Assembly (NCBI RefSeq): GCF_039566955.1
Contig: NZ_CP154796.1
Location: 4,464,001 to 4,528,000 of the forward strand
Source of the DNA: Micromonospora sp. DSM 45708
GTDB taxonomy: Bacteria; Actinomycetota; Actinomycetes; Mycobacteriales; Micromonosporaceae
Direction of reading: 5' to 3'
DNA: 64,000 nt
The notes under the pieces are model-generated. The model was not told the origin of the DNA and made no database searches. It saw nothing but the letters and a program-made list of their open reading frames with translations. This document shows positions 1-64,000 of the stretch, one piece after another; position 1 is the stretch's first letter, and each line of letters begins with the position of its first letter. The position numbers and the translations under genes were made by a program.

Positions 1-2
1 GC

Positions 3-863
3 GGCATCGTGGTGATCGACCTGGTCACGTTCGCGGTGGCGGTGACCGTCACGCTGTCGGTCCGCTTCCCGGACACGCTGTTCGTGCGCCGGGAGGAGCC
101 GTTCCGCCGCGAGGTGCTGGGTGGCTGGCGGTTCATCGTCCGCCGGCACGGGCTGGTCGCCCTGGTCGTGCTGGTGGCGTCGCTGAACTACTTCTTCGCC
201 ATGGTGGAGGTGCTGGTCACGCCGCTCACGCTCTCCTTCGGCGACCCGGCGGTGCTCGGCCGGGTGCTGGCCGCCAGCGGGGTCGGCATGGTGGTCGGGT
301 CGGTGCTGATGGGCGTCTGGGGCGGCACCGCCCGGCGGACCACCGGCATCCTGGCCAGCGTCGTGCTGCTGGGCGTCTCGCTGCTCACCGTCGGGCTGCG
401 GCCGGACCCGCTGTTCCCGGCGCTCGGCCTGTTCGGCATGGGCCTGGCCACCGCGCTGGTGAACACGCACTGGCTGGCCATCGTGCAGGCCAAGGTGGGC
501 CTGGAGTTGCAGGGCCGGGTGCTCGCCATGGCGCAGATGCTGTCCTGGCTGATGGTGCCGGCCGGGTTCCTCAGCGCCGGCCCGCTCGCCGAGCACGTGC
601 TCGCCCCGCTGGCCCGGCCCGGCGGTCCGCTCGCCGGGCTGGCCGGCACCGGGCCGGGCCGGGGGATGGCGCTGGCCGCGATCCTGGCCGGGCTCTGCGC
701 GCTGGCGCTGGCCGCCGGCGGCATCGCGTACCGGCGGATCCGCCGGCTGGAGGACGAGCTGCCGGACAACGACCCGGGCAGCGTGGTGCTCGCCGACAAG
801 GACCGTCTCCAGGAGGAGGCGGACCGCCGGCTCGCGGCGGCGCTCGCCGGTGGCGGCCGGTGA
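3..863 (+). CDS. MFS transporter, C-terminal part (left edge)
   Basis: The reading frame is open from the first bases, so this is the C-terminal part (about 286 residues) of a longer protein whose start lies outside the window. It shows several hydrophobic helices separated by short basic loops, with a charged cytoplasmic tail of about 45 residues, as in drug/siderophore exporters of the major facilitator superfamily (EntS/MFS_3 type). The TGA stop overlaps the GTG start of the next NRPS gene by four bases (860-863), so it belongs to the same operon. Likely role: export of, and self-protection against, the product of the downstream NRPS operon. P. aeruginosa AmbA, the exporter of the comparable system, belongs to a different family (LysE). 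The substrate is inferred from context only. Confidence 0.85.
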
Positions 864-3800
864 ACGCGCCCGCCCGGCCCGCCGGCCCGACCCGGCGCGC
901 CGCCGCCCGCCGTACCGGCAGCGGTCCGGCCCCGGTGGACTGCCTGCACCGGATGGTCGCCGCGCAGGCCGCCCGCACCCCGGACGCGGAGGCGGTCCGG
1001 CACGGCGACGCCACGCTCACCTACCGGGACCTCGACGAGGCGGCGAACCGGCTGGCGCGGGTGCTGCTCGCCGCCGGCGTCACGCGCGCCGACCGGGTCG
1101 GCGTCTGCCTTCCGCGTACGCCGGAACTGGTGGTCGCGCTGCTCGCCGTGCTCAAGGCCGGCGCGGCGTACGTGCCGCTGGACCCGGCGTACCCGGCGGC
1201 CCGGGTGGCGTTCATGACGGCCGACTCGAAAGCCCGGCTGGTGCTGACCCGCACCGACCTCGCCGGCCGGTTTCCCGGCCCGACCGTGCTGACCGACCGG
1301 CTCGACCCGGCCGGGGACGGCACCGACCCGGCGACGCCGGTGACGCCGGCCGACCTGGCGTACGTCATCTACACGTCCGGCTCCACCGGGCGGCCCAAGG
1401 GCGTGGCGATCGAGCACCGCTCGGCGTCGGTGCTGCTGCACTGGGTCCGGCAGACGTTCGACGACACCGAGCTGGGCGGCATGCTCGCCGCCACCTCGGT
1501 CTGCTTCGACCTGTCCGTGTTCGAGATCTTCGGGCCGCTGGCCTGGGGTGGGCGGGTGCTGCTGGTCGACGACGTGCTGGCGCTGGCCGCGCCCGGCGCG
1601 GACCGGCTGCCGGTGACGCTCGTCAACACCGTGCCGGCGGCGATGGGCGAGCTGCTCACCGCCGGGGCGCTGCCACCGGGTGTCCGCACGGTCTGCCTGG
1701 CCGGCGAGCCGCTCACCGCCGCGCTGACCGCCCGGGTGTGGGCCCGCCCGCACGTGCGCCGGCTGTGCAACCTCTACGGCCCGTCCGAGGACACCACGTA
1801 CTCGACCTGGGCGGAGGTGCCCCGCGACGACGGGGACCCGCCGATCGGCCGGCCGCTGCCGGGCACCCGGGCGTACGTGCTCGACCCGGACGGGCGACCG
1901 GTGCCGCCCGGCGAGGCCGGTGAGCTGTACCTGGCCGGCACCGGGCTGGCCCGCGGCTACCTGGACCGGCCGGCGGAGACGCGGGACCGGTTCCGGCCGG
2001 ACCCGTTCCGGCCCGGCGAGCGGATGTACCGCACCGGCGACCGGGTCCGGCTGCGCCCGGACGGGCAACTGGCCTACCTGGGTCGGCTCGACGACCAGGT
2101 GAAGCTGCGCGGCTACCGGATCGAGCTGGGCGAGGTGGCCGCCCGGCTCGCCGCGCTGCCCGGCGTACGCGGGGCGACCGCCGCCGTCCGGCCCGGCCCG
2201 AGCGGGGACCCGGTGCTGGTCGGCTACCTGACCGGCGAGCGGCGCGACGACGTGCGGGCCCGGCTGGCCGAGGTGCTGCCCGCGCCGCTGGTGCCGGCGG
2301 CCGTGGTCTGGCTGGACCGGCTGCCCACGCTGCCCAACGGCAAGGTCGACCGATCCGCGCTGCCCGCGCCGACGTTCGGCTCGGCCGCCGGCTCCGGCTC
2401 GCTCGACCCGACCGGCGCGCTGGTCGCGGCGGTCTGGCGGGAACTGCTCGGCGTGCCGGTCACCGGCCCGGACGACGACTTCCTGGCGCTCGGCGGCGAC
2501 TCGCTGCTGGCGGTCCGCTGCGCCACCCGGCTGACCGCCGCCACCGGCCGCCGGGTCCACCCCGGTGCCCTGTTCGCCCGCCCGACCGTCGCCGCGCTGG
2601 CCGCCTGGATCGACGCGCCCTCCGATCCGGACGGTGCGCCGATCGACCCGGCGGGGCGCGGTCCGGACCTCACCGGCACGCCGACGACCGCCGGAGCCGC
2701 GACCGGCGGGCCGGCCGGCGACGGGCCCGCGACCGGCGGGCCGGCGCCGCTGTCCGCGGCGCAGCGGCGGTTCTGGTTCCTGCACCGGCTCGACCCGGCC
2801 GACACGTCCTACCTGCTGGCGTTCGCGGTCCGGTTCGCCGCGCCGCTGGACCCGGAACGGCTGACCCGGGCGCTGCACCGGGTGGTCGACCGGCATCCCG
2901 CGCTGCGCACCGTCCTGCCCGCCGGGCCGGACGGGCCGGTGCAGGTGGTGCGCCCGGACGCCCGGCCGGACCTCGTGGTCGCGCCGGCCGACCCGGGCGC
3001 TCCGCTCGACGCCCGGCTGGCCCGGCTCGCCGCCGAGGGCACGCGTGCCCCGATGGACCTGGCCACCGGGCCGCTGCTGCGCGCGTGCCTGCTGCCCGAC
3101 GGCGGCGGTCGGGCGGAGGCGCTGCTGCTGGTCGTGCACCACGCGGTCGCCGACGACTGGTCGTTCGGGGTGCTGGTGCGGGACCTGGCGGCGGCCTACG
3201 ACGACCCGGACGCGCCCACCGAGCCGGCGCCCGGCCCGGCCGTCCTCGCCGCCGCGCAGCGCGCCTGGCTGGCGGCGCCGGCCGGCCGGCGCGCGACCGA
3301 CGAGCTGCTGGCCGAGCTGCGCGACGCCCCCCACCTGCTGGAGGTGGGCGGGGGCCCCCGCTCGACGCCTGTGGCGCAGGAGGAGGTCCCGGCGCACACC
3401 CGGGGCGGGGCCGCGCTGCGGACCACCGTGGACCCGGCGACCGCCACGGCGGTGCGGGACCTGGCCCGCGCGCACCGGGCCAGCCTGCACATGGTCGGGC
3501 TGGCCGGGTTCGCCGCGCTGCTCGGCGCCGCCACCGGCCGGGACGACCTGCTGGTCGGCGTCGCCTTCGCCGGCCGCACCAGCGTGGCCGCCGAACGCAG
3601 CGTCGGCTGCCACGTGAACACGCTGCCGCTGCGACTGCGCCCGGCGCCGGACCGGACGTTCGCCGAGCTGCTCGCCGAGGCCCGACGGGTCACGCTGTTC
3701 GCCGCCGCCCGCCAGGACGTCCCGTTCGACCTGCTGGTGGAGCGGCTCAACCCGACCCGCCGACCGGGTCGCAACCCGCTCGTCCAGGTCGCGTTCGGGG

Positions 3801-4078
3801 TGCAGAACGCGCCACCGGCCCGGCACCGCAGCGTGGCCGGCGGCGGCGACTTCGTCGGCGTCGAACTGACCCCGGACGCGGCCCGCCTCGACCTGACGCT
3901 CTGGCTGGACGACCGGCGGGACGCGCTGGACGCGCTCTGGACCTACCGCACCGACCTGTTCGACCACGACGGGGTGGTGACGTGGCACCGCCGCCTCACC
4001 GCGCTGCTGCGTACCGCCGCCGTCGACCCCCGGCGCAGTCTGGCCGACTGCGCCGACACCGCTGGGAGAGAGAGATGA
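860..4078 (+). CDS. NRPS A-PCP-C, AmbB-like, predicted alanine-activating
   Basis: 1072 residues. The adenylation domain spans about 30-520: A3 [10 protein letters not shown] from residue 172, A5 NLYGPSE, A7 YRTGD, A10 NGKVDR. The carrier domain has GGDSL with phosphopantetheine Ser548. The condensation domain spans about 635-1065, with HHAVADDW at 760-767; the canonical HHxxxDG has Asp in place of Gly. My hand-aligned specificity code is D-L-F-N-C-A-L-T-Y-K, close to the DLFNNALTYK code I recall for alanine. It starts at GTG, overlapping the upstream stop (GTGA), and its TGA overlaps the next ATG. The order A-PCP-C with no N-terminal C domain fits an initiating module that hands its amino acid to a partner whose own C domain is defective, as in AmbB/AmbE. 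Its A domain may also load the last PCP of the second NRPS in trans (inference). Confidence 0.93.
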
Positions 4079-5118
4079 CCGATCAGATCCGGGTCGCGCG
4101 GCCCGTCCCCCGCCGCGGCCGGGAACGGAACCTGGTGGACGTACGACCGGACTGGCCGGGCGGCCCGCTGCCGGCGCTGGTGCACGCCAACGTGCCCGAC
4201 GTCGACCTGGCCGGCTGGCTGGCCGGGCACCGCGACGAGGTGGACGGGCTGGCCCGTCGCGCCGGCGCGGTGCTGTTCCGCGGCTTCGCGGTGGCCGGCG
4301 CGGACGACTTCCGCACGGTGATGGCGGCGCTCTCCGACGACGTGCTGTCCTACGGCGAGCGGTCCTCGCCGCGCAGCCGGGTCACCGAGGGCGTCTACAC
4401 GTCCACCGAGCACCCCGCCGACCAGCCGATCGTGCTGCACAACGAGCAGTCGTACACGGTCACCTGGCCGCTGCGCATCGTGTTCCACTGCGAGGTCGCG
4501 CCGGCCGCCGGTGGGCGTACGCCGCTGGCGGACAGCCGTCGGGTGCTGGCCCGGCTGCGCCCGGAGACGGTCGCGGAGTTCGAGGAGCGCGGCGTGCTCT
4601 ACCGGCGCAACTACCTGCCCGGCATCAGCCTGTCCTGGCAGACCGCGTTCCAGACCGACTCCCGCGCCGAGGTCGAGGCGTACTGCGCGCGGTCGCTGAT
4701 CGACGTGGAGTGGGTGGGCGAGACGCAGTTGCGGACCCGGCAGGTGCGCCCGGCGGTCCGCCGGCACCCGGTCACCGGGGAACGGACCTGGTTCAACCAC
4801 GCGTTGTTCTTCCACGTCACGTCGCTGCCGGCGGACGTCAGCGCCGGGCTGCGGGCCGCGCTGGCCGAGGAGGACCTGCCCTACCAGACCGCGTACGGCG
4901 ACGGCACGCCCGTCCCGGACGAGGTGCTGGCCGAGCTGCGCGCCGCGTACGCGGCGGAGACCCGCGCGTTCGACTGGCGGGCCGGCGACGTGCTGCTGGT
5001 GGAGAACATGCTGGCCGCGCACGCCCGGGAGCCGTTCACGCCGCCCCGGCGGATCCTCACCGCGATGGCCGACCCGGCCGCCGCGCCCGAGCTGACCGCG
5101 AAAGGTGGCACCTCATGA
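4075..5118 (+). CDS. TauD/SyrP-type Fe(II)/2-oxoglutarate oxygenase (first of pair)
   Basis: 347 residues of the clavaminate synthase/TauD superfamily. The metal triad appears as H122-x-E124 (LHNEQSY) and H316 (AAHAREPF); an arginine about 10 residues further (PPRRIL) fits the 2-oxoglutarate anchor. The Glu instead of Asp in the HxD/E motif is shared with SyrP-like enzymes that act on amino acids tethered to NRPS carriers. ATG overlaps the NRPS stop (ATGA) and the TGA overlaps the next start, so translation is coupled. It is paralogous to the following gene, a pattern matching AmbC/AmbD. Likely role: hydroxylation or desaturation of the carrier-bound glutamate. Substrate and position are inferred. 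Confidence 0.92.
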
Positions 5119-6134
5119 GCGCCCCCGGGCCCCGCCGCCGCGCCGCCGGTGGCACCGTCACCGCGCCGGTGACCCGTCGCACGCTCGGCCCGGACGGCTT
5201 CGTGCTGCTGGTCGAGGCCGCCGTGCCCGACCTCGACCTGGCCGGCTGGCTCGCCGGGCGGCGGGCCGAGCTGCTGGCCGACCTGGACCGGCACGCGGCG
5301 GTGTTCTTCCGCGGCTTCGACGTGCGCAGCGCCGACGACTTCGGCCGGGCCGCCCGGGAGATCAGCCCGGAGCTGCTCGGCTACCTGGAACGGGCCGCGC
5401 CCCGGCACGAGGTGGCCGACCGGGTGTTCACCTCGACGGAGTTCAACGCCGCCCAGTGGATCCCGCTGCACCACGAGATGTCGTACTCGCACAACTGGCC
5501 GACGCATCTGTTCTTCCACTGCGCGCAGCCGGCCACCGGCGACGGCGGCGCGACCCCGCTGGCCGCCGAGCGGGTGGTCACCCCGCTGATCCCGGCCGAG
5601 GTGCGGGAACGGTTCGCCCGCGACGGCGTGCGCTACGTGCGCAACTACGGCCCGCACCTGGACCTGCCGTGGCAGGAGGCGTTCCAGACCACCGACCGGG
5701 CGGAGGTGGAGGCGTACTGCGCCGCGTCGGCCACGGAGTTCACCTGGCTGGGCGCGGACGGGCTGCGGACCGTGGCGCGGCGGCAGGCGACGGCCACGCA
5801 CCCGCGGACCGGGGAGACGGTGTGGTTCAACCACGCCCACCTGTTCCACGTGTCGAACATGCCGCCCGAGGTGGCCGACGCGCTGAGACGCGAGTACGGC
5901 CCGGAGGGGCTGCCGCGCAACGCGTACCACGGCGACGGTGAGCCGATCCCCGACGAGGTGGTCACCGGCATCCGTGAGCTGTACCGGCAGCACGCCCTCT
6001 CCGTGCCGTGGCGGCGCGGCGACGTGCTGGTGGTGGACAACTTCCTGGCCACCCACGGCCGGGAACCCTTCACCGGCGACCGGCAGATCCTGGTCGCCAT
6101 GTCCGACCTCTACGTCAACCGGAGTGTGTGGTGA
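5115..6134 (+). CDS. TauD/SyrP-type Fe(II)/2-oxoglutarate oxygenase (second of pair)
   Basis: 339 residues, clearly related to the preceding gene across its whole length (VFFRGF, FTSTE, LHHEMSY, VWFNHA, HGREPF). Metal ligands: H119-x-E121 and H314, with QIL after an Arg-rich turn towards the C-terminus. The start ATG overlaps the upstream stop and the TGA overlaps the GTG of the second NRPS. Two sequential oxygenases fit a route needing two oxidations of a glutamyl thioester, for example C-C hydroxylation plus oxidative decarboxylation or desaturation to yield a vinyl ether, as proposed for AMB. Which oxygenase performs which step cannot be read from sequence. Confidence 0.92.
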   Translation: MSAPGPRRRAAGGTVTAPVTRRTLGPDGFVLLVEAAVPDLDLAGWLAGRRAELLADLDRHAAVFFRGFDVRSADDFGRAAREISPELLGYLERAAPRHEVADRVFTSTEFNAAQWIPLHHEMSYSHNWPTHLFFHCAQPATGDGGATPLAAERVVTPLIPAEVRERFARDGVRYVRNYGPHLDLPWQEAFQTTDRAEVEAYCAASATEFTWLGADGLRTVARRQATATHPRTGETVWFNHAHLFHVSNMPPEVADALRREYGPEGLPRNAYHGDGEPIPDEVVTGIRELYRQHALSVPWRRGDVLVVDNFLATHGREPFTGDRQILVAMSDLYVNRSVW

Positions 6135-9100
6135 ACGGATACCGTCTGTCCCCGGTCCAGCGACTGGCCTGGTCCGGCAAGCAGGATCTGGTGCGGGCCC
6201 GGGTCCGGCTCGGCCGGCCGCTCGACCGGGCCCGGTTGCAGACCGCCGTGGACGAGGTGGTGGCCCGGCACGAGGCGCTGCGGCTGACGCTCGTGCACCA
6301 CCCCGGGCTGCGGGTGCCGTTGCAGGACGTGGACGACGACCGGACGGTCCCGGTCGGCGCGCAGGGCGAACTGTCGGTCATGCTCACCGACGACGCGTTG
6401 GAGCTGGCCGCCACCCCGCTGATCGCCGACCCGGCCAGCCTGCGCCTGGTCCTCGCCGACCTGGCCCGCGCGTACGCCGGCGACCTCCCGGCGGTCGAGG
6501 AGGAGGCGTTGCAGTTCCTCGACATCACCGAGTGGCAGGTCGAGGAGCGCGACCAGGCGGCGCCGCCCGCGCCGGGCGCACCGGCCGCGCGGCTCGTCGA
6601 GCCGCACGGCGACGACCCGGACGCGACGGTCACCGCCACGGTGCCCGCCGCCGAACTGGCCGGGACCGCCCGCGCCGCGAACGGCGACGTCGGGACGCTG
6701 CTGCTCGCCGCGTGGGCGCTCGCGGTGGCCCGCCGGGCCGAGACGCCGGACGGGGCCGAGGAGACGGATCTGGTGCTGGCCCGCTGGCACGACGGCCGGC
6801 ACGCCGAGGGCACCGGCGGCGTGGTCGGCCCGTTGGGCGGCTACGGGCCGCTGCGGCTGGCGTTGCCGCTGCCGGCCGAACCGGCCGAGCTGCTGGCCGC
6901 CGTACGCGCCGCCGAGGTCGCCGCCGACGAGACGTTCCACCTGGTCGACCCGGTCGACGAGAGCACCGGCGCGGTGGCCGGGTTCGCGGTCCAGCCGCCG
7001 GTCGCGCCGGCCACCGTCGCCGCCCTCGGCGGCACGGCGGCGGAGGTGCCGGTGCCGCCGCCGCCCGCCGGGCCGCGGCTCACCGTGCTTCCCGGCGACG
7101 ACGAGGTCACGCTGCGGGTGACCGGCGGGCAGTGGTTGCTCGACTCGCTGGTGGCGGTGCTGCGCAGCCTGCCGGCCGCGCTGGCCGGGGACGCCCCGCT
7201 CGCCGTGCTCGGCGCCGGGGAGGCCGGCTGGCTGGTCGAGGCCGGCGGCACGGCGGGGGCCGCGCCGACGCGTACCGTCGTCGACCTGCTGGACGCCGGC
7301 CTGGCCGGGATGGACGCCGACGCCCCGGCGGTGGTGGCGGCCGACGGCGCGTACCCCGCCGGGGAGCTGGACGCGCGGGCCGGGCGGGTGGCCGCGGCGC
7401 TGGCCGCGCGCGGCCTGGCCGGCCGACCGGTGGGCGTGCTGGCCGGCCGCTCCCGGGAGACCGTGGTGGCGTTCCTCGGCGTGCTGCGGGCCGGCGCGGT
7501 GTTCGTGCCGCTCGACCCGGACGCCCCGGCGCCGCGCCTGGCCGCCCAGCTCCGCGCCGTCGGCGCGGAGTGCGTGGTCGGCGACCGGGGCCCGGCGACC
7601 GTGTCGGTCGGCGAGCTGGTCGCCGCCGGCGGCCCACCGCCCGCGACCGCGCCGGCCCCGACCGACCCGGCGTACGTCATCTTCACCTCCGGCTCCACCG
7701 GCACGCCCCGGCCGGTCCGGGTGTCGCACGCCGCCGCCGCGCACCTGACCGGCGCGCTGGAGGCGACCGGGTACGCGGACAGCGCGCCGGGTCTGCGGGT
7801 GGCGGTCAACGCGCCGCTGACGTTCGACGCCTCGGTGAAGCAGCTCGTGCAGCTCGCCCACGGCCGCGCCCTGTGTCTGGTGCCGGACGACGTGCGCCGC
7901 GACGGTGCCGCGCTCGCCGCCTGGCTGGCGGAGCAGCGGGTGGACGTGCTCGACCTGACCCCTTCCCAGCTCCGCATCCTGCTCGCCGGCGCGGGCGACA
8001 CCCGGCTGCCCGGCCTGCTGCTGGTCGGCGGCGAGCCGGTGCCCGAGGACCTGTGGGCCGCGGTGGCGGCGCGGCCGGGCGTCCGCGCGGTCAACCTGTA
8101 CGGCCCGACCGAGTGCACGGTGGACACCACGGCGGCGGAGATCCGCGCCGGGGACCCGCCGACCATCGGCCGGCCGCTGCCCGGCGTGGCGGTGCGGGTG
8201 CTGGACGAGCGGCTGCGTCCGGTGCCGCCGGGGGTGGCCGGGGAGCTGTGCGTCGCCGGTCCGCAGCTCGCCGACGGTTACCTCGGCGACCCGGCGGCGA
8301 CCGCCAGTCGGTTCGTGGAGCTGCCGTTGCCGGCCGGCGGCGTCGAGCGGGTCTACCGCACCGGTGACCGGGTGCGCTTCGACGCGCGGCGGCGGCTGCG
8401 TTACCTGGGCCGTCTCGACGATCAGGTGAAGATCCACGGTTTCCGGGTGGAGCCGGGCGAGGTCGCCGCCGTGCTGCGCGGGCACCCGGAGGTGGCCGAC
8501 GCCGCGGTGGTGGCCCGCGACGACGACGGGTACGGCGACCGGCTGGTCGCCTACGTCCGGCCGCGCGCCGGCGTCGCGCTCGACCTCGACCGGGTCGCAG
8601 GCATCAACCCGCACGAGACCCGTTACCTGTACGACGAGATCTTCGGGCAGCGGGTCTACCTGCGGGACGGGATCGTGTTGCGCCCCGGCGCGACGGTGCT
8701 CGACGTGGGCGCCAACATCGGCATGTTCTCGCTCTTCGTGCACCAGGTCTGCCCGGACGCGACGATCCACGCGTTCGAGCCGGTGCCGGCCGTGGTCGAG
8801 GCGTTGCGCCGCAACGTCGCGGAGTTCGGCGTGCCGGCCACGGTGCACGCGCACGGGTTGTCGCGGGAGCCGGGCGAGGTCTCGTTCACCTACTACCCGG
8901 GCTACTCGATGATGTCCGGCCACGCCGCGTACGCCGACCCGGACGCCGAGATCGGGGTGATCAAGCGGTACCTGGCCAACGAGCGCGACGCCGGAGCGGG
9001 TGAGCGGGACCTGCTGCTCGACCGCGCGGACGAGCTGCTCGCCGAGCGCTTCGCCGGCCGGGAGCTGACCGTGCCGGTCCGACCGCTCTCGGCGGTGCTG

Positions 9101-11392
9101 GACGAGCTGGCGCCGGACCGGATCGACCTGTTGAAGATCGACGTGCAGCGCGCCGAGGCGGACGTGCTGGCCGGGCTGGACGACCGGCACTGGCCGCTTG
9201 TCGCGCAGGTCGCCATGGAGGTGCACGACGCCCCGGGCACGGCGACCGCCGGCCGGCTGGCCGAGCTGGTGGCGCTGCTGGAGGCGCGGGGCTTCACCGT
9301 GGTCACCCGGCAGGACGACCTGCTGGCCGGCACCGACCGGCACACGCTGCACGCGGTCCGTCCCGGGTACGCCACCGCGGGCGTGACGGTGGACGCGGCG
9401 CCCGCCGCCGGGCCCGTCGCGCCGCCTCGGCAGTGGCTCGCGGAGCGACTTCCGGCGCACCTGGTGCCGGCCGCGGTGGTGGTCCTCGACGAGCTGCCGT
9501 TGACCCGCAACGGCAAGCTGGACCGGGCGGCGCTGCCCGCGCCCCGGCTGGACCGGCCGGCCGGCGACCCGGCGGAGACGCCGGCGAACCGGGCCGAGGA
9601 GATCCTGGTCGAGGCGTGGCGCGAGGTGCTCGGGGTGGCGTCGTTCGGCGTCACGGACAGCTTCTTCGCGCTCGGCGGCGACTCCATCCGCAGCATCCAG
9701 ATGCAGGTGGCGGCGCAGAAGCGCGGGCTGTCGTTCCAGCTCAACGACATCTTCACCCACCAGACGATCCGGGACCTCGTCACGCACGGCCGGATCACGC
9801 TGGACGGGGTCGCGCCCGAACCGGCCGCCCACGACGGCCGGTTCTCGCTGGTCACGGCCGCCGACCGGGAGCGGCTGCCGGACGGGCTGGCCGACGCGTA
9901 CCCGATGACCGCGCTCCAGCTCGGCATGGTCTACCACGGTGAGCTGACCGGCGACCCGGCCGTCTACCACAACGTCACCGCGCACCGGGTCGCCGCGCCG
10001 CTGGACGTGGCGGCGCTGCGTCGCGCGCTGGCCGTGCTGGTGGACGCCCACCCGGTGCTGCGGACCGGCTTCGCGCTCGGCACGTACGCGGAGCCGTTGC
10101 AGCTCGTCCACGCGCGGGTGCCGGTCGAGCTGCCGGTGACGGACCTGACCGGGCTCGACGCGCCGGCCCGGCAGGCCCGGGTCGACGCGCTGGTCGCCGA
10201 GGAACGCCGGCGTCCGTTCGACTGGGCCCGGCCGCCGCTGCTGCGGCTGCACGCGGCCCGCACCGACGCCGACGGGTTCACGCTGCTGGTCGCCGAGCAC
10301 CACAGCGTCCTGGACGGCTGGAGCCTGCACCTGTTCCTGGCCGACCTGCTCGACGCGTACGACCGGGAGCGGGTCGGCGCGGCGGCCGGGGTCGATCCCG
10401 GGCTGCCGTTCCGGGAGTACGTGGCCGCGGAGCGGGCGGCCCTGGCCGACGCCGCGACCCGGCGGTTCTGGTTGGACGGCGCCGGTGCCGCGCCGCCGCT
10501 GCTGCTCGGCGGCGCGCAGCCACGGACCACCACCACCCAGCGGGTGCCGCTGCGGGCGGGCACCACCGAGCGGGTCGCCTCCGCCGCCCGGGACGCCGGG
10601 GTGCCGGTCAAGTCCTGGCTGTTCGCCGTGCACCTGCGCCTGGTCGGCGAGCTGGCCGGCCGGGACGACGTGGTCAGCGGCCTGGTCGTCGGCGGCCGGC
10701 CGGAGGGCGAGGGCAGCGCCGCCACGCTCGGACTGTTCCTCAACACGCTGCCGGTCCGCCTCGCGCTGGGCACCCGGTCGGTGGCCGAGCTCGCCGCCGA
10801 GGCGTGGCGGGCCGAACGGGACCTGATGGGGCACCACCGCTTCCCGCTCGCCGAGATCGTCCGGGCCGGCGGCGCGGGCCCACGGTTCGACCACTTCTTC
10901 AACTGGACGCACTTCCCGCCGCGTCCGGCCGACGCCGGCAGCCGCATCGTGGACAGTCGCGGCGTCACCGTGGACGTGGCGTTCAGCCTCGCCGTCGACG
11001 CCGAGCTGGCCGACGGGCGGCTCGGGCTGATGGTGCAGTACGACCACCGGCACGTCCCGGCCGATCGGGTGGACGCGCTGGCCGACGGCTTCCGCCGGCT
11101 GCTGGCGGCCGACCCGGACGCGCCGCTGCCACCGGTGGCCGGGCCGACGCCGGCGGCCGGCGGGGACGCCCGGCAGGAGTGGGCGGACCATGTGGCGGCG
11201 GCCTGGCAGGAGGTGCTCGGCACCGCGCCGCGCGACCCGGCGGCCGGCTTCCTGGCCGCCGGTGGCGACTCGCTGCGCGCGCTGCGGCTGGTCACGCTGC
11301 TGCGGCAGCGCCACGGCAGCGACCTGACGTTGCCGGAGTTCACCGCGCTGGGCAGCTACCGGGCGCTGGTGGAGCGGGTGGCGCGCGGATGA
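6131..11392 (+). CDS. NRPS C*-A(FkbM-MT)-PCP-C-PCP, AmbE-like, predicted glutamate-activating
   Basis: 1753 residues from GTG 6131, which follows a GGAG and overlaps the upstream stop; an in-frame ATG at 6008 inside the oxygenase is not credible. Residues 1-400 resemble a condensation domain, but the HHxxxDG position reads TPLIADPAS (degenerate). The A domain has A3 altered to TSGSTGTPRP (from 519), NLYGPTE at 655-661, and a code read by hand as D-A-K-D-L-G-L-V-D-K, near the surfactin-type Glu code DAKDLGVVDK. Between A8 and A9/A10 (about residues 823-1090) sits an FkbM-family methyltransferase (LDVGANIG at 857-864, HAFEPVP, KIDVQRAE at 1002). NGKLDR follows at 1127, then PCP Ser1185, an intact C domain (HHSVLDG 1390-1396) and a last PCP (Ser1714). 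There is no A domain for the last PCP and no thioesterase. Confidence 0.94.
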   Translation: MNGYRLSPVQRLAWSGKQDLVRARVRLGRPLDRARLQTAVDEVVARHEALRLTLVHHPGLRVPLQDVDDDRTVPVGAQGELSVMLTDDALELAATPLIADPASLRLVLADLARAYAGDLPAVEEEALQFLDITEWQVEERDQAAPPAPGAPAARLVEPHGDDPDATVTATVPAAELAGTARAANGDVGTLLLAAWALAVARRAETPDGAEETDLVLARWHDGRHAEGTGGVVGPLGGYGPLRLALPLPAEPAELLAAVRAAEVAADETFHLVDPVDESTGAVAGFAVQPPVAPATVAALGGTAAEVPVPPPPAGPRLTVLPGDDEVTLRVTGGQWLLDSLVAVLRSLPAALAGDAPLAVLGAGEAGWLVEAGGTAGAAPTRTVVDLLDAGLAGMDADAPAVVAADGAYPAGELDARAGRVAAALAARGLAGRPVGVLAGRSRETVVAFLGVLRAGAVFVPLDPDAPAPRLAAQLRAVGAECVVGDRGPATVSVGELVAAGGPPPATAPAPTDPAYVIFTSGSTGTPRPVRVSHAAAAHLTGALEATGYADSAPGLRVAVNAPLTFDASVKQLVQLAHGRALCLVPDDVRRDGAALAAWLAEQRVDVLDLTPSQLRILLAGAGDTRLPGLLLVGGEPVPEDLWAAVAARPGVRAVNLYGPTECTVDTTAAEIRAGDPPTIGRPLPGVAVRVLDERLRPVPPGVAGELCVAGPQLADGYLGDPAATASRFVELPLPAGGVERVYRTGDRVRFDARRRLRYLGRLDDQVKIHGFRVEPGEVAAVLRGHPEVADAAVVARDDDGYGDRLVAYVRPRAGVALDLDRVAGINPHETRYLYDEIFGQRVYLRDGIVLRPGATVLDVGANIGMFSLFVHQVCPDATIHAFEPVPAVVEALRRNVAEFGVPATVHAHGLSREPGEVSFTYYPGYSMMSGHAAYADPDAEIGVIKRYLANERDAGAGERDLLLDRADELLAERFAGRELTVPVRPLSAVLDELAPDRIDLLKIDVQRAEADVLAGLDDRHWPLVAQVAMEVHDAPGTATAGRLAELVALLEARGFTVVTRQDDLLAGTDRHTLHAVRPGYATAGVTVDAAPAAGPVAPPRQWLAERLPAHLVPAAVVVLDELPLTRNGKLDRAALPAPRLDRPAGDPAETPANRAEEILVEAWREVLGVASFGVTDSFFALGGDSIRSIQMQVAAQKRGLSFQLNDIFTHQTIRDLVTHGRITLDGVAPEPAAHDGRFSLVTAADRERLPDGLADAYPMTALQLGMVYHGELTGDPAVYHNVTAHRVAAPLDVAALRRALAVLVDAHPVLRTGFALGTYAEPLQLVHARVPVELPVTDLTGLDAPARQARVDALVAEERRRPFDWARPPLLRLHAARTDADGFTLLVAEHHSVLDGWSLHLFLADLLDAYDRERVGAAAGVDPGLPFREYVAAERAALADAATRRFWLDGAGAAPPLLLGGAQPRTTTTQRVPLRAGTTERVASAARDAGVPVKSWLFAVHLRLVGELAGRDDVVSGLVVGGRPEGEGSAATLGLFLNTLPVRLALGTRSVAELAAEAWRAERDLMGHHRFPLAEIVRAGGAGPRFDHFFNWTHFPPRPADAGSRIVDSRGVTVDVAFSLAVDAELADGRLGLMVQYDHRHVPADRVDALADGFRRLLAADPDAPLPPVAGPTPAAGGDARQEWADHVAAAWQEVLGTAPRDPAAGFLAAGGDSLRALRLVTLLRQRHGSDLTLPEFTALGSYRALVERVARG

Positions 11393-12561
11393 CCGGGTTC
11401 GGCACCGCCGCGGTGCACGGCGACGACGGCCTGGTTCCCGGCGGGGCGGTCGCGCCGCCGATCGTGCAGAGCGCCACGTTCAGCGCCGAGTCCGACGAGC
11501 GGTTCACCGAGATCGCCACCGAGACGCGGGGCAGCGCGTTCTACACCCGCTACGGCAACCCGAATCACGCGCAGGTGGCCGCCGTGGTGGCCGAGCTGGA
11601 GGGCGCGGAGACCGGGCTGGTCACCGCGTCCGGGATGGGCGCGATCAGCACGGTGGCGTTGGCCCTGCTCGCCGCCGGCGACCACGTGGTGGTGCAACGC
11701 AGCACGTACGGCGGCACCACCTCGCTGGCCACCGGGCTGCTGCCGCGCTTCGGCGTCGCGTACACCCAGGTGGATCAGACGGACGCGGACGCGTTCGCGC
11801 GGGCGCTGCGGCCGGAGACGCGGTTGGTGCTGGTGGAGACGCCGAGCAACCCGCTGCTGGAGCTGACCGACCTGGCCGCCGTGGTGGCGTCCGCGCACGC
11901 GGCCGGCGCGCTGGTGGTGGTGGACAACACGTTCGCCACGCCGGTCAACCAGCGTCCGCTGGCCGCCGGCGCGGACCTGGTCTGGCACAGCGCCACGAAG
12001 TTCCTCGGCGGGCACTCCGACGTGTCCGCCGGGGTGGTGGTCGGCGGCGCGGAACTCGTCGAGCGGGTGTGGCGGACGGCGATCGTCACCGGCGCCACGC
12101 TCGGCCCGGTCGACGCCTGGCTGCTGCTGCGCGGCCTGCGGACGCTGCCGCTGCGGGTGCAGCGGCACAACGCCAACGCGCTCGCGTTGGCCGAGGCGTT
12201 GGCGGGTCACCCGGCGGTGGCCCGGGTCCGCTACCCGGGGCTGCCCTCGCACCCGCAGCACGCGCTGGCCCGCCGGCAGATGACCGGCTTCGGCGGGGTG
12301 CTCGGCGTCGAGCTGGCCGCCGGCCGGGCCGGCGCGGCGGCGCTGCTGGCCGGGCTGCGGCTGGCCAAGCGGGCGGCCAGCCTCGGCAGCGTCAGCACGC
12401 TTGTGGTGCATCCGCGTTCGATGTGGGCCGGGATCGTGGACGCCGAGCAGCTCGCCGCCGCCGGGATCGGCGAGGGTCTGGTCCGCGTCTCGACCGGCAT
12501 CGAGGACACCGCCGACCTGGTGGCGGACTTCCTGGCCGCGCTGGAGGCGGCGCCGACCTGA
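11389..12561 (+). CDS. Cys/Met-metabolism PLP enzyme (gamma-elimination/replacement family)
   Basis: 390 residues, full length for the trans-sulfuration family (methionine gamma-lyase, cystathionine gamma-synthase/lyase, O-acetylhomoserine sulfhydrylase). Visible motifs: FYTRYGNPN (substrate/phosphate loop), ASGMGAIS (PLP phosphate), VETPSNP, VVDNTFATP (Asp to the pyridine nitrogen), and SATKFLGGH with Schiff-base Lys204. The ATG overlaps the NRPS stop (ATGA), so it is the last gene of the operon. Possible roles: making or processing a C4 amino acid, finishing the vinylglycine, or acting as a resistant copy of an enzyme class that vinylglycines inactivate. Rhizobitoxine synthesis also uses an O-acetylhomoserine-sulfhydrylase-like domain (in RtxA). 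The sequence does not choose between these. Confidence 0.9.
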   Translation: MTGFGTAAVHGDDGLVPGGAVAPPIVQSATFSAESDERFTEIATETRGSAFYTRYGNPNHAQVAAVVAELEGAETGLVTASGMGAISTVALALLAAGDHVVVQRSTYGGTTSLATGLLPRFGVAYTQVDQTDADAFARALRPETRLVLVETPSNPLLELTDLAAVVASAHAAGALVVVDNTFATPVNQRPLAAGADLVWHSATKFLGGHSDVSAGVVVGGAELVERVWRTAIVTGATLGPVDAWLLLRGLRTLPLRVQRHNANALALAEALAGHPAVARVRYPGLPSHPQHALARRQMTGFGGVLGVELAAGRAGAAALLAGLRLAKRAASLGSVSTLVVHPRSMWAGIVDAEQLAAAGIGEGLVRVSTGIEDTADLVADFLAALEAAPT

Positions 12562-12565
12562 CGAC

Positions 12566-14005
12566 TCAGGGCGCCTCGTCGCCGCGCTTCTCCTCCTGGG
12601 CCAGCACCGCGTCGCGGCGCTGCGGGTCGGTGCGCTCGGCCAGCTCGGCGGCGAGCCGCGGGTCACCGGCGAGCCGTTCCCGGTTGCGGTGCAGGAACGC
12701 CTCGAACCCGCCGGTGTACGGGCACGCGTCGTCGCCGAGCGCCTGTTTCGGCACGTACCGGCAGCCGCCGCAGTGGGCGCCGATCCGGTCCAGGTGGCCG
12801 CCGTCGAACGCCCACGGCCGGGTGTCGATGCGGGCCAGGTCGGCGTACTGGCTCATGCCGATGACGGTGGCGTTCATGATCCAGTCGGTGCCGTCGACGA
12901 AGCTGCGCCGGAACCAGTCGGCCAGCTCGGCGGCGCGCCAGCCGCGTTGCAGGCCGTAGTTGGCGAGCACGGTCAGCCGCGCGGTCTGGTGCGCCCAGCC
13001 GGTGTCCCGCACGCCGGCCAGCACGTCGGCCAGGCAGTGGGCCTCCACCGCGTCCGCGTCGAGCCGGTCGAACCACTCCGGCAGCGGTCGGGTGGCGGCG
13101 AGCCAGCCGGCGCCCCGGAAGCGCGGGTCGAAGTACCAGTAGAGCTGCCACAGGAACTCGCGCCAGCCGAACAGGCCGTGCACGAAGCGGTGCACCGCCG
13201 CGGTCGGCGCGGTCCCGGCGCGGCCGGCGCGCTCGACGGCCCGGATGGCCGGTTCCGGGTCGAGCAGGCCGAGGTTGAACGAGGACGACAGCGCGCTGTG
13301 CGCGAGCAACCCGTCGCGGTCGCTGAGCACGCCCTCGGACTCGGCGTACGCGGACAGCCGGTGGTCGAGGAAGTGCGCGAGCCGGGCCTGCGCCTCGGCG
13401 TGCGTGGCCGGGTAGCGGCGCGGGGCGTCCCGGCCGACGAACCGGATCCCCTCGTCCTGCCAGCGGTCGAGGTCCCGGCGGACCTGCGCGTCGATGTCGT
13501 CCTCGACGATCGGCGGCGGTGGCGGCACCTCGACAGTCGTCCGGGGGCGGGGCCGGCGGGTGGGCGGCGGCAGGTCCCGCAGCACGTCGTGCCGGTTCCG
13601 CGCGTACCGGTAGAAGTCGGCCATCCGCAGTCGGCCGCGCCGGGTGTCGGCCCAGGCAGCGAAGTCGGCGCGGTCGGTGACGAAGCCGCGCGGCGGCAGC
13701 ACGGCCAGCCCGTCGACGCTACGCGCGAACGCGAGCGTCGCCCGCGACGACGGGTGCACCACCTCGGCCGGTTCGCGCAGGTCGGTGAGCGCGGCCCGGA
13801 ACGTGTCGGCGCGCACCAGCCGGGCCCGGTCGCCGAGTTCGGCGGCCCGGTGCCGCAACGCCGACAGGATCAGGTGCGCCTTCTGCCGGTGCACTGGGCG
13901 GGCGGCGAACACCGACCGGTTCTCCACCAGCAGGACGCGTTGCGCGTCGTCGTCGAGGAAGTGGGGACCGAGCTGGTCCGCCAGGAGCCAACGCCAGCGT
14001 GACAT
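12566..14005 (-). CDS. (6-4) photolyase / cryptochrome-related protein with Fe-S cluster (FeS-BCP, PhrB-like)
   Basis: 479 residues of the bacterial FeS-containing photolyase class: N-terminal alpha/beta antenna domain beginning WRWLLADQLG, then an all-helical FAD domain (GWREFLW, GMSQYADL). Four cysteines at 324, 412, 415 and 428 have spacings of 88, 3 and 13 residues, the same as those I recall for Agrobacterium PhrB (350, 438, 441, 454), so a [4Fe-4S] cluster is expected. Role: light-driven repair of (6-4) pyrimidine photoproducts. Residues about 146-166 form a Pro/Arg-rich linker. It converges on the NRPS operon with only four bases between stops and is probably unrelated to it. A purine-rich GAAAGGGG lies about 12 nt before the ATG. 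Confidence 0.92.
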   Translation of the reverse strand: MSRWRWLLADQLGPHFLDDDAQRVLLVENRSVFAARPVHRQKAHLILSALRHRAAELGDRARLVRADTFRAALTDLREPAEVVHPSSRATLAFARSVDGLAVLPPRGFVTDRADFAAWADTRRGRLRMADFYRYARNRHDVLRDLPPPTRRPRPRTTVEVPPPPPIVEDDIDAQVRRDLDRWQDEGIRFVGRDAPRRYPATHAEAQARLAHFLDHRLSAYAESEGVLSDRDGLLAHSALSSSFNLGLLDPEPAIRAVERAGRAGTAPTAAVHRFVHGLFGWREFLWQLYWYFDPRFRGAGWLAATRPLPEWFDRLDADAVEAHCLADVLAGVRDTGWAHQTARLTVLANYGLQRGWRAAELADWFRRSFVDGTDWIMNATVIGMSQYADLARIDTRPWAFDGGHLDRIGAHCGGCRYVPKQALGDDACPYTGGFEAFLHRNRERLAGDPRLAAELAERTDPQRRDAVLAQEEKRGDEAP

Positions 14006-14047
14006 GTTTCGGTAATGCCCCTTTCACGTCGAACGGAATCGTGTGCG

Positions 14048-14701
14048 TCAACCGCCCCGGACCCCGGGACGGCGGTGGTCGGTGAGCCGCAGCCCGACGC
14101 CGCGTACCGCGACGACGGTGACGCCGGTGCCCAGCTCGTCGAGCTTGCGGCGCAGCCGCTTGACCAGGGACTGCACGTCGGCGCGGCGCTGCGTCGGCGC
14201 GTCGTGCCAGACCGCGCGGTGCAGCTCCGCGTAGCTCCACACCCGTACCGGCTCGGCGGTCAGGCAGGCCAGCAGGTCGCGTTCCAGCCGGGTGAGCGCG
14301 ACCTCCCGGTCCCCCCAGCGGGCGGTGGACCGGGCCGCGTCGATCACCAGCGCGCCGTCGGCCCGGACGTGGGGCGGGGGCCCCGGCCTGACATCCGCCT
14401 CGGGCGCGATCAGCTCACGCAGCTCGTCCAGGTCGGCGACCAGCAGCAGCGGCGCCACGCCGTCCAGCAGCTCGGTGAGGCGGAGCCGCTCGGCGGGCGA
14501 CGGCGTCACGCCGATGACCAGCGAGAAGTGGTGCCCCGCCGGATCGGCGCCGGCGGGCGTCGCGCTCGGGTCGTCCGTCGTCACGCCGCCCCCCACCGTG
14601 ACAGTGACTGTCAACCGGGCCACCCGATCCGGGGACCTGTTGGTGACAAGTTGCTTACGTACGGTCATTGATCGCCCGTTGGTGTCGATCATAGTGTCCA
14701 C
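14048..14701 (-). CDS. Winged-helix DNA-binding regulator (OmpR/PhoB-type C-terminal domain)
   Basis: About 217 residues. The C-terminal 95 residues form a Trans_reg_C winged helix (VALTRLERDLLACL ... VKRLRRKLDEL ... VAVRGVGLRL). The N-terminal part contains a short alpha/beta segment (FSLVIGVTPS) that is also found in the regulator at 19435, so the two are paralogues flanking the subtilase gene. No phospho-acceptor receiver domain is visible, so it is an orphan regulator. The start is uncertain: GTG 14701 gives the longest form, and ATG 14692 or ATG 14668 are alternatives; none has a good Shine-Dalgarno sequence. It is transcribed divergently from the subtilase and could regulate it (inference). 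Confidence 0.8.
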   Translation of the reverse strand: MDTMIDTNGRSMTVRKQLVTNRSPDRVARLTVTVTVGGGVTTDDPSATPAGADPAGHHFSLVIGVTPSPAERLRLTELLDGVAPLLLVADLDELRELIAPEADVRPGPPPHVRADGALVIDAARSTARWGDREVALTRLERDLLACLTAEPVRVWSYAELHRAVWHDAPTQRRADVQSLVKRLRRKLDELGTGVTVVAVRGVGLRLTDHRRPGVRGG

Positions 14702-14746
14702 TCGGGTGGCCGGCGTAGACCCGCACGGCGCCCAGGGGGCCTGGGG

Positions 14747-14759
14747 GGTTTCTCAAACC
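14747..14759. promoter_or_regulatory. Inverted repeat in divergent regulator/subtilase promoter region
   Basis: A perfect GGTTT-CTC-AAACC dyad lies in the 140-bp gap between the divergent winged-helix regulator and the subtilase start. It is a candidate operator; no matching -10/-35 pair was resolved. Confidence 0.3.
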
Positions 14760-14841
14760 GGTGTGACCAGTCGGGAGCGCAGTCTCCTGGCCCTTCTGTC
14801 ATGGCTCGATCATGCGCGGGTCATCGGAGGAGGCAGCACCG

Positions 14842-17800
14842 ATGCTGAGACGTCCACACCGAACGGGCCTGGCCGGGCGGCTGGTGAGCGCGGGCGCAGC
14901 CCTGGTGCTCGCCGCGACCGCGCTGGCCGCCACCGGAAACCCGGCGCAGGCGCAGGCCGCCGGCGTGTCGGCCGGCGACAAGATCCGTCCCGAGCTCACC
15001 CGGCAGCTCCAGGGCAAGAGCGAGGGCGACTTCTGGATCCACTTCGGCGACCGGGCCGACCTGGGCCGGGCCGGCGCGGTCAAGGACTGGAACCAGCGGG
15101 GCACCGCGGTCGCCGCGGCCCTGCGGAAGACCGCCGCCGAGAGCCAGGCGAAGATCCGCGCCGAGCTGGACCGCTCGGGCACGACGTACCAGACGTTCTG
15201 GGCCACCAACGCCATCAAGGTCACCGGCGGCTCGCTGGCCATGGCGCAGAACTTCGCCGCGCACACCGAGGTGGACGGCATCTACGCCCCGGTCGAGTAC
15301 AAGCTGCCGGAGACCGTCGCGGGCACCGACGAGAAGTCGACGAACGCCGTCGAGTGGGGCATCGCCAACATCAACGCCGACGACGTCTGGTCGCAGTACG
15401 GCGTCAAGGGCGCCGGCATCACCGTGGCCAGCATCGACAGCGGCGTCCAGTTCGACCACCCGGCGCTGGTGAACGCGTACCGGGGCAACAACGGCGACGG
15501 CACGTTCGACCACAACTACAACTGGTACGACGCGGCCGGCGAGTGCGACGACGGGCCGTGCGACTCCGACGGGCACGGCACCCACACGATGGGCACCATG
15601 GCCGGCGCGGACGGCGCCAACCAGATCGGCGTCGCCCCCGAGGTCAAGTGGATCGCCGCGAACGGGTGCTGCCCGACCGACGCCGCGCTGATCTCCTCCG
15701 GGCAGTGGATGCTGGAGCCCACCGACCTCGCCGGGCAGAACCCGGACGCCAGCAAGCGGCCCAACATCATCAACAACTCGTGGGGCACCACGGCGCCGTC
15801 CAACGAGCCGTTCATGGAGGACGTCACCAACGCGTGGACCGCCTCCGGCATCTTCGGCGTCTGGTCCAACGGCAACAACGGCCCCGCCTGCCAGACCAGT
15901 GGCTCGCCGGGCAGCCTGGCCAGCAACTACTCGACCGGCGCGTACGACGTCAACAACAACATCGCCAGCTTCTCGTCCCGGGGCACCGGGCAGAACGGCG
16001 AGATCAAGCCGAACATCTCCGCGCCCGGCGTCAACGTCCGCTCCAGCGTGCCGGACAACTCCTACGCCAGCGCCAGCGGCACCTCGATGGCGGCCCCGCA
16101 CCTGGCCGGCGCGATCGCGCTGCTCTGGTCCGCCGCGCCCACCCTGGTCGGTGACGTCACCGCGACGCGCGCGCTGCTCAACGACACGGCGGTCGACAAG
16201 GCCGACACGCAGTGCGGCGGCACCGCGGACGACAACAACGTCTACGGCGAGGGCCGGCTGGACGCGCTCGCGCTGCTCGCCGCCGCCCCGATCGGGGACA
16301 ACGGCACGCTGGCCGGCAAGGTCACCGACGCGGCCGGCGCCCCGGTCGCCGGCGCGACGGTCACCCTGACCGGCGCGGCGGACCGGACGCTGACCACCGG
16401 CGCCGACGGGACGTACTCCTCGCTGCTGCCCGCCGGCGACTACCAGGTGGTGGTCTCCGCGTTCGGGTACGCGAGCCGCACGCTGACCGCGACCGTCACC
16501 AAGAACACGACCACCACGCTCGACGTCGTGCTCACCGCGGTGGCGAGCGTGACGGTCAGCGGGCAGGTCACCGACGGGTCGGGCCACGGCTGGCCGCTCT
16601 ACGCGAAGGTGAGCGTGGCGGGCACGCCGATCTCGGACTACACCACGCCGGCCACCGGCCGCTACAGCCTGAAGCTGCCGGCCGGGTCGACCTACCGGCT
16701 CACGATCGAGCCGCAGTACGCCGGCTACCTCACCGTCACCAAGGAGGTCACGGTCGGCACCGCAAACCTGACCGCGAACGTGGCGGTGCCGGCGGACCCG
16801 GAGAAGTGCGCCACCGCCCCCGGCTACACCGTCAGCTCCGACGGTGAGTACGAGACGTTCGACGGCACCGGCGTGCCGGACGGCTGGTCGGTGGTGGACA
16901 ACGCCGGGTCCGGCCAGGTCTGGGAGTTCACCGACGCGGGCGAGCGCGGCAACCTCACCGGCGGCAGCGGCAACTTCGCCATCATCGACAGCGACAACTA
17001 CGGCAACGGCGGGAAGCAGGACACCTCGCTGGTCAGCCCGGTGGTCGACCTGACCGGGGTGAGCGCGCCGGTGATCCGGTTCAACCAGGACTACAACTGG
17101 CTGAACAGCGACCGCGCGGACGTCGACCTGAGCCTCGACGGCGGCACCACCTGGAGCAACGTGCTCCGGCAGGCGGCCGACGTACGCGGCAAGGTGACCG
17201 AGGTGCCGATCCCGCAGGCGGCGAACCAGTCGCAGGTGCGGGTCCGCTTCCACTACTACGACGCGAGCTGGGAGTGGTGGTGGGAGGTCGACAACGTGCT
17301 GATCGGCAGCAAGCTCGTCTGCAAGCCGGTCGACGGCGGCCTGGTGCTCGGCCACGTGCGCGACAAGAACGACAACAGCTACGTCAACGGCGCGACGGTG
17401 ACCAGCAAGGACCGCCCGGCGGAGAAGGCCACCACGGTCGCCACCCCGGACGACACCGAGCTGCCCGACGGCTTCTACTGGATGTTCTCGTCGCTGACCG
17501 GCACGCACCCGTTCACGGCCAGCGCCGGCAACTACGTGAGCCAGACCAAGCAGGTCACTGTCGAGACGGACTGGGCCACCACGGCCACGTTCCAACTGGC
17601 CGCCGGCCGGCTGTCGGTGCAGCCGACGTCGCTGACCGGCACGGCCCGGATGCCCAGCGGCAAGGTCAGCAAGACGTTCACCGTCACCAACACCGGCGGG
17701 GCTCCGGTCGACGTGGAGTTCTCCGAGCGTGACGGCGGGTTCGTGCTGCAACGCGCCGACGGGTCCCAGCTCTCCGAGCAGGCGCTGCTCGGCTCGACCG

Positions 17801-19230
17801 GCGCACCGGCGCAGCGGTTGACCGCGCCGACGTCGTTCGCGGCCCGCTCGTCCGGCAAGTCCTCGACGTCGGTCGCGTCGGTCGCGCCCCAGGCGGACCC
17901 GTGGACCGCCGTGCCGGGCTACCCGGCGAACGTGATGGACAACCGGGTCGTCACCGTCGACGGCAAGGTCTACTCCATCGGCGGCGGCGACGGGACGACG
18001 TCCAGCACGAAGAACTACCGGTACGACCCGATCGCGCAGACCTGGACCGCCATCGCGGACCTGCCCGGCGCCCGTACCGCCATGACGGTCGGCGTGATCG
18101 ACGGCAGGATCGTCGCCACCGGCGGCTGGGGCGCCTCCGGTCCGGACGGCACCACCTGGTCGTACGACCCGGGGGCGAACACCTGGACCGCGAAGGCGAG
18201 CAACCCGGCGCCCCGGTCGGCCGCCGGCCAGGCCGTCGCGGACGGCAAGCTGTACGCGGTCGGCGGCTGCACCACGGCCAGTTGCCTGCCGATGTCCAAC
18301 TCGGTCGTCCGGTACGACCCGGGCGCGGACGCGTGGCAGACGCTGCCCGCCTACCCGAAGTCGGTGGCGTTCCTGTCCTGCGGCGGGATCGACGGCACCG
18401 TCTACTGCACCGGCGGCAACGACGGCACGACCTCGCAGAAGGCCGGCTACGCGTTCGACCCGGGCGCCAACGCCTGGACCGCCATCGCCGACGCGCCGGC
18501 CGACAACTGGGCCGCCTCGTACGCGGTGGCGAACGGCAAGTTGCTGGTCGTCGGCGGGTCGCAGGGCGGCGCCATCACCAACGCCGGCTTCGCGTTCGAC
18601 CCGGCGACCGGTTCCTGGGCCAACCTGCCCAACGCCAACGCACCCCGCTACCGGGGCGGCGCGGCCTGCGGGTTCTACAAGGTCGGCGGCTCGTCGGGCG
18701 GCTTCACGGCCACCAAGGACAGTGAGGTCCTGCCCGGCTTCGGCGAGTGCGCCGAGGGTTCGGCCGACGTCAGTTGGCTGACCGTCGACACGTCGAAGGT
18801 CACGCTGGCGCCCGGCGCGAAGGTCACGGTCACGGTCGGCATGACCGCGAACGTGGACCAGCCGGGCACGTACTCGGCGTCCGTCGCGATCAAGGAGAAC
18901 ACCCCGTACGCGGTGGCGCCGGTGGCGGTCACCATGGTCGCGCAGCCGCCGACCACCTGGGGCAAGCTGTCCGGCACGGTCTCCGGCCGGAGCTGCCAGG
19001 GTGCCACCGCCCCGCTGCCGGGCGCGACCGTGCAGGTCGACTCCTGGGCGAGCTCGTACACCTTCACCACGGACGCCGACGGTCGGTACGCCTACTGGAT
19101 GGACCGGCGCAACAACCCGCTCACGCTGATCGTCGCCAAGGACGGCTGGAAGCCCCAGACGCGCCCGACGAAGATCAACTCCAACACGCCCACCGTCGAG
19201 GACTTCACCCTCTCCCCCACCCGCTGCTGA
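14842..19230 (+). CDS. Secreted multidomain subtilisin-like serine protease (S8) with Kelch propeller
   Basis: 1462 residues from ATG 14842, chosen because GGAGGAGG (14826-14833) lies 8 nt upstream; the in-frame ATG at 14812 has no such site. A Sec signal peptide ends near AQAQA (about residue 40), followed by a propeptide-like region. Catalytic triad: Asp199 (SIDSG), His245 (GHGTHTMG) and Ser415 (GTSMAAPH). After it come two carboxypeptidase-regulatory-like beta-sandwiches (about 490-650), an adhesin/MAM-like jelly roll (about 670-830), another regulatory-like domain, then Kelch repeats (about 1015-1300, YSIGGGDG, VGGC, VVGGSQGG) and a final regulatory-like domain. Role: extracellular protein degradation. 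It ends in a strong hairpin. The flanking paralogous winged-helix regulators suggest a dedicated control unit. Confidence 0.93.
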   Translation: MLRRPHRTGLAGRLVSAGAALVLAATALAATGNPAQAQAAGVSAGDKIRPELTRQLQGKSEGDFWIHFGDRADLGRAGAVKDWNQRGTAVAAALRKTAAESQAKIRAELDRSGTTYQTFWATNAIKVTGGSLAMAQNFAAHTEVDGIYAPVEYKLPETVAGTDEKSTNAVEWGIANINADDVWSQYGVKGAGITVASIDSGVQFDHPALVNAYRGNNGDGTFDHNYNWYDAAGECDDGPCDSDGHGTHTMGTMAGADGANQIGVAPEVKWIAANGCCPTDAALISSGQWMLEPTDLAGQNPDASKRPNIINNSWGTTAPSNEPFMEDVTNAWTASGIFGVWSNGNNGPACQTSGSPGSLASNYSTGAYDVNNNIASFSSRGTGQNGEIKPNISAPGVNVRSSVPDNSYASASGTSMAAPHLAGAIALLWSAAPTLVGDVTATRALLNDTAVDKADTQCGGTADDNNVYGEGRLDALALLAAAPIGDNGTLAGKVTDAAGAPVAGATVTLTGAADRTLTTGADGTYSSLLPAGDYQVVVSAFGYASRTLTATVTKNTTTTLDVVLTAVASVTVSGQVTDGSGHGWPLYAKVSVAGTPISDYTTPATGRYSLKLPAGSTYRLTIEPQYAGYLTVTKEVTVGTANLTANVAVPADPEKCATAPGYTVSSDGEYETFDGTGVPDGWSVVDNAGSGQVWEFTDAGERGNLTGGSGNFAIIDSDNYGNGGKQDTSLVSPVVDLTGVSAPVIRFNQDYNWLNSDRADVDLSLDGGTTWSNVLRQAADVRGKVTEVPIPQAANQSQVRVRFHYYDASWEWWWEVDNVLIGSKLVCKPVDGGLVLGHVRDKNDNSYVNGATVTSKDRPAEKATTVATPDDTELPDGFYWMFSSLTGTHPFTASAGNYVSQTKQVTVETDWATTATFQLAAGRLSVQPTSLTGTARMPSGKVSKTFTVTNTGGAPVDVEFSERDGGFVLQRADGSQLSEQALLGSTGAPAQRLTAPTSFAARSSGKSSTSVASVAPQADPWTAVPGYPANVMDNRVVTVDGKVYSIGGGDGTTSSTKNYRYDPIAQTWTAIADLPGARTAMTVGVIDGRIVATGGWGASGPDGTTWSYDPGANTWTAKASNPAPRSAAGQAVADGKLYAVGGCTTASCLPMSNSVVRYDPGADAWQTLPAYPKSVAFLSCGGIDGTVYCTGGNDGTTSQKAGYAFDPGANAWTAIADAPADNWAASYAVANGKLLVVGGSQGGAITNAGFAFDPATGSWANLPNANAPRYRGGAACGFYKVGGSSGGFTATKDSEVLPGFGECAEGSADVSWLTVDTSKVTLAPGAKVTVTVGMTANVDQPGTYSASVAIKENTPYAVAPVAVTMVAQPPTTWGKLSGTVSGRSCQGATAPLPGATVQVDSWASSYTFTTDADGRYAYWMDRRNNPLTLIVAKDGWKPQTRPTKINSNTPTVEDFTLSPTRC

Positions 19231-19239
19231 CGCAGCCAT

Positions 19240-19290
19240 GACGGGGAGCGGCCCGCCCGGTGCTCCGCACTGGGCGGGCCGCTCCCCGTC
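19240..19290 (+). terminator. Strong hairpin terminator after the subtilase gene
   Basis: A perfect 19-bp GC-rich stem (19240-19258 with 19272-19290) and a 13-nt loop start 10 nt after the stop codon. There is no U-tract, as is common in actinomycetes. Confidence 0.85.
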
Positions 19291-19310
19291 TGCACGCCGA
19301 TCGAGCACTA

Positions 19311-19337
19311 CCCACCCCACCCCACCCCACCCCACCC
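19311..19337. repeat. Short tandem repeat (CCCAC)n
   Basis: Five consecutive CCCAC units plus a partial one lie in the intergenic space between two convergent genes. It is a simple sequence repeat with no visible function. Confidence 0.85.
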
Positions 19338-19354
19338 GGCCCCCGCGGCCTGAG

Positions 19355-19416
19355 CGTTGATCAAGGAGTTTGCGTCTGCCGGGGCACCGGAACAGACGCA
19401 AACTCCTTGATCAACG
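19355..19416. terminator. Perfect 24-bp inverted repeat, probable bidirectional terminator
   Basis: Left arm 19355-19378 and right arm 19393-19416 are exact reverse complements (they begin CGTTGATCAAGG and end CCTTGATCAACG) around a 14-nt loop. It lies between the convergent subtilase and winged-helix regulator genes, 19 nt after the regulator's stop. The arms are less GC-rich than their surroundings. Termination is the simplest reading; a dispersed genomic repeat is the alternative. Confidence 0.7.
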
Positions 19417-19434
19417 AGGAGCGGGGTGGCGGGT

Positions 19435-20172
19435 TCAGGGGGTCAGGCGGAAGCCGACGCCTCGGACGGCGTGGATCGTGGTCGGGGCGTTCAGGCGGGC
19501 CAGCTTGTGGCGGATGCGGCGGACCACGGAGTGCATGTCGGAGCCCCGACCGAGGTGGTCGTTGCCCCAGACGGCACGGTGCAGGCGGGCGTACGTCCAC
19601 ACCTGGCCCGGGAGGCCGGCGAGGCAGACCAACAGGTCGTGCTCCAGCGGCGTCAGCCCGACCTCCCGCTCCCGCCAGCGCAGCACCCGCCGGTCGGAGT
19701 CCACGGCCAGCTCCGGCCCGGACGAGTCGACCGGCGACCGGTCCGCCACCTCGGCCGACGACGCGGCCGGGGAACCGGCGGGCGGGCCGGCGGACGGATC
19801 GAGCGGAGACCCGGTCGGGGGAACGACGGGCAGCCCGGCCGACGGATCGCGCGGAGACCCGGTCGGGAAACCAGCGGGCGGCCCGGCCGATCCGGCCGAC
19901 GGGTCGACCGGCAGGGCCGGCGTCCCGGTCCGGGACTCAGCCCGCGGGGCCGGCGTCCCGGTGCGGGGGTCGGCCGGCACGTCGCTGTCGGAGGCGGGGC
20001 TGACGGCCGGCGGCGGGACCGCCGGGCGGCGGACCAGGTCGAGGAACCGGCGCGCCTGATGGGCACTGGAGACGATCAGGAACGTCTCGGTGCCGCCCAA
20101 CAGTTGGGCGAGTTGCCGGCGTTCGGCCGCCGTGGACGCGATGCCGATGACCAAGGACGGGATCACGGTCAT
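19435..20172 (-). CDS. Winged-helix DNA-binding regulator with repetitive Pro/Ser linker
   Basis: 245 residues from ATG 20172, preferred over ATG 20214 because AAAGGTGGG precedes it. An N-terminal segment (PSLVIGIAST ... FLIVSS) matches that of the regulator at 14048. A low-complexity linker of about 100 residues rich in Pro, Ser, Gly and Asp follows, encoded by imperfect DNA repeats at about 19780-19930. The C-terminus is a Trans_reg_C winged helix (VGLTPLEHDLLVCL ... VVRRIRHKLARL ... HAVRGVGFRL). There is no receiver domain. With its paralogue it brackets the subtilase gene. The variable linker could set the distance between a sensory or dimerising N-terminus and the DNA-binding domain. Confidence 0.82.
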   Translation of the reverse strand: MTVIPSLVIGIASTAAERRQLAQLLGGTETFLIVSSAHQARRFLDLVRRPAVPPPAVSPASDSDVPADPRTGTPAPRAESRTGTPALPVDPSAGSAGPPAGFPTGSPRDPSAGLPVVPPTGSPLDPSAGPPAGSPAASSAEVADRSPVDSSGPELAVDSDRRVLRWREREVGLTPLEHDLLVCLAGLPGQVWTYARLHRAVWGNDHLGRGSDMHSVVRRIRHKLARLNAPTTIHAVRGVGFRLTP

Positions 20173-20375
20173 CCATTCCCACCTTTCCGGCAGGCTGGGG
20201 TGCAGCGCCGGCAATTACCGCGACATTTTCGACGCGGCGGATCGGGCCGGCCACCGGGCGTGACGCGCTGCGGAGCACCTGGTGCGGAACGCGGCCTGAA
20301 GCGTGCTGGAGCTGCGGTTTCGTGAGGCTACGGGGCGAGCTACCGGGGATCATATAGCCGCCCACCGATGATTGG

Positions 20376-20401
20376 TATAGCAGTTAACGTCGATGTAACT
20401 G
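20376..20401 (+). promoter_or_regulatory. Candidate -10 box and inverted repeat upstream of STAS gene
   Basis: TATAGC (20376-20381) is followed by CAGTTA (20381-20386) and TAACTG (20396-20401), 6-bp arms separated by 9 bp, in an unusually AT-rich stretch. Another TATAGC lies at 20353. The position suits a promoter with a repressor site for the STAS gene. The rest of the gap 20173-20505 shows nothing else I recognise. Confidence 0.4.
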
Positions 20402-20505
20402 CGTTCGGCAAGATGACCGGCAGAAATTGCGCCGACCCGCACGTGTCCGAGAAGGACTCGGGTGGTGGCACACCGCCGGTACCCCCTGGACCCGACCGGG
20501 GTCCG

Positions 20506-20934
20506 ATGAGAACCCGGGCGTACGCCGGTCTGATCCGCGTGACCACCCTCGTGCTCCGCCTGCCCGGCACGACGCCGACCCGCGCGGACGTCGCGGTTCG
20601 CTGCGCCGAGTTGGCGGAGGCGTTACGGGGCCGCGACCGGGGCGTGGTGATCTGCGACGTGTCCGCGGTGACCCGACCCGACCTGGTCACCATCGAGACG
20701 CTGGCCCGGCTCCGGTTGACCGCCACGCGGTTCGGGTGGCGGTGGGAAACCCGCGGGGCCGGTGCGGCCCTACGCGACCTGGCCGGCCTGCTGGGGCTCG
20801 CCGACACCCTCGTCGAGGCGGTCCGGCAGGCCGAAGAGCGGGAACAGGCGGTCGGTGTCGAGGAAGTGGTTGAGCGAGGTGATCCGACCGCCGGAGAGCC
20901 CCACCACGATCAGCGACCAGGGCACGTGCCCTGA
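20506..20934 (+). CDS. STAS-domain protein (anti-sigma-factor-antagonist-like)
   Basis: About 142 residues from ATG 20506; GTG 20539 or an upstream ATG at 20368 are alternatives and the start is uncertain. The fold signature is an STAS domain: beta-strand TTLVLRLPG, helix, VVICDVSAV at the usual acceptor region, then [19 protein letters not shown] and a final [11 protein letters not shown] helix. The usual phosphorylatable Ser/Thr after the central strand is not obvious (AVTRPDLV), so partner switching may not be phospho-controlled. The last 165 bp overlap the 3' end of the convergent ECF sigma gene; the C-terminal tail after about residue 110 is hydrophilic and may be a by-product of this overlap. 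The layout suggests regulation of the neighbouring sigma factor (inference). Confidence 0.7.
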
Positions 20935-21780
20935 GGCGGGCCCGGGCCGGTACTGCCCGAACGCCGGCATGCCGTTGGCCGCCACCGGCACCAGCCGGGA
21001 CCCCCGGCAGCCGTGACCCGTGCCGGTCATCCACGCCGTGATGTGGTCGGGCCCCCGCAGCCACAACGGCACCGGCGGCATCGACAGCGTCGCGTCCTCG
21101 TGCAGCAGCTCGGTGAGCGCCGTGAGGTCGTACGACTCGAACGCGCGCACGTAGCGGGCCAACAACGCCTGCTGTTCCTCGTCCAGCGGCCGGCGCACGT
21201 CGGTGTCGGCGCCGGCCGACGCGAGCGTGGCCCGCGCCCGTTGCAGCGCGCTGTTGACGCTCGCCACCGACGTGTCGAGCAGGTCCGCGACCTCCTGTGC
21301 CGACCAGGCCAGCACCTCACGCAGGATCAGCACGGCCCGCTGCTTCGGCGGGAGGTGCTGCAACGCCGCGACAAGCGCCAGCCGGACCGACTCCCGCCCG
21401 GCGATCACGTCGGCCGGGTCGCCGGACTCGGCGAGGACCCGGTCGTCCGGCACCGGGCCCACCCAGATCTGCTCCGGGCGCGGTTCGCCGGGATGGGCGG
21501 CGGTGCCGCTGCCGGCCGGACCGAGATCCATCGGCCGGATCCGGCGCTGCGCGCTGGCGGTCATGTTCAGGCAGACGTTCGTGGCGATCCGGTACAGCCA
21601 GGTCCGCAGCGCGGAGCGCCCCTCGAACCGGTCGAAGTTGCGCCAGGCCCGGACGAACGTGTCCTGCACCGCGTCCTCGGCCTCGAAGGCCGAGCCCAGC
21701 ATCCGGTAACAGTAGCCGGTCAGCTCCGACCGGTACGCCTCGAGTTGCGTCTCGACGGGGACGCTCGCCACCTCGCTCAC
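20770..21780 (-). CDS. ECF sigma-70 family factor with C-terminal SnoaL-like domain
   Basis: 336 residues from GTG 21780. Region sigma2: [20 protein letters not shown] and [20 protein letters not shown]; region sigma4: [19 protein letters not shown]. After that comes an NTF2/SnoaL-like domain of about 120 residues ending [10 protein letters not shown]. The overall layout matches the TIGR02960/SigG-type ECF group, in which the extension takes the place of a separate anti-sigma factor. I chose the GTG because a TAGTTT -10 box lies 7 nt before it, giving a leaderless mRNA; the ATG at 21801 would lie upstream of that promoter. The 3' end overlaps the convergent STAS gene. Confidence 0.88.
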
Positions 21781-21787
21781 GCTGCCG

Positions 21788-21793
21788 AAACTA
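21788..21793 (-). promoter_or_regulatory. -10 box for leaderless ECF sigma gene
   Basis: TAGTTT on the minus strand ends 7 nt before GTG 21780. The placement fits transcription starting at the start codon. Confidence 0.5.
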
Positions 21794-21895
21794 GCCCACA
21801 TGCTGCGCGAACGCGAACACCCGGAACGCGCGTGCGCCGGTGCCCCACCATGCCCCGCGGCCTGCGCCGCCGGGCCTGTCGAAAGGACCGATGTC

Positions 21896-22300
21896 ATGGC
21901 CACGTACGGCAGCCTGCACATCCCCGCCCACCACCGGGGGCGGAAGATGCCGGCCGTGCTGTTGCTGCCCGGCAGCGGCCCCACCGACCGCAACGGCGAC
22001 CAGCCGCCCGCACTCACCCCGCACACCCTGGCCAAACTCGCCGACGCGTTGGCGCGCGACGGAATCGTCAGCCTGCGCTTCGACAAGTACGGCACGGGCC
22101 GCACCGGGCTGGGCGCCCGGGCGTGGCACGGCGGGTCGGCCACACCGGTCGACCCGCGCGGGTCAGCGAGGCCGGAGCGGGCGGGACCTGGCCGGCGGGA
22201 TGGGCTTTCGACCCCACGCTGATGTTCGCCGACGAGGTCGACGGACTGCGGCGGTCCTGCCCGCGTGCGGTTCCCGGCCGGCGTCCGCGTCGAGCACCCC
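21896..22300 (+). pseudogene. Decayed alpha/beta hydrolase gene (5' fragment)
   Basis: From ATG 21896, with GAAAGGA 8 nt upstream, about 78 residues read as the N-terminus of an alpha/beta hydrolase: [17 protein letters not shown] (oxyanion loop) and [13 protein letters not shown]. After about 22130 the frame turns into Arg/Pro-rich nonsense and stops at 22222. A related piece ([15 protein letters not shown]) continues in another frame near 22200-22250. The nucleophile elbow and the rest of a normal protein of 280 or more residues are absent. It is most likely a frameshifted and truncated remnant. Confidence 0.65.
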
Positions 22301-22352
22301 GCGCGCGGTGCGCCGCGACCCGAATTCGTTTGGCGGGACGGCGGGACGGCTC

Positions 22353-22358
22353 TACGGT
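22353..22358 (+). promoter_or_regulatory. -10 box for leaderless APH-like gene
   Basis: TACGGT, with 6 nt before GTG 22365 and no Shine-Dalgarno sequence. Confidence 0.5.
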
Positions 22359-22364
22359 CGGGCG

Positions 22365-23249
22365 GTGCGCCCAGGAGAGATCGTCGTCACCGTCCAGCAG
22401 GTGCGCGCGCTGATCGACGAGCAATTCCCCGAGTGGTCGGATCTGCCGATCGTCGCGCAGCCGTTGACCGGCACCGACAACGCGCTGTTCCGGCTCGGTG
22501 ATTCCCTGACGGCGCGCCTGCCGCGAGCAGGGTGGGCGGTCGACCAGGTGACGACGGACGCGACCTGGCTGCCGCGACTGGCGCCGCACCTACCGGTACC
22601 GGTACCGGTTCCGGTCGCGGTCGGCCGTCCGGGCGGGGACTATCCGTGGCCGTGGTCGGTCGTCCCCTGGCTGGACGGGCGCAATCCGGAAGCCGGGCCG
22701 GACCTCGTCGACCTCGCCGTCGACCTCGCCGGCTTCGTGCACGCGATGATCGGGATCGAGCCGATGGGCGGGCCGGTCAAGGAGGGGATCCAGCGCGGCG
22801 TACCTCTGGTGCAGCGGGACGAGCTGACCCGCCGGTCGATCGCGACGTTGGGCGACCGGATCGACCGGCGGGCGGTGACCGCCGCGTGGGACGAGGCGAT
22901 GGCGGTGGACGAGTGGCCCGGACCGCCGGTATGGCTGCACGGTGACCTCCTGGGCGGCAACCTGCTGGTCGACCGGGGCAGGCTCACCGGAGTGATCGAC
23001 TTCGGCGGTCTCGGCCGGGGCGATCCGGCGGTCGAGGTGCGGCCGGGCTGGAGCCTGTTCGACGCCCGCGCGCGGGCCGCGTACCGGGAGGCGCTCGGGT
23101 TCGACGAGGCGACCTGGGTACGCGGGTGGGCCTGGATGCTGTCGGGTTCGCTCTACTGGCTGGCGGACCTGTGGGACTCGATCAGCGTCGACGACCGCGA
23201 GGAAACGTTCCGCCACATCGACCACATCGTGCGTCACCGCCACGACTGA
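22365..23249 (+). CDS. Aminoglycoside-phosphotransferase-family kinase
   Basis: 294 residues. The APH/choline-kinase fold is shown by a nucleotide-binding N-lobe ([18 protein letters not shown]), the catalytic Brenner motif [14 protein letters not shown], and the metal-binding [27 protein letters not shown] segment is typical of the macrolide/unknown-substrate branch. GTG 22365 was chosen because TACGGT lies 6 nt upstream (leaderless) and the family's N-terminal helix starts there. It acts in the cytoplasm, phosphorylating a small hydroxylated compound; neither substrate nor resistance role can be assigned from sequence. Confidence 0.88.
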
Positions 23250-23321
23250 TCCTGTCCGGCGTCGGGTCCGCCACAAGGCACGATCGGGGTCCGGTGACGC
23301 GGGCGGGCGGTCCGACGCCAC

Positions 23322-23327
23322 TACGAT
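23322..23327 (+). promoter_or_regulatory. -10 box for leaderless glycosidase-like gene
   Basis: TACGAT lies 6 nt before GTG 23334. Confidence 0.5.
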
Positions 23328-23333
23328 GCGAGC

Positions 23334-26300
23334 GTGGCTCAGGTTCGGGGTCCGTACCCGTTGGTCGCCGCCGCCGTGGTGGTACTGCTGCTCGGCGCGG
23401 GCGTCGCCTGGAGCGTTGACGACGCGTTGGGGCTGAGCCACTCCCCCGCCGACGTGCCGCGTGAGACGGCCGCCGCCGCGCCACCCCGGACGCCGGCCCC
23501 GGTGCCGCCGCTGGCCTCGATCGTGGTGCCGGACCAACTCCGCACGGTCAAGGCCGCCGCCGCCGTGGCCGACGCGCTCGCCGCGCGGGGCCGCCCCCGC
23601 CCCACGGTCACCCCGACCGCGCCGGACCGGACCGGACCACCTCCACACACGGGCACCGACACCACCGGTCCGCACGGAACCGACCCGAACACGAGCACCG
23701 GCCCGGACAAGACGATCACCGCGACGGTGACGACGCTGCGGGCGGAACTGCGCTCCGGCGGGGCCCCGGAGTCGTACCGGATCGACGCCCGCCCGGCGGA
23801 GCTGACCGTCACCGGCGACCTGGCGGGCGTCGCGGCCGGGCTCTACCGGCTGGCCGACCGGATCCGCTCCGGCGTCGACGTGCTGCCGGCGGCGGAGGCC
23901 GGCCGGCCGGTGACGCCCCGGTTGGGGCTGCGGCTGACCGACGCCGGCTCGGTGGGGCGCGAGCCGGACCGGGCCGCGTTCGCGGCCGGCGACGACTACC
24001 GCCTCAACACCGACGTGGTCACGCCCGCGGTGCTGCCCCGGGCGCCGTGGGTGGACGCCGCGGCGGTGGCGCGCATCGACGCGCAGTTCCGGCAGTTCGT
24101 CGACCACGCGGTGGCGCAGGGCTACAACGGCGTCGTGGTGCCCGGCTTCCTGGAGTACGTGACGTTCGCCGGCGTGGGCGACGGGCACGCGGTCTACCCG
24201 GCCGGCGACCCGCACGTGGACCGGGCCCGCGCGATGGTGACGGCGTTCGGGCCGGTCTTCCGGTACGCCGCCGAGATGGGCCTGAGGGTCTTCCTGCTCA
24301 CCGACATGCTCGCGGTGTCGCCGCCGCTGGAGGCGTACCTGGACCGGACCGTGGGCGGGCTGGACACCACCGACCCCCGGCTCTGGGCGGTCTACCGGGC
24401 CGGGCTGGCCGAGCTGTTCGCGAACATGCCGTTCGTCGCCGGCCTGATGGTCCGCGTCGGCGAGGGCGGCGAGGTGTACGCGGGCAGCGGCTGGGACTAC
24501 GGCTCGACGCTCGCGGTCACCACCGCCGAGGGCGTCCGCGCGATGCTGCGGGCGCTGCTCGACACCGCGGCCACGGCCGACAAGGAGGTCATCTTCCGCA
24601 CCTGGACGGTGGGCGTGGGCGCGGTCGGCGACCTGCACACCAACCCCGACGCGTACGCCGAGGTGCTGGGCGCGTTCGACGATCCGCACCTGATCGTGTC
24701 CACCAAGTACTCGCTCGGCGACTTCTACAGCCACCTGCCGTTCAACACCACGCTGCGCGGCGGCACGCACCGGCGGATCGTGGAGTTCCAGGCGCGGCGC
24801 GAGTTCGAGGGGTTCGGCGCGCTGCCCAACGACCTGGGCCCGCTGCACCGGGCGGCGCTGCGCGCGTTCCTCGCCGCGAACCCGCACGTCGAGGGCGTGT
24901 GGAACTGGACCCAGGACGGCGGGCCGCTGCGCGCCGGGCCGATGTCGCTCTACCTGCGCGCCGGTTTCTGGCAGCTCTACGACCTGAACACGTACGCGGT
25001 GGCGCGGCTGGCCTGGGACCCGGACACCGATCCGGCGCGGGTGACGGCGGACTGGGCGTACCGGACGTTCTCCGCCGACCCGGCCACTGTCGCGGCGATC
25101 GGGCAGGCCATGGCGCTGTCCCGGGCCGCGGTCACCACGGGCCTCTACATCGGCCCGTACGCGGACACGTCGGTGCGGGCGCTCGGGCTGGAACCACCAC
25201 CGATGATGTGGATCTTCGAGTGGGACATCCCGACCGGTGACTCCGCGGCGCTGGACAGCATCTACGCGGTCACCGGCGACCGGGTCGACGCGGCGGTCGC
25301 CGAGGGCGGTGCGGCGGTCACCACGGCCCGGCGGATGCGGGAGCTGGTGGCCGGCACCGACCCGGCGACGTGGCGGGACGCCGCCCTGCGGGCACGGTTC
25401 GTCGACACGCTCGACTACCAGGTCGACCTGTTCGTGACGCTGGCCGCCTATCGGACGATGGTGCTGCGGCACGCGCAGTGGCTGGACACCGGTTCCGCCA
25501 CCGCGTACGCGCAGTGGCGGTCGGCCGCCGGCGACTACCGCGAGGCGCGGGACCGGCACCGGCAGCGCTACGCCGGGGACGTCGACCTGCCGGCGTACCG
25601 CTTCACGGCGGCCGACCTCGGCGCGCGGCGGGCGGACCGCGACCCGGCGATGGCCTGGGCGGCACGGGCACTGCTGGTCCTGGTCGTGGCCGTGGTGGCG
25701 CTCGGGCTGCGCGGGCGCGGGCCGGGCGGCGCGGCGGCGCGGGCGCTGCTGCTCGGCGCGCTGCGGCCGTGGCGGGTGGCGGCGCTGCCGGTGCCGGCGG
25801 CCCGGCTGGACCGGATGCTGGTCTGGCTGGTCCCGGCCGTGGTGCTGGTGGCGAGCCGACTGGTGTTCACCTGGTTCGCCGCGCCCGCACACCTGCTGGT
25901 CACGCTCGGCGGGTGGGCGTTGTTCGCGCTGGTGGCACGCCTGGCGGTGGGGCGGCGGGACCCGTTCGGGCTGTGGGCGGTCCTCGGCGGCGTGGCGCTG
26001 CTGCGCAGCGTGCTGCTGCTGGCAGTGCTGGCCGGGCGCGGGCCCGGCGGCTACTGGTTCGTGTTCTGGACCGCGCCGGCCCGGCGGTCGGTCTACCTCA
26101 CCGTCGCGGTGGCGGCGTTCTGCTGGCTGTTCGTGGCGACCGCGCTGGTGCTGCGCGACCGGTACGGCATGATCCGCCGGCGGGCCGCCGGGTTGACGCT
26201 CACCGCCGCCGGGGTGCCGCTCGCGGTGCTCGCCGGGCTGGTCGCGTGGATCGGCCTGGAGCGGGCGCTGACCGTGTGGAACGACCAGATGGCGTTGCTG

Positions 26301-26540
26301 CCGTGGGGGCTGTCCCGCATCCTCGGCATCACCGTCTACCTGGGCATCCCGACGAGCCTGGCCGGCTGGGCCGCCGTGGTCGGCGCGGTGCTGGCCGCCG
26401 TCGGGCTACTGCTGGCGGCCGGGCGTCAGGTCAGCGGGGACGGCGACTCCGCACCGCGCAGCAGCAGCCGGGGCGCGCCGGAGCCGTCGGCCGGCACCGA
26501 CCAGACGTCCGGACGGCCGTCGTCCTGGCGCAGCGTGTAG
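23334..26540 (+). CDS. Membrane-anchored glycosidase-like protein (GH67/GH20-like fold) with C-terminal TM domain
   Basis: 1068 residues. An N-terminal signal-anchor helix (about 8-27) and a Thr/Pro-rich linker are followed by a small alpha/beta domain (RIDARPAELTVTG, GVAAGLYRLADRI), as precedes the barrel in GH67/GH20 enzymes. A large barrel-like region (about 210-760) contains GYNGVVVPGFLEY, LRVFLLTDM, VEGVWNWTQDGGP and MMWIFEWDIPTG. The C-terminal 280 residues carry about six to eight hydrophobic helices. Together these suggest an extracytoplasmic sugar-active domain tethered to a polytopic membrane domain, perhaps acting on cell-surface glycans or uronates. The GH assignment is tentative and I cannot name the catalytic pair. 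The last 115 bp overlap the convergent beta-propeller gene. Confidence 0.65.
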   Translation: MAQVRGPYPLVAAAVVVLLLGAGVAWSVDDALGLSHSPADVPRETAAAAPPRTPAPVPPLASIVVPDQLRTVKAAAAVADALAARGRPRPTVTPTAPDRTGPPPHTGTDTTGPHGTDPNTSTGPDKTITATVTTLRAELRSGGAPESYRIDARPAELTVTGDLAGVAAGLYRLADRIRSGVDVLPAAEAGRPVTPRLGLRLTDAGSVGREPDRAAFAAGDDYRLNTDVVTPAVLPRAPWVDAAAVARIDAQFRQFVDHAVAQGYNGVVVPGFLEYVTFAGVGDGHAVYPAGDPHVDRARAMVTAFGPVFRYAAEMGLRVFLLTDMLAVSPPLEAYLDRTVGGLDTTDPRLWAVYRAGLAELFANMPFVAGLMVRVGEGGEVYAGSGWDYGSTLAVTTAEGVRAMLRALLDTAATADKEVIFRTWTVGVGAVGDLHTNPDAYAEVLGAFDDPHLIVSTKYSLGDFYSHLPFNTTLRGGTHRRIVEFQARREFEGFGALPNDLGPLHRAALRAFLAANPHVEGVWNWTQDGGPLRAGPMSLYLRAGFWQLYDLNTYAVARLAWDPDTDPARVTADWAYRTFSADPATVAAIGQAMALSRAAVTTGLYIGPYADTSVRALGLEPPPMMWIFEWDIPTGDSAALDSIYAVTGDRVDAAVAEGGAAVTTARRMRELVAGTDPATWRDAALRARFVDTLDYQVDLFVTLAAYRTMVLRHAQWLDTGSATAYAQWRSAAGDYREARDRHRQRYAGDVDLPAYRFTAADLGARRADRDPAMAWAARALLVLVVAVVALGLRGRGPGGAAARALLLGALRPWRVAALPVPAARLDRMLVWLVPAVVLVASRLVFTWFAAPAHLLVTLGGWALFALVARLAVGRRDPFGLWAVLGGVALLRSVLLLAVLAGRGPGGYWFVFWTAPARRSVYLTVAVAAFCWLFVATALVLRDRYGMIRRRAAGLTLTAAGVPLAVLAGLVAWIGLERALTVWNDQMALLPWGLSRILGITVYLGIPTSLAGWAAVVGAVLAAVGLLLAAGRQVSGDGDSAPRSSSRGAPEPSAGTDQTSGRPSSWRSV

Positions 26541-27400
26541 GCAAGCGTCCCGCCGTCCAACCAGGCGGCCTGGTCGTCGACGCTGGCGCGCTCGGCGGTG
26601 GCGGTGACCCGCATGGCACGCAGGTCGAGCACGGACAACCGCCAACCCCGGGCCGGGTCGGCGTCGACCGCCTCCTTGAACGCGAGCCGGGTGCCGTCCG
26701 GCGACAGCGACGGGCACTCGACGTTCTCCCGTACCGTCTCGACCGTCCGGGCGGCGGCGTCGCCCCGCACCAGCCACCGCTTCCCGGCCGTGGCCATGGT
26801 GGCGTAGAAGACGTTGTCGTCGCCCGCGAACGTGACGCCCCAGAAGTTCACGTCGGCGCTGCGGTAGGGCCGGCCGTCGCGCCGCACCGCGAACTCCTCC
26901 AGGGAGGCGACCACCGAGCCGGTGCGGGTGTCGAGGAAACCGGTACGGGTGGAGAAGCCGCTGCTGGTGTAGGAGTCGCCGCCGACGAAGGTGGTCCAGG
27001 AGACCATCCGGCCCGACGCCGAGACCCGGGCCCGGTTGGGCAGTCCCGGCACGTCCAGGCGCCGGACCGGGCGCAGTTCGGCGTCGAGGACCACCACCTG
27101 GTACGACCACGGGCTGCTCGGGGCCAGGCAGACGCCCGTCCCGGCCGCCGCGTACACCCGCAGGCACTCGCGGTCGGACACGGCGCGCGCTCCGGCGGGG
27201 TCGGCCAGCGCGGCGGTGGAGACGTGCCGGTCGGTGACCGCGAGCAGCCGGGGCCCGGGGTGGAGCGTGACCGCCCGGTCGACGGCGGACGCCGGTGTCG
27301 GGGTGGACCGGGCCGACAGAACCGGGTATCCGGCGGCCAGCGTGCCCAGGACGACCACCGCGGTGGCCAGCGTGGCGAGCTTCACGCGCATCGACATCAT
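26426..27400 (-). CDS. Secreted or anchored TolB-like beta-propeller protein
   Basis: 324 residues from ATG 27400, with GGAGG 8 nt upstream. An N-terminal hydrophobic segment (about 5-24) acts as signal or anchor. The remainder shows WD40/TolB-like blades: LAVTDRHVST, VSASGRMVSWTTF, CPSLSPDGTRLAFKE, WLDGGTLAYTLR, DVWSVPADGSGAPRLL. The first four bases (ATGA) overlap the stop of the upstream MFS gene, so the pair is translationally coupled. Function unknown; a partner or sensor for the transporter is possible. Its 3' end overlaps the convergent glycosidase-like gene. Confidence 0.8.
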   Translation of the reverse strand: MMSMRVKLATLATAVVVLGTLAAGYPVLSARSTPTPASAVDRAVTLHPGPRLLAVTDRHVSTAALADPAGARAVSDRECLRVYAAAGTGVCLAPSSPWSYQVVVLDAELRPVRRLDVPGLPNRARVSASGRMVSWTTFVGGDSYTSSGFSTRTGFLDTRTGSVVASLEEFAVRRDGRPYRSADVNFWGVTFAGDDNVFYATMATAGKRWLVRGDAAARTVETVRENVECPSLSPDGTRLAFKEAVDADPARGWRLSVLDLRAMRVTATAERASVDDQAAWLDGGTLAYTLRQDDGRPDVWSVPADGSGAPRLLLRGAESPSPLT

Positions 27401-28665
27401 CGGGGCGACCTCCGTTGGAGGGGAGCGAGCAGGGGCACGGTGACCAGCAGCGCGACGGCGACCGCCCCGGCCGCGGCGGCGCTCGCCGCGCGCGGGCCCC
27501 AGACCTGCCAGGCCAGACCGAACAGGACCGAGGAGAGCAGGTACGCCATCGCCTGCCCGGTCTGCACCAGCGCGATGCCGGTGGTGCGGATCCGGGCCGG
27601 CAGGACCGGCCCGGCGAACGCGATCAGCACCCCGTCGGTGGCCGCGTAGAACACGCCGTGCAGCGTGAGCGTGAGCACGAGCAGCGGCCAGCCGTGCGCC
27701 GGGCCGGCGAGCAGCAGGTACGCCAGGCCGAGCGCGAGGTAGCCGCCGGCCACCACCGGCAGCCGGCCGATCCGGTCGGCCAGCGCGCCGAGCGGTCCGG
27801 CCAGCAGCAGGTACGCCAGGCTGGTGCCGACCGCGAGCAGCGGGAACCACCGCAGGCCGACGTCCTCGCGCCGTTGCAGGAGCAGGTAGACGAAGCCGTC
27901 GCCGATGGTGGCGAGCCCGAGCAGCGCGGCGGCCAGCACCAGGCGGCGGGTCGACCGGTCGCGCAGCAGGCCGGCCGCCTCCCGCGCGGTGACCCGCTGC
28001 CCGTCGACGTCACCGGTCGGGCCGGCCGGCGCGTGTTCCCGGACGAACAGCACGAGGACGACGACGGCGAGCGCGGCGACGCAGAAGCTGGCGACGAAGA
28101 CCGCGTCGTAGTGGGGTCCGACGGCGAACAGGACCGCGAGCGCGGCCAGCGGGCCGAGGAACGCGCCCACCGCGTCCATGGCGCGGTGCACCCCGAACGC
28201 CCGGCCGAGCGCCTCGGGCGGCGTGGCCAGCGTGATGAGCGCGTCGCGGGGGGCGGTGCGGACGCCCTTGCCGAGCCGGTCCACCGCGATCACCGCGCCG
28301 ATCGCCGGCACCGACCGGCCGGCGAGCAGCAGCCCGAGCTTGGCCACCGCGGAGAGCGTGTAGCCGACGCCCGCGACCAGTTTGCGCCTGCGGAACCGGT
28401 CGGCCAGGAAGCCGCCGGCCACCCGCAGCACGGCGGTCGCCCCGGTCTGCACGCCGTCCAGGACGCCGAACGCCAGCGGGCTGAGGTTCAACCCGAGCAC
28501 CAGGTAGAGCGGCAGCACCGCGGTGACCATCTCGGCGGAGACGTCGGTGATCAGGCTGACCGTGCCGAGCGCGAGGACGGTGCCACCGACCCCGGCGAGA
28601 CGACGGCGCGGCCGGCCGGCGGCCGGCGGGCCGGTCACCGGCCGGGACACGGTCGACAGGTACAC
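27397..28665 (-). CDS. MFS transporter
   Basis: 422 residues with about 12 hydrophobic helices. The loop 2-3 region reads GGFLADRFRRRK, close to the MFS motif A, and a second copy appears in the C-half (GPLGALADRIGRLP). DRLGKGVRTAPRDALI is typical of the YfkF/YfmO-like drug and unknown-solute branch found in actinobacteria. GTG 28665 is preceded by GAGGGGA. It is co-transcribed with the downstream beta-propeller gene through an ATGA overlap. Substrate unknown. Confidence 0.88.
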   Translation of the reverse strand: MYLSTVSRPVTGPPAAGRPRRRLAGVGGTVLALGTVSLITDVSAEMVTAVLPLYLVLGLNLSPLAFGVLDGVQTGATAVLRVAGGFLADRFRRRKLVAGVGYTLSAVAKLGLLLAGRSVPAIGAVIAVDRLGKGVRTAPRDALITLATPPEALGRAFGVHRAMDAVGAFLGPLAALAVLFAVGPHYDAVFVASFCVAALAVVVLVLFVREHAPAGPTGDVDGQRVTAREAAGLLRDRSTRRLVLAAALLGLATIGDGFVYLLLQRREDVGLRWFPLLAVGTSLAYLLLAGPLGALADRIGRLPVVAGGYLALGLAYLLLAGPAHGWPLLVLTLTLHGVFYAATDGVLIAFAGPVLPARIRTTGIALVQTGQAMAYLLSSVLFGLAWQVWGPRAASAAAAGAVAVALLVTVPLLAPLQRRSPR

Positions 28666-28852
28666 GGGCGGTCCCCTCGTGGTCGACGACCTGACGGACA
28701 GCCATCGTCCGGGCGGGGCCCGGCGACCACAACGGACGGTCGGTGCCGCCCGGATGTGCGGTCGGCGAACGGCGCGAGAACATCGAGGAGTTTCCCTGTC
28801 CGGACGCGGCGTTCACCCGCCCGTTGCCCACCGGTCCATCGACGTTCCTACA

Positions 28853-28881
28853 TTCCGTGGGCTGTCACAACCCCCACGGAA
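28853..28881 (+). promoter_or_regulatory. Inverted repeat overlapping -10 and RBS of phosphoesterase gene
   Basis: TTCCGTGGG (28853-28861) and CCCACGGAA (28873-28881) are exact complements around 11 nt. The left arm overlaps a TACATT -10 candidate (28849-28854) and the right arm overlaps the GGAAGGGG ribosome site. This is a candidate operator, or an mRNA hairpin masking the RBS. Confidence 0.4.
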
Positions 28882-28892
28882 GGGGCCCCTGG

Positions 28893-30266
28893 ATGGGCAT
28901 TCGACTCCCCCGGCCATCGGTCACGCTGGGCGCGGCTGCCGTGCTGGTCGCCGCCAGCACAGCCGCCGTCCTCACCGGCTCGGGCGCCGCGTCGGCGGCG
29001 AGCGTCACGTTCACCCCGGTCGCCGACACGTACGTGCAGAGCGACACCGCCGGCACCAACTACGGCACCGCCACCCAGATCGTGGTGGACAACTCCCCCG
29101 CCCGCCGGATGTTCCTGCGGTTCTCGGTCACCGGCCTCAGCGGCACGGTGACCGGCGCGAAGCTGCGGCTGCACACGATCAGCGGCAACGACGGCAGCGA
29201 CGCCGGCGGCAGCGTGCGGGCGATGTCCAGCACCACCTGGTCGGAGACCGGCACCACCTGGAACAACCAGCCGGCCGCGGACGGCGTCGCGCTGGGCTCG
29301 ATCGGGTCGGTCGGCGCCGGAAGCTGGTACGAGGTGGACGTCACCGCCGCGGTCACCGGCAACGGCACGGTCAGCCTGGCGGCCACCTCCGCCAGCAGCG
29401 ACGGCGCCTACTACGACGCCCGGGAGAGCGGCGCCACCGCCCCGCAACTGGTCGTCACCACCGGCACCACCGCGCCGTCGGCCGACCCGGTCCTGGTCGG
29501 CGCCGGCGACATCGCCACCTCGGGCTCCGGGGACACGGCCACCGCGGCGCTGCTCGACGGCATCTCCGGGACCGTGTTCACCACCGGCGACAACGTCTAC
29601 AACAACGGCACCGCGTCGGAGTTCGCCAGCTACTACGCGCCCACCTGGGGCCGGCACAAGGCGCGTACCCGGCCGGCACCGGGCAACCACGACTACAACA
29701 CCTCCGGCGCGAGCGGCTACTACGGCTACTTCGGCAGCCAGGCCGGGCCGAGCGGGCGCGGCTACTACTCGTACGACCTGGGCAACTGGCACGTGGTGTC
29801 GCTGAACTCCAACGTCAGCATGTCCGCCGGCTCGACGCAGGAGCAGTGGCTGCGGGCGGACCTCGCGGCCAGCACCAAGCCGTGCACGCTCGCCTACTGG
29901 CACCATCCGCTCTACACGTCCAGCTCCAACCACGCGCCGTCCACCGGCACCCGACCGCTCTACCAGGCGCTCTACGACTACGACGCGGACGTCGTCGTGT
30001 GGGGACACAACCACGTCTACGAGCGGTTCGCGCCGATGAACGCCAACGGCGGCTACGACGCCGCGCGGGGGCTGCGCAGCTTCGTCGCCGGGATGGGCGG
30101 GGCCGACCACTACGGCTTCGGCACCATCCAGCCCAACAGCGAGGCGCGCAACAGCAGCGCGTTCGGGGTCCTGAAGTTCACCCTGCACGCCACCAGCTAC
30201 GACTGGCAGTTCGTGCCGGTGGCGGGGCAGACCTACACCGACAGCGGCACCGGCGGCTGCCACTGA
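28893..30266 (+). CDS. Secreted metallophosphoesterase with N-terminal DNRLRE-like domain
   Basis: 457 residues from ATG 28893 with GGAAGGGG upstream. The signal peptide ends about AASA (residue 36). Residues 38-195 form a DNRLRE-type beta-sandwich (VADTYVQSDTAGTNYG, RRMFLRFSV, TWNNQPA). The catalytic domain follows with the metallophosphoesterase motifs GAGDIA, TTGDNVY, PGNHDY, WHHP and GHNHVYER, close to purple-acid-phosphatase-like and alkaline-phosphatase-D-like secreted enzymes. Role: extracellular phosphate scavenging from organic phosphates (family inference). It diverges from the MFS operon. Confidence 0.9.
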   Translation: MGIRLPRPSVTLGAAAVLVAASTAAVLTGSGAASAASVTFTPVADTYVQSDTAGTNYGTATQIVVDNSPARRMFLRFSVTGLSGTVTGAKLRLHTISGNDGSDAGGSVRAMSSTTWSETGTTWNNQPAADGVALGSIGSVGAGSWYEVDVTAAVTGNGTVSLAATSASSDGAYYDARESGATAPQLVVTTGTTAPSADPVLVGAGDIATSGSGDTATAALLDGISGTVFTTGDNVYNNGTASEFASYYAPTWGRHKARTRPAPGNHDYNTSGASGYYGYFGSQAGPSGRGYYSYDLGNWHVVSLNSNVSMSAGSTQEQWLRADLAASTKPCTLAYWHHPLYTSSSNHAPSTGTRPLYQALYDYDADVVVWGHNHVYERFAPMNANGGYDAARGLRSFVAGMGGADHYGFGTIQPNSEARNSSAFGVLKFTLHATSYDWQFVPVAGQTYTDSGTGGCH

Positions 30267-30332
30267 GCCCGGGGCGGCGTCCCGCCCCCTCGGGGTACCG
30301 GTGAGGACAGGCGCACCGGTGAGGAGGACGAG

Positions 30333-30470
30333 ATGACCGACCCCAGGTACGCACCGATCGGGCTGGCCGCCGCCGGGCGGCTGGTCGAGGACGACGGCGG
30401 GACCGGCGGTGGTGAGGTCGTCGGCGCGGCCGACGCGGAGGCCGACCGGGTACGCGCCGCCGGCGAGTGA
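30333..30470 (+). CDS. Small hypothetical protein (45 aa)
   Basis: A short frame from ATG 30333 to TGA 30468-30470, with a strong GAGGAGG at 30321-30327, encodes 45 residues starting MTDPRYAPIG and rich in Ala, Gly, Asp and Glu. It lies 66 bp after the phosphoesterase and is followed at once by a terminator, so it may be the last gene of that transcript. I recognise no family. Coding status rests on the RBS, codon bias and the terminator. Confidence 0.5.
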   Translation: MTDPRYAPIGLAAAGRLVEDDGGTGGGEVVGAADAEADRVRAAGE

Positions 30471-30480
30471 GTGACCCGTC

Positions 30481-30509
30481 GCCCCGCCACCGTGCACCGG
30501 TGGCGGGGC
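30481..30509 (+). terminator. Hairpin terminator
   Basis: A perfect 12-bp stem (30481-30492 with 30498-30509) and a 5-nt loop TGCAC, followed by CTTCTC. It closes the phosphoesterase/small-ORF unit and lies just before the end of the convergent ArsR gene. Confidence 0.8.
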
Positions 30510-30538
30510 TTCTCACGGGCCGGGTGCCCGGATCGCGG

Positions 30539-30877
30539 TCACCGCGGCGTGGTGCTCGCAGACCCCGACCGGCAATCCGCGGTGGCGGTCAGCGCCTCGA
30601 TCAGGCCGGGAAAGCGGGCGTCCAGTTCCTCGCGGCAGAGCTGGATGCTGTGCGACCGGCCGGTGACGATGGTCCGGGTCATGCCCGCTTCGCGCAGGAT
30701 GCGGAAGTGGTGCGTCATGGTCGACTTGTGCACGCCGAAATCCCAGTGGGCGCCGCACTTGCCGTGCGGTAGGCCGTCCGCGAGCGTCTGCACGATGCGC
30801 AGCCGGATGGGATCGGCGACCGCCCGGAGCACATCGACCAGGTCGACGCCGGGTGTCACGTCCTCACCGCTCGCCAT
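30539..30877 (-). CDS. ArsR-family winged-helix regulator
   Basis: 112 residues. The HTH core is VLRAVADPIRLRIVQTL and KSTMTHHFRILREAGM. Cysteines C41 and C85 are present, but the metal-box ELCVCDL is absent, so metal sensing is not supported. It is transcribed divergently from the crotonase-like gene across 51 bp. A TAGTGT box 6 nt before its ATG indicates a leaderless mRNA. The shared palindrome suggests it represses both genes. Confidence 0.88.
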   Translation of the reverse strand: MASGEDVTPGVDLVDVLRAVADPIRLRIVQTLADGLPHGKCGAHWDFGVHKSTMTHHFRILREAGMTRTIVTGRSHSIQLCREELDARFPGLIEALTATADCRSGSASTTPR

Positions 30878-30883
30878 GGCTCC

Positions 30884-30889
30884 ACACTA
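30884..30889 (-). promoter_or_regulatory. -10 box for leaderless ArsR gene
   Basis: TAGTGT on the minus strand lies 6 nt before ATG 30877. Confidence 0.55.
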
Positions 30890-30891
30890 CC

Positions 30892-30909
30892 GTTGGACGT
30901 TCATCCAAC
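30892..30909. promoter_or_regulatory. Palindromic operator between ArsR and crotonase genes
   Basis: GTTGGA-CGTTCA-TCCAAC. The TTGGAC inside it (30894-30899) is a fair -35 box with a 17-bp spacer to TAGGCT (30917-30922), so a bound repressor would block the rightward promoter. The 11-mer TCCAACAGTTC occurs at 30904 and again at 30939 inside the crotonase gene, a possible second half-site. Confidence 0.6.
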
Positions 30910-30916
30910 AGTTCTC

Positions 30917-30922
30917 TAGGCT
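30917..30922 (+). promoter_or_regulatory. -10 box for leaderless crotonase-like gene
   Basis: TAGGCT lies 6 nt before ATG 30929, with TTGGAC 17 bp upstream as -35. Confidence 0.6.
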
Positions 30923-30928
30923 GACGGT

Positions 30929-32221
30929 ATGACAAACGTCCAACAGTTCGGTGCGGTCCGCTGGGAGTGGGACGCCCTCGGCGTGGTGACGGTGACCCTG
31001 GACGACCCCGGCCGCACCGCCAACATGATCAACCGACGGCACCTCGACGGGCTCGACGCCTGCCTCGACGACCTCACCGCGCACCTGGACCGACTCCGCG
31101 GCGTCGTGCTCACGTCGGCCAAGCGCTCGTTCGTCGCCGGCCCCGAGTTCGAACCCGGTGAGATCACCCCGGCGGAGGCGGCTGCCACGTACGACCTGCT
31201 CGTGCCGATCCGCGACCAGGCCCGGCGGCTGGAGACGCTGGGCCGACCGGTCGCCGCGGCGCTGAACGGCTCGGCGCTCGGTGGGGGCTTCGAACTCGCG
31301 CTCGCCTGCCATCACCGCGTCGGGTCGGACGACCCGCACGTGATCTGGGCACTCGCCGAGGCCGGCATGGGCATCCTGCCCGGTGGTGGCGGCACGGTCC
31401 GCGTCACCCGGATGGCCGGCATCGCGGCGACCGTGCTCGACATCGTGGGTCCCGGCACCGTGTTCCACCCCCGGGCCGCACTGCGGGCCGGCCTGGTCGA
31501 CGAACTGGCCGACGACGTCGTCGGCGCCGCCCGCGCCTGGGTGCTGGCCCAACCGCCGGGACCGTTCACCCAACGGTGGGAGCGTCCGGGCTACCAGATC
31601 CCGGGCGGCACAGCCGAACCGCCGGGCCTCGCCGCGGAGGTGCGTCGACGGGCAGCGGGCAGCCCGCTCCGCGTGCTGGCGGCGGTCCGGGAGGTGGCGG
31701 TCCGCAGCGCCGGCACGCCACCGGACGAGGCCTTCGAGATCGAGACGGCGGCCCTACACACGCTTCTCAGCGCCCCCGAGTTCCCGGCGCTGAGCCACCT
31801 GTTCTTCGCGATGCGCACCGTCGCCGGGACCGCGACGCCGGCGTACCCCGTCGCGACGACCCCGGGCGTCCGCGAGTTCCCGCAGCTCACCGCTCATCCG
31901 CTCGCCGCCGTGTTCTTCCCCCCGGACGCTCCGGTCGTGGAGGTCGCCAGTGACACCCCCGCGCGGGCGGTCGCCGGAATGCGCGCCCGCGGCGGCATCC
32001 CGGTGGTGACGAGCGACGGCACCATGTCGTTCGTCCAGGCGCTGCTGGACGCCGGCCCCGATCCGGCCGCGATGGTCGCCGCGGCCCGTCGGGCCCTCGA
32101 CGCCGGTCTGGTCGTCGACCCGGCCGGAGCCGACGTCGCCTCGGTCCTGGCGGCGGGCTTTCCACCCTGGACCGGCGGGGTCCTGCATCACCTGGCCGCG
32201 CTGGAAACAGCGGCGCGCTGA
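30929..32221 (+). CDS. Enoyl-CoA hydratase/isomerase-family protein (FadJ-like N-domain, shortened)
   Basis: 430 residues. The crotonase core is clear: LNGSALGGGFELALACHHR (oxyanion hole and first Glu) and LAEAGMGILPGGGGTVRVTR (second Glu). The C-terminal 130 residues include VVTSDGTMSFVQALLDAG and end AGFPPWTGGVLHH, like the last helical segment of multifunctional FadB/FadJ proteins, but the NAD-binding 3-hydroxyacyl-CoA dehydrogenase domain between them is not recognisable. It could be a hydratase derived from a deleted FadJ. The gene is under a leaderless promoter facing an ArsR repressor. The acyl-CoA substrate is unknown. Confidence 0.8.
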   Translation: MTNVQQFGAVRWEWDALGVVTVTLDDPGRTANMINRRHLDGLDACLDDLTAHLDRLRGVVLTSAKRSFVAGPEFEPGEITPAEAAATYDLLVPIRDQARRLETLGRPVAAALNGSALGGGFELALACHHRVGSDDPHVIWALAEAGMGILPGGGGTVRVTRMAGIAATVLDIVGPGTVFHPRAALRAGLVDELADDVVGAARAWVLAQPPGPFTQRWERPGYQIPGGTAEPPGLAAEVRRRAAGSPLRVLAAVREVAVRSAGTPPDEAFEIETAALHTLLSAPEFPALSHLFFAMRTVAGTATPAYPVATTPGVREFPQLTAHPLAAVFFPPDAPVVEVASDTPARAVAGMRARGGIPVVTSDGTMSFVQALLDAGPDPAAMVAAARRALDAGLVVDPAGADVASVLAAGFPPWTGGVLHHLAALETAAR

Positions 32222-32264
32222 CGCGTCGCCCGCCAACGGGGCGGCCCGGCCGTGAATTGATCGC

Positions 32265-32270
32265 TATCCT
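32265..32270 (+). promoter_or_regulatory. -10 box for leaderless small secreted-protein gene
   Basis: TATCCT lies 6 nt before GTG 32277. Confidence 0.5.
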
Positions 32271-32276
32271 CCTGCG

Positions 32277-32678
32277 GTGATCCGTAGCCTGGCCGTCCTT
32301 TCCCTGCTCCTCCTCGTCTGCGGCGGTGCGTCCACCGACGCGTCCAGCTCCGCTCAGGCCAGTCCCACCGCGCCGTCCGACCTGGCGGCGACGTCCGCAT
32401 GTCGCCTGGTGGCTGACGCGATCGAAAAGCAGGACCTCGGTTACGGCGCCGGCACCCGGCCCGGCGCGCGAGCCGTCAGGTCGACCGACCCGGGCGTGCG
32501 CGAGGCCGGCCGAGAACTGGTGCTGGCCGGTGTGGAGGCCGAGAAGCTCTGGGTGAAGAACGACCTCAAGGTGGACCGAGGACCCGCCGCCGCCCGCCTG
32601 GCCGAGGCACAGCAGAAGTTGCTGTCGGCCTGCACCGATCTCTTCGGTCCCCAGCCGTGGCCGTTCGAGACCGCATGA
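32277..32678 (+). CDS. Small secreted or lipid-anchored hypothetical protein
   Basis: 133 residues. The N-terminal hydrophobic segment ends LLLLVCGGAS; Cys15 sits where a lipobox would be, but Val rather than Gly/Ala precedes it, so lipidation is uncertain. The mature part is helical and charged (ACRLVADAIEKQDLG, AEKLWVKNDLKVD, AQQKLLSACTDLFG) with two further cysteines, possibly paired. No family recognised. Its TGA overlaps the ATG of the HAD gene (ATGA), so they are co-translated. Confidence 0.7.
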   Translation: MIRSLAVLSLLLLVCGGASTDASSSAQASPTAPSDLAATSACRLVADAIEKQDLGYGAGTRPGARAVRSTDPGVREAGRELVLAGVEAEKLWVKNDLKVDRGPAAARLAEAQQKLLSACTDLFGPQPWPFETA

Positions 32679-33355
32679 TCGAGGCGGTCTTCTTCGACGT
32701 CGGCGGAACGCTTCTGGACGAGTCGCGCGAGTTCGCGGACTGGGCGGACTGGCTCGGCGTGCCCCGGCACACCTTCTCCGCCGTCCTCGGCGCGGTGATC
32801 GCCCGAGGACAGGACTGGCAGGAGGTCTTCCGGACCGTCCGGCCCGACTTCGATCTCGCGACCGAGTTGGCGCGTCGGGCCGCCGCCGGGCAGCCGGAGT
32901 CGTTCGGCGAGGAGGATCTCTACCCGGACGCGCGGGCGTGCCTGAACGCGCTGAGGGAGCAGGGACTGCTCGTCGGCCTGGCCGGCAACCAGCCGGCGCA
33001 CGCCGAGGCCAGCCTGCGCGCGCTCGACCTTCCGGTGGACGTGATCGGCACGTCGCACGGCTGGGGCGTGGCGAAGCCGGCACCGGCGTTCTTCGCGCGG
33101 CTGGTCCGCGAGGCCGGCCGCGACCCGTCGTCCATCCTCTACGTCGGGGACCGGCCGGACAACGACGCGCACGCGGCCATGGCGGCCGGCCTGCGGGCGT
33201 GCCTGATCCGGCGCGGCCCGTGGGGCCACATCCTCGACCTGCCGACCGTGGCGCAGCGGTGCCTGTTCCGGATCGGGTCGCTGGACGAACTGCCGGGGCT
33301 CGTCGCGGCGCACAACACCGGCTGTCGGTCCGCCGTCCTACCCTCGGGGACATGA
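32675..33355 (+). CDS. HAD-superfamily hydrolase
   Basis: 226 residues from ATG 32675, which overlaps the upstream stop; the GTG at 32657 is less likely. HAD motifs in order: FFDVGGTLLD (nucleophile Asp8), LVGLAGNQ (motif II with Asn in place of Ser/Thr), GVAKPAPAFF (Lys) and YVGDRPDNDAHAA (motif IV). A helical cap lies between motifs I and II. Likely a small-molecule phosphatase or haloacid-dehalogenase-like enzyme. Its TGA overlaps the VOC gene start. Confidence 0.9.
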   Translation: MIEAVFFDVGGTLLDESREFADWADWLGVPRHTFSAVLGAVIARGQDWQEVFRTVRPDFDLATELARRAAAGQPESFGEEDLYPDARACLNALREQGLLVGLAGNQPAHAEASLRALDLPVDVIGTSHGWGVAKPAPAFFARLVREAGRDPSSILYVGDRPDNDAHAAMAAGLRACLIRRGPWGHILDLPTVAQRCLFRIGSLDELPGLVAAHNTGCRSAVLPSGT

Positions 33356-33792
33356 CGATTCAGCGCATGGACAACGTCGGCATCGTCGTCGACGACCTCG
33401 ACGCCGCCGTCGCGTTCTTCACCGCGCTCGGCATGGAGCTGGAAGGCCGGATGCCGATCGAGGGAAGCTGGGCGGGAAAGGTCGTCGGGCTCGACGACAT
33501 GCGGAGCGAGATCGCGATGATGCGGATCCCGGACGCGCCGGGCCGGCTCGAACTGGCGACGTACCACTCCCCGAAGGCGATCACGCCCGAGCCGAAGGTC
33601 ACCCCGGCCAACACGCGGGGCCTGCACCGCGTCATGTTCGCCGTCGACGACATCGAGGCCACGCTCGCCCGCCTCCGCCCGCACGGCGCCGAACTCGTCG
33701 GCGAGGTGACCCGCTTCGAGGACAGCTTCCTGCTCTGCTACCTGCGCGGGCCGAGCGGCATCATCGTCGCGCTGGCCGAGCAACTGAACTGA
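33352..33792 (+). CDS. VOC (glyoxalase/bleomycin-resistance) family protein
   Basis: 146 residues: two betaalphabetabetabeta repeats, starting MDNVGIVVDDLDAAVAFFTALG and HRVMFAVDDIEATLARLRPHG, ending GPSGIIVALAEQLN. Potential metal ligands are Glu/His positions in ELEGR and RLELATYH. ATG overlaps the HAD stop. TACCCT 7 nt upstream could also give a separate leaderless transcript. Substrate unknown. Confidence 0.88.
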   Translation: MTIQRMDNVGIVVDDLDAAVAFFTALGMELEGRMPIEGSWAGKVVGLDDMRSEIAMMRIPDAPGRLELATYHSPKAITPEPKVTPANTRGLHRVMFAVDDIEATLARLRPHGAELVGEVTRFEDSFLLCYLRGPSGIIVALAEQLN

Positions 33793-33805
33793 GTCGTCCA
33801 CGCCC

Positions 33806-34777
33806 TCAGGTTGGTAGGGACGACGAGTGCCAGTCGCCGGCCAGGGCCAGGTCCGCCACCTCGGCCGCGCAGCCCCACGACAACGTCACCCCGGCACCGC
33901 CGTGCCCGTACGCGTGCACCAGCCGCCCGCCGCCGGGCTCCCGCTCGACCCGGGGCCCGCCGTGCCGGACCGGTCGCAACCCGATCCGCTCCCCCAGCAC
34001 CGGCGCGTCCGCCAACCGCGGCACCAACGCGACGCAGCGGTGCCGGATCGCCGCCGCCGTCTCCGGGTCCGGCCGGGTGTGCCCCACCCCGAGCTGGTAG
34101 GTGCCGCCGAGCACCACGTCGTGCCGGCGCGGGTGCACGTACGTGACGCCCGCCGGGTCGTCCTCGTCGCGTACCGAGACGGTCAGGCCGGGGTTCGCCA
34201 CCAGCACGATGTGCCCGCGCGCCGGGTGGACGGCCGGGTCGGCGGCGAGCCGGCCGGCGGCCAGGCCGGTCGCGTTGACCACTGTCGGCGCGATCTCGTA
34301 CGCCTCGGCGAGCGTCTCCAGCGCACGCCGGACGATCCGGCCGCCACCGGCCTCGACCTGCCGGTGCAGCCAGGTCAGGTAGCGGTTCATCTCCACCGTC
34401 GGCGCGGTGAACCGCAGCAGCGCGGTGTACGGCGGCCGGGCCGGCTCGGCCACCAGGTCACCGCAGGCGTCGGCCCACCACGGCGGCCCGGCGTAGGGGC
34501 GGCGCAACCACATCCGGGTCGGCCGGTCCACCACCCCGGGCACGCCGTCGGCGGCCTGGCGGCGCAGCTCGGCGTGGGTGTCCCGGGCCCAGCGCAGCAC
34601 CCGGGGGTCCGCCTCGGTGTGGCTCGGGTACCAGACCGCGGCGGCCACCGTGGACACGATGTCCGCCGGGTCGTCGGCGGTCAGCACCGTGACCCGCGCG
34701 CCACGGCGCTGAAGCGTGACCGCCGTGGTCATCCCGATCACCCCGCCGCCGACCACCACCACGTCCGCTGCCGTCAT
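33806..34777 (-). CDS. FAD-dependent D-amino-acid-oxidase-like enzyme
   Basis: 323 residues from ATG 34777, preceded by GGGAGCGGG; the longer ATG 34846 form adds 23 residues and reads into the promoter. The Rossmann FAD motif VVVVGGGVIGMTTA is at the N-terminus, AAAVWYPSHTEADPRVLRWA follows as in DAAO, and RIGLRPVRHGGPRVE with YGHGGAGVTLSWGCA closes the FAD site. This closely matches D-amino-acid oxidase: oxidation of D-amino acids to 2-oxoacids with H2O2. It is divergent from a LysR regulator. Confidence 0.9.
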   Translation of the reverse strand: MTAADVVVVGGGVIGMTTAVTLQRRGARVTVLTADDPADIVSTVAAAVWYPSHTEADPRVLRWARDTHAELRRQAADGVPGVVDRPTRMWLRRPYAGPPWWADACGDLVAEPARPPYTALLRFTAPTVEMNRYLTWLHRQVEAGGGRIVRRALETLAEAYEIAPTVVNATGLAAGRLAADPAVHPARGHIVLVANPGLTVSVRDEDDPAGVTYVHPRRHDVVLGGTYQLGVGHTRPDPETAAAIRHRCVALVPRLADAPVLGERIGLRPVRHGGPRVEREPGGGRLVHAYGHGGAGVTLSWGCAAEVADLALAGDWHSSSLPT

Positions 34778-34866
34778 GGCCCGCTCCCGTCGCTCGTACC
34801 GTCGTTGTGCTGCCGATGGTGGCCCCGCGGACACGATGTCGTCCAAGACGGATCGGACCGGCGGCG

Positions 34867-34881
34867 ATAAGCGGCGCTTAT
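34867..34881. promoter_or_regulatory. LysR-type operator (T-N11-A palindrome)
   Basis: ATAAGC-GGC-GCTTAT is a perfect 15-bp dyad holding T68-N11-A80, the signature LysR box. It overlaps the TATGAT -10 box of the lysR-like gene, which suggests autorepression, and lies 90 bp upstream of the divergent oxidase start. Confidence 0.7.
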
Positions 34882-34884
34882 GAT
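34879..34884 (+). promoter_or_regulatory. -10 box for leaderless LysR gene
   Basis: TATGAT lies 6 nt before ATG 34891. Confidence 0.6.
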
Positions 34885-34890
34885 GGCGGG

Positions 34891-35787
34891 ATGGTGGAGG
34901 CCCCGGGCGCCTGGTCGGACCTGCGCCGGCTGCGCTCGTTCGTGGTGCTCGCCGACGAGCTGCACTTCACCCGCGCGGCGGCCCGGCTGCGCATCGCCCA
35001 ACCCGCGCTCAGCCAGCAGATCCGCGCCCTGGAACGGCAGCTCGGCGTGCCGCTGGTGTTCCGCACCAGCCGGGGCTGCACGCTGACCGAGGTGGGCGCC
35101 CGGGTCGCCGACGAGGCCGCCCGGCTGCTCGCCGACGTGGACGCCGCCACCGCCCGCATCCGCGACCTGGCGCGCGGCCGGGGTGGTCGGCTGCGGTTGG
35201 CGTACACCCGGTCGGCGCGCGGCGGCCGGGTCGACGCGCTGATCGCCCGGTTCCGGGCCGCCCACCCCGGCGTCGAGGTGGTCTCCGAGACGGCCTGGAC
35301 CGCGCCGAACGTGGCCGGACTGCTCGCCGGCCGGCTGGACGCGGCGTTCGTCCGGCCGCCGGTGGACGAGTCGGCGTTGGCCTGCCGCACGGTCGACACC
35401 GAGGAGTTGCTGCTGGCGGTGCCGGCGGGCCACCCGCTGGCCACCGGCCGCCGCCGGATCGGCCGGGCCGAGGTGGTCGACCTGCCGGCGGTGATGTGGC
35501 CACGGGAGAACGGGCCCGGCATGTTCGACCGGACCATCGCCCAGGTCTGGCCGCGCGGCGGCTTCCGGCTGGTCCGGCAGGAGCCCGACGACGAGCAGTT
35601 GCTGCGCGCGGTGGCGGAGGGCGACGTGGTCGCGGCCGTGCCGGCCGGTCGGGCCCGCGCGTTACGGCTGCCCGGCGTACGGCTGCGCCGGTTCACCGCC
35701 CCGACGCCCACCGTGGACGTCGGGCTGGCCTGGCCGGTGGACAGCACCAACCCGGCGCTGCACGCGCTGCTGGCCCTGCTCGACTGA
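34891..35787 (+). CDS. LysR-family transcriptional regulator
   Basis: 298 residues from ATG 34891, supported by TATGAT 6 nt upstream. The N-terminal winged HTH reads DLRRLRSFVVLADELHFTRA and AQPALSQQIRALERQLG; the C-terminal effector domain (about 95-295) is a two-lobe periplasmic-binding-like fold (RLRLAYTRSA, LDAAFVRPPV, LLLAVPAGHPLA). It is divergent from the D-amino-acid-oxidase-like gene, so it probably controls that gene and itself in response to a substrate-related ligand. Confidence 0.92.
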   Translation: MVEAPGAWSDLRRLRSFVVLADELHFTRAAARLRIAQPALSQQIRALERQLGVPLVFRTSRGCTLTEVGARVADEAARLLADVDAATARIRDLARGRGGRLRLAYTRSARGGRVDALIARFRAAHPGVEVVSETAWTAPNVAGLLAGRLDAAFVRPPVDESALACRTVDTEELLLAVPAGHPLATGRRRIGRAEVVDLPAVMWPRENGPGMFDRTIAQVWPRGGFRLVRQEPDDEQLLRAVAEGDVVAAVPAGRARALRLPGVRLRRFTAPTPTVDVGLAWPVDSTNPALHALLALLD

Positions 35788-35819
35788 GCCAGGGCCGCCC
35801 GCCGGCGGGCCCCGCCCCG

Positions 35820-36434
35820 TCAGCTCCCGGTCGCCAACTGCTCCTTCGCGTCGTCGTAGCCGGCCTGGCCCGGGGCCCCGGCCGGCGCGTAGATCACCCG
35901 GATGACGCCCGTCGGGTACGCCTCCGTCGCGGTCACCCGCAGGTGGTACGGGTGGTCGCCCTCGTCGAACAGCTTGCGCCCCTTGCGGGCCGCGACCGGG
36001 TGCACCAGCAGCCGCAGCTCGTCGACCAGCCCGGCGGCGAGCAACTGCTGCACCACCGAGATCGAGCCGGGGATGAGGATGCCCTTGATGCCGGCATCGG
36101 CCTTGAGCGCCGTCACGGCGTCGACGAGGTCGCCCTGGATCAGCTCGGAGTTGCGCCAGGAGAACTCCAGCGGCTGGCGGGAGACGACCACCTTGCGCAT
36201 GTCGCCGAGCTGCTTGGCGAACGGCGCGTCGTCGCCGCCGGCGGCCTCCCGGTCCGGCCACGCGCCGGCGAAGCTGTCGTAGGTCGGGCGGGCGATCAGC
36301 AGCACGTCGGAGGTGTCGTAGTCCTCGGCGACGGCGCGGCCCATGTTGTCGTCGAAGTAGGGGAAGTGCCAATCAGGGTCGATCTCGGCGACGCCGTCGG
36401 CCGAGATGAACAGCGTGGAGATGACCTTCGCCAT
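35820..36434 (-). CDS. RibD C-terminal/dihydrofolate-reductase-like protein
   Basis: 204 residues from ATG 36434 with AAGGAG upstream. The DHFR-like fold is shown by KVISTLFISADGVAE, DVLLIARPTYDSFAGAWP, KVVVSRQPLEF, ILIPGSISVVQQLLAAGLVDE and LLVHPVAARKGRKLF. Such RibD_C proteins bind NADPH and are widespread in actinobacteria; their substrates are mostly unknown. It resembles the protein encoded at 38043. It converges on the LysR gene. Confidence 0.88.
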   Translation of the reverse strand: MAKVISTLFISADGVAEIDPDWHFPYFDDNMGRAVAEDYDTSDVLLIARPTYDSFAGAWPDREAAGGDDAPFAKQLGDMRKVVVSRQPLEFSWRNSELIQGDLVDAVTALKADAGIKGILIPGSISVVQQLLAAGLVDELRLLVHPVAARKGRKLFDEGDHPYHLRVTATEAYPTGVIRVIYAPAGAPGQAGYDDAKEQLATGS

Positions 36435-36641
36435 CGCGGTGCTCCTTCTGGTCAGGTGAGTTCGGCGGGTAGACCGCCGCAGCATGCCAAACTCATCGGC
36501 CGGTCGGGGCCCCTTCGGCACGGAGTGTCGGCCCGGACGGCGAGCTGATCAGGAATCGAGAAGCGGCCGGACCGGTCGGGCCATAGCGTTCCTTTCGAGC
36601 GGGCGGCACCACGCCGGCCGCCGTGACGAGGGGGGATTGAG

Positions 36642-37067
36642 ATGTCCGAGGGCTTCAGCGCCGAGGAACGCGCCGCCATGAAGGAGCGCGCGGCCGAGCT
36701 GCGCGCCGAGGGGAAGAAGGGCGCGAAGAAGGCCGACGAGCTCCAGGCGCTCCTCGACCGGATCGCGCAGATGGCGCCGGACGACCGCGAACTGGCCGAG
36801 CGCGTGCACGTGACGATCACCGCCGCCGCTCCCGAGCTGTCGCCGAAGACCTGGTACGGCATGCCCGCGTACGCGAACGCGGCCGGCAAGATCGTGGTCT
36901 TCTTCCAGGACTCGGGGAAGTTCAACTACCGCTACTCGACGGTGGGCTTCCAGGACGCGGCCAACCTCGACGACGGCGACATGTGGCCGGCGGCGTACGC
37001 GCTGCTGCGGTGGAGCCCGGCGGTGGAGAAGCGGCTCACGGAGCTGGTGCGGACCGCGGTCTCCTGA
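36642..37067 (+). CDS. DUF1801-like small protein
   Basis: 141 residues starting from ATG 36642 with GAGGGGGG upstream. A charged Lys/Glu/Arg-rich N-terminal helix is followed by the DUF1801/YdhG-like core: TWYGMPAYANAAGKIVVFFQ and FNYRYSTVGFQDAANLDDGDMWPAAYAL. The fold is related to frataxin-like iron chaperones, but function is unproven. It stands alone between two unrelated minus-strand genes. Confidence 0.78.
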   Translation: MSEGFSAEERAAMKERAAELRAEGKKGAKKADELQALLDRIAQMAPDDRELAERVHVTITAAAPELSPKTWYGMPAYANAAGKIVVFFQDSGKFNYRYSTVGFQDAANLDDGDMWPAAYALLRWSPAVEKRLTELVRTAVS

Positions 37068-37122
37068 CGGGGTGGCCCGGTGGCCCGCGATCCTCGCGGA
37101 CGGGCCGTCACGGTGGGCCGGC

Positions 37123-37869
37123 TCACCGTTGCCAGGAGTCGAGCCCACGGACGGCGGCGCGGGCGACGTCGTCGGCGAGGTCGGGGTCGTTGCTGCTGCC
37201 CTCCCAGCCCTGGTCGTGCACGACGGTCACCGCGTCGGCGATCTTCACCACCGTGATCTGGCTGGTGGTGGTGCCCTCGGCCGGGCTTCCGTCGAGGCTC
37301 GTCGCCGGCCGGGTGAGCGTCACCAGCAGCGCGTCGTCGCCGGTGCCGGCCAGCGGCTGCGACCGGACGGTGACGGTGCCGCCCCGCTCCGGGAAGGAGC
37401 GGCAGGGTGCCAGCGCGTCCCGGACCCGACGCAGGTAGTCGCCGGCGCCGGTGCCCGTGAAGGCGAAGACGGTCTGGTGCAGCGTGCCGTAGGGGACGTT
37501 CTCCGGTGGGTCCCCGGGCGTCTTGTAGGTGCTCATCATCGCGGCGCCCGCGGTCACCGATCGGCCTCCGGTGGCGAACTCCTCGGCGCACAGCTTCGGC
37601 AGCGCGTCGGCGACCTCCATCGGCTGGGGGGCACCCTTGCGCAGCTCCGCGGGCAGGTCGACGAACGCGGACTTCGGGATGGTCACGGTCGTGGCGGTCG
37701 ACGACGACGCCGACGGTACGCCGGCGGACGTCGGGGCCGCCGACGGTGCGGTGGGCGCGCCCCGGCCCGGGTCGGCCCCGCCGTCGGTGCACGCGCCGGC
37801 CAGCAGCGCGACGGCGAGCACCGGCGGGCCCCACAGTCGCCGCCGGTCGGGTCGGCTCGGTCTGTTCAC
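37123..37869 (-). CDS. Lipoprotein, sensor-type domain, function unknown
   Basis: 248 residues. A basic N-terminus, hydrophobic stretch and lipobox LLAGAC place the lipidated Cys at 27; GGGAGAAGGGAGG precedes the ATG. A Ser/Thr/Ala/Pro linker leads to a mixed alpha/beta domain of about 190 residues (EVADALPKLCAEEFATG, TLHQTVFAFTGTGAGDYLRRV, ITVVKIADAVTVVHDQGWEG) resembling the PknH-like extracellular sensor fold common in actinobacterial lipoproteins. The comparison is by eye only. Extracytoplasmic. Confidence 0.8.
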   Translation of the reverse strand: MNRPSRPDRRRLWGPPVLAVALLAGACTDGGADPGRGAPTAPSAAPTSAGVPSASSSTATTVTIPKSAFVDLPAELRKGAPQPMEVADALPKLCAEEFATGGRSVTAGAAMMSTYKTPGDPPENVPYGTLHQTVFAFTGTGAGDYLRRVRDALAPCRSFPERGGTVTVRSQPLAGTGDDALLVTLTRPATSLDGSPAEGTTTSQITVVKIADAVTVVHDQGWEGSSNDPDLADDVARAAVRGLDSWQR

Positions 37870-38030
37870 ATCGACCTCCCTTCTCCCGGCGTGCCCGCTC
37901 CCGGTCCCGCCGAAACGCCGGAGCCGAATACAGACAGTCGCTTGTCAAAGCGTACGTTTGGGTGAGGGCGAGCGTGGTCCCGCTGCCTGACGTGTCGTTT
38001 CCGTACAAGACACCGGGCCGCCCGGATTCC

Positions 38031-38036
38031 TAGCAT
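38031..38036 (+). promoter_or_regulatory. -10 box for leaderless RibD-like gene
   Basis: TAGCAT lies 6 nt before ATG 38043. Confidence 0.5.
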
Positions 38037-38042
38037 TCCCCC

Positions 38043-38621
38043 ATGCGTGATCTTGTGTATACCGGTTTCCTGTCGCTCGACGGCGTGGTCGACTCCCCCG
38101 GCGGCGGGCCGGGCGAGGAGCACCGCAGCGGCGGCTGGGTGGTGAAGGACATCGAGTTCGTGCCGGAGGCGTTCGCGCTCAAGGGCGAGGAACTCGCCGA
38201 CACCACCGCGCTGATGTTCGGCCGCCGCAGCTACCAGGCGTTCGCGCCTCTCTGGCGGGACTCCGAGGACCACGCCGACTACCGGGACCTGCCGAAGTAC
38301 GTGGTCTCGTCCGGGCTGCCCGACGACGCGCTCGTCGACGGCTGGGGCCCGACGACGATCCTGCGCTCCACCGACGACGTGGCCGCGCTCAAGCGGGGCG
38401 AGGGCGGGGCCGTCTTCATCCACGGCAGCGCGGAGCTGGCCCGACGACTGTCGGACGCCGGCCTGATCGACCGGTACCACCTGCTCGTCTTCCCGGTCCT
38501 GCTCGGCGCCGGGAAGAGCCTGTTCAGCACCGCCGACAAGGACAAGCAGACGTTGCGGCTGCGGGAGTCCGCGGCCTACCCGAACGGCGTGCTGAAGCTG
38601 ATCTACGACGTGGTCCGCTGA
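38043..38621 (+). CDS. RibD C-terminal/dihydrofolate-reductase-like protein
   Basis: 192 residues. It starts MRDLVYTGFLSLDGVVDSPG, then TALMFGRRSYQAFAPLWR, KYVVSSGLPDD, AVFIHGSAELARRLSDAGLID and YHLLVFPVLLGAGKSLF: the NADPH-binding DHFR/RibD_C fold. Promoter spacing (TAGCAT, 6 nt) indicates leaderless translation. The 3' end overlaps the convergent AraC gene by 19 bp. Substrate unknown. Confidence 0.9.
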   Translation: MRDLVYTGFLSLDGVVDSPGGGPGEEHRSGGWVVKDIEFVPEAFALKGEELADTTALMFGRRSYQAFAPLWRDSEDHADYRDLPKYVVSSGLPDDALVDGWGPTTILRSTDDVAALKRGEGGAVFIHGSAELARRLSDAGLIDRYHLLVFPVLLGAGKSLFSTADKDKQTLRLRESAAYPNGVLKLIYDVVR

Positions 38622-39313
38622 CCCAGGTCCAGCGCGATCGGTCCGCCGCCGCCCGCGCGCAACCGCCCCGCCGTCCGTCCGACGTACCGGCGCAGCGCGC
38701 GGGCCAGGTGCGGCTCGTCGACGTACGCGAGCCGGGCGACCGTCTCGGCCACCGGAACGCCGGCGGCCAGTAGCGCCGCGGCCTCCCGCGCGCGTTCGAT
38801 CTGCCGCACGGCGCCCTGGGTCAGCCCGGTCGCCGCCCGGAACCGACGTTCCACCGTACGCGGCGACGCGTACGGGCGGTGGCCGCGGCGAAGCTCGGCG
38901 ACGAACGGGTCGCGGACCACGACGCCGGCCCGCACCAGCCGGTCGACAAGCGCCTCGGCGTCGTCCGGGCCCGGCGTCTCCCACCGGTCGCCGGCCAGCC
39001 GGAACGTCCGGCGGGTGACGTCGGGCAGCTCGGCGCCGCGGTCGACCAGAGCGGGTGCGGGGAGGGCGCGCAGCGACGTCCCCACCGCGAACTCGATGCC
39101 GACGAAGGCCGCGCCGTCGGGCACCGGCGCGACGCCCGCGCCGGTCTCGGGCCCCGAGACGCTCGCGTACGGCTGACCGTCGCGCTGCCAGAACACCAGG
39201 CCCCAGCAGGCGGTCGCCACCGACGTCATCTCCGCGACCCGTCCGCTGGTGCAGGTCCACACCGAGTCGACCCACGCGGAGTCGGACGCACGCGTGGTGA
39301 ACCGCAGCTCCAC
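38603..39313 (-). CDS. AraC-family transcriptional regulator
   Basis: 236 residues from GTG 39313, with TATCCT 6 nt upstream (leaderless). The C-terminal double HTH reads ASPRTVERRFRAATGLTQGAVRQIERAREAAALL and VAETVARLAYVDEPHLARALRRYVGRT. The N-terminal part is a cupin-like effector domain (FWQRDGQPYASVSGPETG, FVGIEFAVGTSL). The DUF6597-like effector part suggests the general actinobacterial AraC group. Convergent with the RibD-like gene, with a 19-bp overlap. Targets unknown. Confidence 0.88.
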   Translation of the reverse strand: MELRFTTRASDSAWVDSVWTCTSGRVAEMTSVATACWGLVFWQRDGQPYASVSGPETGAGVAPVPDGAAFVGIEFAVGTSLRALPAPALVDRGAELPDVTRRTFRLAGDRWETPGPDDAEALVDRLVRAGVVVRDPFVAELRRGHRPYASPRTVERRFRAATGLTQGAVRQIERAREAAALLAAGVPVAETVARLAYVDEPHLARALRRYVGRTAGRLRAGGGGPIALDLGQRTTS

Positions 39314-39319
39314 GGCAGC

Positions 39320-39325
39320 AGGATA
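39320..39325 (-). promoter_or_regulatory. -10 box for leaderless AraC gene
   Basis: TATCCT on the minus strand lies 6 nt before GTG 39313. Confidence 0.55.
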
Positions 39326-39351
39326 CGGCGACCGGGGCCGGGCCGCCGGCC

Positions 39352-40254
39352 CTACCGGGCCGCCGGTCCCGGCCCGTCGGGGCGGGAGGCGACCGCGTCG
39401 CGGGCGGGATAGCCCAACACCTCGGCCAGGTCACCGGCCGCCGCGGTGTAGGCGGCGTAGATGTCGTCGTCGAAGTGGTTGTGCCAGTCGCCGGCCGCGC
39501 CCTTGCGGTAGTGGGAGATCCGGCCCGGCGTCTCCTTGTCCTTCTTCATCTTCGTGAAGCTGTAGCGGGCCAGGAGGGCGGCCAGCTCGGACGGCGGCAG
39601 CGTGATGCCGCAGTGCCGCATCAACCGGTCCACCTCTTCCGCCTGCCGGTCGCCGGTCAGGTCCTCGTAGCGGAACAGGCGGAACGTCTCCGAGGGCGGG
39701 GCCACCGCCCACGAACGCATCTGCCCGAACTGCTTCTTGTCGCGGAGGCGGTCGATGACGTAGAGCATCCCCTCCTTCTTCGACTTCTCCTGGAGGGCCT
39801 TTCGCGCCTGCGGGATGTCACCCATCGGGGCGTGCGAGTTCCGCAGCGAGAAGTAGCTCGACACCACCACGTCGCGCGGGTCGCGGATGACGAAGAACGC
39901 GCGGTACGTGCCGGCCTTCGGCACCGCCTCGAACCGCCGGTGGGACAGGAAGATCGCGAGGCCCACCCGGCCGCGCGGGACGGGCGCGGTCGCGCCGCCG
40001 GAGTAGAAGCGCGGGTCGTAGGGCAGCAGCCCGGAATGACGGTAGACGGCCGGGTCGCTGAACAACGCCTTGATCCACTGGCTGCCCGTCTTACGGACGG
40101 TGCAGTGGAATATGTTGTCGAATTCGCTGCGGGAAACGACCGGCACGGTGAGCCGCATCCGGGTGTTGCGCGTTTCCATCTGCGCCCGCCGGGCCGCGAC
40201 GCGCATGGAGTTCGGCGTATTGTGCTTGGCGAATTCGACGGCGCGATTGATCAT
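39352..40254 (-). CDS. PAPS-dependent sulfotransferase (Sulfotransfer_1 family)
   Basis: 300 residues from ATG 40254 (GGAAAA close upstream); the GTG at 40293 is less likely. PAPS motifs: RKTGSQW (54-60, the 5'-phosphosulfate loop), VIRDPRDVVVSSY (122-134, the 3'-phosphate site), and YRKGAAGDWHNHF (249-261), which matches the RKGxxGDWKxxF signature of cytosolic-type sulfotransferases. Role: sulfation of a hydroxyl or amine on a small molecule or glycan. Codon use near the 5' end is less GC-rich than its neighbours, hinting at acquisition. No obvious pathway partner adjoins it. Confidence 0.9.
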   Translation of the reverse strand: MINRAVEFAKHNTPNSMRVAARRAQMETRNTRMRLTVPVVSRSEFDNIFHCTVRKTGSQWIKALFSDPAVYRHSGLLPYDPRFYSGGATAPVPRGRVGLAIFLSHRRFEAVPKAGTYRAFFVIRDPRDVVVSSYFSLRNSHAPMGDIPQARKALQEKSKKEGMLYVIDRLRDKKQFGQMRSWAVAPPSETFRLFRYEDLTGDRQAEEVDRLMRHCGITLPPSELAALLARYSFTKMKKDKETPGRISHYRKGAAGDWHNHFDDDIYAAYTAAAGDLAEVLGYPARDAVASRPDGPGPAAR

Positions 40255-40566
40255 TTTTCCAAACCTATCCGCGCCCCGCGGAGCAGGGCACACCGACTGT
40301 TACGCGCACGTCGCGCAGTCGGAATCCGCAGACTCCATCCGCTCGCCCCGCGCCCCGATGCGCCGCTAGGAATATCCCCGACGGTCACATTAAAGTCAAT
40401 CGGAGAAAGCCTGAGAGTCCGCTGAAAATCTGCAATTTCTATAGGAATTGCGGGGCGTGTCGGCCGCGCGGGATTCGGCCCGTCGACCGGCGCGTCGACA
40501 TGTACGCCCGCCCGCCGACGTGCGCGAGGAGGCGTACGGCGTCGACATGAGCCGACCCCGCCGCGG
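40255..40566. other. AT-rich intergenic gap with imperfect palindrome
   Basis: There is no credible gene in these 312 bp. The segment 40370-40450 is markedly AT-richer than the window. It holds a 20-bp palindrome (40432-40451, GCAATT ... AATTGC) with a single mismatched pair and a CTATAG core. This is probably the promoter/operator region of the sulfotransferase gene, about 180 bp upstream of its start. Confidence 0.5.
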
Positions 40567-41046
40567 TCACAGCCAGTAGGTGTCGTGGCGGAGGAAGAAC
40601 TCCGTCCGCTCGTCCTCGCTCAGCTCGGCCAGCTCGTGGATGCCCTCGAAGTAGCCCTCCCGGGGCGCGCCGGGCGCGAAGTGCAGCAGCATCGACGCCG
40701 GCTGGCCGGACTCGTTACGGAACGCGTGGACCCCGCCCTCCGGCACGTGGACGAAGTCGCCCGGCCCGGTGTCGATCCAGCGCCGCCCGTCGTAGATGCG
40801 GATGGTGCCGCTGAGCACGAAGAACGACTCGGAGATGCTGCGGTGGAAGTGCGGCGCGGGGCCGCTGGGCGTGGCGCCCATGTCCCACCGGTAGAGCCCG
40901 AACCGGCCGTTGGTGGTCGCGCCGGTGGCCAGGTAGTGCGCCCCGCCACCGCTCGGGTGGCGCAGCTCGGGCGCGGCGTCGGCCGGGCGGTAGGTCGCGC
41001 TGGTCTCCCCGGTGGACCCGAGGTAGCGCGGCGGTGGGTAGGTCAT
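40567..41046 (-). CDS. Cupin-domain protein
   Basis: 159 residues. Cupin motif 1 is PAPHFHRSISESFFVLSG (His ligands plus Glu) and motif 2 is GDFVHVPEGGVHAFRNES. A C-terminal helical extension (ELAELSEDERTEFFLRHDTYWL) follows. Likely a small metal-binding oxygenase, isomerase or sensor; substrate unknown. It lies on the same strand as the sulfotransferase but is separated by a 312-bp gap. I see nothing notable in the 169 bp between it and the TetR gene. Confidence 0.85.
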   Translation of the reverse strand: MTYPPPRYLGSTGETSATYRPADAAPELRHPSGGGAHYLATGATTNGRFGLYRWDMGATPSGPAPHFHRSISESFFVLSGTIRIYDGRRWIDTGPGDFVHVPEGGVHAFRNESGQPASMLLHFAPGAPREGYFEGIHELAELSEDERTEFFLRHDTYWL

Positions 41047-41215
41047 CGGCGTCTCCGTTCCCCGTCGGTGCGACCGGGACGAGGCTAGGCCGCGGGTACG
41101 ACAGGACCGGTGGGCTCAGACCCGCCCGGCGAAGGCCAGCCGGACCCACCTGTCGTGGTCGTTCCTGGATTCCCCTCCCGGCTGGCCGGGCCGGCGCGGA
41201 TCGGTGCCGCGCCGG

Positions 41216-41971
41216 TCAGTTCACGTCGGGGCCCCGCCCGCTGTCCGCCGCGCGGACGGACACTCGGCGCGACGAGGCCCAGCCCTGCCGGTGCAACCGC
41301 TCGACGCCGTCCAGCAGCAGGTCGAGCGCGAACTCGAACTCGAACTGGTCGTCGCAGCCCGACCCGACGATCGAGCCGTCCTGGTGGGACGCCGCCCCGG
41401 CGACCTCGGCGAGGTGAGGGAAGCGCGCGGCGGCCTCCGGCGGGAAGGCGGCCGACGGCTCGGGCCCGGACGTGCCGGACCGGCCGGCGTCCCGGGACGC
41501 GTCGAACAGTTCCTGGCTGAAGCCCAGGATCCGGCTGCCCATCGCGTGCATCACGTGGTGCGCCAGGTCGACGGAGAACCCGCCGGCCCGGAACGCCCCG
41601 ACCATCGAGTCGAGGTAGGACAGGACGCCGGGCGTCGCGGTGTTGCGCGTCTCGATCGCGAGCGGCGCCCAGGGGTGGCGACGAAGCATCTGCCGTGCGG
41701 AGAGGACGCGTCGGCGGACGGTGTGTTTCCAGTCGCCGCCGGTGGCCGGCGGGTCGATCTCGGCGACGACCGCGTCGATCATGCCGTCGAGCAGCTCGTC
41801 CTTGTTGGCGACGTGCTTGTAGAGGGCCATCGGCACGACGCCCAGTTCCTGGGCGAGATTGCGCATGCTGAGGGCGGCGATGCCGGCCTCGTCGGCGAGC
41901 GCGACGGCGGCCCGCAGGATGCGTTCCCTGGTCAGTGGCGCCCGGCGCACCACCTCGGCCTGCTCAGCCAT
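41216..41971 (-). CDS. TetR/AcrR-family repressor
   Basis: 251 residues from ATG 41971, with GAGGACGAG upstream; the longer GTG 42043 form would run through the operator. HTH: RERILRAAVALADEAGIAAL and SMRNLAQELGVVPMALYKHV. The C-terminal domain resembles TetR_C (tetracycline-repressor-like: WKHTVRRRVLSARQMLRRHPWA, HHVMHAMGSRILGF). It is divergent from the oxidoreductase gene, with two near-identical palindromes between them, so it very likely represses both. Confidence 0.92.
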   Translation of the reverse strand: MAEQAEVVRRAPLTRERILRAAVALADEAGIAALSMRNLAQELGVVPMALYKHVANKDELLDGMIDAVVAEIDPPATGGDWKHTVRRRVLSARQMLRRHPWAPLAIETRNTATPGVLSYLDSMVGAFRAGGFSVDLAHHVMHAMGSRILGFSQELFDASRDAGRSGTSGPEPSAAFPPEAAARFPHLAEVAGAASHQDGSIVGSGCDDQFEFEFALDLLLDGVERLHRQGWASSRRVSVRAADSGRGPDVN

Positions 41972-42014
41972 CTCGTCCTCGTTCCCCGGCGGCGGTGGTT
42001 GAACCCTAACCACC

Positions 42015-42020
42015 TTGACA
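42015..42020 (+). promoter_or_regulatory. -35 box of the oxidoreductase promoter
   Basis: TTGACA lies immediately before the first palindrome; a weak -10 (GACCAT, 17-bp spacer, or CATAGG) falls between the two palindromes. Confidence 0.5.
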
Positions 42021-42061
42021 GGTGTACGCCGTACACCGACCATAGGTGTACGGCGTACACC
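42021..42061. promoter_or_regulatory. Twin TetR operators
   Basis: GGTGTACG-C-CGTACACC (42021-42037) and GGTGTACG-G-CGTACACC (42045-42061) are perfect 17-bp dyads, centres 24 bp apart. They fill the space between a TTGACA -35 (42015) and the RBS AAGGAGG (42062), so binding would block the oxidoreductase promoter. Confidence 0.85.
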
Positions 42062-42072
42062 AAGGAGGCATG

Positions 42073-43056
42073 ATGAAGGCGATCGTCCAGGACCGGTACG
42101 GCCCGCCGGAGACGCTCACCCTGGCGGAGGTTCCGGTGCCGCAGCCCGCCGCCGACCAGGTGCGCGTGCGGGTCGAGGCCGCCGCGCTCAACGCGTACGA
42201 CTGGCACGCCATGCGGGGCGATCCGTGGCTGGCCCGACTGGCGATGGGGCGCACCCGCCCCCGGGCGCGCATCCGGGGCCGCGACTTCGCCGGCCGGGTC
42301 GAGGCCGTCGGCGCCGACGTCCGGCGGGTGCGCGTGGGCGACCCGGTCTACGGCGACCTCGGCGACGCCAACGGCGCGTTCGCGGAGTACGTGTGCGTAC
42401 CCGAGGCGTTGGTCGCGGCGGCGCCGGCGAACCTGACGCCGCAGCAGGCGGCGGCCCTGCCGCTGGCCGGCACCACCGCGCTCCTGGGACTGCGCGAGGC
42501 CGGGCGGGTCCGACCCGGTCACCGCGTCCTCGTCAACGGCGCCTCCGGCGGCGTCGGCACCCTGGCCGTCCAACTCGCGAAGGCGTTCGGCGCGACAGTC
42601 ACCGCGGTTTGCAGCACCCGCAACGTCGACCTGGTACGCACACTCGGCGCCGATCACGTGATCGACTACACCCGCGACGACTTCACCCGCGACCCGCGCC
42701 GCCACGACGTCGTGTTCGACCTGGTGGGCAACCGCTCGCTCACCGCGCTGCGGCGCGCGCTGACCCCGTCCGGGACGCTGGTGCTCTCCGGCGGCGGCGT
42801 CTACCGCGGTGGCCACCTCGTCGGCCCGGTCTGGCTGATCGCACGCGGCCGGCTGGTCGCGCCCCTCGTCCGGCACCGCGTCGTCGTCCTCACCACGACG
42901 CCCGGCCGGCGACACCTCGACGCGCTGCGCGCCCACGCCGAAGCCGGCCACCTCACCCCGGTCGTCGACCGCACCTATCCGCTCGCGGAGGTGCCCGCCG
43001 CCATCCGGTACCTCGAAGGTGAACACGCCCGGGCAAAGGTCGTCATCACCGTCTGA
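42073..43056 (+). CDS. MDR-family NAD(P)-dependent oxidoreductase (quinone-oxidoreductase-like)
   Basis: 327 residues from ATG 42073 (the adjacent ATG 42070 is too close to AAGGAGG). Medium-chain dehydrogenase/reductase fold: N-terminal GroES-like domain (GRDFAGRVEAVGADVRRVRVGD), LPLAGTTALLGLREAG, nucleotide site VNGASGGVGTLAVQLAK, and a C-terminal catalytic half ending EHARAKVVITV. The zinc-binding cysteines of alcohol dehydrogenases are missing, consistent with the zinc-free QOR branch. It is controlled by the divergent TetR regulator, presumably in response to an electrophile or quinone (inference). Confidence 0.92.
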   Translation: MKAIVQDRYGPPETLTLAEVPVPQPAADQVRVRVEAAALNAYDWHAMRGDPWLARLAMGRTRPRARIRGRDFAGRVEAVGADVRRVRVGDPVYGDLGDANGAFAEYVCVPEALVAAAPANLTPQQAAALPLAGTTALLGLREAGRVRPGHRVLVNGASGGVGTLAVQLAKAFGATVTAVCSTRNVDLVRTLGADHVIDYTRDDFTRDPRRHDVVFDLVGNRSLTALRRALTPSGTLVLSGGGVYRGGHLVGPVWLIARGRLVAPLVRHRVVVLTTTPGRRHLDALRAHAEAGHLTPVVDRTYPLAEVPAAIRYLEGEHARAKVVITV

Positions 43057-43139
43057 CCCGCCGGACGGGGACGATCGGGACGTCCGGTGTGGACGATCCG
43101 CCGCGCAAGCGTCAATACGCTCCGGTCGGGTCGGCGCCA

Positions 43140-43180
43140 CCGGTCCGGGGGCGCACCACTGCGGTGCGCCCCCGGACCGG
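43140..43180. terminator. Bidirectional hairpin terminator
   Basis: An 18-bp perfect stem (43140-43157 with 43163-43180) and 5-nt loop lie between the convergent oxidoreductase and the 1040-residue secreted protein gene. Confidence 0.85.
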
Positions 43181-43187
43181 CTCCGGG

Positions 43188-46100
43188 TCAGCCCGCGTGC
43201 ACGCTGACGTTCGTCGCCCTCAGCAGGCCCACGACCGTCTTCACCGTCGCCAGGCCCTCCTGGTGGCTACCGGCCCTGATCCGAGCGGACCAGTAGCCGT
43301 ACCGCTCGGCCAGGCTGGCGACGCCCACCGTTCCGGCCTGGACGACGCAGGAGCCCAGCGGGTCGTCGGGCGCCTCGGCGGCCGGGGCGGCGGCGCAGCC
43401 GGTCGTGAACCGTTCCTGCCCCCGCATCGGGTCGAGCCCGGAGACGTCGCCCTGACAGGGGTCCCAGTCGAGCGTCTGGGTGCAGGTGGCGTAGTTCGCC
43501 AACGCCCGCTGGTAGGCGTTGAACAGGTGCAGCGAACCGGTGTTGTAGCTGTCCTGGCTGCGCGGCAGGCGGTAGTCCGCCGGCAGTGACCGGTCACCGA
43601 AGAGCTGACCGTGCAGCACGTCGTCCCGCTCCAACGCCGAGGACCAGCCCAGCTCGGAGAAGATCTGCAGCATCCGTACCGTGTCGGAGACCTTCTTCCC
43701 GGCGTCCCACAGCTGCTGGGAGACCGACCAGGTGCCGGCCGGCGGCCGGTCGACGCCGGTGCCGAGCGCCGCCACCCGGTAGAAGTACCGCTGCTTGCCG
43801 GTGAGCATGGCCCGCACCTTGGTCCGCGCCAGCGCCACCGCGGCGGCGTTGTCCACCACGGTTCCGCTGCTGTCCAGCGCGGGCCGGTACGTCGAATCCC
43901 ACTTCTGGTTGATGTAGTAGTCGGGCTCCCGGCAGTAACCGGTCGGCGGGTTCGACCGCTGGTCCCACAGGCAGACGTCGATCAGGTGCGTCTGCCAGGT
44001 CACCGTCCGCACGTCCTGCCAGTCACCGCCCAGCCACTTGGCCTGCTGCCGCACCACCAGTCGCAGGTCGGCGTTGGTCCGCTGGGTGCGCGGGCCCTCG
44101 ATCACCTCCACGTTGACGAAGTCCGCGTCCAGGCAGGAGCGCAGCTCCGGCCGGTGCGCGGGCGCCATCGCGTAGTTCGCGAGGTGGTAGACGTTCGGCA
44201 GCGCCGACCGGTTGACCCGGCTCGGCGTGGTGACGCCCCCGGCCGGCCCGCAGGACGCCATCCTCGCCACGTCGGCGATCCGGCCCGCCGCCGGGACGTC
44301 CTGGTCGACGCTGCCCCACATGTCGTAGTCCCGGTCGGTCTCCACCCAGCGCACCGCGCGGCCCACCTCGTCGAGGGCCGCCTTCCACTGGCTCGTGGCC
44401 GTCCGGTAGTCGGCCATCAGCCGCTGGAACAGCGCGTTGGTGCCGCCGTCCGCGGCCGGGGCGCTGAACTGCCGGACCCGACGGTTCACCGCTTCGCCGG
44501 CGGCGATCGTGCTCTGCGTCTCGGCCGCGCCGACCTGGGCGGCGTACTGCGGGTTCTGCAGTTGCAGGATCAGGTTCGCCCGGGCGCCCAGCAGCCACGC
44601 CGACGGGTTCGCCACGCCACCGGCCGGCTGGTCGCCGGGGGCGGGGGTCAGCGCGACACCCCGGGCGCCCGCCCACTGGGCCAGGTAGTCGATCGCGCCG
44701 GACGGCAGGTGGAGACCCACGGTCGCCACCGGGTCCGCCAGCGAGGTGCCGGTCGGCACGACGTGGGGGGCCTGCCGCGCCGCGTCGGCGGCGAACGTCC
44801 GCGTCGGTGAGTCACCCTGGTCGAAGTACGTCGCGAAGGAGTCGATCGCCGAGCCGGTGCGCGCCTCGCGGTGCACGTACCGGTCGATGCTGGTCCGCAA
44901 CGGCTGCTGGGCGATCTGCTCGAACGCCGCCTGGCTGGCCAGCGCGAGCCCGTCGACCCGCTGGTCGAGCACGATGAGCTGCCCGGCGATGACGGTCAAC
45001 TGGGCGCGCACCTCGGCGAGGTCCCGGGCGAGCGCGGTCAGTTGGGCACTCAGCCCGTCGTACATCGCGCCGAGCATCTTCTCGACCCGGTCGAACCGCC
45101 GGTCCATGCCCGCCGCGAGCCGGTTGATCTGGTCGCGCAGCGCGGCGATCTGCGCACCGGTGGCGTCGTCGGCGCCGCCGCCGGAGGTGAACAGCGGAAG
45201 CAGGATCATCGCGGCCCCCACCAGGCCGCCGACGAGCGTGAACGTCGACATCGCCAGCGCCGCGGTGGTGATCCCGGCCGCCGAGATGGCCGCGGTGTAG
45301 GTGGTGATGGCCGAGATGGCGCCCACCACGGCCTTGGCGATGGTCTCGATCTGCCGGCCGAACTGCTTGTCCACCATGCCGGCGAGCTTGCCGAGCACGG
45401 TGACGGCCTGACCGAGCTTCTCGTTGAGCTTGCGGTCGGCCTCCGCCTTGACCTTTGCCGCTGCCTCGTCGGCGCTCGTCGGCCTGTCCGGCCCACCGAC
45501 CGGGAACCGGTCGGACTGCGCCACCGCGTCGGTCACCGCCGCCGCCGACCGCGCCCGCAGCGCGGCGAGCGCGGCGTCGAGCTGTGTCTGGATCTCCGTC
45601 CGGTAGGCGTCCTTGTCGTACCGCTTCGCGGTGATCGCCGGAAGGTCGAGGTGGCCGTTCAGGTCGGGCAGTTGCGCCAGCTCGTCCGCCGGGGTGTCCA
45701 GGCGTACGCCGAGCCGGGCGCCGACCGCGCTGTTCCAGACCTCGGCGAGGACGGCGTCGGTGGCGGCCCGGGTGTGCAGCCCGGCCCAGACCTGGCCGAT
45801 CGCGCCCCGCGACAGCATCTCCCACATGTGGTCCTGCGTGCCGCTGCGGATCTGCTCGATCGGCGGCACGATCCCGCCGAGTTCCTCGCCGGTCGTGCTG
45901 CGCAGCAGCCCCCGGACCGTCGGGCCGCCGAGCCGCGCCTCGCCGCTTCCGGCGAGCTTCTCCACGGCCGCGCCGAGCAGGTGGAGCTTGCCGGGTGACT
46001 CGTCGGACGCGCTGACGGCCTGCCCGACGAGCGCGGTGACGGTGGTCAGGTGCGCGCCGACGGCGGCGGCGTCCGCGGTCGGATGGGCGGCACGCCAGTC

Positions 46101-46310
46101 GCTGAGTTCGGCGGCGAGCACGGCGTCGGTCAGGCCCGGGGTGCCGCCCTCGCGGACCTGGACGACCGCCGCGAACAGGGCGTGGTGCACGGCCTGCTCG
46201 TCGTACGTGACCGGGTCGGCGGCGACCGCCGGCCCGGCCAGCCCGACGACCAGGCCGACACCGGTCACCGCGGCGAGCCACCGGCGTGGGTGGCCCTTCT
46301 TGGTTCTCAT
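43188..46310 (-). CDS. Large secreted protein of unknown function with hydrophobic stretch and coiled coil
   Basis: 1040 residues; GAGAAGGGA precedes the ATG. The Sec signal peptide is about 1-30 (AVAADP). Residues 35-320 are mostly helical and charged; 325-374 form a long Ala/Ile/Thr/Gly-rich hydrophobic stretch able to cross a membrane once or twice as a hairpin. Residues 385-458 have heptad character (IAALRDQINRLAAGMDRRFD ... RAQLTVIAGQLIVLDQRVDG). The C-terminal 500 residues are mixed, with about ten cysteines. I recognise no family. The helical bundle, hydrophobic hairpin and coiled coil resemble the layout of alpha-helical pore-forming proteins, but that is analogy only. The gene stands alone, ends at a hairpin, and diverges from a SARP-type regulator. 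Confidence 0.75.
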   Translation of the reverse strand: MRTKKGHPRRWLAAVTGVGLVVGLAGPAVAADPVTYDEQAVHHALFAAVVQVREGGTPGLTDAVLAAELSDWRAAHPTADAAAVGAHLTTVTALVGQAVSASDESPGKLHLLGAAVEKLAGSGEARLGGPTVRGLLRSTTGEELGGIVPPIEQIRSGTQDHMWEMLSRGAIGQVWAGLHTRAATDAVLAEVWNSAVGARLGVRLDTPADELAQLPDLNGHLDLPAITAKRYDKDAYRTEIQTQLDAALAALRARSAAAVTDAVAQSDRFPVGGPDRPTSADEAAAKVKAEADRKLNEKLGQAVTVLGKLAGMVDKQFGRQIETIAKAVVGAISAITTYTAAISAAGITTAALAMSTFTLVGGLVGAAMILLPLFTSGGGADDATGAQIAALRDQINRLAAGMDRRFDRVEKMLGAMYDGLSAQLTALARDLAEVRAQLTVIAGQLIVLDQRVDGLALASQAAFEQIAQQPLRTSIDRYVHREARTGSAIDSFATYFDQGDSPTRTFAADAARQAPHVVPTGTSLADPVATVGLHLPSGAIDYLAQWAGARGVALTPAPGDQPAGGVANPSAWLLGARANLILQLQNPQYAAQVGAAETQSTIAAGEAVNRRVRQFSAPAADGGTNALFQRLMADYRTATSQWKAALDEVGRAVRWVETDRDYDMWGSVDQDVPAAGRIADVARMASCGPAGGVTTPSRVNRSALPNVYHLANYAMAPAHRPELRSCLDADFVNVEVIEGPRTQRTNADLRLVVRQQAKWLGGDWQDVRTVTWQTHLIDVCLWDQRSNPPTGYCREPDYYINQKWDSTYRPALDSSGTVVDNAAAVALARTKVRAMLTGKQRYFYRVAALGTGVDRPPAGTWSVSQQLWDAGKKVSDTVRMLQIFSELGWSSALERDDVLHGQLFGDRSLPADYRLPRSQDSYNTGSLHLFNAYQRALANYATCTQTLDWDPCQGDVSGLDPMRGQERFTTGCAAAPAAEAPDDPLGSCVVQAGTVGVASLAERYGYWSARIRAGSHQEGLATVKTVVGLLRATNVSVHAG

Positions 46311-46455
46311 GGATGTCCCTTCTCCGACGCCCCGCGGTCGCGGGGCGAGATGCGGCCACCATGGAGCCGGACCGGAGTTGGCGGGTGCTTAACGCGCGCT
46401 TGGCGCGCTGGCCGGGACTGTCGGATGGATGATCTCCACGGTGGATCCGTCCGGT

Positions 46456-46461
46456 TAGGGT
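46456..46461 (+). promoter_or_regulatory. -10 box for leaderless SARP/AfsR-like gene
   Basis: TAGGGT lies 6 nt before GTG 46468. Confidence 0.5.
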
Positions 46462-46467
46462 CACGAC

Positions 46468-49400
46468 GTGACGACGATCGGCGTGCTCGGCCCGGTGCGG
46501 GCCACCCACGGCGGCGCCGCGATCGACCTCGGCGCGCCCCGGCAGCGCGCGGTGCTGGCCCGGCTCGTCGCCGGCGGCGGTCACGCGGTGTCGGTCGACC
46601 GGCTCGTGGACGATCTCTGGTCCTCGGACCCGCCACCGCGGGCCCAGGCGGCGCTTCAGGTGTACGTGTCGAACCTGCGCCGGGCGTTGGAACCGGACCG
46701 CCCGTCCCGCGCCCCGGCCCGGATCCTGGTCACCGTCGCCCCCGGCTACGCCCTGAGGCTGCCGGCGACCGACGTGGACGCCTGGCGTTTCGAGGCGCAG
46801 CTCCGGGCGGCGACCCCGGACGCCGGCGGCCGGCCCGCCACCGCGGTCGCCAGCCTGGAGGCGGCGCTTGCCTGCTGGGACGGGGGCACGCCGTACGCCG
46901 AGTTCGCCGGCGAGCCGTGGGCGGACCGGGAGCGCGAGCGGCTGGTCCGGCTGCGGCTGAACGCCGTCGAGCAGCGGGCGAAGCTGCTGCTCGACCTGGA
47001 CCGCCCGAGCGAGGTGGTGCTCGACCTCGACCCGCACGTGCGGGAGCACCCGCTGCGGGAACGGGCCGCCATGCTGCTCGCGGTCGCGCTGTACCGCCTC
47101 GGGCGGCAGGCGGACGCGCTCGACGTGCTGCGCGCGGTCCGCGCCGTGCTGGCCGAGCAGTTGGGCATCGACCCCAGCCGCGAGCTGCGGGACCTGGAGA
47201 CGGACCTGCTGCGGCAGAGTCCCCGCCTGGAGGCGCCCGCCGCCGTCGTCACCCGGCCGGCGGCCGTCGCCGGGCCGACGGCGACGTCCGGTCCCGCCCC
47301 GACCGCCGGAGCGCACCCGGACCGGCCGCTGGGCCGGGCGGCCGAGCTGGCCCGGCTGCGCGCCGCGGCGGTCCGCGCCGCCCGGACCGGTCTCGGGATC
47401 TGCTGGGTGGGCGCCGAGGCGGGCGCGGGGAAGTCGACGCTGGCACACCATCTCGCCGACTCGCTCGCCGTGGACGGCTGGCGCCCGCTGGCCGGCACCT
47501 GCCCGCAGGTGGAGGGCGCGCCTCCGGCCTGGGCCTGGCACGAGGTGGTCACCGCCGCCCGCCGGCATCTCCCGCTCGACGAGGCGGAGGCCCACGGCCT
47601 GCGCCTGCTGCTGGAGACCGGCACGTCGGCGGGCACCCGTGGCGAGTTCGACGAGTTCCACCTCCGGCAGGCACTGGCCGCCTACCTGACCCGGTTGGCC
47701 GGGCACGGCCCCCTGCTCCTGCTGGTCGAGGACGTCCACCGCGCCGACGGCGAGACGCTGCGCATCCTTCGCCATCTCGCCGCCGCGCTCGCCGGGGCGC
47801 CGGTCCTCGTCGTGGCGACGTACCGGCCGGACGAGGTGACCGACGATCTCACCGTGGCGCGGGCCGCGCTGGCCGGCGTGCCGGCGGTCGACTGCGAGCT
47901 GGGCGGCCTCGACGCGGACGCCGTCGGCGAACTGCTGCGCCGCTACGGCGTGGACAGCACCGACACCGAGCTGCTGGGTACGGTCCGGGACCGCGCGGCG
48001 GGCAATCCGCTGTTCACCATCGAGCTGGCGAAGCTGATCGCGGCCGAAGGGCCGGCGGCGGCGCTGGACGGCGTTCCCGCCGGCCTGGGTCACGTGCTGG
48101 CACGCCGGCTGGCCCGGTTGCCGGCCGGCGCGCGGACGGTGCTGCGGCAGGCCGCGGTCCTCGGCGAGACGGCGGACATCGACACCCTGCTCGCGGTCGA
48201 CGGCGGTCCGGAGGAACAGCTCCTCGACGGGCTGGAGGCCGGCGTGACCGCGGGCCTGCTCGTCGAGCCCGCGCCGGGCCGGGTGCGGTTCGCGCACGCC
48301 CTGATGCGGGACGCGCTCTACCACAGCGTCCCGCTGCTGCGACGCACCCGCCTCCACAGCCGCGTCCTCGACGTGCTGCGGGAACGGCGGGTCGACGACG
48401 TGGCCGCGATGGGGCGGCACGCGCTCGCGGCCCTCACCCCGTCCACCGCCGCCGACGCGATCGGCCACCTCGCCGCCGCGGCCCGCCGCGCCGGCGACCT
48501 GGGCGCCCCGCGGGAGGCCGCCACGCTCTGGGCCGGCGCGTTGCGCGCCGTCGAGCTGGCGCCGGCGACCACGGTCCGGACCCGGCTCGACCTGCACCGC
48601 AGCCTGGCCACCGCCAGCGCGCTCGCCGGCGACGTGCTCACCGCCCGCGCCGCCCGCGCCGAGGCGGTGCGGCTGGCCACCGGCACCGGCGATCCGACGG
48701 CCCTCCACGCGGCGCTGACCTGCTTCGACGCCCCGGTCACCTGGACCATCCGGCCGGACCGTCTGGTGGACGAACCGCTGGTCCGGCTGCTGGAGCAGGA
48801 GCTGTCCCGGGTCGGCGACGACCGTCCGGTGCTGCGGTCCCGGCTGCTGAGCGTGCTGGCGTTCGAGATCGAGGGCGCCGACCAGGAGCGCGCCGACGAG
48901 GTCACCCGGGAGGCCCTCGCGCTGGCCCGCCGGCAGGACGACCCGGCCGTGCTCTGCCGGGCGCTCAACGCCCGCTACTTCGTCACCGTCGCTCCCGCGC
49001 ACCGCGCCGAGCTGCCCGAGGTGGGCCGGGAGCTGCTGGCGACGGCCGAGGCCGCCGGCCTCACCGCGTACCGCTGCGAGGCCCACCACATCCTCTACCA
49101 GGCCGCGCTCGCCGAGGCCGACTTCGACCGGGCCCGGCACCACGTCGACCGGGCGGTCGAGCAGGCCACCACCGGGCAGCTCGGCCTGATCCTGGCCGTG
49201 ATGGGCTGGTTCACCGGCCTCTGCGCGCTGTTCCGGGGCGACCTCGACGAGGCGTCGCGCCGCTACGCGGAGATCAGCGACCGGATGGGCCGGGTCGGCG
49301 GCCCGAACGCGGCGGCGATGGGGCTGATGGGCCGGTTCACCGTGCTGACCGTCGCCGGGCGCGGGCACGAGGCGGTCGACGAGATCCGGCAGGTGCACGC

Positions 49401-49797
49401 GCGGGTGCCGGACGACACCCACGACGTGCTGGCCCACGCGCTGCTCTCCGCCGGGGACCACGCCGGGGCGCGGGCCGTCTGGCGTCCGGAGGCCCCGATC
49501 CGTCCGGACTACCTCTGGCTGTACTGGATGACGGTGCGCGGGCAGGTCGCCGCCCGGCTCGGCGACGTGCCGGCCGCACGGCGCTGCTACCGGGAGCTGG
49601 CGCCGTGGGCCGGACGTTTCGCCGGGTTGGAGTGCGGATCGATCTCGCTCGGGCCGGTGGACCAGACGCTCGCCGAGCTCGCCGCCGCGCTCGGCGAGCC
49701 GGTGGTGGCCGCCGCGCACCGGGACGCCGGGCTCCGGCTGGCCCGCGCGGTCGGTGCCGTGCCGTGGTGCGACGAATCGGCGTACGTGCCGGCGTGA
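46468..49797 (+). CDS. SARP/AfsR-type regulator with AAA ATPase and TPR-like region
   Basis: 1109 residues from GTG 46468 (TAGGGT 6 nt upstream). Residues 1-90 are an OmpR-like winged helix (IDLGAPRQRAVLARLVAG, ALQVYVSNLRRALEP). Residues 98-245 form a bacterial transcriptional activation domain (WRFEAQLRAA, LGIDPSRELRDLE). An AAA/NACHT-type ATPase follows, with Walker A GAEAGAGKST (Lys322) and Walker B LLLLVEDVHRAD. The C-terminal 500 residues are helical and TPR-like. This is the architecture of large pathway activators such as AfsR. It is divergent from the 1040-residue secreted-protein gene and may control it; distance makes a link to the NRPS operon speculative. Confidence 0.92.
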   Translation: MTTIGVLGPVRATHGGAAIDLGAPRQRAVLARLVAGGGHAVSVDRLVDDLWSSDPPPRAQAALQVYVSNLRRALEPDRPSRAPARILVTVAPGYALRLPATDVDAWRFEAQLRAATPDAGGRPATAVASLEAALACWDGGTPYAEFAGEPWADRERERLVRLRLNAVEQRAKLLLDLDRPSEVVLDLDPHVREHPLRERAAMLLAVALYRLGRQADALDVLRAVRAVLAEQLGIDPSRELRDLETDLLRQSPRLEAPAAVVTRPAAVAGPTATSGPAPTAGAHPDRPLGRAAELARLRAAAVRAARTGLGICWVGAEAGAGKSTLAHHLADSLAVDGWRPLAGTCPQVEGAPPAWAWHEVVTAARRHLPLDEAEAHGLRLLLETGTSAGTRGEFDEFHLRQALAAYLTRLAGHGPLLLLVEDVHRADGETLRILRHLAAALAGAPVLVVATYRPDEVTDDLTVARAALAGVPAVDCELGGLDADAVGELLRRYGVDSTDTELLGTVRDRAAGNPLFTIELAKLIAAEGPAAALDGVPAGLGHVLARRLARLPAGARTVLRQAAVLGETADIDTLLAVDGGPEEQLLDGLEAGVTAGLLVEPAPGRVRFAHALMRDALYHSVPLLRRTRLHSRVLDVLRERRVDDVAAMGRHALAALTPSTAADAIGHLAAAARRAGDLGAPREAATLWAGALRAVELAPATTVRTRLDLHRSLATASALAGDVLTARAARAEAVRLATGTGDPTALHAALTCFDAPVTWTIRPDRLVDEPLVRLLEQELSRVGDDRPVLRSRLLSVLAFEIEGADQERADEVTREALALARRQDDPAVLCRALNARYFVTVAPAHRAELPEVGRELLATAEAAGLTAYRCEAHHILYQAALAEADFDRARHHVDRAVEQATTGQLGLILAVMGWFTGLCALFRGDLDEASRRYAEISDRMGRVGGPNAAAMGLMGRFTVLTVAGRGHEAVDEIRQVHARVPDDTHDVLAHALLSAGDHAGARAVWRPEAPIRPDYLWLYWMTVRGQVAARLGDVPAARRCYRELAPWAGRFAGLECGSISLGPVDQTLAELAAALGEPVVAAAHRDAGLRLARAVGAVPWCDESAYVPA

Positions 49798-49806
49798 GCC
49801 GGTCAC

Positions 49807-50493
49807 TCACCCGCCGAAGACCCGCGCCTCCCGACGACGGAAGCCCGGTCGCACCGCCGCGAGCGTCAGCCGCAGCACCGGCCCGGCGATCCGCTTCAGT
49901 TCGTCCAGCTCGTCGGGCTCGGCGTACCGCTCGATCCGGGGCAGTTCGAAACGCAGCGCGCCTCCCTTGCGTACGGCCCGCTCCACCGTGTCCCAGTCGG
50001 CGACGCTGACGTACCGGCGGATCACCGGGAAGATCAGCCGTTCCTCCTCCTCGATGTGCTCGTCGAGGGCGTCGCGCAGGTGGGCGAGGCCCGTGGCGAG
50101 ACGCGTCGCGGCGGTCCGTACCCGCTGCTGCGCCGGCTCACCGGGGGCGAACACGGAGACCAGGTCGTCCACGGCCGCGCGTACCTCGTCCAGCACCGGA
50201 TCCAGCGAGGCGTGGTCGTCGCTCAGCTCGCGCAAATCGATCTCGGCGGCGGCCGAGCGCTCCAGCACCGGCCAGAGGACCTCGTCCTCCATCCGATGGT
50301 GGTGGTGGATGCCGGCGCAGAGCAGCAACACGTACGTCCGCAGGGCTCGCGCCCGACGACGGTCGTAGGTGATCTGGCCGGCGGCCACGCGCTCCGACAG
50401 GTCGGCCAGTCGCCGGGTGTCGGCGCGCATCGTGCGGTGGTTGATCCGGAAGCCGACGAGGTTCGGTCCGGTCTCGGAATCGGTCGTGCCCAT
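49807..50493 (-). CDS. Hemerythrin-like (HHE) domain protein
   Basis: 228 residues from ATG 50493 with GGAGGAAA upstream. The four-helix HHE bundle carries likely di-iron ligands: H19, H63-H66 and E69/E71 (GIHHHHRMEDEVLWP), DDHASLDP, and HIEEEERLIFPVI. Probable roles are oxygen or NO sensing or iron handling in the cytoplasm. The C-terminal 60 residues are basic. It converges on the SARP gene with a 9-bp gap. Confidence 0.88.
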   Translation of the reverse strand: MGTTDSETGPNLVGFRINHRTMRADTRRLADLSERVAAGQITYDRRRARALRTYVLLLCAGIHHHHRMEDEVLWPVLERSAAAEIDLRELSDDHASLDPVLDEVRAAVDDLVSVFAPGEPAQQRVRTAATRLATGLAHLRDALDEHIEEEERLIFPVIRRYVSVADWDTVERAVRKGGALRFELPRIERYAEPDELDELKRIAGPVLRLTLAAVRPGFRRREARVFGG

Positions 50494-50710
50494 GGTTTCC
50501 TCCGGCCGCTGCGGTCAGCGGCCCGCTCGGTGGGATCTGACGCACCGAGCCTGGATCGCCGCACCTGGCGCTCACTTGGTGTCGGCTTGGCGGCCGGGCA
50601 CCACCGCGACGGCGCGGGAATTCGCCGCTTTCCCCGCCGCCGGCAGCGCCCGCGTGCGAGCGTGGAGGCCACCCGGACCCGGGTCGGGCAGCCGAGGAGG
50701 GCGTGGCGTC

Positions 50711-51250
50711 GTGAACTACCACCTGTTCCAGATGATCAACTCCGGGGCGGGGAAGGTCGATGTCGTCGACGACGTCCTCGAGTGGGCGGCGGTGTGGTTG
50801 ATCTACGTCCTGGGGGCGTTGGCGGTGGTGCCGGTCATCCGTGGCGGCCGGCCGGCCGCCGCCGCCACGCTGCGCGTGCTCGCCGCGCTCGCGCTCGCGT
50901 TCGCGCTGGGACGGGCGACCGCCGCCCTCAGCACCGAGGTACGGCCGTTCCAGACCCACCAGGTGCACCAGTTGATCCCGCACGCGACCGGACCGTCGCT
51001 GCCCAGCGACCACGCCACCGCCGCGTTCACGCTGGCCCTCGCGGTCGGCGTCTTCCTGTCGCGGCGCTGGGGGGTGGCGCTCACGATCCTCGCGGTGGTC
51101 ATCGGCTTCGCCCGGGTCTGGACCGGCGTGCACTACCCCGGCGACATCGCCGCCGGCGCGCTCGTCGCCGCCGCCGCCGTCGTCGCGGTCGCGGTCACGG
51201 CCCGCCGCTACGAACGCCGGTTCCGGCGGCGGCCCGGCGCGACCGCCTGA
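50711..51250 (+). CDS. PAP2-family phosphatase (BcrC/undecaprenyl-diphosphatase-like)
   Basis: 179 residues from GTG 50711, with GAGGAGG at 50694-50700. An integral membrane protein with about five helices. Acid-phosphatase motifs: RPFQTHQ (motif 1, Lys not retained), PSLPSDHATAAF (motif 2, His) and ARVWTGVHYPGDIAAG (motif 3, His and Asp). The short length and PSDH motif fit BcrC-type undecaprenyl-pyrophosphatases, which recycle the cell-wall lipid carrier and can give bacitracin tolerance. It diverges from the hemerythrin-like gene across about 217 bp. Confidence 0.9.
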   Translation: MNYHLFQMINSGAGKVDVVDDVLEWAAVWLIYVLGALAVVPVIRGGRPAAAATLRVLAALALAFALGRATAALSTEVRPFQTHQVHQLIPHATGPSLPSDHATAAFTLALAVGVFLSRRWGVALTILAVVIGFARVWTGVHYPGDIAAGALVAAAAVVAVAVTARRYERRFRRRPGATA

Positions 51251-51313
51251 CCTCCGAGCCGGGACCGCGGAGCATGATCCGACGCCTCGGTCCGGTGGTG
51301 TTCACTGTCAACC

Positions 51314-52057
51314 GTGGATCGTCAACGGCTCAGCGACATCGCGCACTCGCATCATCCGATCGCGGCACCGGTCTCCGGCGTCAACGTCAACCGGCTCCTG
51401 CGCCGGGCGGACCGGCGACCGGCGGCACGCATCCTCGACCTCGGCTGCGGGCGGGCGGCATGGGCCATGCAGGCCCTCGCCCACTACCCGGACGGCCACG
51501 CGGACGGCGTCGACCTCAGCCACCACGCGCTCGAACACGCCGCCGCGGCGGCCGAGGCGCGTGGTCTCGCCGACCGGCTGACGCTGCACGAACGCGACGC
51601 GCGCGCCTACGTGCCGGACGGCGACTACGACCTGGTGCTGTGCGTCGGGTCGACGCACATCTTCGACGGCTTCGCCGGGACGCTGCGGGCCGCCGGCCGG
51701 CACGTCAACCCGGACGGGATCCTGCTGGTCGGCGAGGTCTTCTGGCAGGCTCCGCCGACCCCGGAGGCGCTCGCCGCGCTGGACGCGAAACCGGAGGATC
51801 ACACCGACCTCGCCGGCCTGGTGGACGCCGCCGAGGAGGCCGGCTGGACCCCGGTGTACGCGCACCTCAGCGACGCCGCCGAGTGGGACAGCTACGAATG
51901 GTCGTGGGTCGGCTCGCTCACCGAGTGGGCGCTCGACAACCCCGGTCATCCCGACGCCGCCGAGGCGCTCACGGTCGCCCGGGAGCACCGGGACGGGTGG
52001 TTGCGCGGTTACCGCAACCTGCTGGGTTTCGCGACCCTGGTGCTGCGCCGCACCTGA
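51314..52057 (+). CDS. SAM-dependent methyltransferase (class I)
   Basis: 247 residues from GTG 51314. Rossmann SAM site: ARILDLGCGRAAWAMQAL, then GVDLSHHALEHA (acidic loop to the ribose), ERDARAYVPDGDYDLVLCVGS and NPDGILLVGEVFW. The N-terminal cap has a His cluster (AHSHHPIAAP). The fold fits small-molecule methyltransferases (Methyltransf_25/11); substrate unknown. No Shine-Dalgarno sequence or clear -10 is visible, so the start is less certain. Confidence 0.85.
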   Translation: MDRQRLSDIAHSHHPIAAPVSGVNVNRLLRRADRRPAARILDLGCGRAAWAMQALAHYPDGHADGVDLSHHALEHAAAAAEARGLADRLTLHERDARAYVPDGDYDLVLCVGSTHIFDGFAGTLRAAGRHVNPDGILLVGEVFWQAPPTPEALAALDAKPEDHTDLAGLVDAAEEAGWTPVYAHLSDAAEWDSYEWSWVGSLTEWALDNPGHPDAAEALTVAREHRDGWLRGYRNLLGFATLVLRRT

Positions 52058-52094
52058 GCGCCGGTCGCCGTCGCGGCGGGGACGGGCCGACCGG

Positions 52095-53219
52095 CTAACG
52101 CGGGCCCCGGACGCGCTGGTCCCCGGCGGGGAGACGGCCGTCGCAGCGAACGTCCTTCACGGTGACCGGCCGCCGGAGCATCATCCAGTCCAGCACGGTC
52201 TCCTCCACCGGCCAGCCGTGCACCGCCACCACGCTGTACGGCACCGGCCGGGCCTGCGGGCAGAGGACCTGCGAACGCACGCTCCCGTTGGGCAGGAACC
52301 GGACGACGGCAGCGCGGTCCAGCATGATCGTCGAGGTGTCGGTGACGGTGATCAACGCGCCGAGCACCACCTCCGGGGCGGGCTCGCCGTCCGACGTGGC
52401 GGTGCCGGGGTCCGGTGGGGCGACCTCGACCGCGGTGGTGGGCAGCACCGGCGCCCCCAGGAAGACCGCACCGGTCACCAGCGGAAGCGCGGCGGCGACC
52501 GCGTACGCCAGGCCGTGGGTCACCGCCGGGGCGATCCGCCCGGGGATCGCGCCGGTCAGCAGCACCGTGGCGGCGGGGGGCACCACGAGCAGCACGGCGG
52601 TGCCCGGCTCGTCCGCGTGGAGCGCCGCCCACGCGGCCGGGGCCAGCACGGCGTACTCCAGCACCGCCACGGCCAGCGGAATCGCCACGCCGACCAGGAG
52701 GATCCGGTTCGGCTGGTCCGGATACAGGTAGCGGGTGCGCAGCGCGAGCAGGCAGAGCGCCAGCATCAGCAGGGTCGGCAGGAAGCGGAGCTGCCAGGTG
52801 AGCGCGCCGAGCGCGACCGCCGCGGTGGCCACCCAGCCGGGGGTACGCGCCGTCCAGGAGGCGAGCAGTGACCGGTCCGGGTCGAAGCGCTCAGGGGCGC
52901 TGAGCCGCAGCAGCCGCCCGAGCACCCCGAACGTCAGCACGACCAGGGGGAAGGCCCAGACCAGCGCGATGAGCAGCGCGCTGAGCAGGCCGAGCGGGCT
53001 GACGTACTGCACCAGCAGCAGCATGGTCGACATGTCCTGACGGCTGAGTTGCCACAGCCGCAGCACCAGGAGCAGGACGGGAAACGCGGGGAGGAGCGTC
53101 AGCAGCCACTGCTGCGCCTGCCGCGCCCCGGCCATCCGACGGGGCCGGCCGCTCTTGCCAGGACCGCCGGTGATCCGGAACGTGCCGGGGCCGGCAGTGC
53201 GATCCTCTCCCACGGCCAC
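52095..53219 (-). CDS. Multi-pass membrane protein, function unknown
   Basis: 374 residues from GTG 53219, with GGAGG 7 nt upstream; GTG 53213 is an alternative. A hydrophilic N-terminus of about 30 residues is followed by roughly seven hydrophobic helices (for example LLTLLPAFPVLLLVLRLW, TAVLLVVPPAATVLLTG), then a C-terminal extracytoplasmic-like domain of about 105 residues (VVLGALITVTDTSTIMLDRA, SVVAVHGWPVEETVLDWMM). No transporter signature found. Its first 121 bp overlap the 3' end of the upstream solute-binding-like gene on the same strand, so the two are likely one operon. Confidence 0.75.
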   Translation of the reverse strand: MAVGEDRTAGPGTFRITGGPGKSGRPRRMAGARQAQQWLLTLLPAFPVLLLVLRLWQLSRQDMSTMLLLVQYVSPLGLLSALLIALVWAFPLVVLTFGVLGRLLRLSAPERFDPDRSLLASWTARTPGWVATAAVALGALTWQLRFLPTLLMLALCLLALRTRYLYPDQPNRILLVGVAIPLAVAVLEYAVLAPAAWAALHADEPGTAVLLVVPPAATVLLTGAIPGRIAPAVTHGLAYAVAAALPLVTGAVFLGAPVLPTTAVEVAPPDPGTATSDGEPAPEVVLGALITVTDTSTIMLDRAAVVRFLPNGSVRSQVLCPQARPVPYSVVAVHGWPVEETVLDWMMLRRPVTVKDVRCDGRLPAGDQRVRGPR

Positions 53220-54235
53220 TGCCGTACCTCCACCTTCCTGGGGTCGGGCTGCTGTTGTACCGCGACCGGCTGCGGGAGGTTGTAACGCTGCTGCCAGCGG
53301 AAGTTGGCGTCGTACGCCTGCTCCCAGGCCGAGTTCCGCGGGTTCGTGGCCGAGTCGTGGAGCGCGAGATCCACCAGGTCCCGGAGCGCCTCGTTCGGGC
53401 CGGTGTTGACGCCCCACTTCTCCGCGGCGGACTCGCCGATGTCCCAGTGCCGCAGCGGTTTGGCGTTGCGGAGGGTGACCGGGAAGCGCTGGCCCTCGTC
53501 GCCCGGCTGGTCACCGGTGACGAAGCCGGCGAGGATCGCCGCGTCGCTGCTGACCGCGGTCACCTTGCCGTCGTACAGCTCCTGGACGCACTCGCTGATC
53601 TTGTTGCGGCCGACCGGTCTCGCGCGGGCCTCCCGCAGGCGCGGAATGGCGGTCGAGGTGGTCAGCGTGCAGACGGTGCGGCCGGCCAGGTCCTCCAGGC
53701 TGCTGACCGGGCCGTTGTCGCTGCGCAGCGTCACGACCGACTGCTCGGTCTGGAGGTAGGCGGCGGAGAAGACCGCCCCCTCCTCCTCTTCCCGCTTCTT
53801 CGTGATGCTGTAGGACGCGATCACCATGTCCACGGTGACGAACCCGTCGCGGTCGCGGGCCTGGCGGCGGGCCCGGTCCTCGCTCTCGATCGGCAGGAAC
53901 CTCACCTGGGACCGGTCGAACCCGAGATAGCCGGCGATCAGGTAGGCGATGTCGACGTCGAAGCCCTTCCAGACGTCGTTCGACAGTCGCTGGGAGACGC
54001 CGGGCTGGTCGTCCTTCACGCCGATGAGTAGCTGCGTCTTGCCCTTCAGGCCGGCCCGCTCCATCAGGTCGTCGCGGGTCGGCGGGCCCAGCCGGAGCAC
54101 GATCGGGATCATCGCCGCCGCGAGGAGGGCCAGCACGACCACCAGTCCCACCAGCCGGAGCTGGCGGATCCGGCCGGCCCGCGGCGACGCGCCCGGCGCC
54201 GGCCCGGGAGGCCCCGGCTCGCCTGCCTGATTCAC
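53099..54235 (-). CDS. Extracellular solute-binding protein family 3-like, N-terminally membrane-anchored
   Basis: 378 residues from GTG 54235 with GGGAGGG upstream. The N-terminus has a Pro/Gly-rich cytoplasmic segment, then one TM helix (about 28-46) instead of a cleaved signal or lipobox. The SBP_bac_3 core includes LLIGVKDDQPGVSQR, WKGFDVDIAYLIAGYLGF, VDMVIASYSITKKREEE, SLEDLAGRTVCTLTTST and SSDAAILAGFV, a glutamate/polar-amino-acid binding type. It is probably an anchored sensor or binding component. The last 40 residues after RQWPWER are Arg/Gly/Pro-rich and overlap the next gene, so the functional protein may end earlier. Confidence 0.82.
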   Translation of the reverse strand: MNQAGEPGPPGPAPGASPRAGRIRQLRLVGLVVVLALLAAAMIPIVLRLGPPTRDDLMERAGLKGKTQLLIGVKDDQPGVSQRLSNDVWKGFDVDIAYLIAGYLGFDRSQVRFLPIESEDRARRQARDRDGFVTVDMVIASYSITKKREEEEGAVFSAAYLQTEQSVVTLRSDNGPVSSLEDLAGRTVCTLTTSTAIPRLREARARPVGRNKISECVQELYDGKVTAVSSDAAILAGFVTGDQPGDEGQRFPVTLRNAKPLRHWDIGESAAEKWGVNTGPNEALRDLVDLALHDSATNPRNSAWEQAYDANFRWQQRYNLPQPVAVQQQPDPRKVEVRQWPWERIALPAPARSGSPAVLARAAGPVGWPGRGRRSSGC

Positions 54236-54409
54236 CTGTGCCCTCCCCCGTTACGTCAGCGGCTCCATTGTCGGGTGCGTGGCAAGGCCGTGACGAGCCG
54301 CCGCGACGGTCGGGATGCCGAGCGGCCGGGCGGGGACCTCGCCCCACGGAGATTCACCGCCGATGATGGTCGGCGGTTTTGCCGTCCCATTGATGGTGTC
54401 GGTGCAACT

Positions 54410-54781
54410 ATGGAGGGCGTGGGAACTGCGAAAACAGCGATGCCGTCCATCTCGCCGCTGACCGGCGAGCCGATCAAGCGTGCCGACGCCGAGCGCCTCG
54501 CGGGCGTCCTGAAGGCGTTCGCCGATCCGGCCCGGCTGCGGTTGATCAGTCTGATCCAGTCCGCCCCGCAGGGCGAGGCGTCGGTGAGCGACCTGACCGC
54601 TCCGCTCGGGCTGTCCCAGCCGACGGTGAGCCATCACCTGCGCATCCTCACCGAGGCCGGGCTGCTCGAACGCGAGAAGCGCGGGGTCTGGGCGTACTAC
54701 CGGGTGGTGCCGTCCGCGATCGCCGCCATCGCCGACCTGCTGACCCCGCCCCGCAAGCGGGCGACGAAGAAGGCCCGCTGA
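54410..54781 (+). CDS. ArsR-family regulator
   Basis: About 123 residues from ATG 54410; ATG 54440 is an alternative and no clear RBS is seen for either. HTH: LAGVLKAFADPARLRLISLI, SVSDLTAPLGLSQPTVSHHL and RILTEAGLLEREKRGVWAYY, a typical SmtB/ArsR fold. Cys residues for metal sensing are absent. It diverges from the solute-binding-like operon, which it may control. Confidence 0.88.
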   Translation: MEGVGTAKTAMPSISPLTGEPIKRADAERLAGVLKAFADPARLRLISLIQSAPQGEASVSDLTAPLGLSQPTVSHHLRILTEAGLLEREKRGVWAYYRVVPSAIAAIADLLTPPRKRATKKAR

Positions 54782-55053
54782 GGGACCGCCGGTAGGACCA
54801 GCCGCGTCCATCGGCCGTCGCGCAGGTCGCCGATCCCGAGCAGGGCGCCGTCCGCTCGGCCAGCAGTTCGCGGGCGGTGAGCGGCTCCCTGCCGAGCCGC
54901 TGCCGCCCGCGCTGCCCCCCTGGAGAGTCGCTCGACCGCTCCGGGCGACGGGTCGCGCCGACGTCTGCCCGGTCCGTGCCCGGAGCGCCGGCCCGGATGC
55001 CCGGCCGCTGACCACTGCCCAGTCGACATCGATGTGTTCTAATTACTCACGTC

Positions 55054-55071
55054 GATGTTTGCGATAACATC
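55054..55071. promoter_or_regulatory. LacI-type operator-like dyad upstream of GH54 gene
   Basis: GATGTT-TGCGAT-AACATC; the inner TGTTTGCGATAACA matches TGTTAGCGCTAACA, which I take as a LacI-type consensus, at 12 of 14 positions. Confidence 0.5.
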
Positions 55072-55171
55072 AGCGACCGGTATGCCACCACCGAGGCACC
55101 TCCGAAAGCGCCGCCTCGTGTCGGGCCGACCACCTCGCGCACCGCACGGGCGGCCGAGTGCGCGCAGCGGG

Positions 55172-55185
55172 TGTTAGCGCTTCAC
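55172..55185. promoter_or_regulatory. LacI-type operator-like half-palindrome
   Basis: TGTTAGCGCTTCAC, sharing the 10-mer TGTTAGCGCT exactly with the site at 56815, 76 nt before the GH54 start. Confidence 0.45.
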
Positions 55186-55260
55186 CGACGGTCACCACCA
55201 CCCGTGAGGCTCCGCGCCGGTACGGACGGCCCCGGAGCCCTGCGCCTCCGAGGAGCCGTC

Positions 55261-56781
55261 ATGGCCATCCCCCGTCCCCGACCCCTCCGATCCGGACGAC
55301 CACGCCTGTTGCCCGCCGCCCTCGCCGTCGTCCTGGCCGCCGGCGGCATCGCCCTGACCACCCAGACCCGGACGGCGGTCGCCGCCCCCGGGCCGGGCTC
55401 CGTCGTGGGCGTGCAGTCGGGCCGCTGTGTGGACGTACCGAACGGCAGCACCACCAACGGCACCCAGGTGCAGCTGTACGACTGCACCGGCGCGGCGGCG
55501 CAGACCTGGACCTACACGTCGGCGCGACAGTTCACGGTCTACGGGAACAAGTGCCTGGATGCCAACGGCCGGGGCACCAGCCCGGGCACCGCCGTGATCA
55601 TCTGGGACTGCAACGGCCAGTCCAACCAGCAGTGGACCGTCAACGGCGACGGCACCATCACCGGCCAGCAGTCCGGGCTCTGCCTGGACGCCAACGCCGC
55701 CGGCACCGCCAACGGCACGAAGCTGATCCTGTGGACCTGCAACGGCCAGGCCAACCAGCGGTGGACCACCTCCACCACGCCGTCGTCCCCGCCACCCACC
55801 TCACCGCCCCCGGCCGGCGGCCGGCCGTGCGACATCTACGCCGCGGGCGGTACGCCCTGCGTGGCGGCGCACAGCACCACCCGCGCGCTGTTCTCGGCGT
55901 ACGGCGGCAACCTCTACCAGGTCCGCCGCTCGTCGGACAGCGCCACCCGGAACACCGGCGTGCTCAGCACCGGCGGCTCCGCCGACGCCGCCGGCCAGGA
56001 CGCGTTCTGCGGCGGCACGACCTGCGTGATCACGGTCGTCTACGACCAGTCGGGACGCGGCAACGACCTGTGGTACCAGGGCTCCGCGCAGGTCCCCGGC
56101 TCCTCCTCCAGCCGGCCCGCGACCGCGACCAGCGAGGCGCTGACAGTCGGTGGCGCGAAGGCGTACTCGCTCTACATCAACCCCGGCAACAGCTACTGGC
56201 GGGACGGTCACCTGACCGGTGTCCCCACCGGCAGCGCGCCCGAGGGCATGTACATGGTCACCAGCGGCACGCACGTCAACAGCGGCTGCTGCTTCGACTA
56301 CGGCAACAGCGAGACCACCCGCAGCGCGGACGCCGCCGGCGCGATGGACGCGATCAACTTCAGCACGAGCTGCTGGTTCGGCGGCTGCTCCGGCAGCGGC
56401 CCCTGGGTCCAGGCCGACCTGGAATGGGGCCTCTTCCCCGGCGGCAGCTCGTCCTGGAACCCCAACCAGCGCGCCTTCACCAGCAAGTTCGTCACCGCCA
56501 CGCTGAAGAACAACGGCACCTCACGGTTCGCCATCAAGGGCAGCAACGCCCAGTCCGGCAACCTCTACACGCTCTACGACGGCTCGCTGCCACCCGGCTA
56601 CAGCCCGATGAAGAAGCAGGGCGCGATCATCCTGGGCAGCGGCGGCGACTGCTGCAAGCCCGGTGGTGGCGCCAACCTGAGCGCCGGCACGTTCTACGAG
56701 GGCGCCATGGTCGCCGGCTATCCGTCCGACGCGACCGAGAACGCGGTCCAGGCCGACGTCGTGGCCGCCGGCTACCGCTGA
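55261..56781 (+). CDS. Secreted CBM13-GH54 alpha-L-arabinofuranosidase
   Basis: 506 residues from ATG 55261 with GAGGAG upstream. A signal peptide (ends about AVAA, residue 42) is followed by a ricin-B/CBM13 trefoil (about 46-175: [15 protein letters not shown], three QxW-like repeats QTW, QQW, QRW) and a Ser/Pro linker. The GH54 arabinofuranosidase-B catalytic domain (about 188-506) starts RPCDIYAAGGTPCVAAHSTT and contains VYDQSGRGNDLW; ADLEWGLF includes Glu388 as the likely nucleophile. It removes arabinose side chains from arabinoxylan or arabinan. First gene of a four-gene set of secreted hemicellulases. The C-terminal arabinose-binding CBM42 of fungal AbfB is absent, replaced by N-terminal CBM13. 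Confidence 0.9.
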   Translation: MAIPRPRPLRSGRPRLLPAALAVVLAAGGIALTTQTRTAVAAPGPGSVVGVQSGRCVDVPNGSTTNGTQVQLYDCTGAAAQTWTYTSARQFTVYGNKCLDANGRGTSPGTAVIIWDCNGQSNQQWTVNGDGTITGQQSGLCLDANAAGTANGTKLILWTCNGQANQRWTTSTTPSSPPPTSPPPAGGRPCDIYAAGGTPCVAAHSTTRALFSAYGGNLYQVRRSSDSATRNTGVLSTGGSADAAGQDAFCGGTTCVITVVYDQSGRGNDLWYQGSAQVPGSSSSRPATATSEALTVGGAKAYSLYINPGNSYWRDGHLTGVPTGSAPEGMYMVTSGTHVNSGCCFDYGNSETTRSADAAGAMDAINFSTSCWFGGCSGSGPWVQADLEWGLFPGGSSSWNPNQRAFTSKFVTATLKNNGTSRFAIKGSNAQSGNLYTLYDGSLPPGYSPMKKQGAIILGSGGDCCKPGGGANLSAGTFYEGAMVAGYPSDATENAVQADVVAAGYR

Positions 56782-56813
56782 GACCACCCGCACCCCCACC
56801 GGAAAGGACACCA

Positions 56814-58592
56814 ATGTTAGCGCTATCAAGGAAGCCTGGTAGCCGTGGTCGGCGCAGGCTCGCGCTGATCGCCAGCCTGCTCGCGATGATCGGGCTGTTC
56901 CCGGCGATCGCCCGGGCGGACAACCCGATCGTGCAGACGATCTACACCGCCGATCCGGCGCCGCTTGTCTACAACGGCCGGGTCTACCTCTACACCGGCC
57001 ACGACGAGGACAACTCGACCTGGTTCACCATGAAGGAGTGGCGGGTCTACTCGTCCGACGACATGGTCAACTGGACCGACCACGGTTCCCCGCTCAACCT
57101 CGCCACCTTCAGCTGGGCCAAGCAGGACGCGTGGGCCGGCCAGGCGGTCTACCGCAACGGCAAGTTCTACTGGTACGTACCCATGGTCGTGCGGGCGACC
57201 GGCCAGATGGGCATCGGGGTGGCGGTCGCCGACAGCCCGACCGGCCCGTTCCGGGACGCCATCGGCCGCCCGCTGGTGAGCAACGGCGAGATCGACCCCA
57301 CCGTGTTCATCGACGACGACGGCCAGGCGTACCTCTACTGGGGCAACCCGCACCTGTGGTACGTGAAGCTGAACGCGGACATGACCTCGTACTCGGGCAG
57401 CCCGACGCAGATCCCGCTGACCACCGCGGGCTTCGGCACCCGGACCGGGGACGCGAACCGGCCGACCCTGTTCGAGGAGGGTCCCTGGGTCTACAAGCGC
57501 AACAACCTCTACTACCTGGTCTACGCGGCCAAGTGCTGCTCGGAGTTCATCGCCTACTCCACGGCGCCCGGCCCGCTGGGGCCGTGGACCTACCGCGGGA
57601 CGGTCATGCCCACCCAGGGCAGCAGCTTCACCAACCACCCCGGGATCGTCGACTTCAAGGGCGGTTCCTACTTCTTCTACCACAACGGCGCGTTGCCGGG
57701 CGGCGGTGGTTTCACCCGGTCGGTGGCGGTGGAGAAGTTCTCCTACGGATCGGACGGCTCGATCCCGACGATGTCCATGACCACCACGGGCGCCCCGCAG
57801 GTCGGCACGCTGAACCCGTACGTCCGGCAGGAGGCCGAGACGATCGCCTGGGGGCAGGGCGTCGAGACCGAGGTGGCCAGCGGCGGCGGGATGAACGTCG
57901 GCTACATCGACAACGGGGACTACATCAAGGTCAAGGGCGTGGCGTTCGGGACCGGCGCGACCTCGTACACCGCGCGGGTGGCCTCCGCGGCTAGCGGCGG
58001 CACCATCGAGCTGCGCCTGGACGGCACCGGCGGCCCGCTGGTGGGCACCTGCCGGGTGTCCGGCACCGGCGGCTGGCAGACCTGGACCGACACCACCTGC
58101 CCGGTCAGCGGCGCCACCGGCACCCACGACCTCTACCTGCGGTTCACCGGCGGCAGCGGCTCGCTGTTCAACCTCGACCACTGGCGGTTCACCTCCGGTA
58201 GCAGCACCCCGCCGCCCACCACCGCGCCGCCGACGACCCCGCCGCCCACCACTGCCCCGCCCACCACTGCCCCGCCGACCACGCCGCCGCCGACCGCCGG
58301 CGCCTGCGCCGCCAGCTACCGCACCACCAGCACCTGGTCCGGCGGCTTCCAGGGCGAGGTGACGGTCACCGCCGGCGCCTCGGCGATCAACGGCTGGACG
58401 GTGGGCTGGAACCTGGCCGGCGGCCAGAGCATCAGCCAGATCTGGGGCGGGACGCTGAGCACCAGCGGCGCCACGGCGACGGTGCGCAACGTGTCGTACA
58501 ACGGCTCGGTGCCGGCCGCCGGCTCGACCACGTTCGGCTTCCTGGCGAACGGCACGCCGTCGACGCCGACCTTCACCTGCACCAGCCCCTGA
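56814..58592 (+). CDS. Secreted GH43-CBM6-CBM2 arabinoxylan-active enzyme
   Basis: 592 residues from ATG 56814 (GGAAAGGA 5 nt upstream). After the signal peptide (ends about ARA, residue 35) comes a GH43 five-bladed propeller with Asp47 (TADPAPLV, base), Asp161 (EIDPTVF, pKa modulator) and Glu222 (FEEGPW, acid). A CBM6 follows (about 338-462: RQEAETIAWGQGVETE, GYIDNGDYIKVKG), then a Thr/Pro linker of about 30 residues and a CBM2-like cellulose-binding domain (about 497-592). This layout suits an arabinofuranosidase/xylosidase docked on plant cell walls. A LacI-type operator-like sequence overlaps its start codon. Confidence 0.92.
   Translation: MLALSRKPGSRGRRRLALIASLLAMIGLFPAIARADNPIVQTIYTADPAPLVYNGRVYLYTGHDEDNSTWFTMKEWRVYSSDDMVNWTDHGSPLNLATFSWAKQDAWAGQAVYRNGKFYWYVPMVVRATGQMGIGVAVADSPTGPFRDAIGRPLVSNGEIDPTVFIDDDGQAYLYWGNPHLWYVKLNADMTSYSGSPTQIPLTTAGFGTRTGDANRPTLFEEGPWVYKRNNLYYLVYAAKCCSEFIAYSTAPGPLGPWTYRGTVMPTQGSSFTNHPGIVDFKGGSYFFYHNGALPGGGGFTRSVAVEKFSYGSDGSIPTMSMTTTGAPQVGTLNPYVRQEAETIAWGQGVETEVASGGGMNVGYIDNGDYIKVKGVAFGTGATSYTARVASAASGGTIELRLDGTGGPLVGTCRVSGTGGWQTWTDTTCPVSGATGTHDLYLRFTGGSGSLFNLDHWRFTSGSSTPPPTTAPPTTPPPTTAPPTTAPPTTPPPTAGACAASYRTTSTWSGGFQGEVTVTAGASAINGWTVGWNLAGGQSISQIWGGTLSTSGATATVRNVSYNGSVPAAGSTTFGFLANGTPSTPTFTCTSP
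56815..56828. promoter_or_regulatory. LacI-type operator-like palindrome overlapping the GH43 start
   Basis: TGTTAGCGCTATCA, one mismatch from the palindrome TGTTAGCGCTAACA, begins on the second base of the start codon; bound repressor could act as a roadblock. Confidence 0.5.
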
Positions 58593-58603
58593 GAGGAGCA
58601 GTC

Positions 58604-59725
58604 ATGCGTACCAGGACAGGATGGCTCGCCGCGGTCGCGGCGCTGGCCATGGCAGTCGCCGGCGTACTGGTTCCGGCCGGGCCGGCCGGAGCCGAGTCCA
58701 ACGGCGGAGTACGGGTGATGCCGCTCGGTGACTCGATCACCGAGGGCACCCAGGTCCCGGGCGGCTACCGGATCGGGCTGTGGCAGCGGCTCGCCGCCGG
58801 CGGCTACCGGGTCGACTTCGTCGGCTCCCAGTTCAACGGACCCGGCAACCTCGGCGACCACGACCACGAGGGCCACCCGGGCTGGCGGATCGACCAGATC
58901 GACGCCAACATCACCGGCTGGCTCAACACCTACCAGCCGCGCACCGTGCTGCTGCACATCGGCACCAACGACATCCTCCAGAACTACAACGTCTCCACCG
59001 CGCCGAACCGGCTCTCCACGTTGATCGACCGGATCACCGCGACGGCGCCCAACGCCGACGTGTTCGTCGCGCAGATCATCCCGTTGGCCAACGCCGGCCA
59101 GGAGTCGGCGGTACGCACCTTCAACGCCGCCATCCCGGGCATCGTGCAGTCCAAGGTGAACGCCGGCAAGCACGTCCACCTGGTCGACCAGCACTCGGCG
59201 CTGACCACCGCCGACCTGATCGACGGCATCCACCCGACCGCCACCGGCTACGACAAGATGGCCGCCGTCTGGTACGCCACGGTGCAGTCGGTGTCCGGCA
59301 GCGTCGGCACCCCGGGCACCGGCGGCGGCACCTACCAGAACGTGCAACTGGTCGGTACCGGCTCGGGCCGGTGCCTGGACGTGCCGAACGGCAGCACCAC
59401 CAACGGCACCCAGGTGCAGTTGTACGACTGCTGGGGCGGCACCATGCAGCGCTGGACGTACACCGCGGGCAAGCAGTTGCAGGTGCTGGGCAACAAGTGC
59501 CTGGACGCGAACGGGCGCGGAACCGCGAACGGCACCGCGGTCATCATCTGGGACTGCAACGGCCAGGCCAACCAGCAGTGGAACGTCAACGCCAACGGCA
59601 CCATCAGCGGCGTGCAGTCCGGCCGCTGCCTGGACGCGGCCGGCTACGGCACCACCAACGGCACACGGATCAACCTGTGGGACTGCCACGGCGGCTCCAA
59701 CCAGTTGTGGAGCACCCGCAGCTGA
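58604..59725 (+). CDS. Secreted SGNH esterase with CBM13 (CE3-like acetylxylan esterase)
   Basis: 373 residues. The signal peptide ends about AGA (residue 30). SGNH blocks: Ser44 (PLGDSITEG), Gly in block II, Asn122 (IGTND) and Asp207-x-x-His210 (DGIHP), close to CE3 acetylxylan esterases. Residues about 246-373 are a CBM13 trefoil whose sequence is nearly the same as that in the GH54 gene. It starts 11 nt after the GH43 stop with GAGAGGAG as RBS, so it is co-transcribed. Role: deacetylation of xylan, helping the arabinofuranosidases. Confidence 0.9.
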   Translation: MRTRTGWLAAVAALAMAVAGVLVPAGPAGAESNGGVRVMPLGDSITEGTQVPGGYRIGLWQRLAAGGYRVDFVGSQFNGPGNLGDHDHEGHPGWRIDQIDANITGWLNTYQPRTVLLHIGTNDILQNYNVSTAPNRLSTLIDRITATAPNADVFVAQIIPLANAGQESAVRTFNAAIPGIVQSKVNAGKHVHLVDQHSALTTADLIDGIHPTATGYDKMAAVWYATVQSVSGSVGTPGTGGGTYQNVQLVGTGSGRCLDVPNGSTTNGTQVQLYDCWGGTMQRWTYTAGKQLQVLGNKCLDANGRGTANGTAVIIWDCNGQANQQWNVNANGTISGVQSGRCLDAAGYGTTNGTRINLWDCHGGSNQLWSTRS

Positions 59726-59733
59726 GGTGCACG

Positions 59734-59777
59734 GCGGGGCCCTCTCTTGACGCCTCCGGTAGAGGAGGGGGCCCCGC
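59734..59777 (+). terminator. Hairpin terminator between two hemicellulase genes
   Basis: A stem of about 15 bp (59734-59748 with 59763-59777), with two internal G-T wobbles, encloses 14 nt. It probably limits read-through into the esterase gene at 59806. Confidence 0.7.
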
Positions 59778-59805
59778 TTCACACTCTTTGAGGAAGGAGT
59801 ACGTC

Positions 59806-61143
59806 ATGCCGAGACATCGGCTCATCGTCGGCGTCGTCGCGGGGGTGGCGGGACTGGTCCTCGCCATGGGCGGCGTCGCGCTCGCCGCGGGGTCCGGTAC
59901 CGCCGGCGCCGGCCCGTTGGCGACGACCGCCGGCTGTGGCAAGGCGCCGGCGTTGACCAGCGGCTCGCACACGATCTCCAGCGGCGGTCAGAACCGCTCG
60001 TACATCCTGCGGATCCCCGACAACTACGACAACAACCGCCCGTACCGGCTGATCTTCGGCTTCCACTGGAACGGCGGCACCGCGAATGACGTCGACTCCG
60101 GTGGGACCAGCGGCTACCTGTGGTCCTACTACGGGATCCGGGCGCTGTCGAACAACAGCGCGATCTTCGTCGCCCCGCAGGGCAACGGCAACGGCTGGGC
60201 CAACCCGAACGGTCAGGACCTGACGTTCGTCGACGACATGGTCCGCACGTTCGAGGCGGGCCTGTGCGTCGACACCACCCAGCGGTACGCGATGGGCTTC
60301 AGCTACGGCGGCGGTATGAGCTACGCCCTCGCGTGCGCCCGGGCGAACGTGTTCCGCGCGGTCGCGGTCTACTCGGGCGCGAACCTCAGCGGATGCAACG
60401 GCGGCACCCAGCCCATCGCGTACCTGGGGATCCACGGTCTGCGGGACGGCACGCTGCCGATCTCGGCGGGGCGTTCGCTGCGTGACCAGTTCGTCCGCAA
60501 CAACGGTTGCACCCCGCAGAACCCGCCCGAGCCGGCGCAGGGCAGCCTGACGCACGTCGTCACGTACTACTCGGGATGCCGGGCCGGCTACCCGGTCGCG
60601 TGGGCCGCGTTCGACGGGCCGCACGCCCCCAACGCCGTGGACGGCACCGCCGACCCGTTCGCGCCCGGCGAGCGGTCCTGGACCCAGGCGGTGGTGTGGC
60701 GGTTCTTCACCCAGTTCGACGGCACCACACCGACGAACCCGCCGACCACCCCGCCGCCGTCGTCCGCCCGGCAGCTCGTCGGCGGGCAGTCGGGCCGCTG
60801 CGTCACCGCGCCCGCCCAGACCTCCGGTACGCAGGTGCAGTTGCAGGACTGCGCCGGGCAGTCCGGCCAGCTCTGGACCGTCACGTCCGGCCGGCAGTTG
60901 CAGGTGGCCGGCAACCTCTGCCTGGACGCGAACGGCGCCGGCACCGCCAACGGCACCGCGGTGATCGTGTGGACCTGCAACGGTCAGGCCAACCAGCAGT
61001 GGAACGTCAACGCGAACGGCACCGTCACCGGCGTGCAGTCGGGGCTCTGCCTGGACGCCAACGCCGCCGGCACCGCCAACGGCACGCGGCTCATCCTCTG
61101 GGCCTGCAACGGCGGCGCCAACCAGCAGTGGAGTTGGCGCTGA
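59806..61143 (+). CDS. Secreted PHB-depolymerase/feruloyl-esterase-like enzyme (CE1-type) with CBM13
   Basis: 445 residues from ATG 59806 with AGGAAGGAG upstream. After the signal peptide comes an esterase domain (about 44-305): GFHWNGG (oxyanion loop), GFSYGGGMSYA (nucleophile Ser166), HGLRDGTLP (Asp214) and FDGPHAPN (His273). Three or more cysteine pairs are likely. A Thr/Pro linker leads to a C-terminal CBM13 (about 322-445). The family includes polyhydroxybutyrate depolymerases and feruloyl esterases; the arabinoxylan context favours feruloyl or acetyl esterase. Confidence 0.9.
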   Translation: MPRHRLIVGVVAGVAGLVLAMGGVALAAGSGTAGAGPLATTAGCGKAPALTSGSHTISSGGQNRSYILRIPDNYDNNRPYRLIFGFHWNGGTANDVDSGGTSGYLWSYYGIRALSNNSAIFVAPQGNGNGWANPNGQDLTFVDDMVRTFEAGLCVDTTQRYAMGFSYGGGMSYALACARANVFRAVAVYSGANLSGCNGGTQPIAYLGIHGLRDGTLPISAGRSLRDQFVRNNGCTPQNPPEPAQGSLTHVVTYYSGCRAGYPVAWAAFDGPHAPNAVDGTADPFAPGERSWTQAVVWRFFTQFDGTTPTNPPTTPPPSSARQLVGGQSGRCVTAPAQTSGTQVQLQDCAGQSGQLWTVTSGRQLQVAGNLCLDANGAGTANGTAVIVWTCNGQANQQWNVNANGTVTGVQSGLCLDANAAGTANGTRLILWACNGGANQQWSWR

Positions 61144-61151
61144 CGTGTTGA

Positions 61152-61195
61152 GCGGGGCCCCTTCCCATGCCGTAGGCGTCAAGAAGGGGCCCCGC
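61152..61195. terminator. Bidirectional hairpin terminator
   Basis: A perfect 13-bp stem (61152-61164 with 61183-61195) and 18-nt loop lie between the convergent esterase and glycosidase genes. Confidence 0.8.
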
Positions 61196-61203
61196 CTTGC
61201 GTC

Positions 61204-63018
<1,815 letters not shown>

Positions 63019-63021
63019 CTA

Positions 63022-63035
63022 GCGAATCGATTCGC
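63022..63035. promoter_or_regulatory. LacI-type palindromic operator-like site (glycosidase side)
   Basis: GCGAATCGATTCGC is a perfect 14-bp palindrome, 46 bp upstream of the GTG of the minus-strand glycosidase. Confidence 0.65.
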
Positions 63036-63153
63036 CGCGCAGCTTAGGCGTAGACATCCATAAATGTCAACGCGACGACCGGACCATGACAAGGATGTTT
63101 CACGAGCAGGCATCGAACATCTTGACCGTCTCACCGGAGCGGCCTATCTTCGG

Positions 63154-63167
63154 TCGAACCGATTCGC
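63154..63167. promoter_or_regulatory. LacI-type operator-like site (ABC transporter side)
   Basis: TCGAACCGATTCGC matches the palindrome at 63022 at 12 of 14 positions and lies 25 bp before the ATG of the sugar-binding protein gene. Confidence 0.6.
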
Positions 63168-63192
63168 CCAGCGCTCTCCGAGGGGGCACACC

Positions 63193-64000
63193 ATGACGAC
63201 ATCCGCGTGGCGGCGGCGCGTGGCCGGCGCCGCCCTGACCGCTCTCGCCCTCGCCGGCACCGCCACCGGGTGCACCGCGACGGACGGTCCGGACGGCGGC
63301 GCCGGTGGCGCCGCGTACACCGTCTGGGACCCGTACCCGCAGTTCGCCGCCGGGTCCGACTGGGAGAAGCTGCTCCAGAGCTGCGGCAGCGCCGCGGGCG
63401 TGACGGTACGCCGCACCGGCTACGACACCACCGACCTGACCAACAAGGCGCTGCTCGCCGCGCAGCAGAGCAACTCGCCCGACGTGCTGATCATCGACAA
63501 CCCGGTGATCTCGACGCTGGCCCAGGCCGGCGCGTTGACCCCGACGGACGAGACCGGGCTGGACACCTCCGCGTCCGCGCCCAACCTGCTCGGCGCCGGC
63601 CGGCTCGACGGCAAGACCTACGGCGTCCCGATCGGGGCCAACACGCTCGCGCTCTGGTACAACAAGGACCTGCTGGGCAAGGCGGGCGTGGACGTCGCGT
63701 CGGTGAAGGACTGGCCCTCGCTCACCGCCGCGCTGGCGAAGGTCACGAGCGCCGGCAAGAAGGGCATCACGTTCTCGGCGATCGGCACCGAGGAGGGCAG
63801 CTTCCAGTTCCTGCCCTGGTTCTGGGGCTCCGGTGCCCGCCTCACCGCGCTGGACTCCCCGCCGGCGGTGTCCGCGCTGACGCTGTGGAAGGACTGGCTG
63901 ACCCGGGGGTACGCGCCGAACTCCGTCATCAACAACACCCAGACCACCAGTTGGCAGGAGTTCGCCGGCGGCGACTTCGCGTTCGCCGAGAACGGCACCT
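63193..64000 (+). CDS. ABC transporter sugar-binding lipoprotein, N-terminal part (right edge)
   Basis: The frame is open from ATG 63193 to the window edge (269 residues so far). GAGGGGG precedes the start. The lipobox TATGC puts the lipidated Cys at 27. The mature part is of the SBP_bac_1 type: ALLAAQQSNSPDVLIIDNPV, YGVPIGANTLALWYNKDLLG, LPWFWGSGARL and WKDWLTRGYAPNS. It is expected to capture oligosaccharides released by the nearby hydrolases, with permease genes beyond the window. The shared operator with the divergent glycosidase supports co-regulation. Confidence 0.92.
   Translation, partial: MTTSAWRRRVAGAALTALALAGTATGCTATDGPDGGAGGAAYTVWDPYPQFAAGSDWEKLLQSCGSAAGVTVRRTGYDTTDLTNKALLAAQQSNSPDVLIIDNPVISTLAQAGALTPTDETGLDTSASAPNLLGAGRLDGKTYGVPIGANTLALWYNKDLLGKAGVDVASVKDWPSLTAALAKVTSAGKKGITFSAIGTEEGSFQFLPWFWGSGARLTALDSPPAVSALTLWKDWLTRGYAPNSVINNTQTTSWQEFAGGDFAFAENGT

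Follow-up and report, generated by a model that had tools for sequence, protein, structure and literature searches.

An AMB-type cassette and an upstream NRPS-PKS gene in a six-gene operon of Micromonospora

The window, a stretch of 64,000 nucleotides analysed as a whole (bases 4464001-4528000 of the single-contig 7.0-Mb genome of Micromonospora sp. DSM 45708), opens with genes in the order of those for L-2-amino-4-methoxy-trans-3-butenoate (AMB) in Pseudomonas aeruginosa. What do these genes make in an actinomycete? The earlier note, which had only the window before it, answered AMB or a close vinylglycine, and allowed that the product or its release may be new. For AMB or a simple vinylglycine there is no support once a gene hidden from the note is taken in, the upstream NRPS-PKS gene N1, which has the operon's only TE. 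AMB itself is therefore probably not the end product, as far as gene content can tell. The reading favoured here, held with rather more confidence than doubt, is that the product of the six genes is a hybrid peptide carrying a 4-methoxyvinylglycine (AMB-type) residue.

According to the available text of PMC8064604 (2021), AMB production has been reported only in P. aeruginosa, and other vinylglycines lack systematic analyses. A literature search, with most subscription papers outside its reach, gave no match for the A-domain code strings, nothing on the chemical name of AMB together with Micromonospora, no title pointing to a cluster for AMB in actinobacteria and, by title, nothing on point for NRPS-MFS fusions.

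Operon layout and the upstream gene N1

The operon consists of six forward-strand genes, N1, N2, OX1, OX2, N3 and the PLP gene (Table 1). The 4-base overlaps claimed earlier are present at all five junctions, N1/N2 included. Position 12561 ends the operon and is followed by a convergent photolyase-related gene on the opposite strand (12566-14005). The upstream flank is an Ig-like/beta-propeller protein gene, also on the opposite strand.

Table 1. Operon genes and N3 domains, in window positions
Feature	Position	Strand	Description
N1 3' end	1..863	+	MFS sequence only; whole gene at genome 4452720-4464863
N2	860..4078	+	1072 aa; AmbB-like loading protein A-T-C
OX1	4075..5118	+	Fe(II)/2OG oxygenase, TauD PF02668; AmbC position
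OX2	5115..6134	+	Fe(II)/2OG oxygenase, TauD PF02668; AmbD position
N3	6131..11392	+	1753 aa; AmbE-like, Q-A-MT-T1-C-T2, without TE
N3 Q domain	6131..7246	+	C-domain fold without HHxxxDG
N3 A-domain core	7316..8578	+	Glu-like code DAKDLGLVD
N3 FkbM-type methyltransferase (MT)	8588..9415	+	inside A domain; DVGANIG at residue 858
N3 T1	9602..9787	+	LGGDSI
N3 dehydrating-type C domain	9872..11140	+	42% identity to AmbE-C2 (7r9x)
N3 T2	11198..11380	+	AGGDSL; N3 end, no TE after
PLP enzyme	11389..12561	+	Cys/Met-metabolism family PF01053; YGGT at 107, Lys204

N1 is a 12-kb gene of one open frame (4047 aa), about 11.3 kb of which precede the window. Pfam gives it the domains C-A(Asn-like)-T-KS-AT-T-C-A(Gly-like)-T-TE-MFS, the MFS part being an MFS_1 domain; a KR domain was not found in N1 by Pfam. 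The first C domain carries HH (HHVAIDE, residue 188), and the KS Cys, the AT Ser and the three carrier serines are present. The TE nucleophile is Cys rather than Ser, and the motif reads GHCVG or GHCMG in 18/18 relatives' rows read, some of which are one strain twice. The codes, read by alignment, are DLTKVGEVG for the Asn-like N1-A1 and DMPQVGLVW for the Gly-like N1-A2. Both are unchanged in eight of eight relatives, all of them Micromonospora. Asn and Gly are the weaker substrate calls among the operon's A domains, and malonyl is predicted for the AT from its motifs. The amino acid names given for the four A domains are predictions from reference codes.

Two other stretches of the genome, 3602623-3604839 (-) and 2155658-2157775 (+), match the TE-MFS end of N1 at 41-42%. 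The former (L140, 4605-10091 (-)) is an NRPS with a terminal TE fused to an MFS domain, near a TauD oxygenase. Many of the 31 Micromonospora genomes with the cassette described below have similar TE-MFS matches, so the fusion of an assembly line to an exporter seems to be recurrent in the genus.

The cassette N2-OX1-OX2-N3

The order N2-OX1-OX2-N3 is that of AmbB-C-D-E. The two systems share an A-T-C protein with an Ala-like code, two tandem oxygenases and a Q-A(Glu-like)-MT-T1-C-T2 protein. The earlier note had recognised this order and domain logic, which is supported, as is the link of N3 to AmbE: no solved structure matches the N3 C domain better than the dehydrating C domain of AmbE. It had also read N2 as A-T-C with an Ala-like code, OX1 and OX2 as tandem Fe(II)/2OG oxygenases, and N3 as a degenerate C domain, a Glu-like A domain with a methyltransferase, and T-C-T; each of these readings stood. 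The differences lie around the cassette. AmbE has a C-terminal TE, whereas N3 ends after T2, so that the absence of a TE reported earlier is true of the window but not of the operon. The AMB pathway has the LysE-type exporter AmbA, whereas the Micromonospora operon has an MFS domain fused to N1, and Pfam found no LysE match in its six proteins. The NRPS-PKS and the PLP enzyme are additions to the AMB pathway.

N2 has no C domain ahead of its A domain. Its code, DLFNCALTY by alignment, recurs in all but one of 35 relatives' rows with at least 50% identity; the exception (L140) is another cluster in the same genome. The N2 C domain has the HHxxxDD form of the motif (HHAVADD) also seen in AmbB, and in more distant N2 relatives the final D is replaced by G, A, T or E. 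The AmbB residues are Asp957 and Asp958, and changing Asp958 had no significant effect according to the available text of PMC8968710. AmbB is not the closest solved structure to N2-C: it ranks eighth (7x0e, 8.3e-36), and a DhbF-type domain is the best (5u89, 2.4e-56). N2-C is less telling than N3-C for kinship with AMB.

The C domain of N3 has AmbE (7r9x, 1.4e-83), McyA (4.8e-72) and PvdL (1.9e-31) as its best solved matches. By BLAST it is 42% identical to AmbE-C2 over 433 aa, whereas N1-C1, N1-C2 and N2-C reach only 28-32%. In the accessible part of PMC10880069, AmbE is harmed by changing H1497, R1605, D1726, D1734 or Q1747, residues that, according to the paper, other dehydrating C domains do not conserve. 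N3 is identical to AmbE at H1497, D1726, D1734, E1736 and Q1747 and differs at R1605 (K) and D1728 (A). It thus keeps four of the five needed residues, the fifth being R→K. Among N3-type rows, the window included, D1726 is kept in 32/32, Q1747 in 31, D1734 in 29 and E1736 in 27; these are rows above 150 bits, some from one genome, with L043, L069 and 37 other loci below the filter. N1-C1, N1-C2 and N2-C have none of D1726, D1734, E1736 and Q1747. Two further rows, outside these counts, come from second C domains in the type II cluster described below; there the same places are occupied by E, E, M and H. The top two solved matches, AmbE-C2 and McyA, place N3-C with the dehydrating C domains (DHC or C-modAA; AmbE-C2, AlbB-C2/C3, LgnD-C2), and it is predicted to dehydrate. 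Its 42% identity to AmbE and the four residues give good support to the predicted chemistry of the cassette, in which Glu becomes a methoxyvinylglycine residue that follows Ala.

The N-terminal ~385 residues of N3 have no Pfam name and are followed by the A domain with its inserted FkbM methyltransferase, T, C and T. An alignment of 19 of these Q domains matched an alignment of seven C domains over nearly the whole length (hhalign 99.9%, E 1.3e-32). The HH of HHxxxDG is replaced (TPLIADP). The predicted structure (pLDDT 89.6) matches many PDB C domains, including the X domain from teicoplanin synthesis, both by itself and bound to OxyB (4tx2/4tx3); ordinary C domains match it as well as the X domain or better. 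By its sequence, Q is a non-catalytic C-domain homologue.

Q is called a domain of unknown function in AmbE in the available text of PMC10880069. By analogy with the X domains of glycopeptide synthetases and with siderophore interface domains, which share with Q a catalysis-free C fold and separate oxygenases, it may be the docking platform for OX1 and OX2. Interface domains are listed beside siderophore beta-hydroxylases by antiSMASH 8 (PMC12230676, available portion). It is likeness of fold that would join Q to either subfamily. A Q profile run over the phylum at 1e-20 hit 35 of 396 genomes; since all but this genome score like ordinary C domains (next best 4.1e-48), that count is uninformative on cassettes.

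The Glu-like code of the N3 A domain was likewise read by alignment. DAKDLGLVD or DAKDLGVVD is present in 34 of 37 relatives' rows, which were selected by motif from 70 loci with an N3-like A domain. Two Bradyrhizobium rows end in N instead and one row reads DSKDLGLVD.

An H-x-E motif and a distal H are present in both OX1 (H122-x-E ... H316) and OX2 (H119-x-E ... H314). A tree was built of 52 oxygenases from the window and from 27 of 56 loci that gave an oxygenase match, leaving P. aeruginosa AmbC and AmbD outside it. All 22 adjacent pairs, from four phyla, split by cluster position (support 100/98); where one locus (L071) has three oxygenases, the last two were taken as its pair. In another locus (L112) the two oxygenases lie 17 kb apart and both fall on the first-member side. 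Sorangium cellulosum So ce26 has two loci (L081, L084) in which a single oxygenase precedes a C-like/Q-A-MT module inside a long NRPS line. The oxygenase is OX1-side in L081 and OX2-side in L084, and these modules could show which oxygenase works at which carbon.

Distribution and variants of the cassette

The cassette was found in 31 of 160 Micromonospora genomes (Q profile E ≤8.1e-127, with ordinary C domains next at 3.5e-59). OX2 relatives of 82-100% identity are present in 30 of the 160, and one more genome (G066) has a relative at 66%. The PLP gene (82-100%) accompanies the cassette in 30 of the 31 and is absent from G066. The TE-MFS end of N1 (83-100%) is present in 25 of the 31, as a single match without a stop in 23 and in two pieces in two. 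Among the remaining six, three have only paralogues at 40-42% and three have no match at 1e-60. All seven type I stretches examined that extend upstream have the architecture A1-KS-AT-C-A2-TE-MFS, with both codes unchanged.

Type II clusters, with the PLP gene and without N1, were found in five genomes (G043, G084, G089, G103, G121). In each of them OX2 and the PLP gene share contig and strand, and the PLP gene follows 18.8-19.6 kb downstream. In G121 (L139) the stretch between OX2 and the PLP gene contains TE, A-T, T-C, A(Ser-like)-T-C-T-TE and AzlC. All of these except AzlC stand in N1's place (L139 5564-18339), and the second C domain resembles dehydrating C domains at 34-37%. The type II product may therefore have dehydroalanine beside the vinylglycine.

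Outside Micromonospora, named genomes were scanned with the MT domain, and the best 80 of 305 candidate loci were mapped together with ten further stretches. Among these, related cassettes, whole or partial, were found in Streptomyces, Bradyrhizobium, Burkholderia and others. Both in other actinobacteria and in further phyla, the cassette recurs as a module with differing synthetases. In Saccharothrix sp. ALI-22-I (L057) it is accompanied by a discrete TE, AzlC and the PLP gene (58-59%), and not by N1; no N1-type KS-AT was found within 49 kb of its cassette, the matches on that contig being at least 49 kb away. Two other cassette-bearing Pseudonocardiaceae, Saccharothrix B-16348 (L070) and Actinophytocola (L082), gave no PLP gene of this kind, only paralogues at 42-48%. 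Streptomyces caatingaensis has a reduced form (L042, 1189-11242): an AMP-binding ligase gene, TE, OX1, OX2 and a 1284-aa Q-A-MT-T protein. An AmbB-like protein, C and T2 were not found there within the 20.8 kb examined.

Among the loci compared, AmbE-C2 matches the Micromonospora N3-C domains best (up to 46%, 267 bits), followed by Bradyrhizobium (39-40%, 255 bits). Burkholderia is at 42% (214 bits), Alkalilimnicola at 32% and Azospirillum at 29%. Transfer between phyla is possible. The Alkalilimnicola locus (L069; LysE, A-T-C, two oxygenases, AmbE-like) was considered as a reference amb cluster and rejected, because its synthetase has no AmbE match at 1e-60 and because of the 32% of its C domain.

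Proposed pathway, alternatives and the PLP enzyme

N2 would start the line, since no C domain precedes its A domain, and N1 would finish it, since it begins with C and ends with the only TE. The order N2, N3, N1 is the simplest on domain logic, though N1 comes first in the operon. As in the AMB pathway, N2 would activate Ala and N3 would load its T1 with Glu. While docked on Q, OX1 and OX2 would hydroxylate Glu at C3 and C4, MT would methylate the C4 oxygen, and N2-C would join Ala. N3-C would then dehydrate the residue and the side-chain carboxyl would be lost, leaving Ala-AMB on T2. Assays of the P. aeruginosa enzymes gave Ala as the substrate of AmbB and Glu as that of AmbE, and the 2015 model of AMB synthesis has a second Ala carried on T2 (PMC4357302, available text). 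By analogy T2 of N3 may be loaded with a second Ala as well.

N1 would add an Asn-like residue, a malonyl unit and a Gly-like residue, and the malonyl unit would be left as a ketone since Pfam found no KR in N1. The TE would release the product, and the MFS domain fused to it would export it. Obafluorin owes its beta-lactone to a Cys thioesterase (PMC6668435, available text), so a cyclising release by the N1 TE is possible as a guess. At the same level, a tetramic acid could be closed from the ketone adjoining the terminal Gly-like residue. The warhead would be masked in the chain until the target cell's peptidases free it. Self-protection would fall to the PLP enzyme, which could be a tolerant copy of a target or could destroy the free warhead. 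The transfer of the chain from N3 to N1, the binding of the oxygenases by Q and the role of the PLP enzyme are what we infer, and N1 may work independently of N3.

Among solved structures the PLP enzyme matches methionine gamma-lyase best (5e4z, 5.9e-95). It resembles the methionine gamma-lyase / cystathionine gamma-synthase family in PF01053 and is unlike it at YGGT, which presumably replaces the active-site Cys of methionine gamma-lyase (Cys116 in P. putida numbering). It also scores below the NCBIfam cut-offs of its best 25 models (389 against 550 bits for methionine gamma-lyase). An ordinary methionine gamma-lyase is ruled out by these two observations. The genome has two paralogues of the enzyme at 45-47%. 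Self-protection appears more likely than supply for N1. It fits best because the gene is constant in Micromonospora, occurs without N1 in Saccharothrix sp. ALI-22-I, and lies near AzlC both there and in G121; the AzlC family exports amino acids. Vinylglycines inhibit PLP enzymes (PMC8064604, available text). Against a universal need for the PLP gene beside the cassette speak L070 and L082.

The strongest alternative, though an unlikely one, is that free AMB or Ala-AMB is made and released from T2 of N3 in trans, by the N1 thioesterase or another TE, with N1 making a separate product or only lending its TE-MFS end. L057, L070 and the type II contig (L063/L139) each have a discrete TE gene directly after N3, and AzlC is found near the PLP gene in L057 and L139; for this cassette, then, it is normal that a separate TE acts on T2. 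This operon, however, has no discrete TE, and the initial C domain of N1 needs a donor. The retention of the N1 TE-MFS end in 25/31 cassette genomes and of the N1 architecture with unchanged codes in 7/7 type I upstream stretches also argues against this alternative.

Alternatively, the PLP enzyme could be biosynthetic, supplying an unusual amino acid to N1 or swapping the alkoxy group of a freed vinylglycine. Its family does carry out gamma-substitution via vinylglycine-type intermediates, and it is encoded by the last operon gene, kept in 30/31 cassette genomes. Yet it is also present in L057, where the 20.8 kb examined holds only Ala-like and Glu-like A domains, and an N-acylated warhead cannot form a PLP aldimine, which makes the biosynthetic role an unlikely one.

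Quite improbable is a residue that keeps its carboxyl, as a hydroxylated, O-methylated or dehydrated Glu derivative in a dehydropeptide rather than a vinylglycine: related C domains do make ordinary dehydro-residues, McyA being the second solved match, and Ser/Thr dehydrations are described (PMC10880069, accessible part), but N3 keeps D1726, D1734 and Q1747, which AmbE needs and at which McyA differs. The cassette as the tail of a long line is ruled out, since nothing of the C type precedes the A domain of N2 and N1 carries the TE. The earlier warning about upstream genes was right that one lies there, and on domain logic the cassette is the head of the line, not its tail.

The hybrid peptide is thus the reading kept here. 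A further step, taken only tentatively, is that it represents a new class of hybrid antimetabolites, in which an Ala-capped methoxyvinylglycine built on the line is extended by a PKS into a beta-keto peptide, released by a Cys TE and handed over to the membrane by the fused MFS domain. The kind of cassette is already known; new are its position at the head of an NRPS-PKS line, the TE-MFS fusion and the dedicated PLP enzyme. The cassette can serve as a signature in searches for vinylglycine-type inhibitors of PLP enzymes, and the PLP gene codes for a candidate self-protection enzyme. For the Q domain of AmbE, a role as oxygenase platform would be a testable idea.
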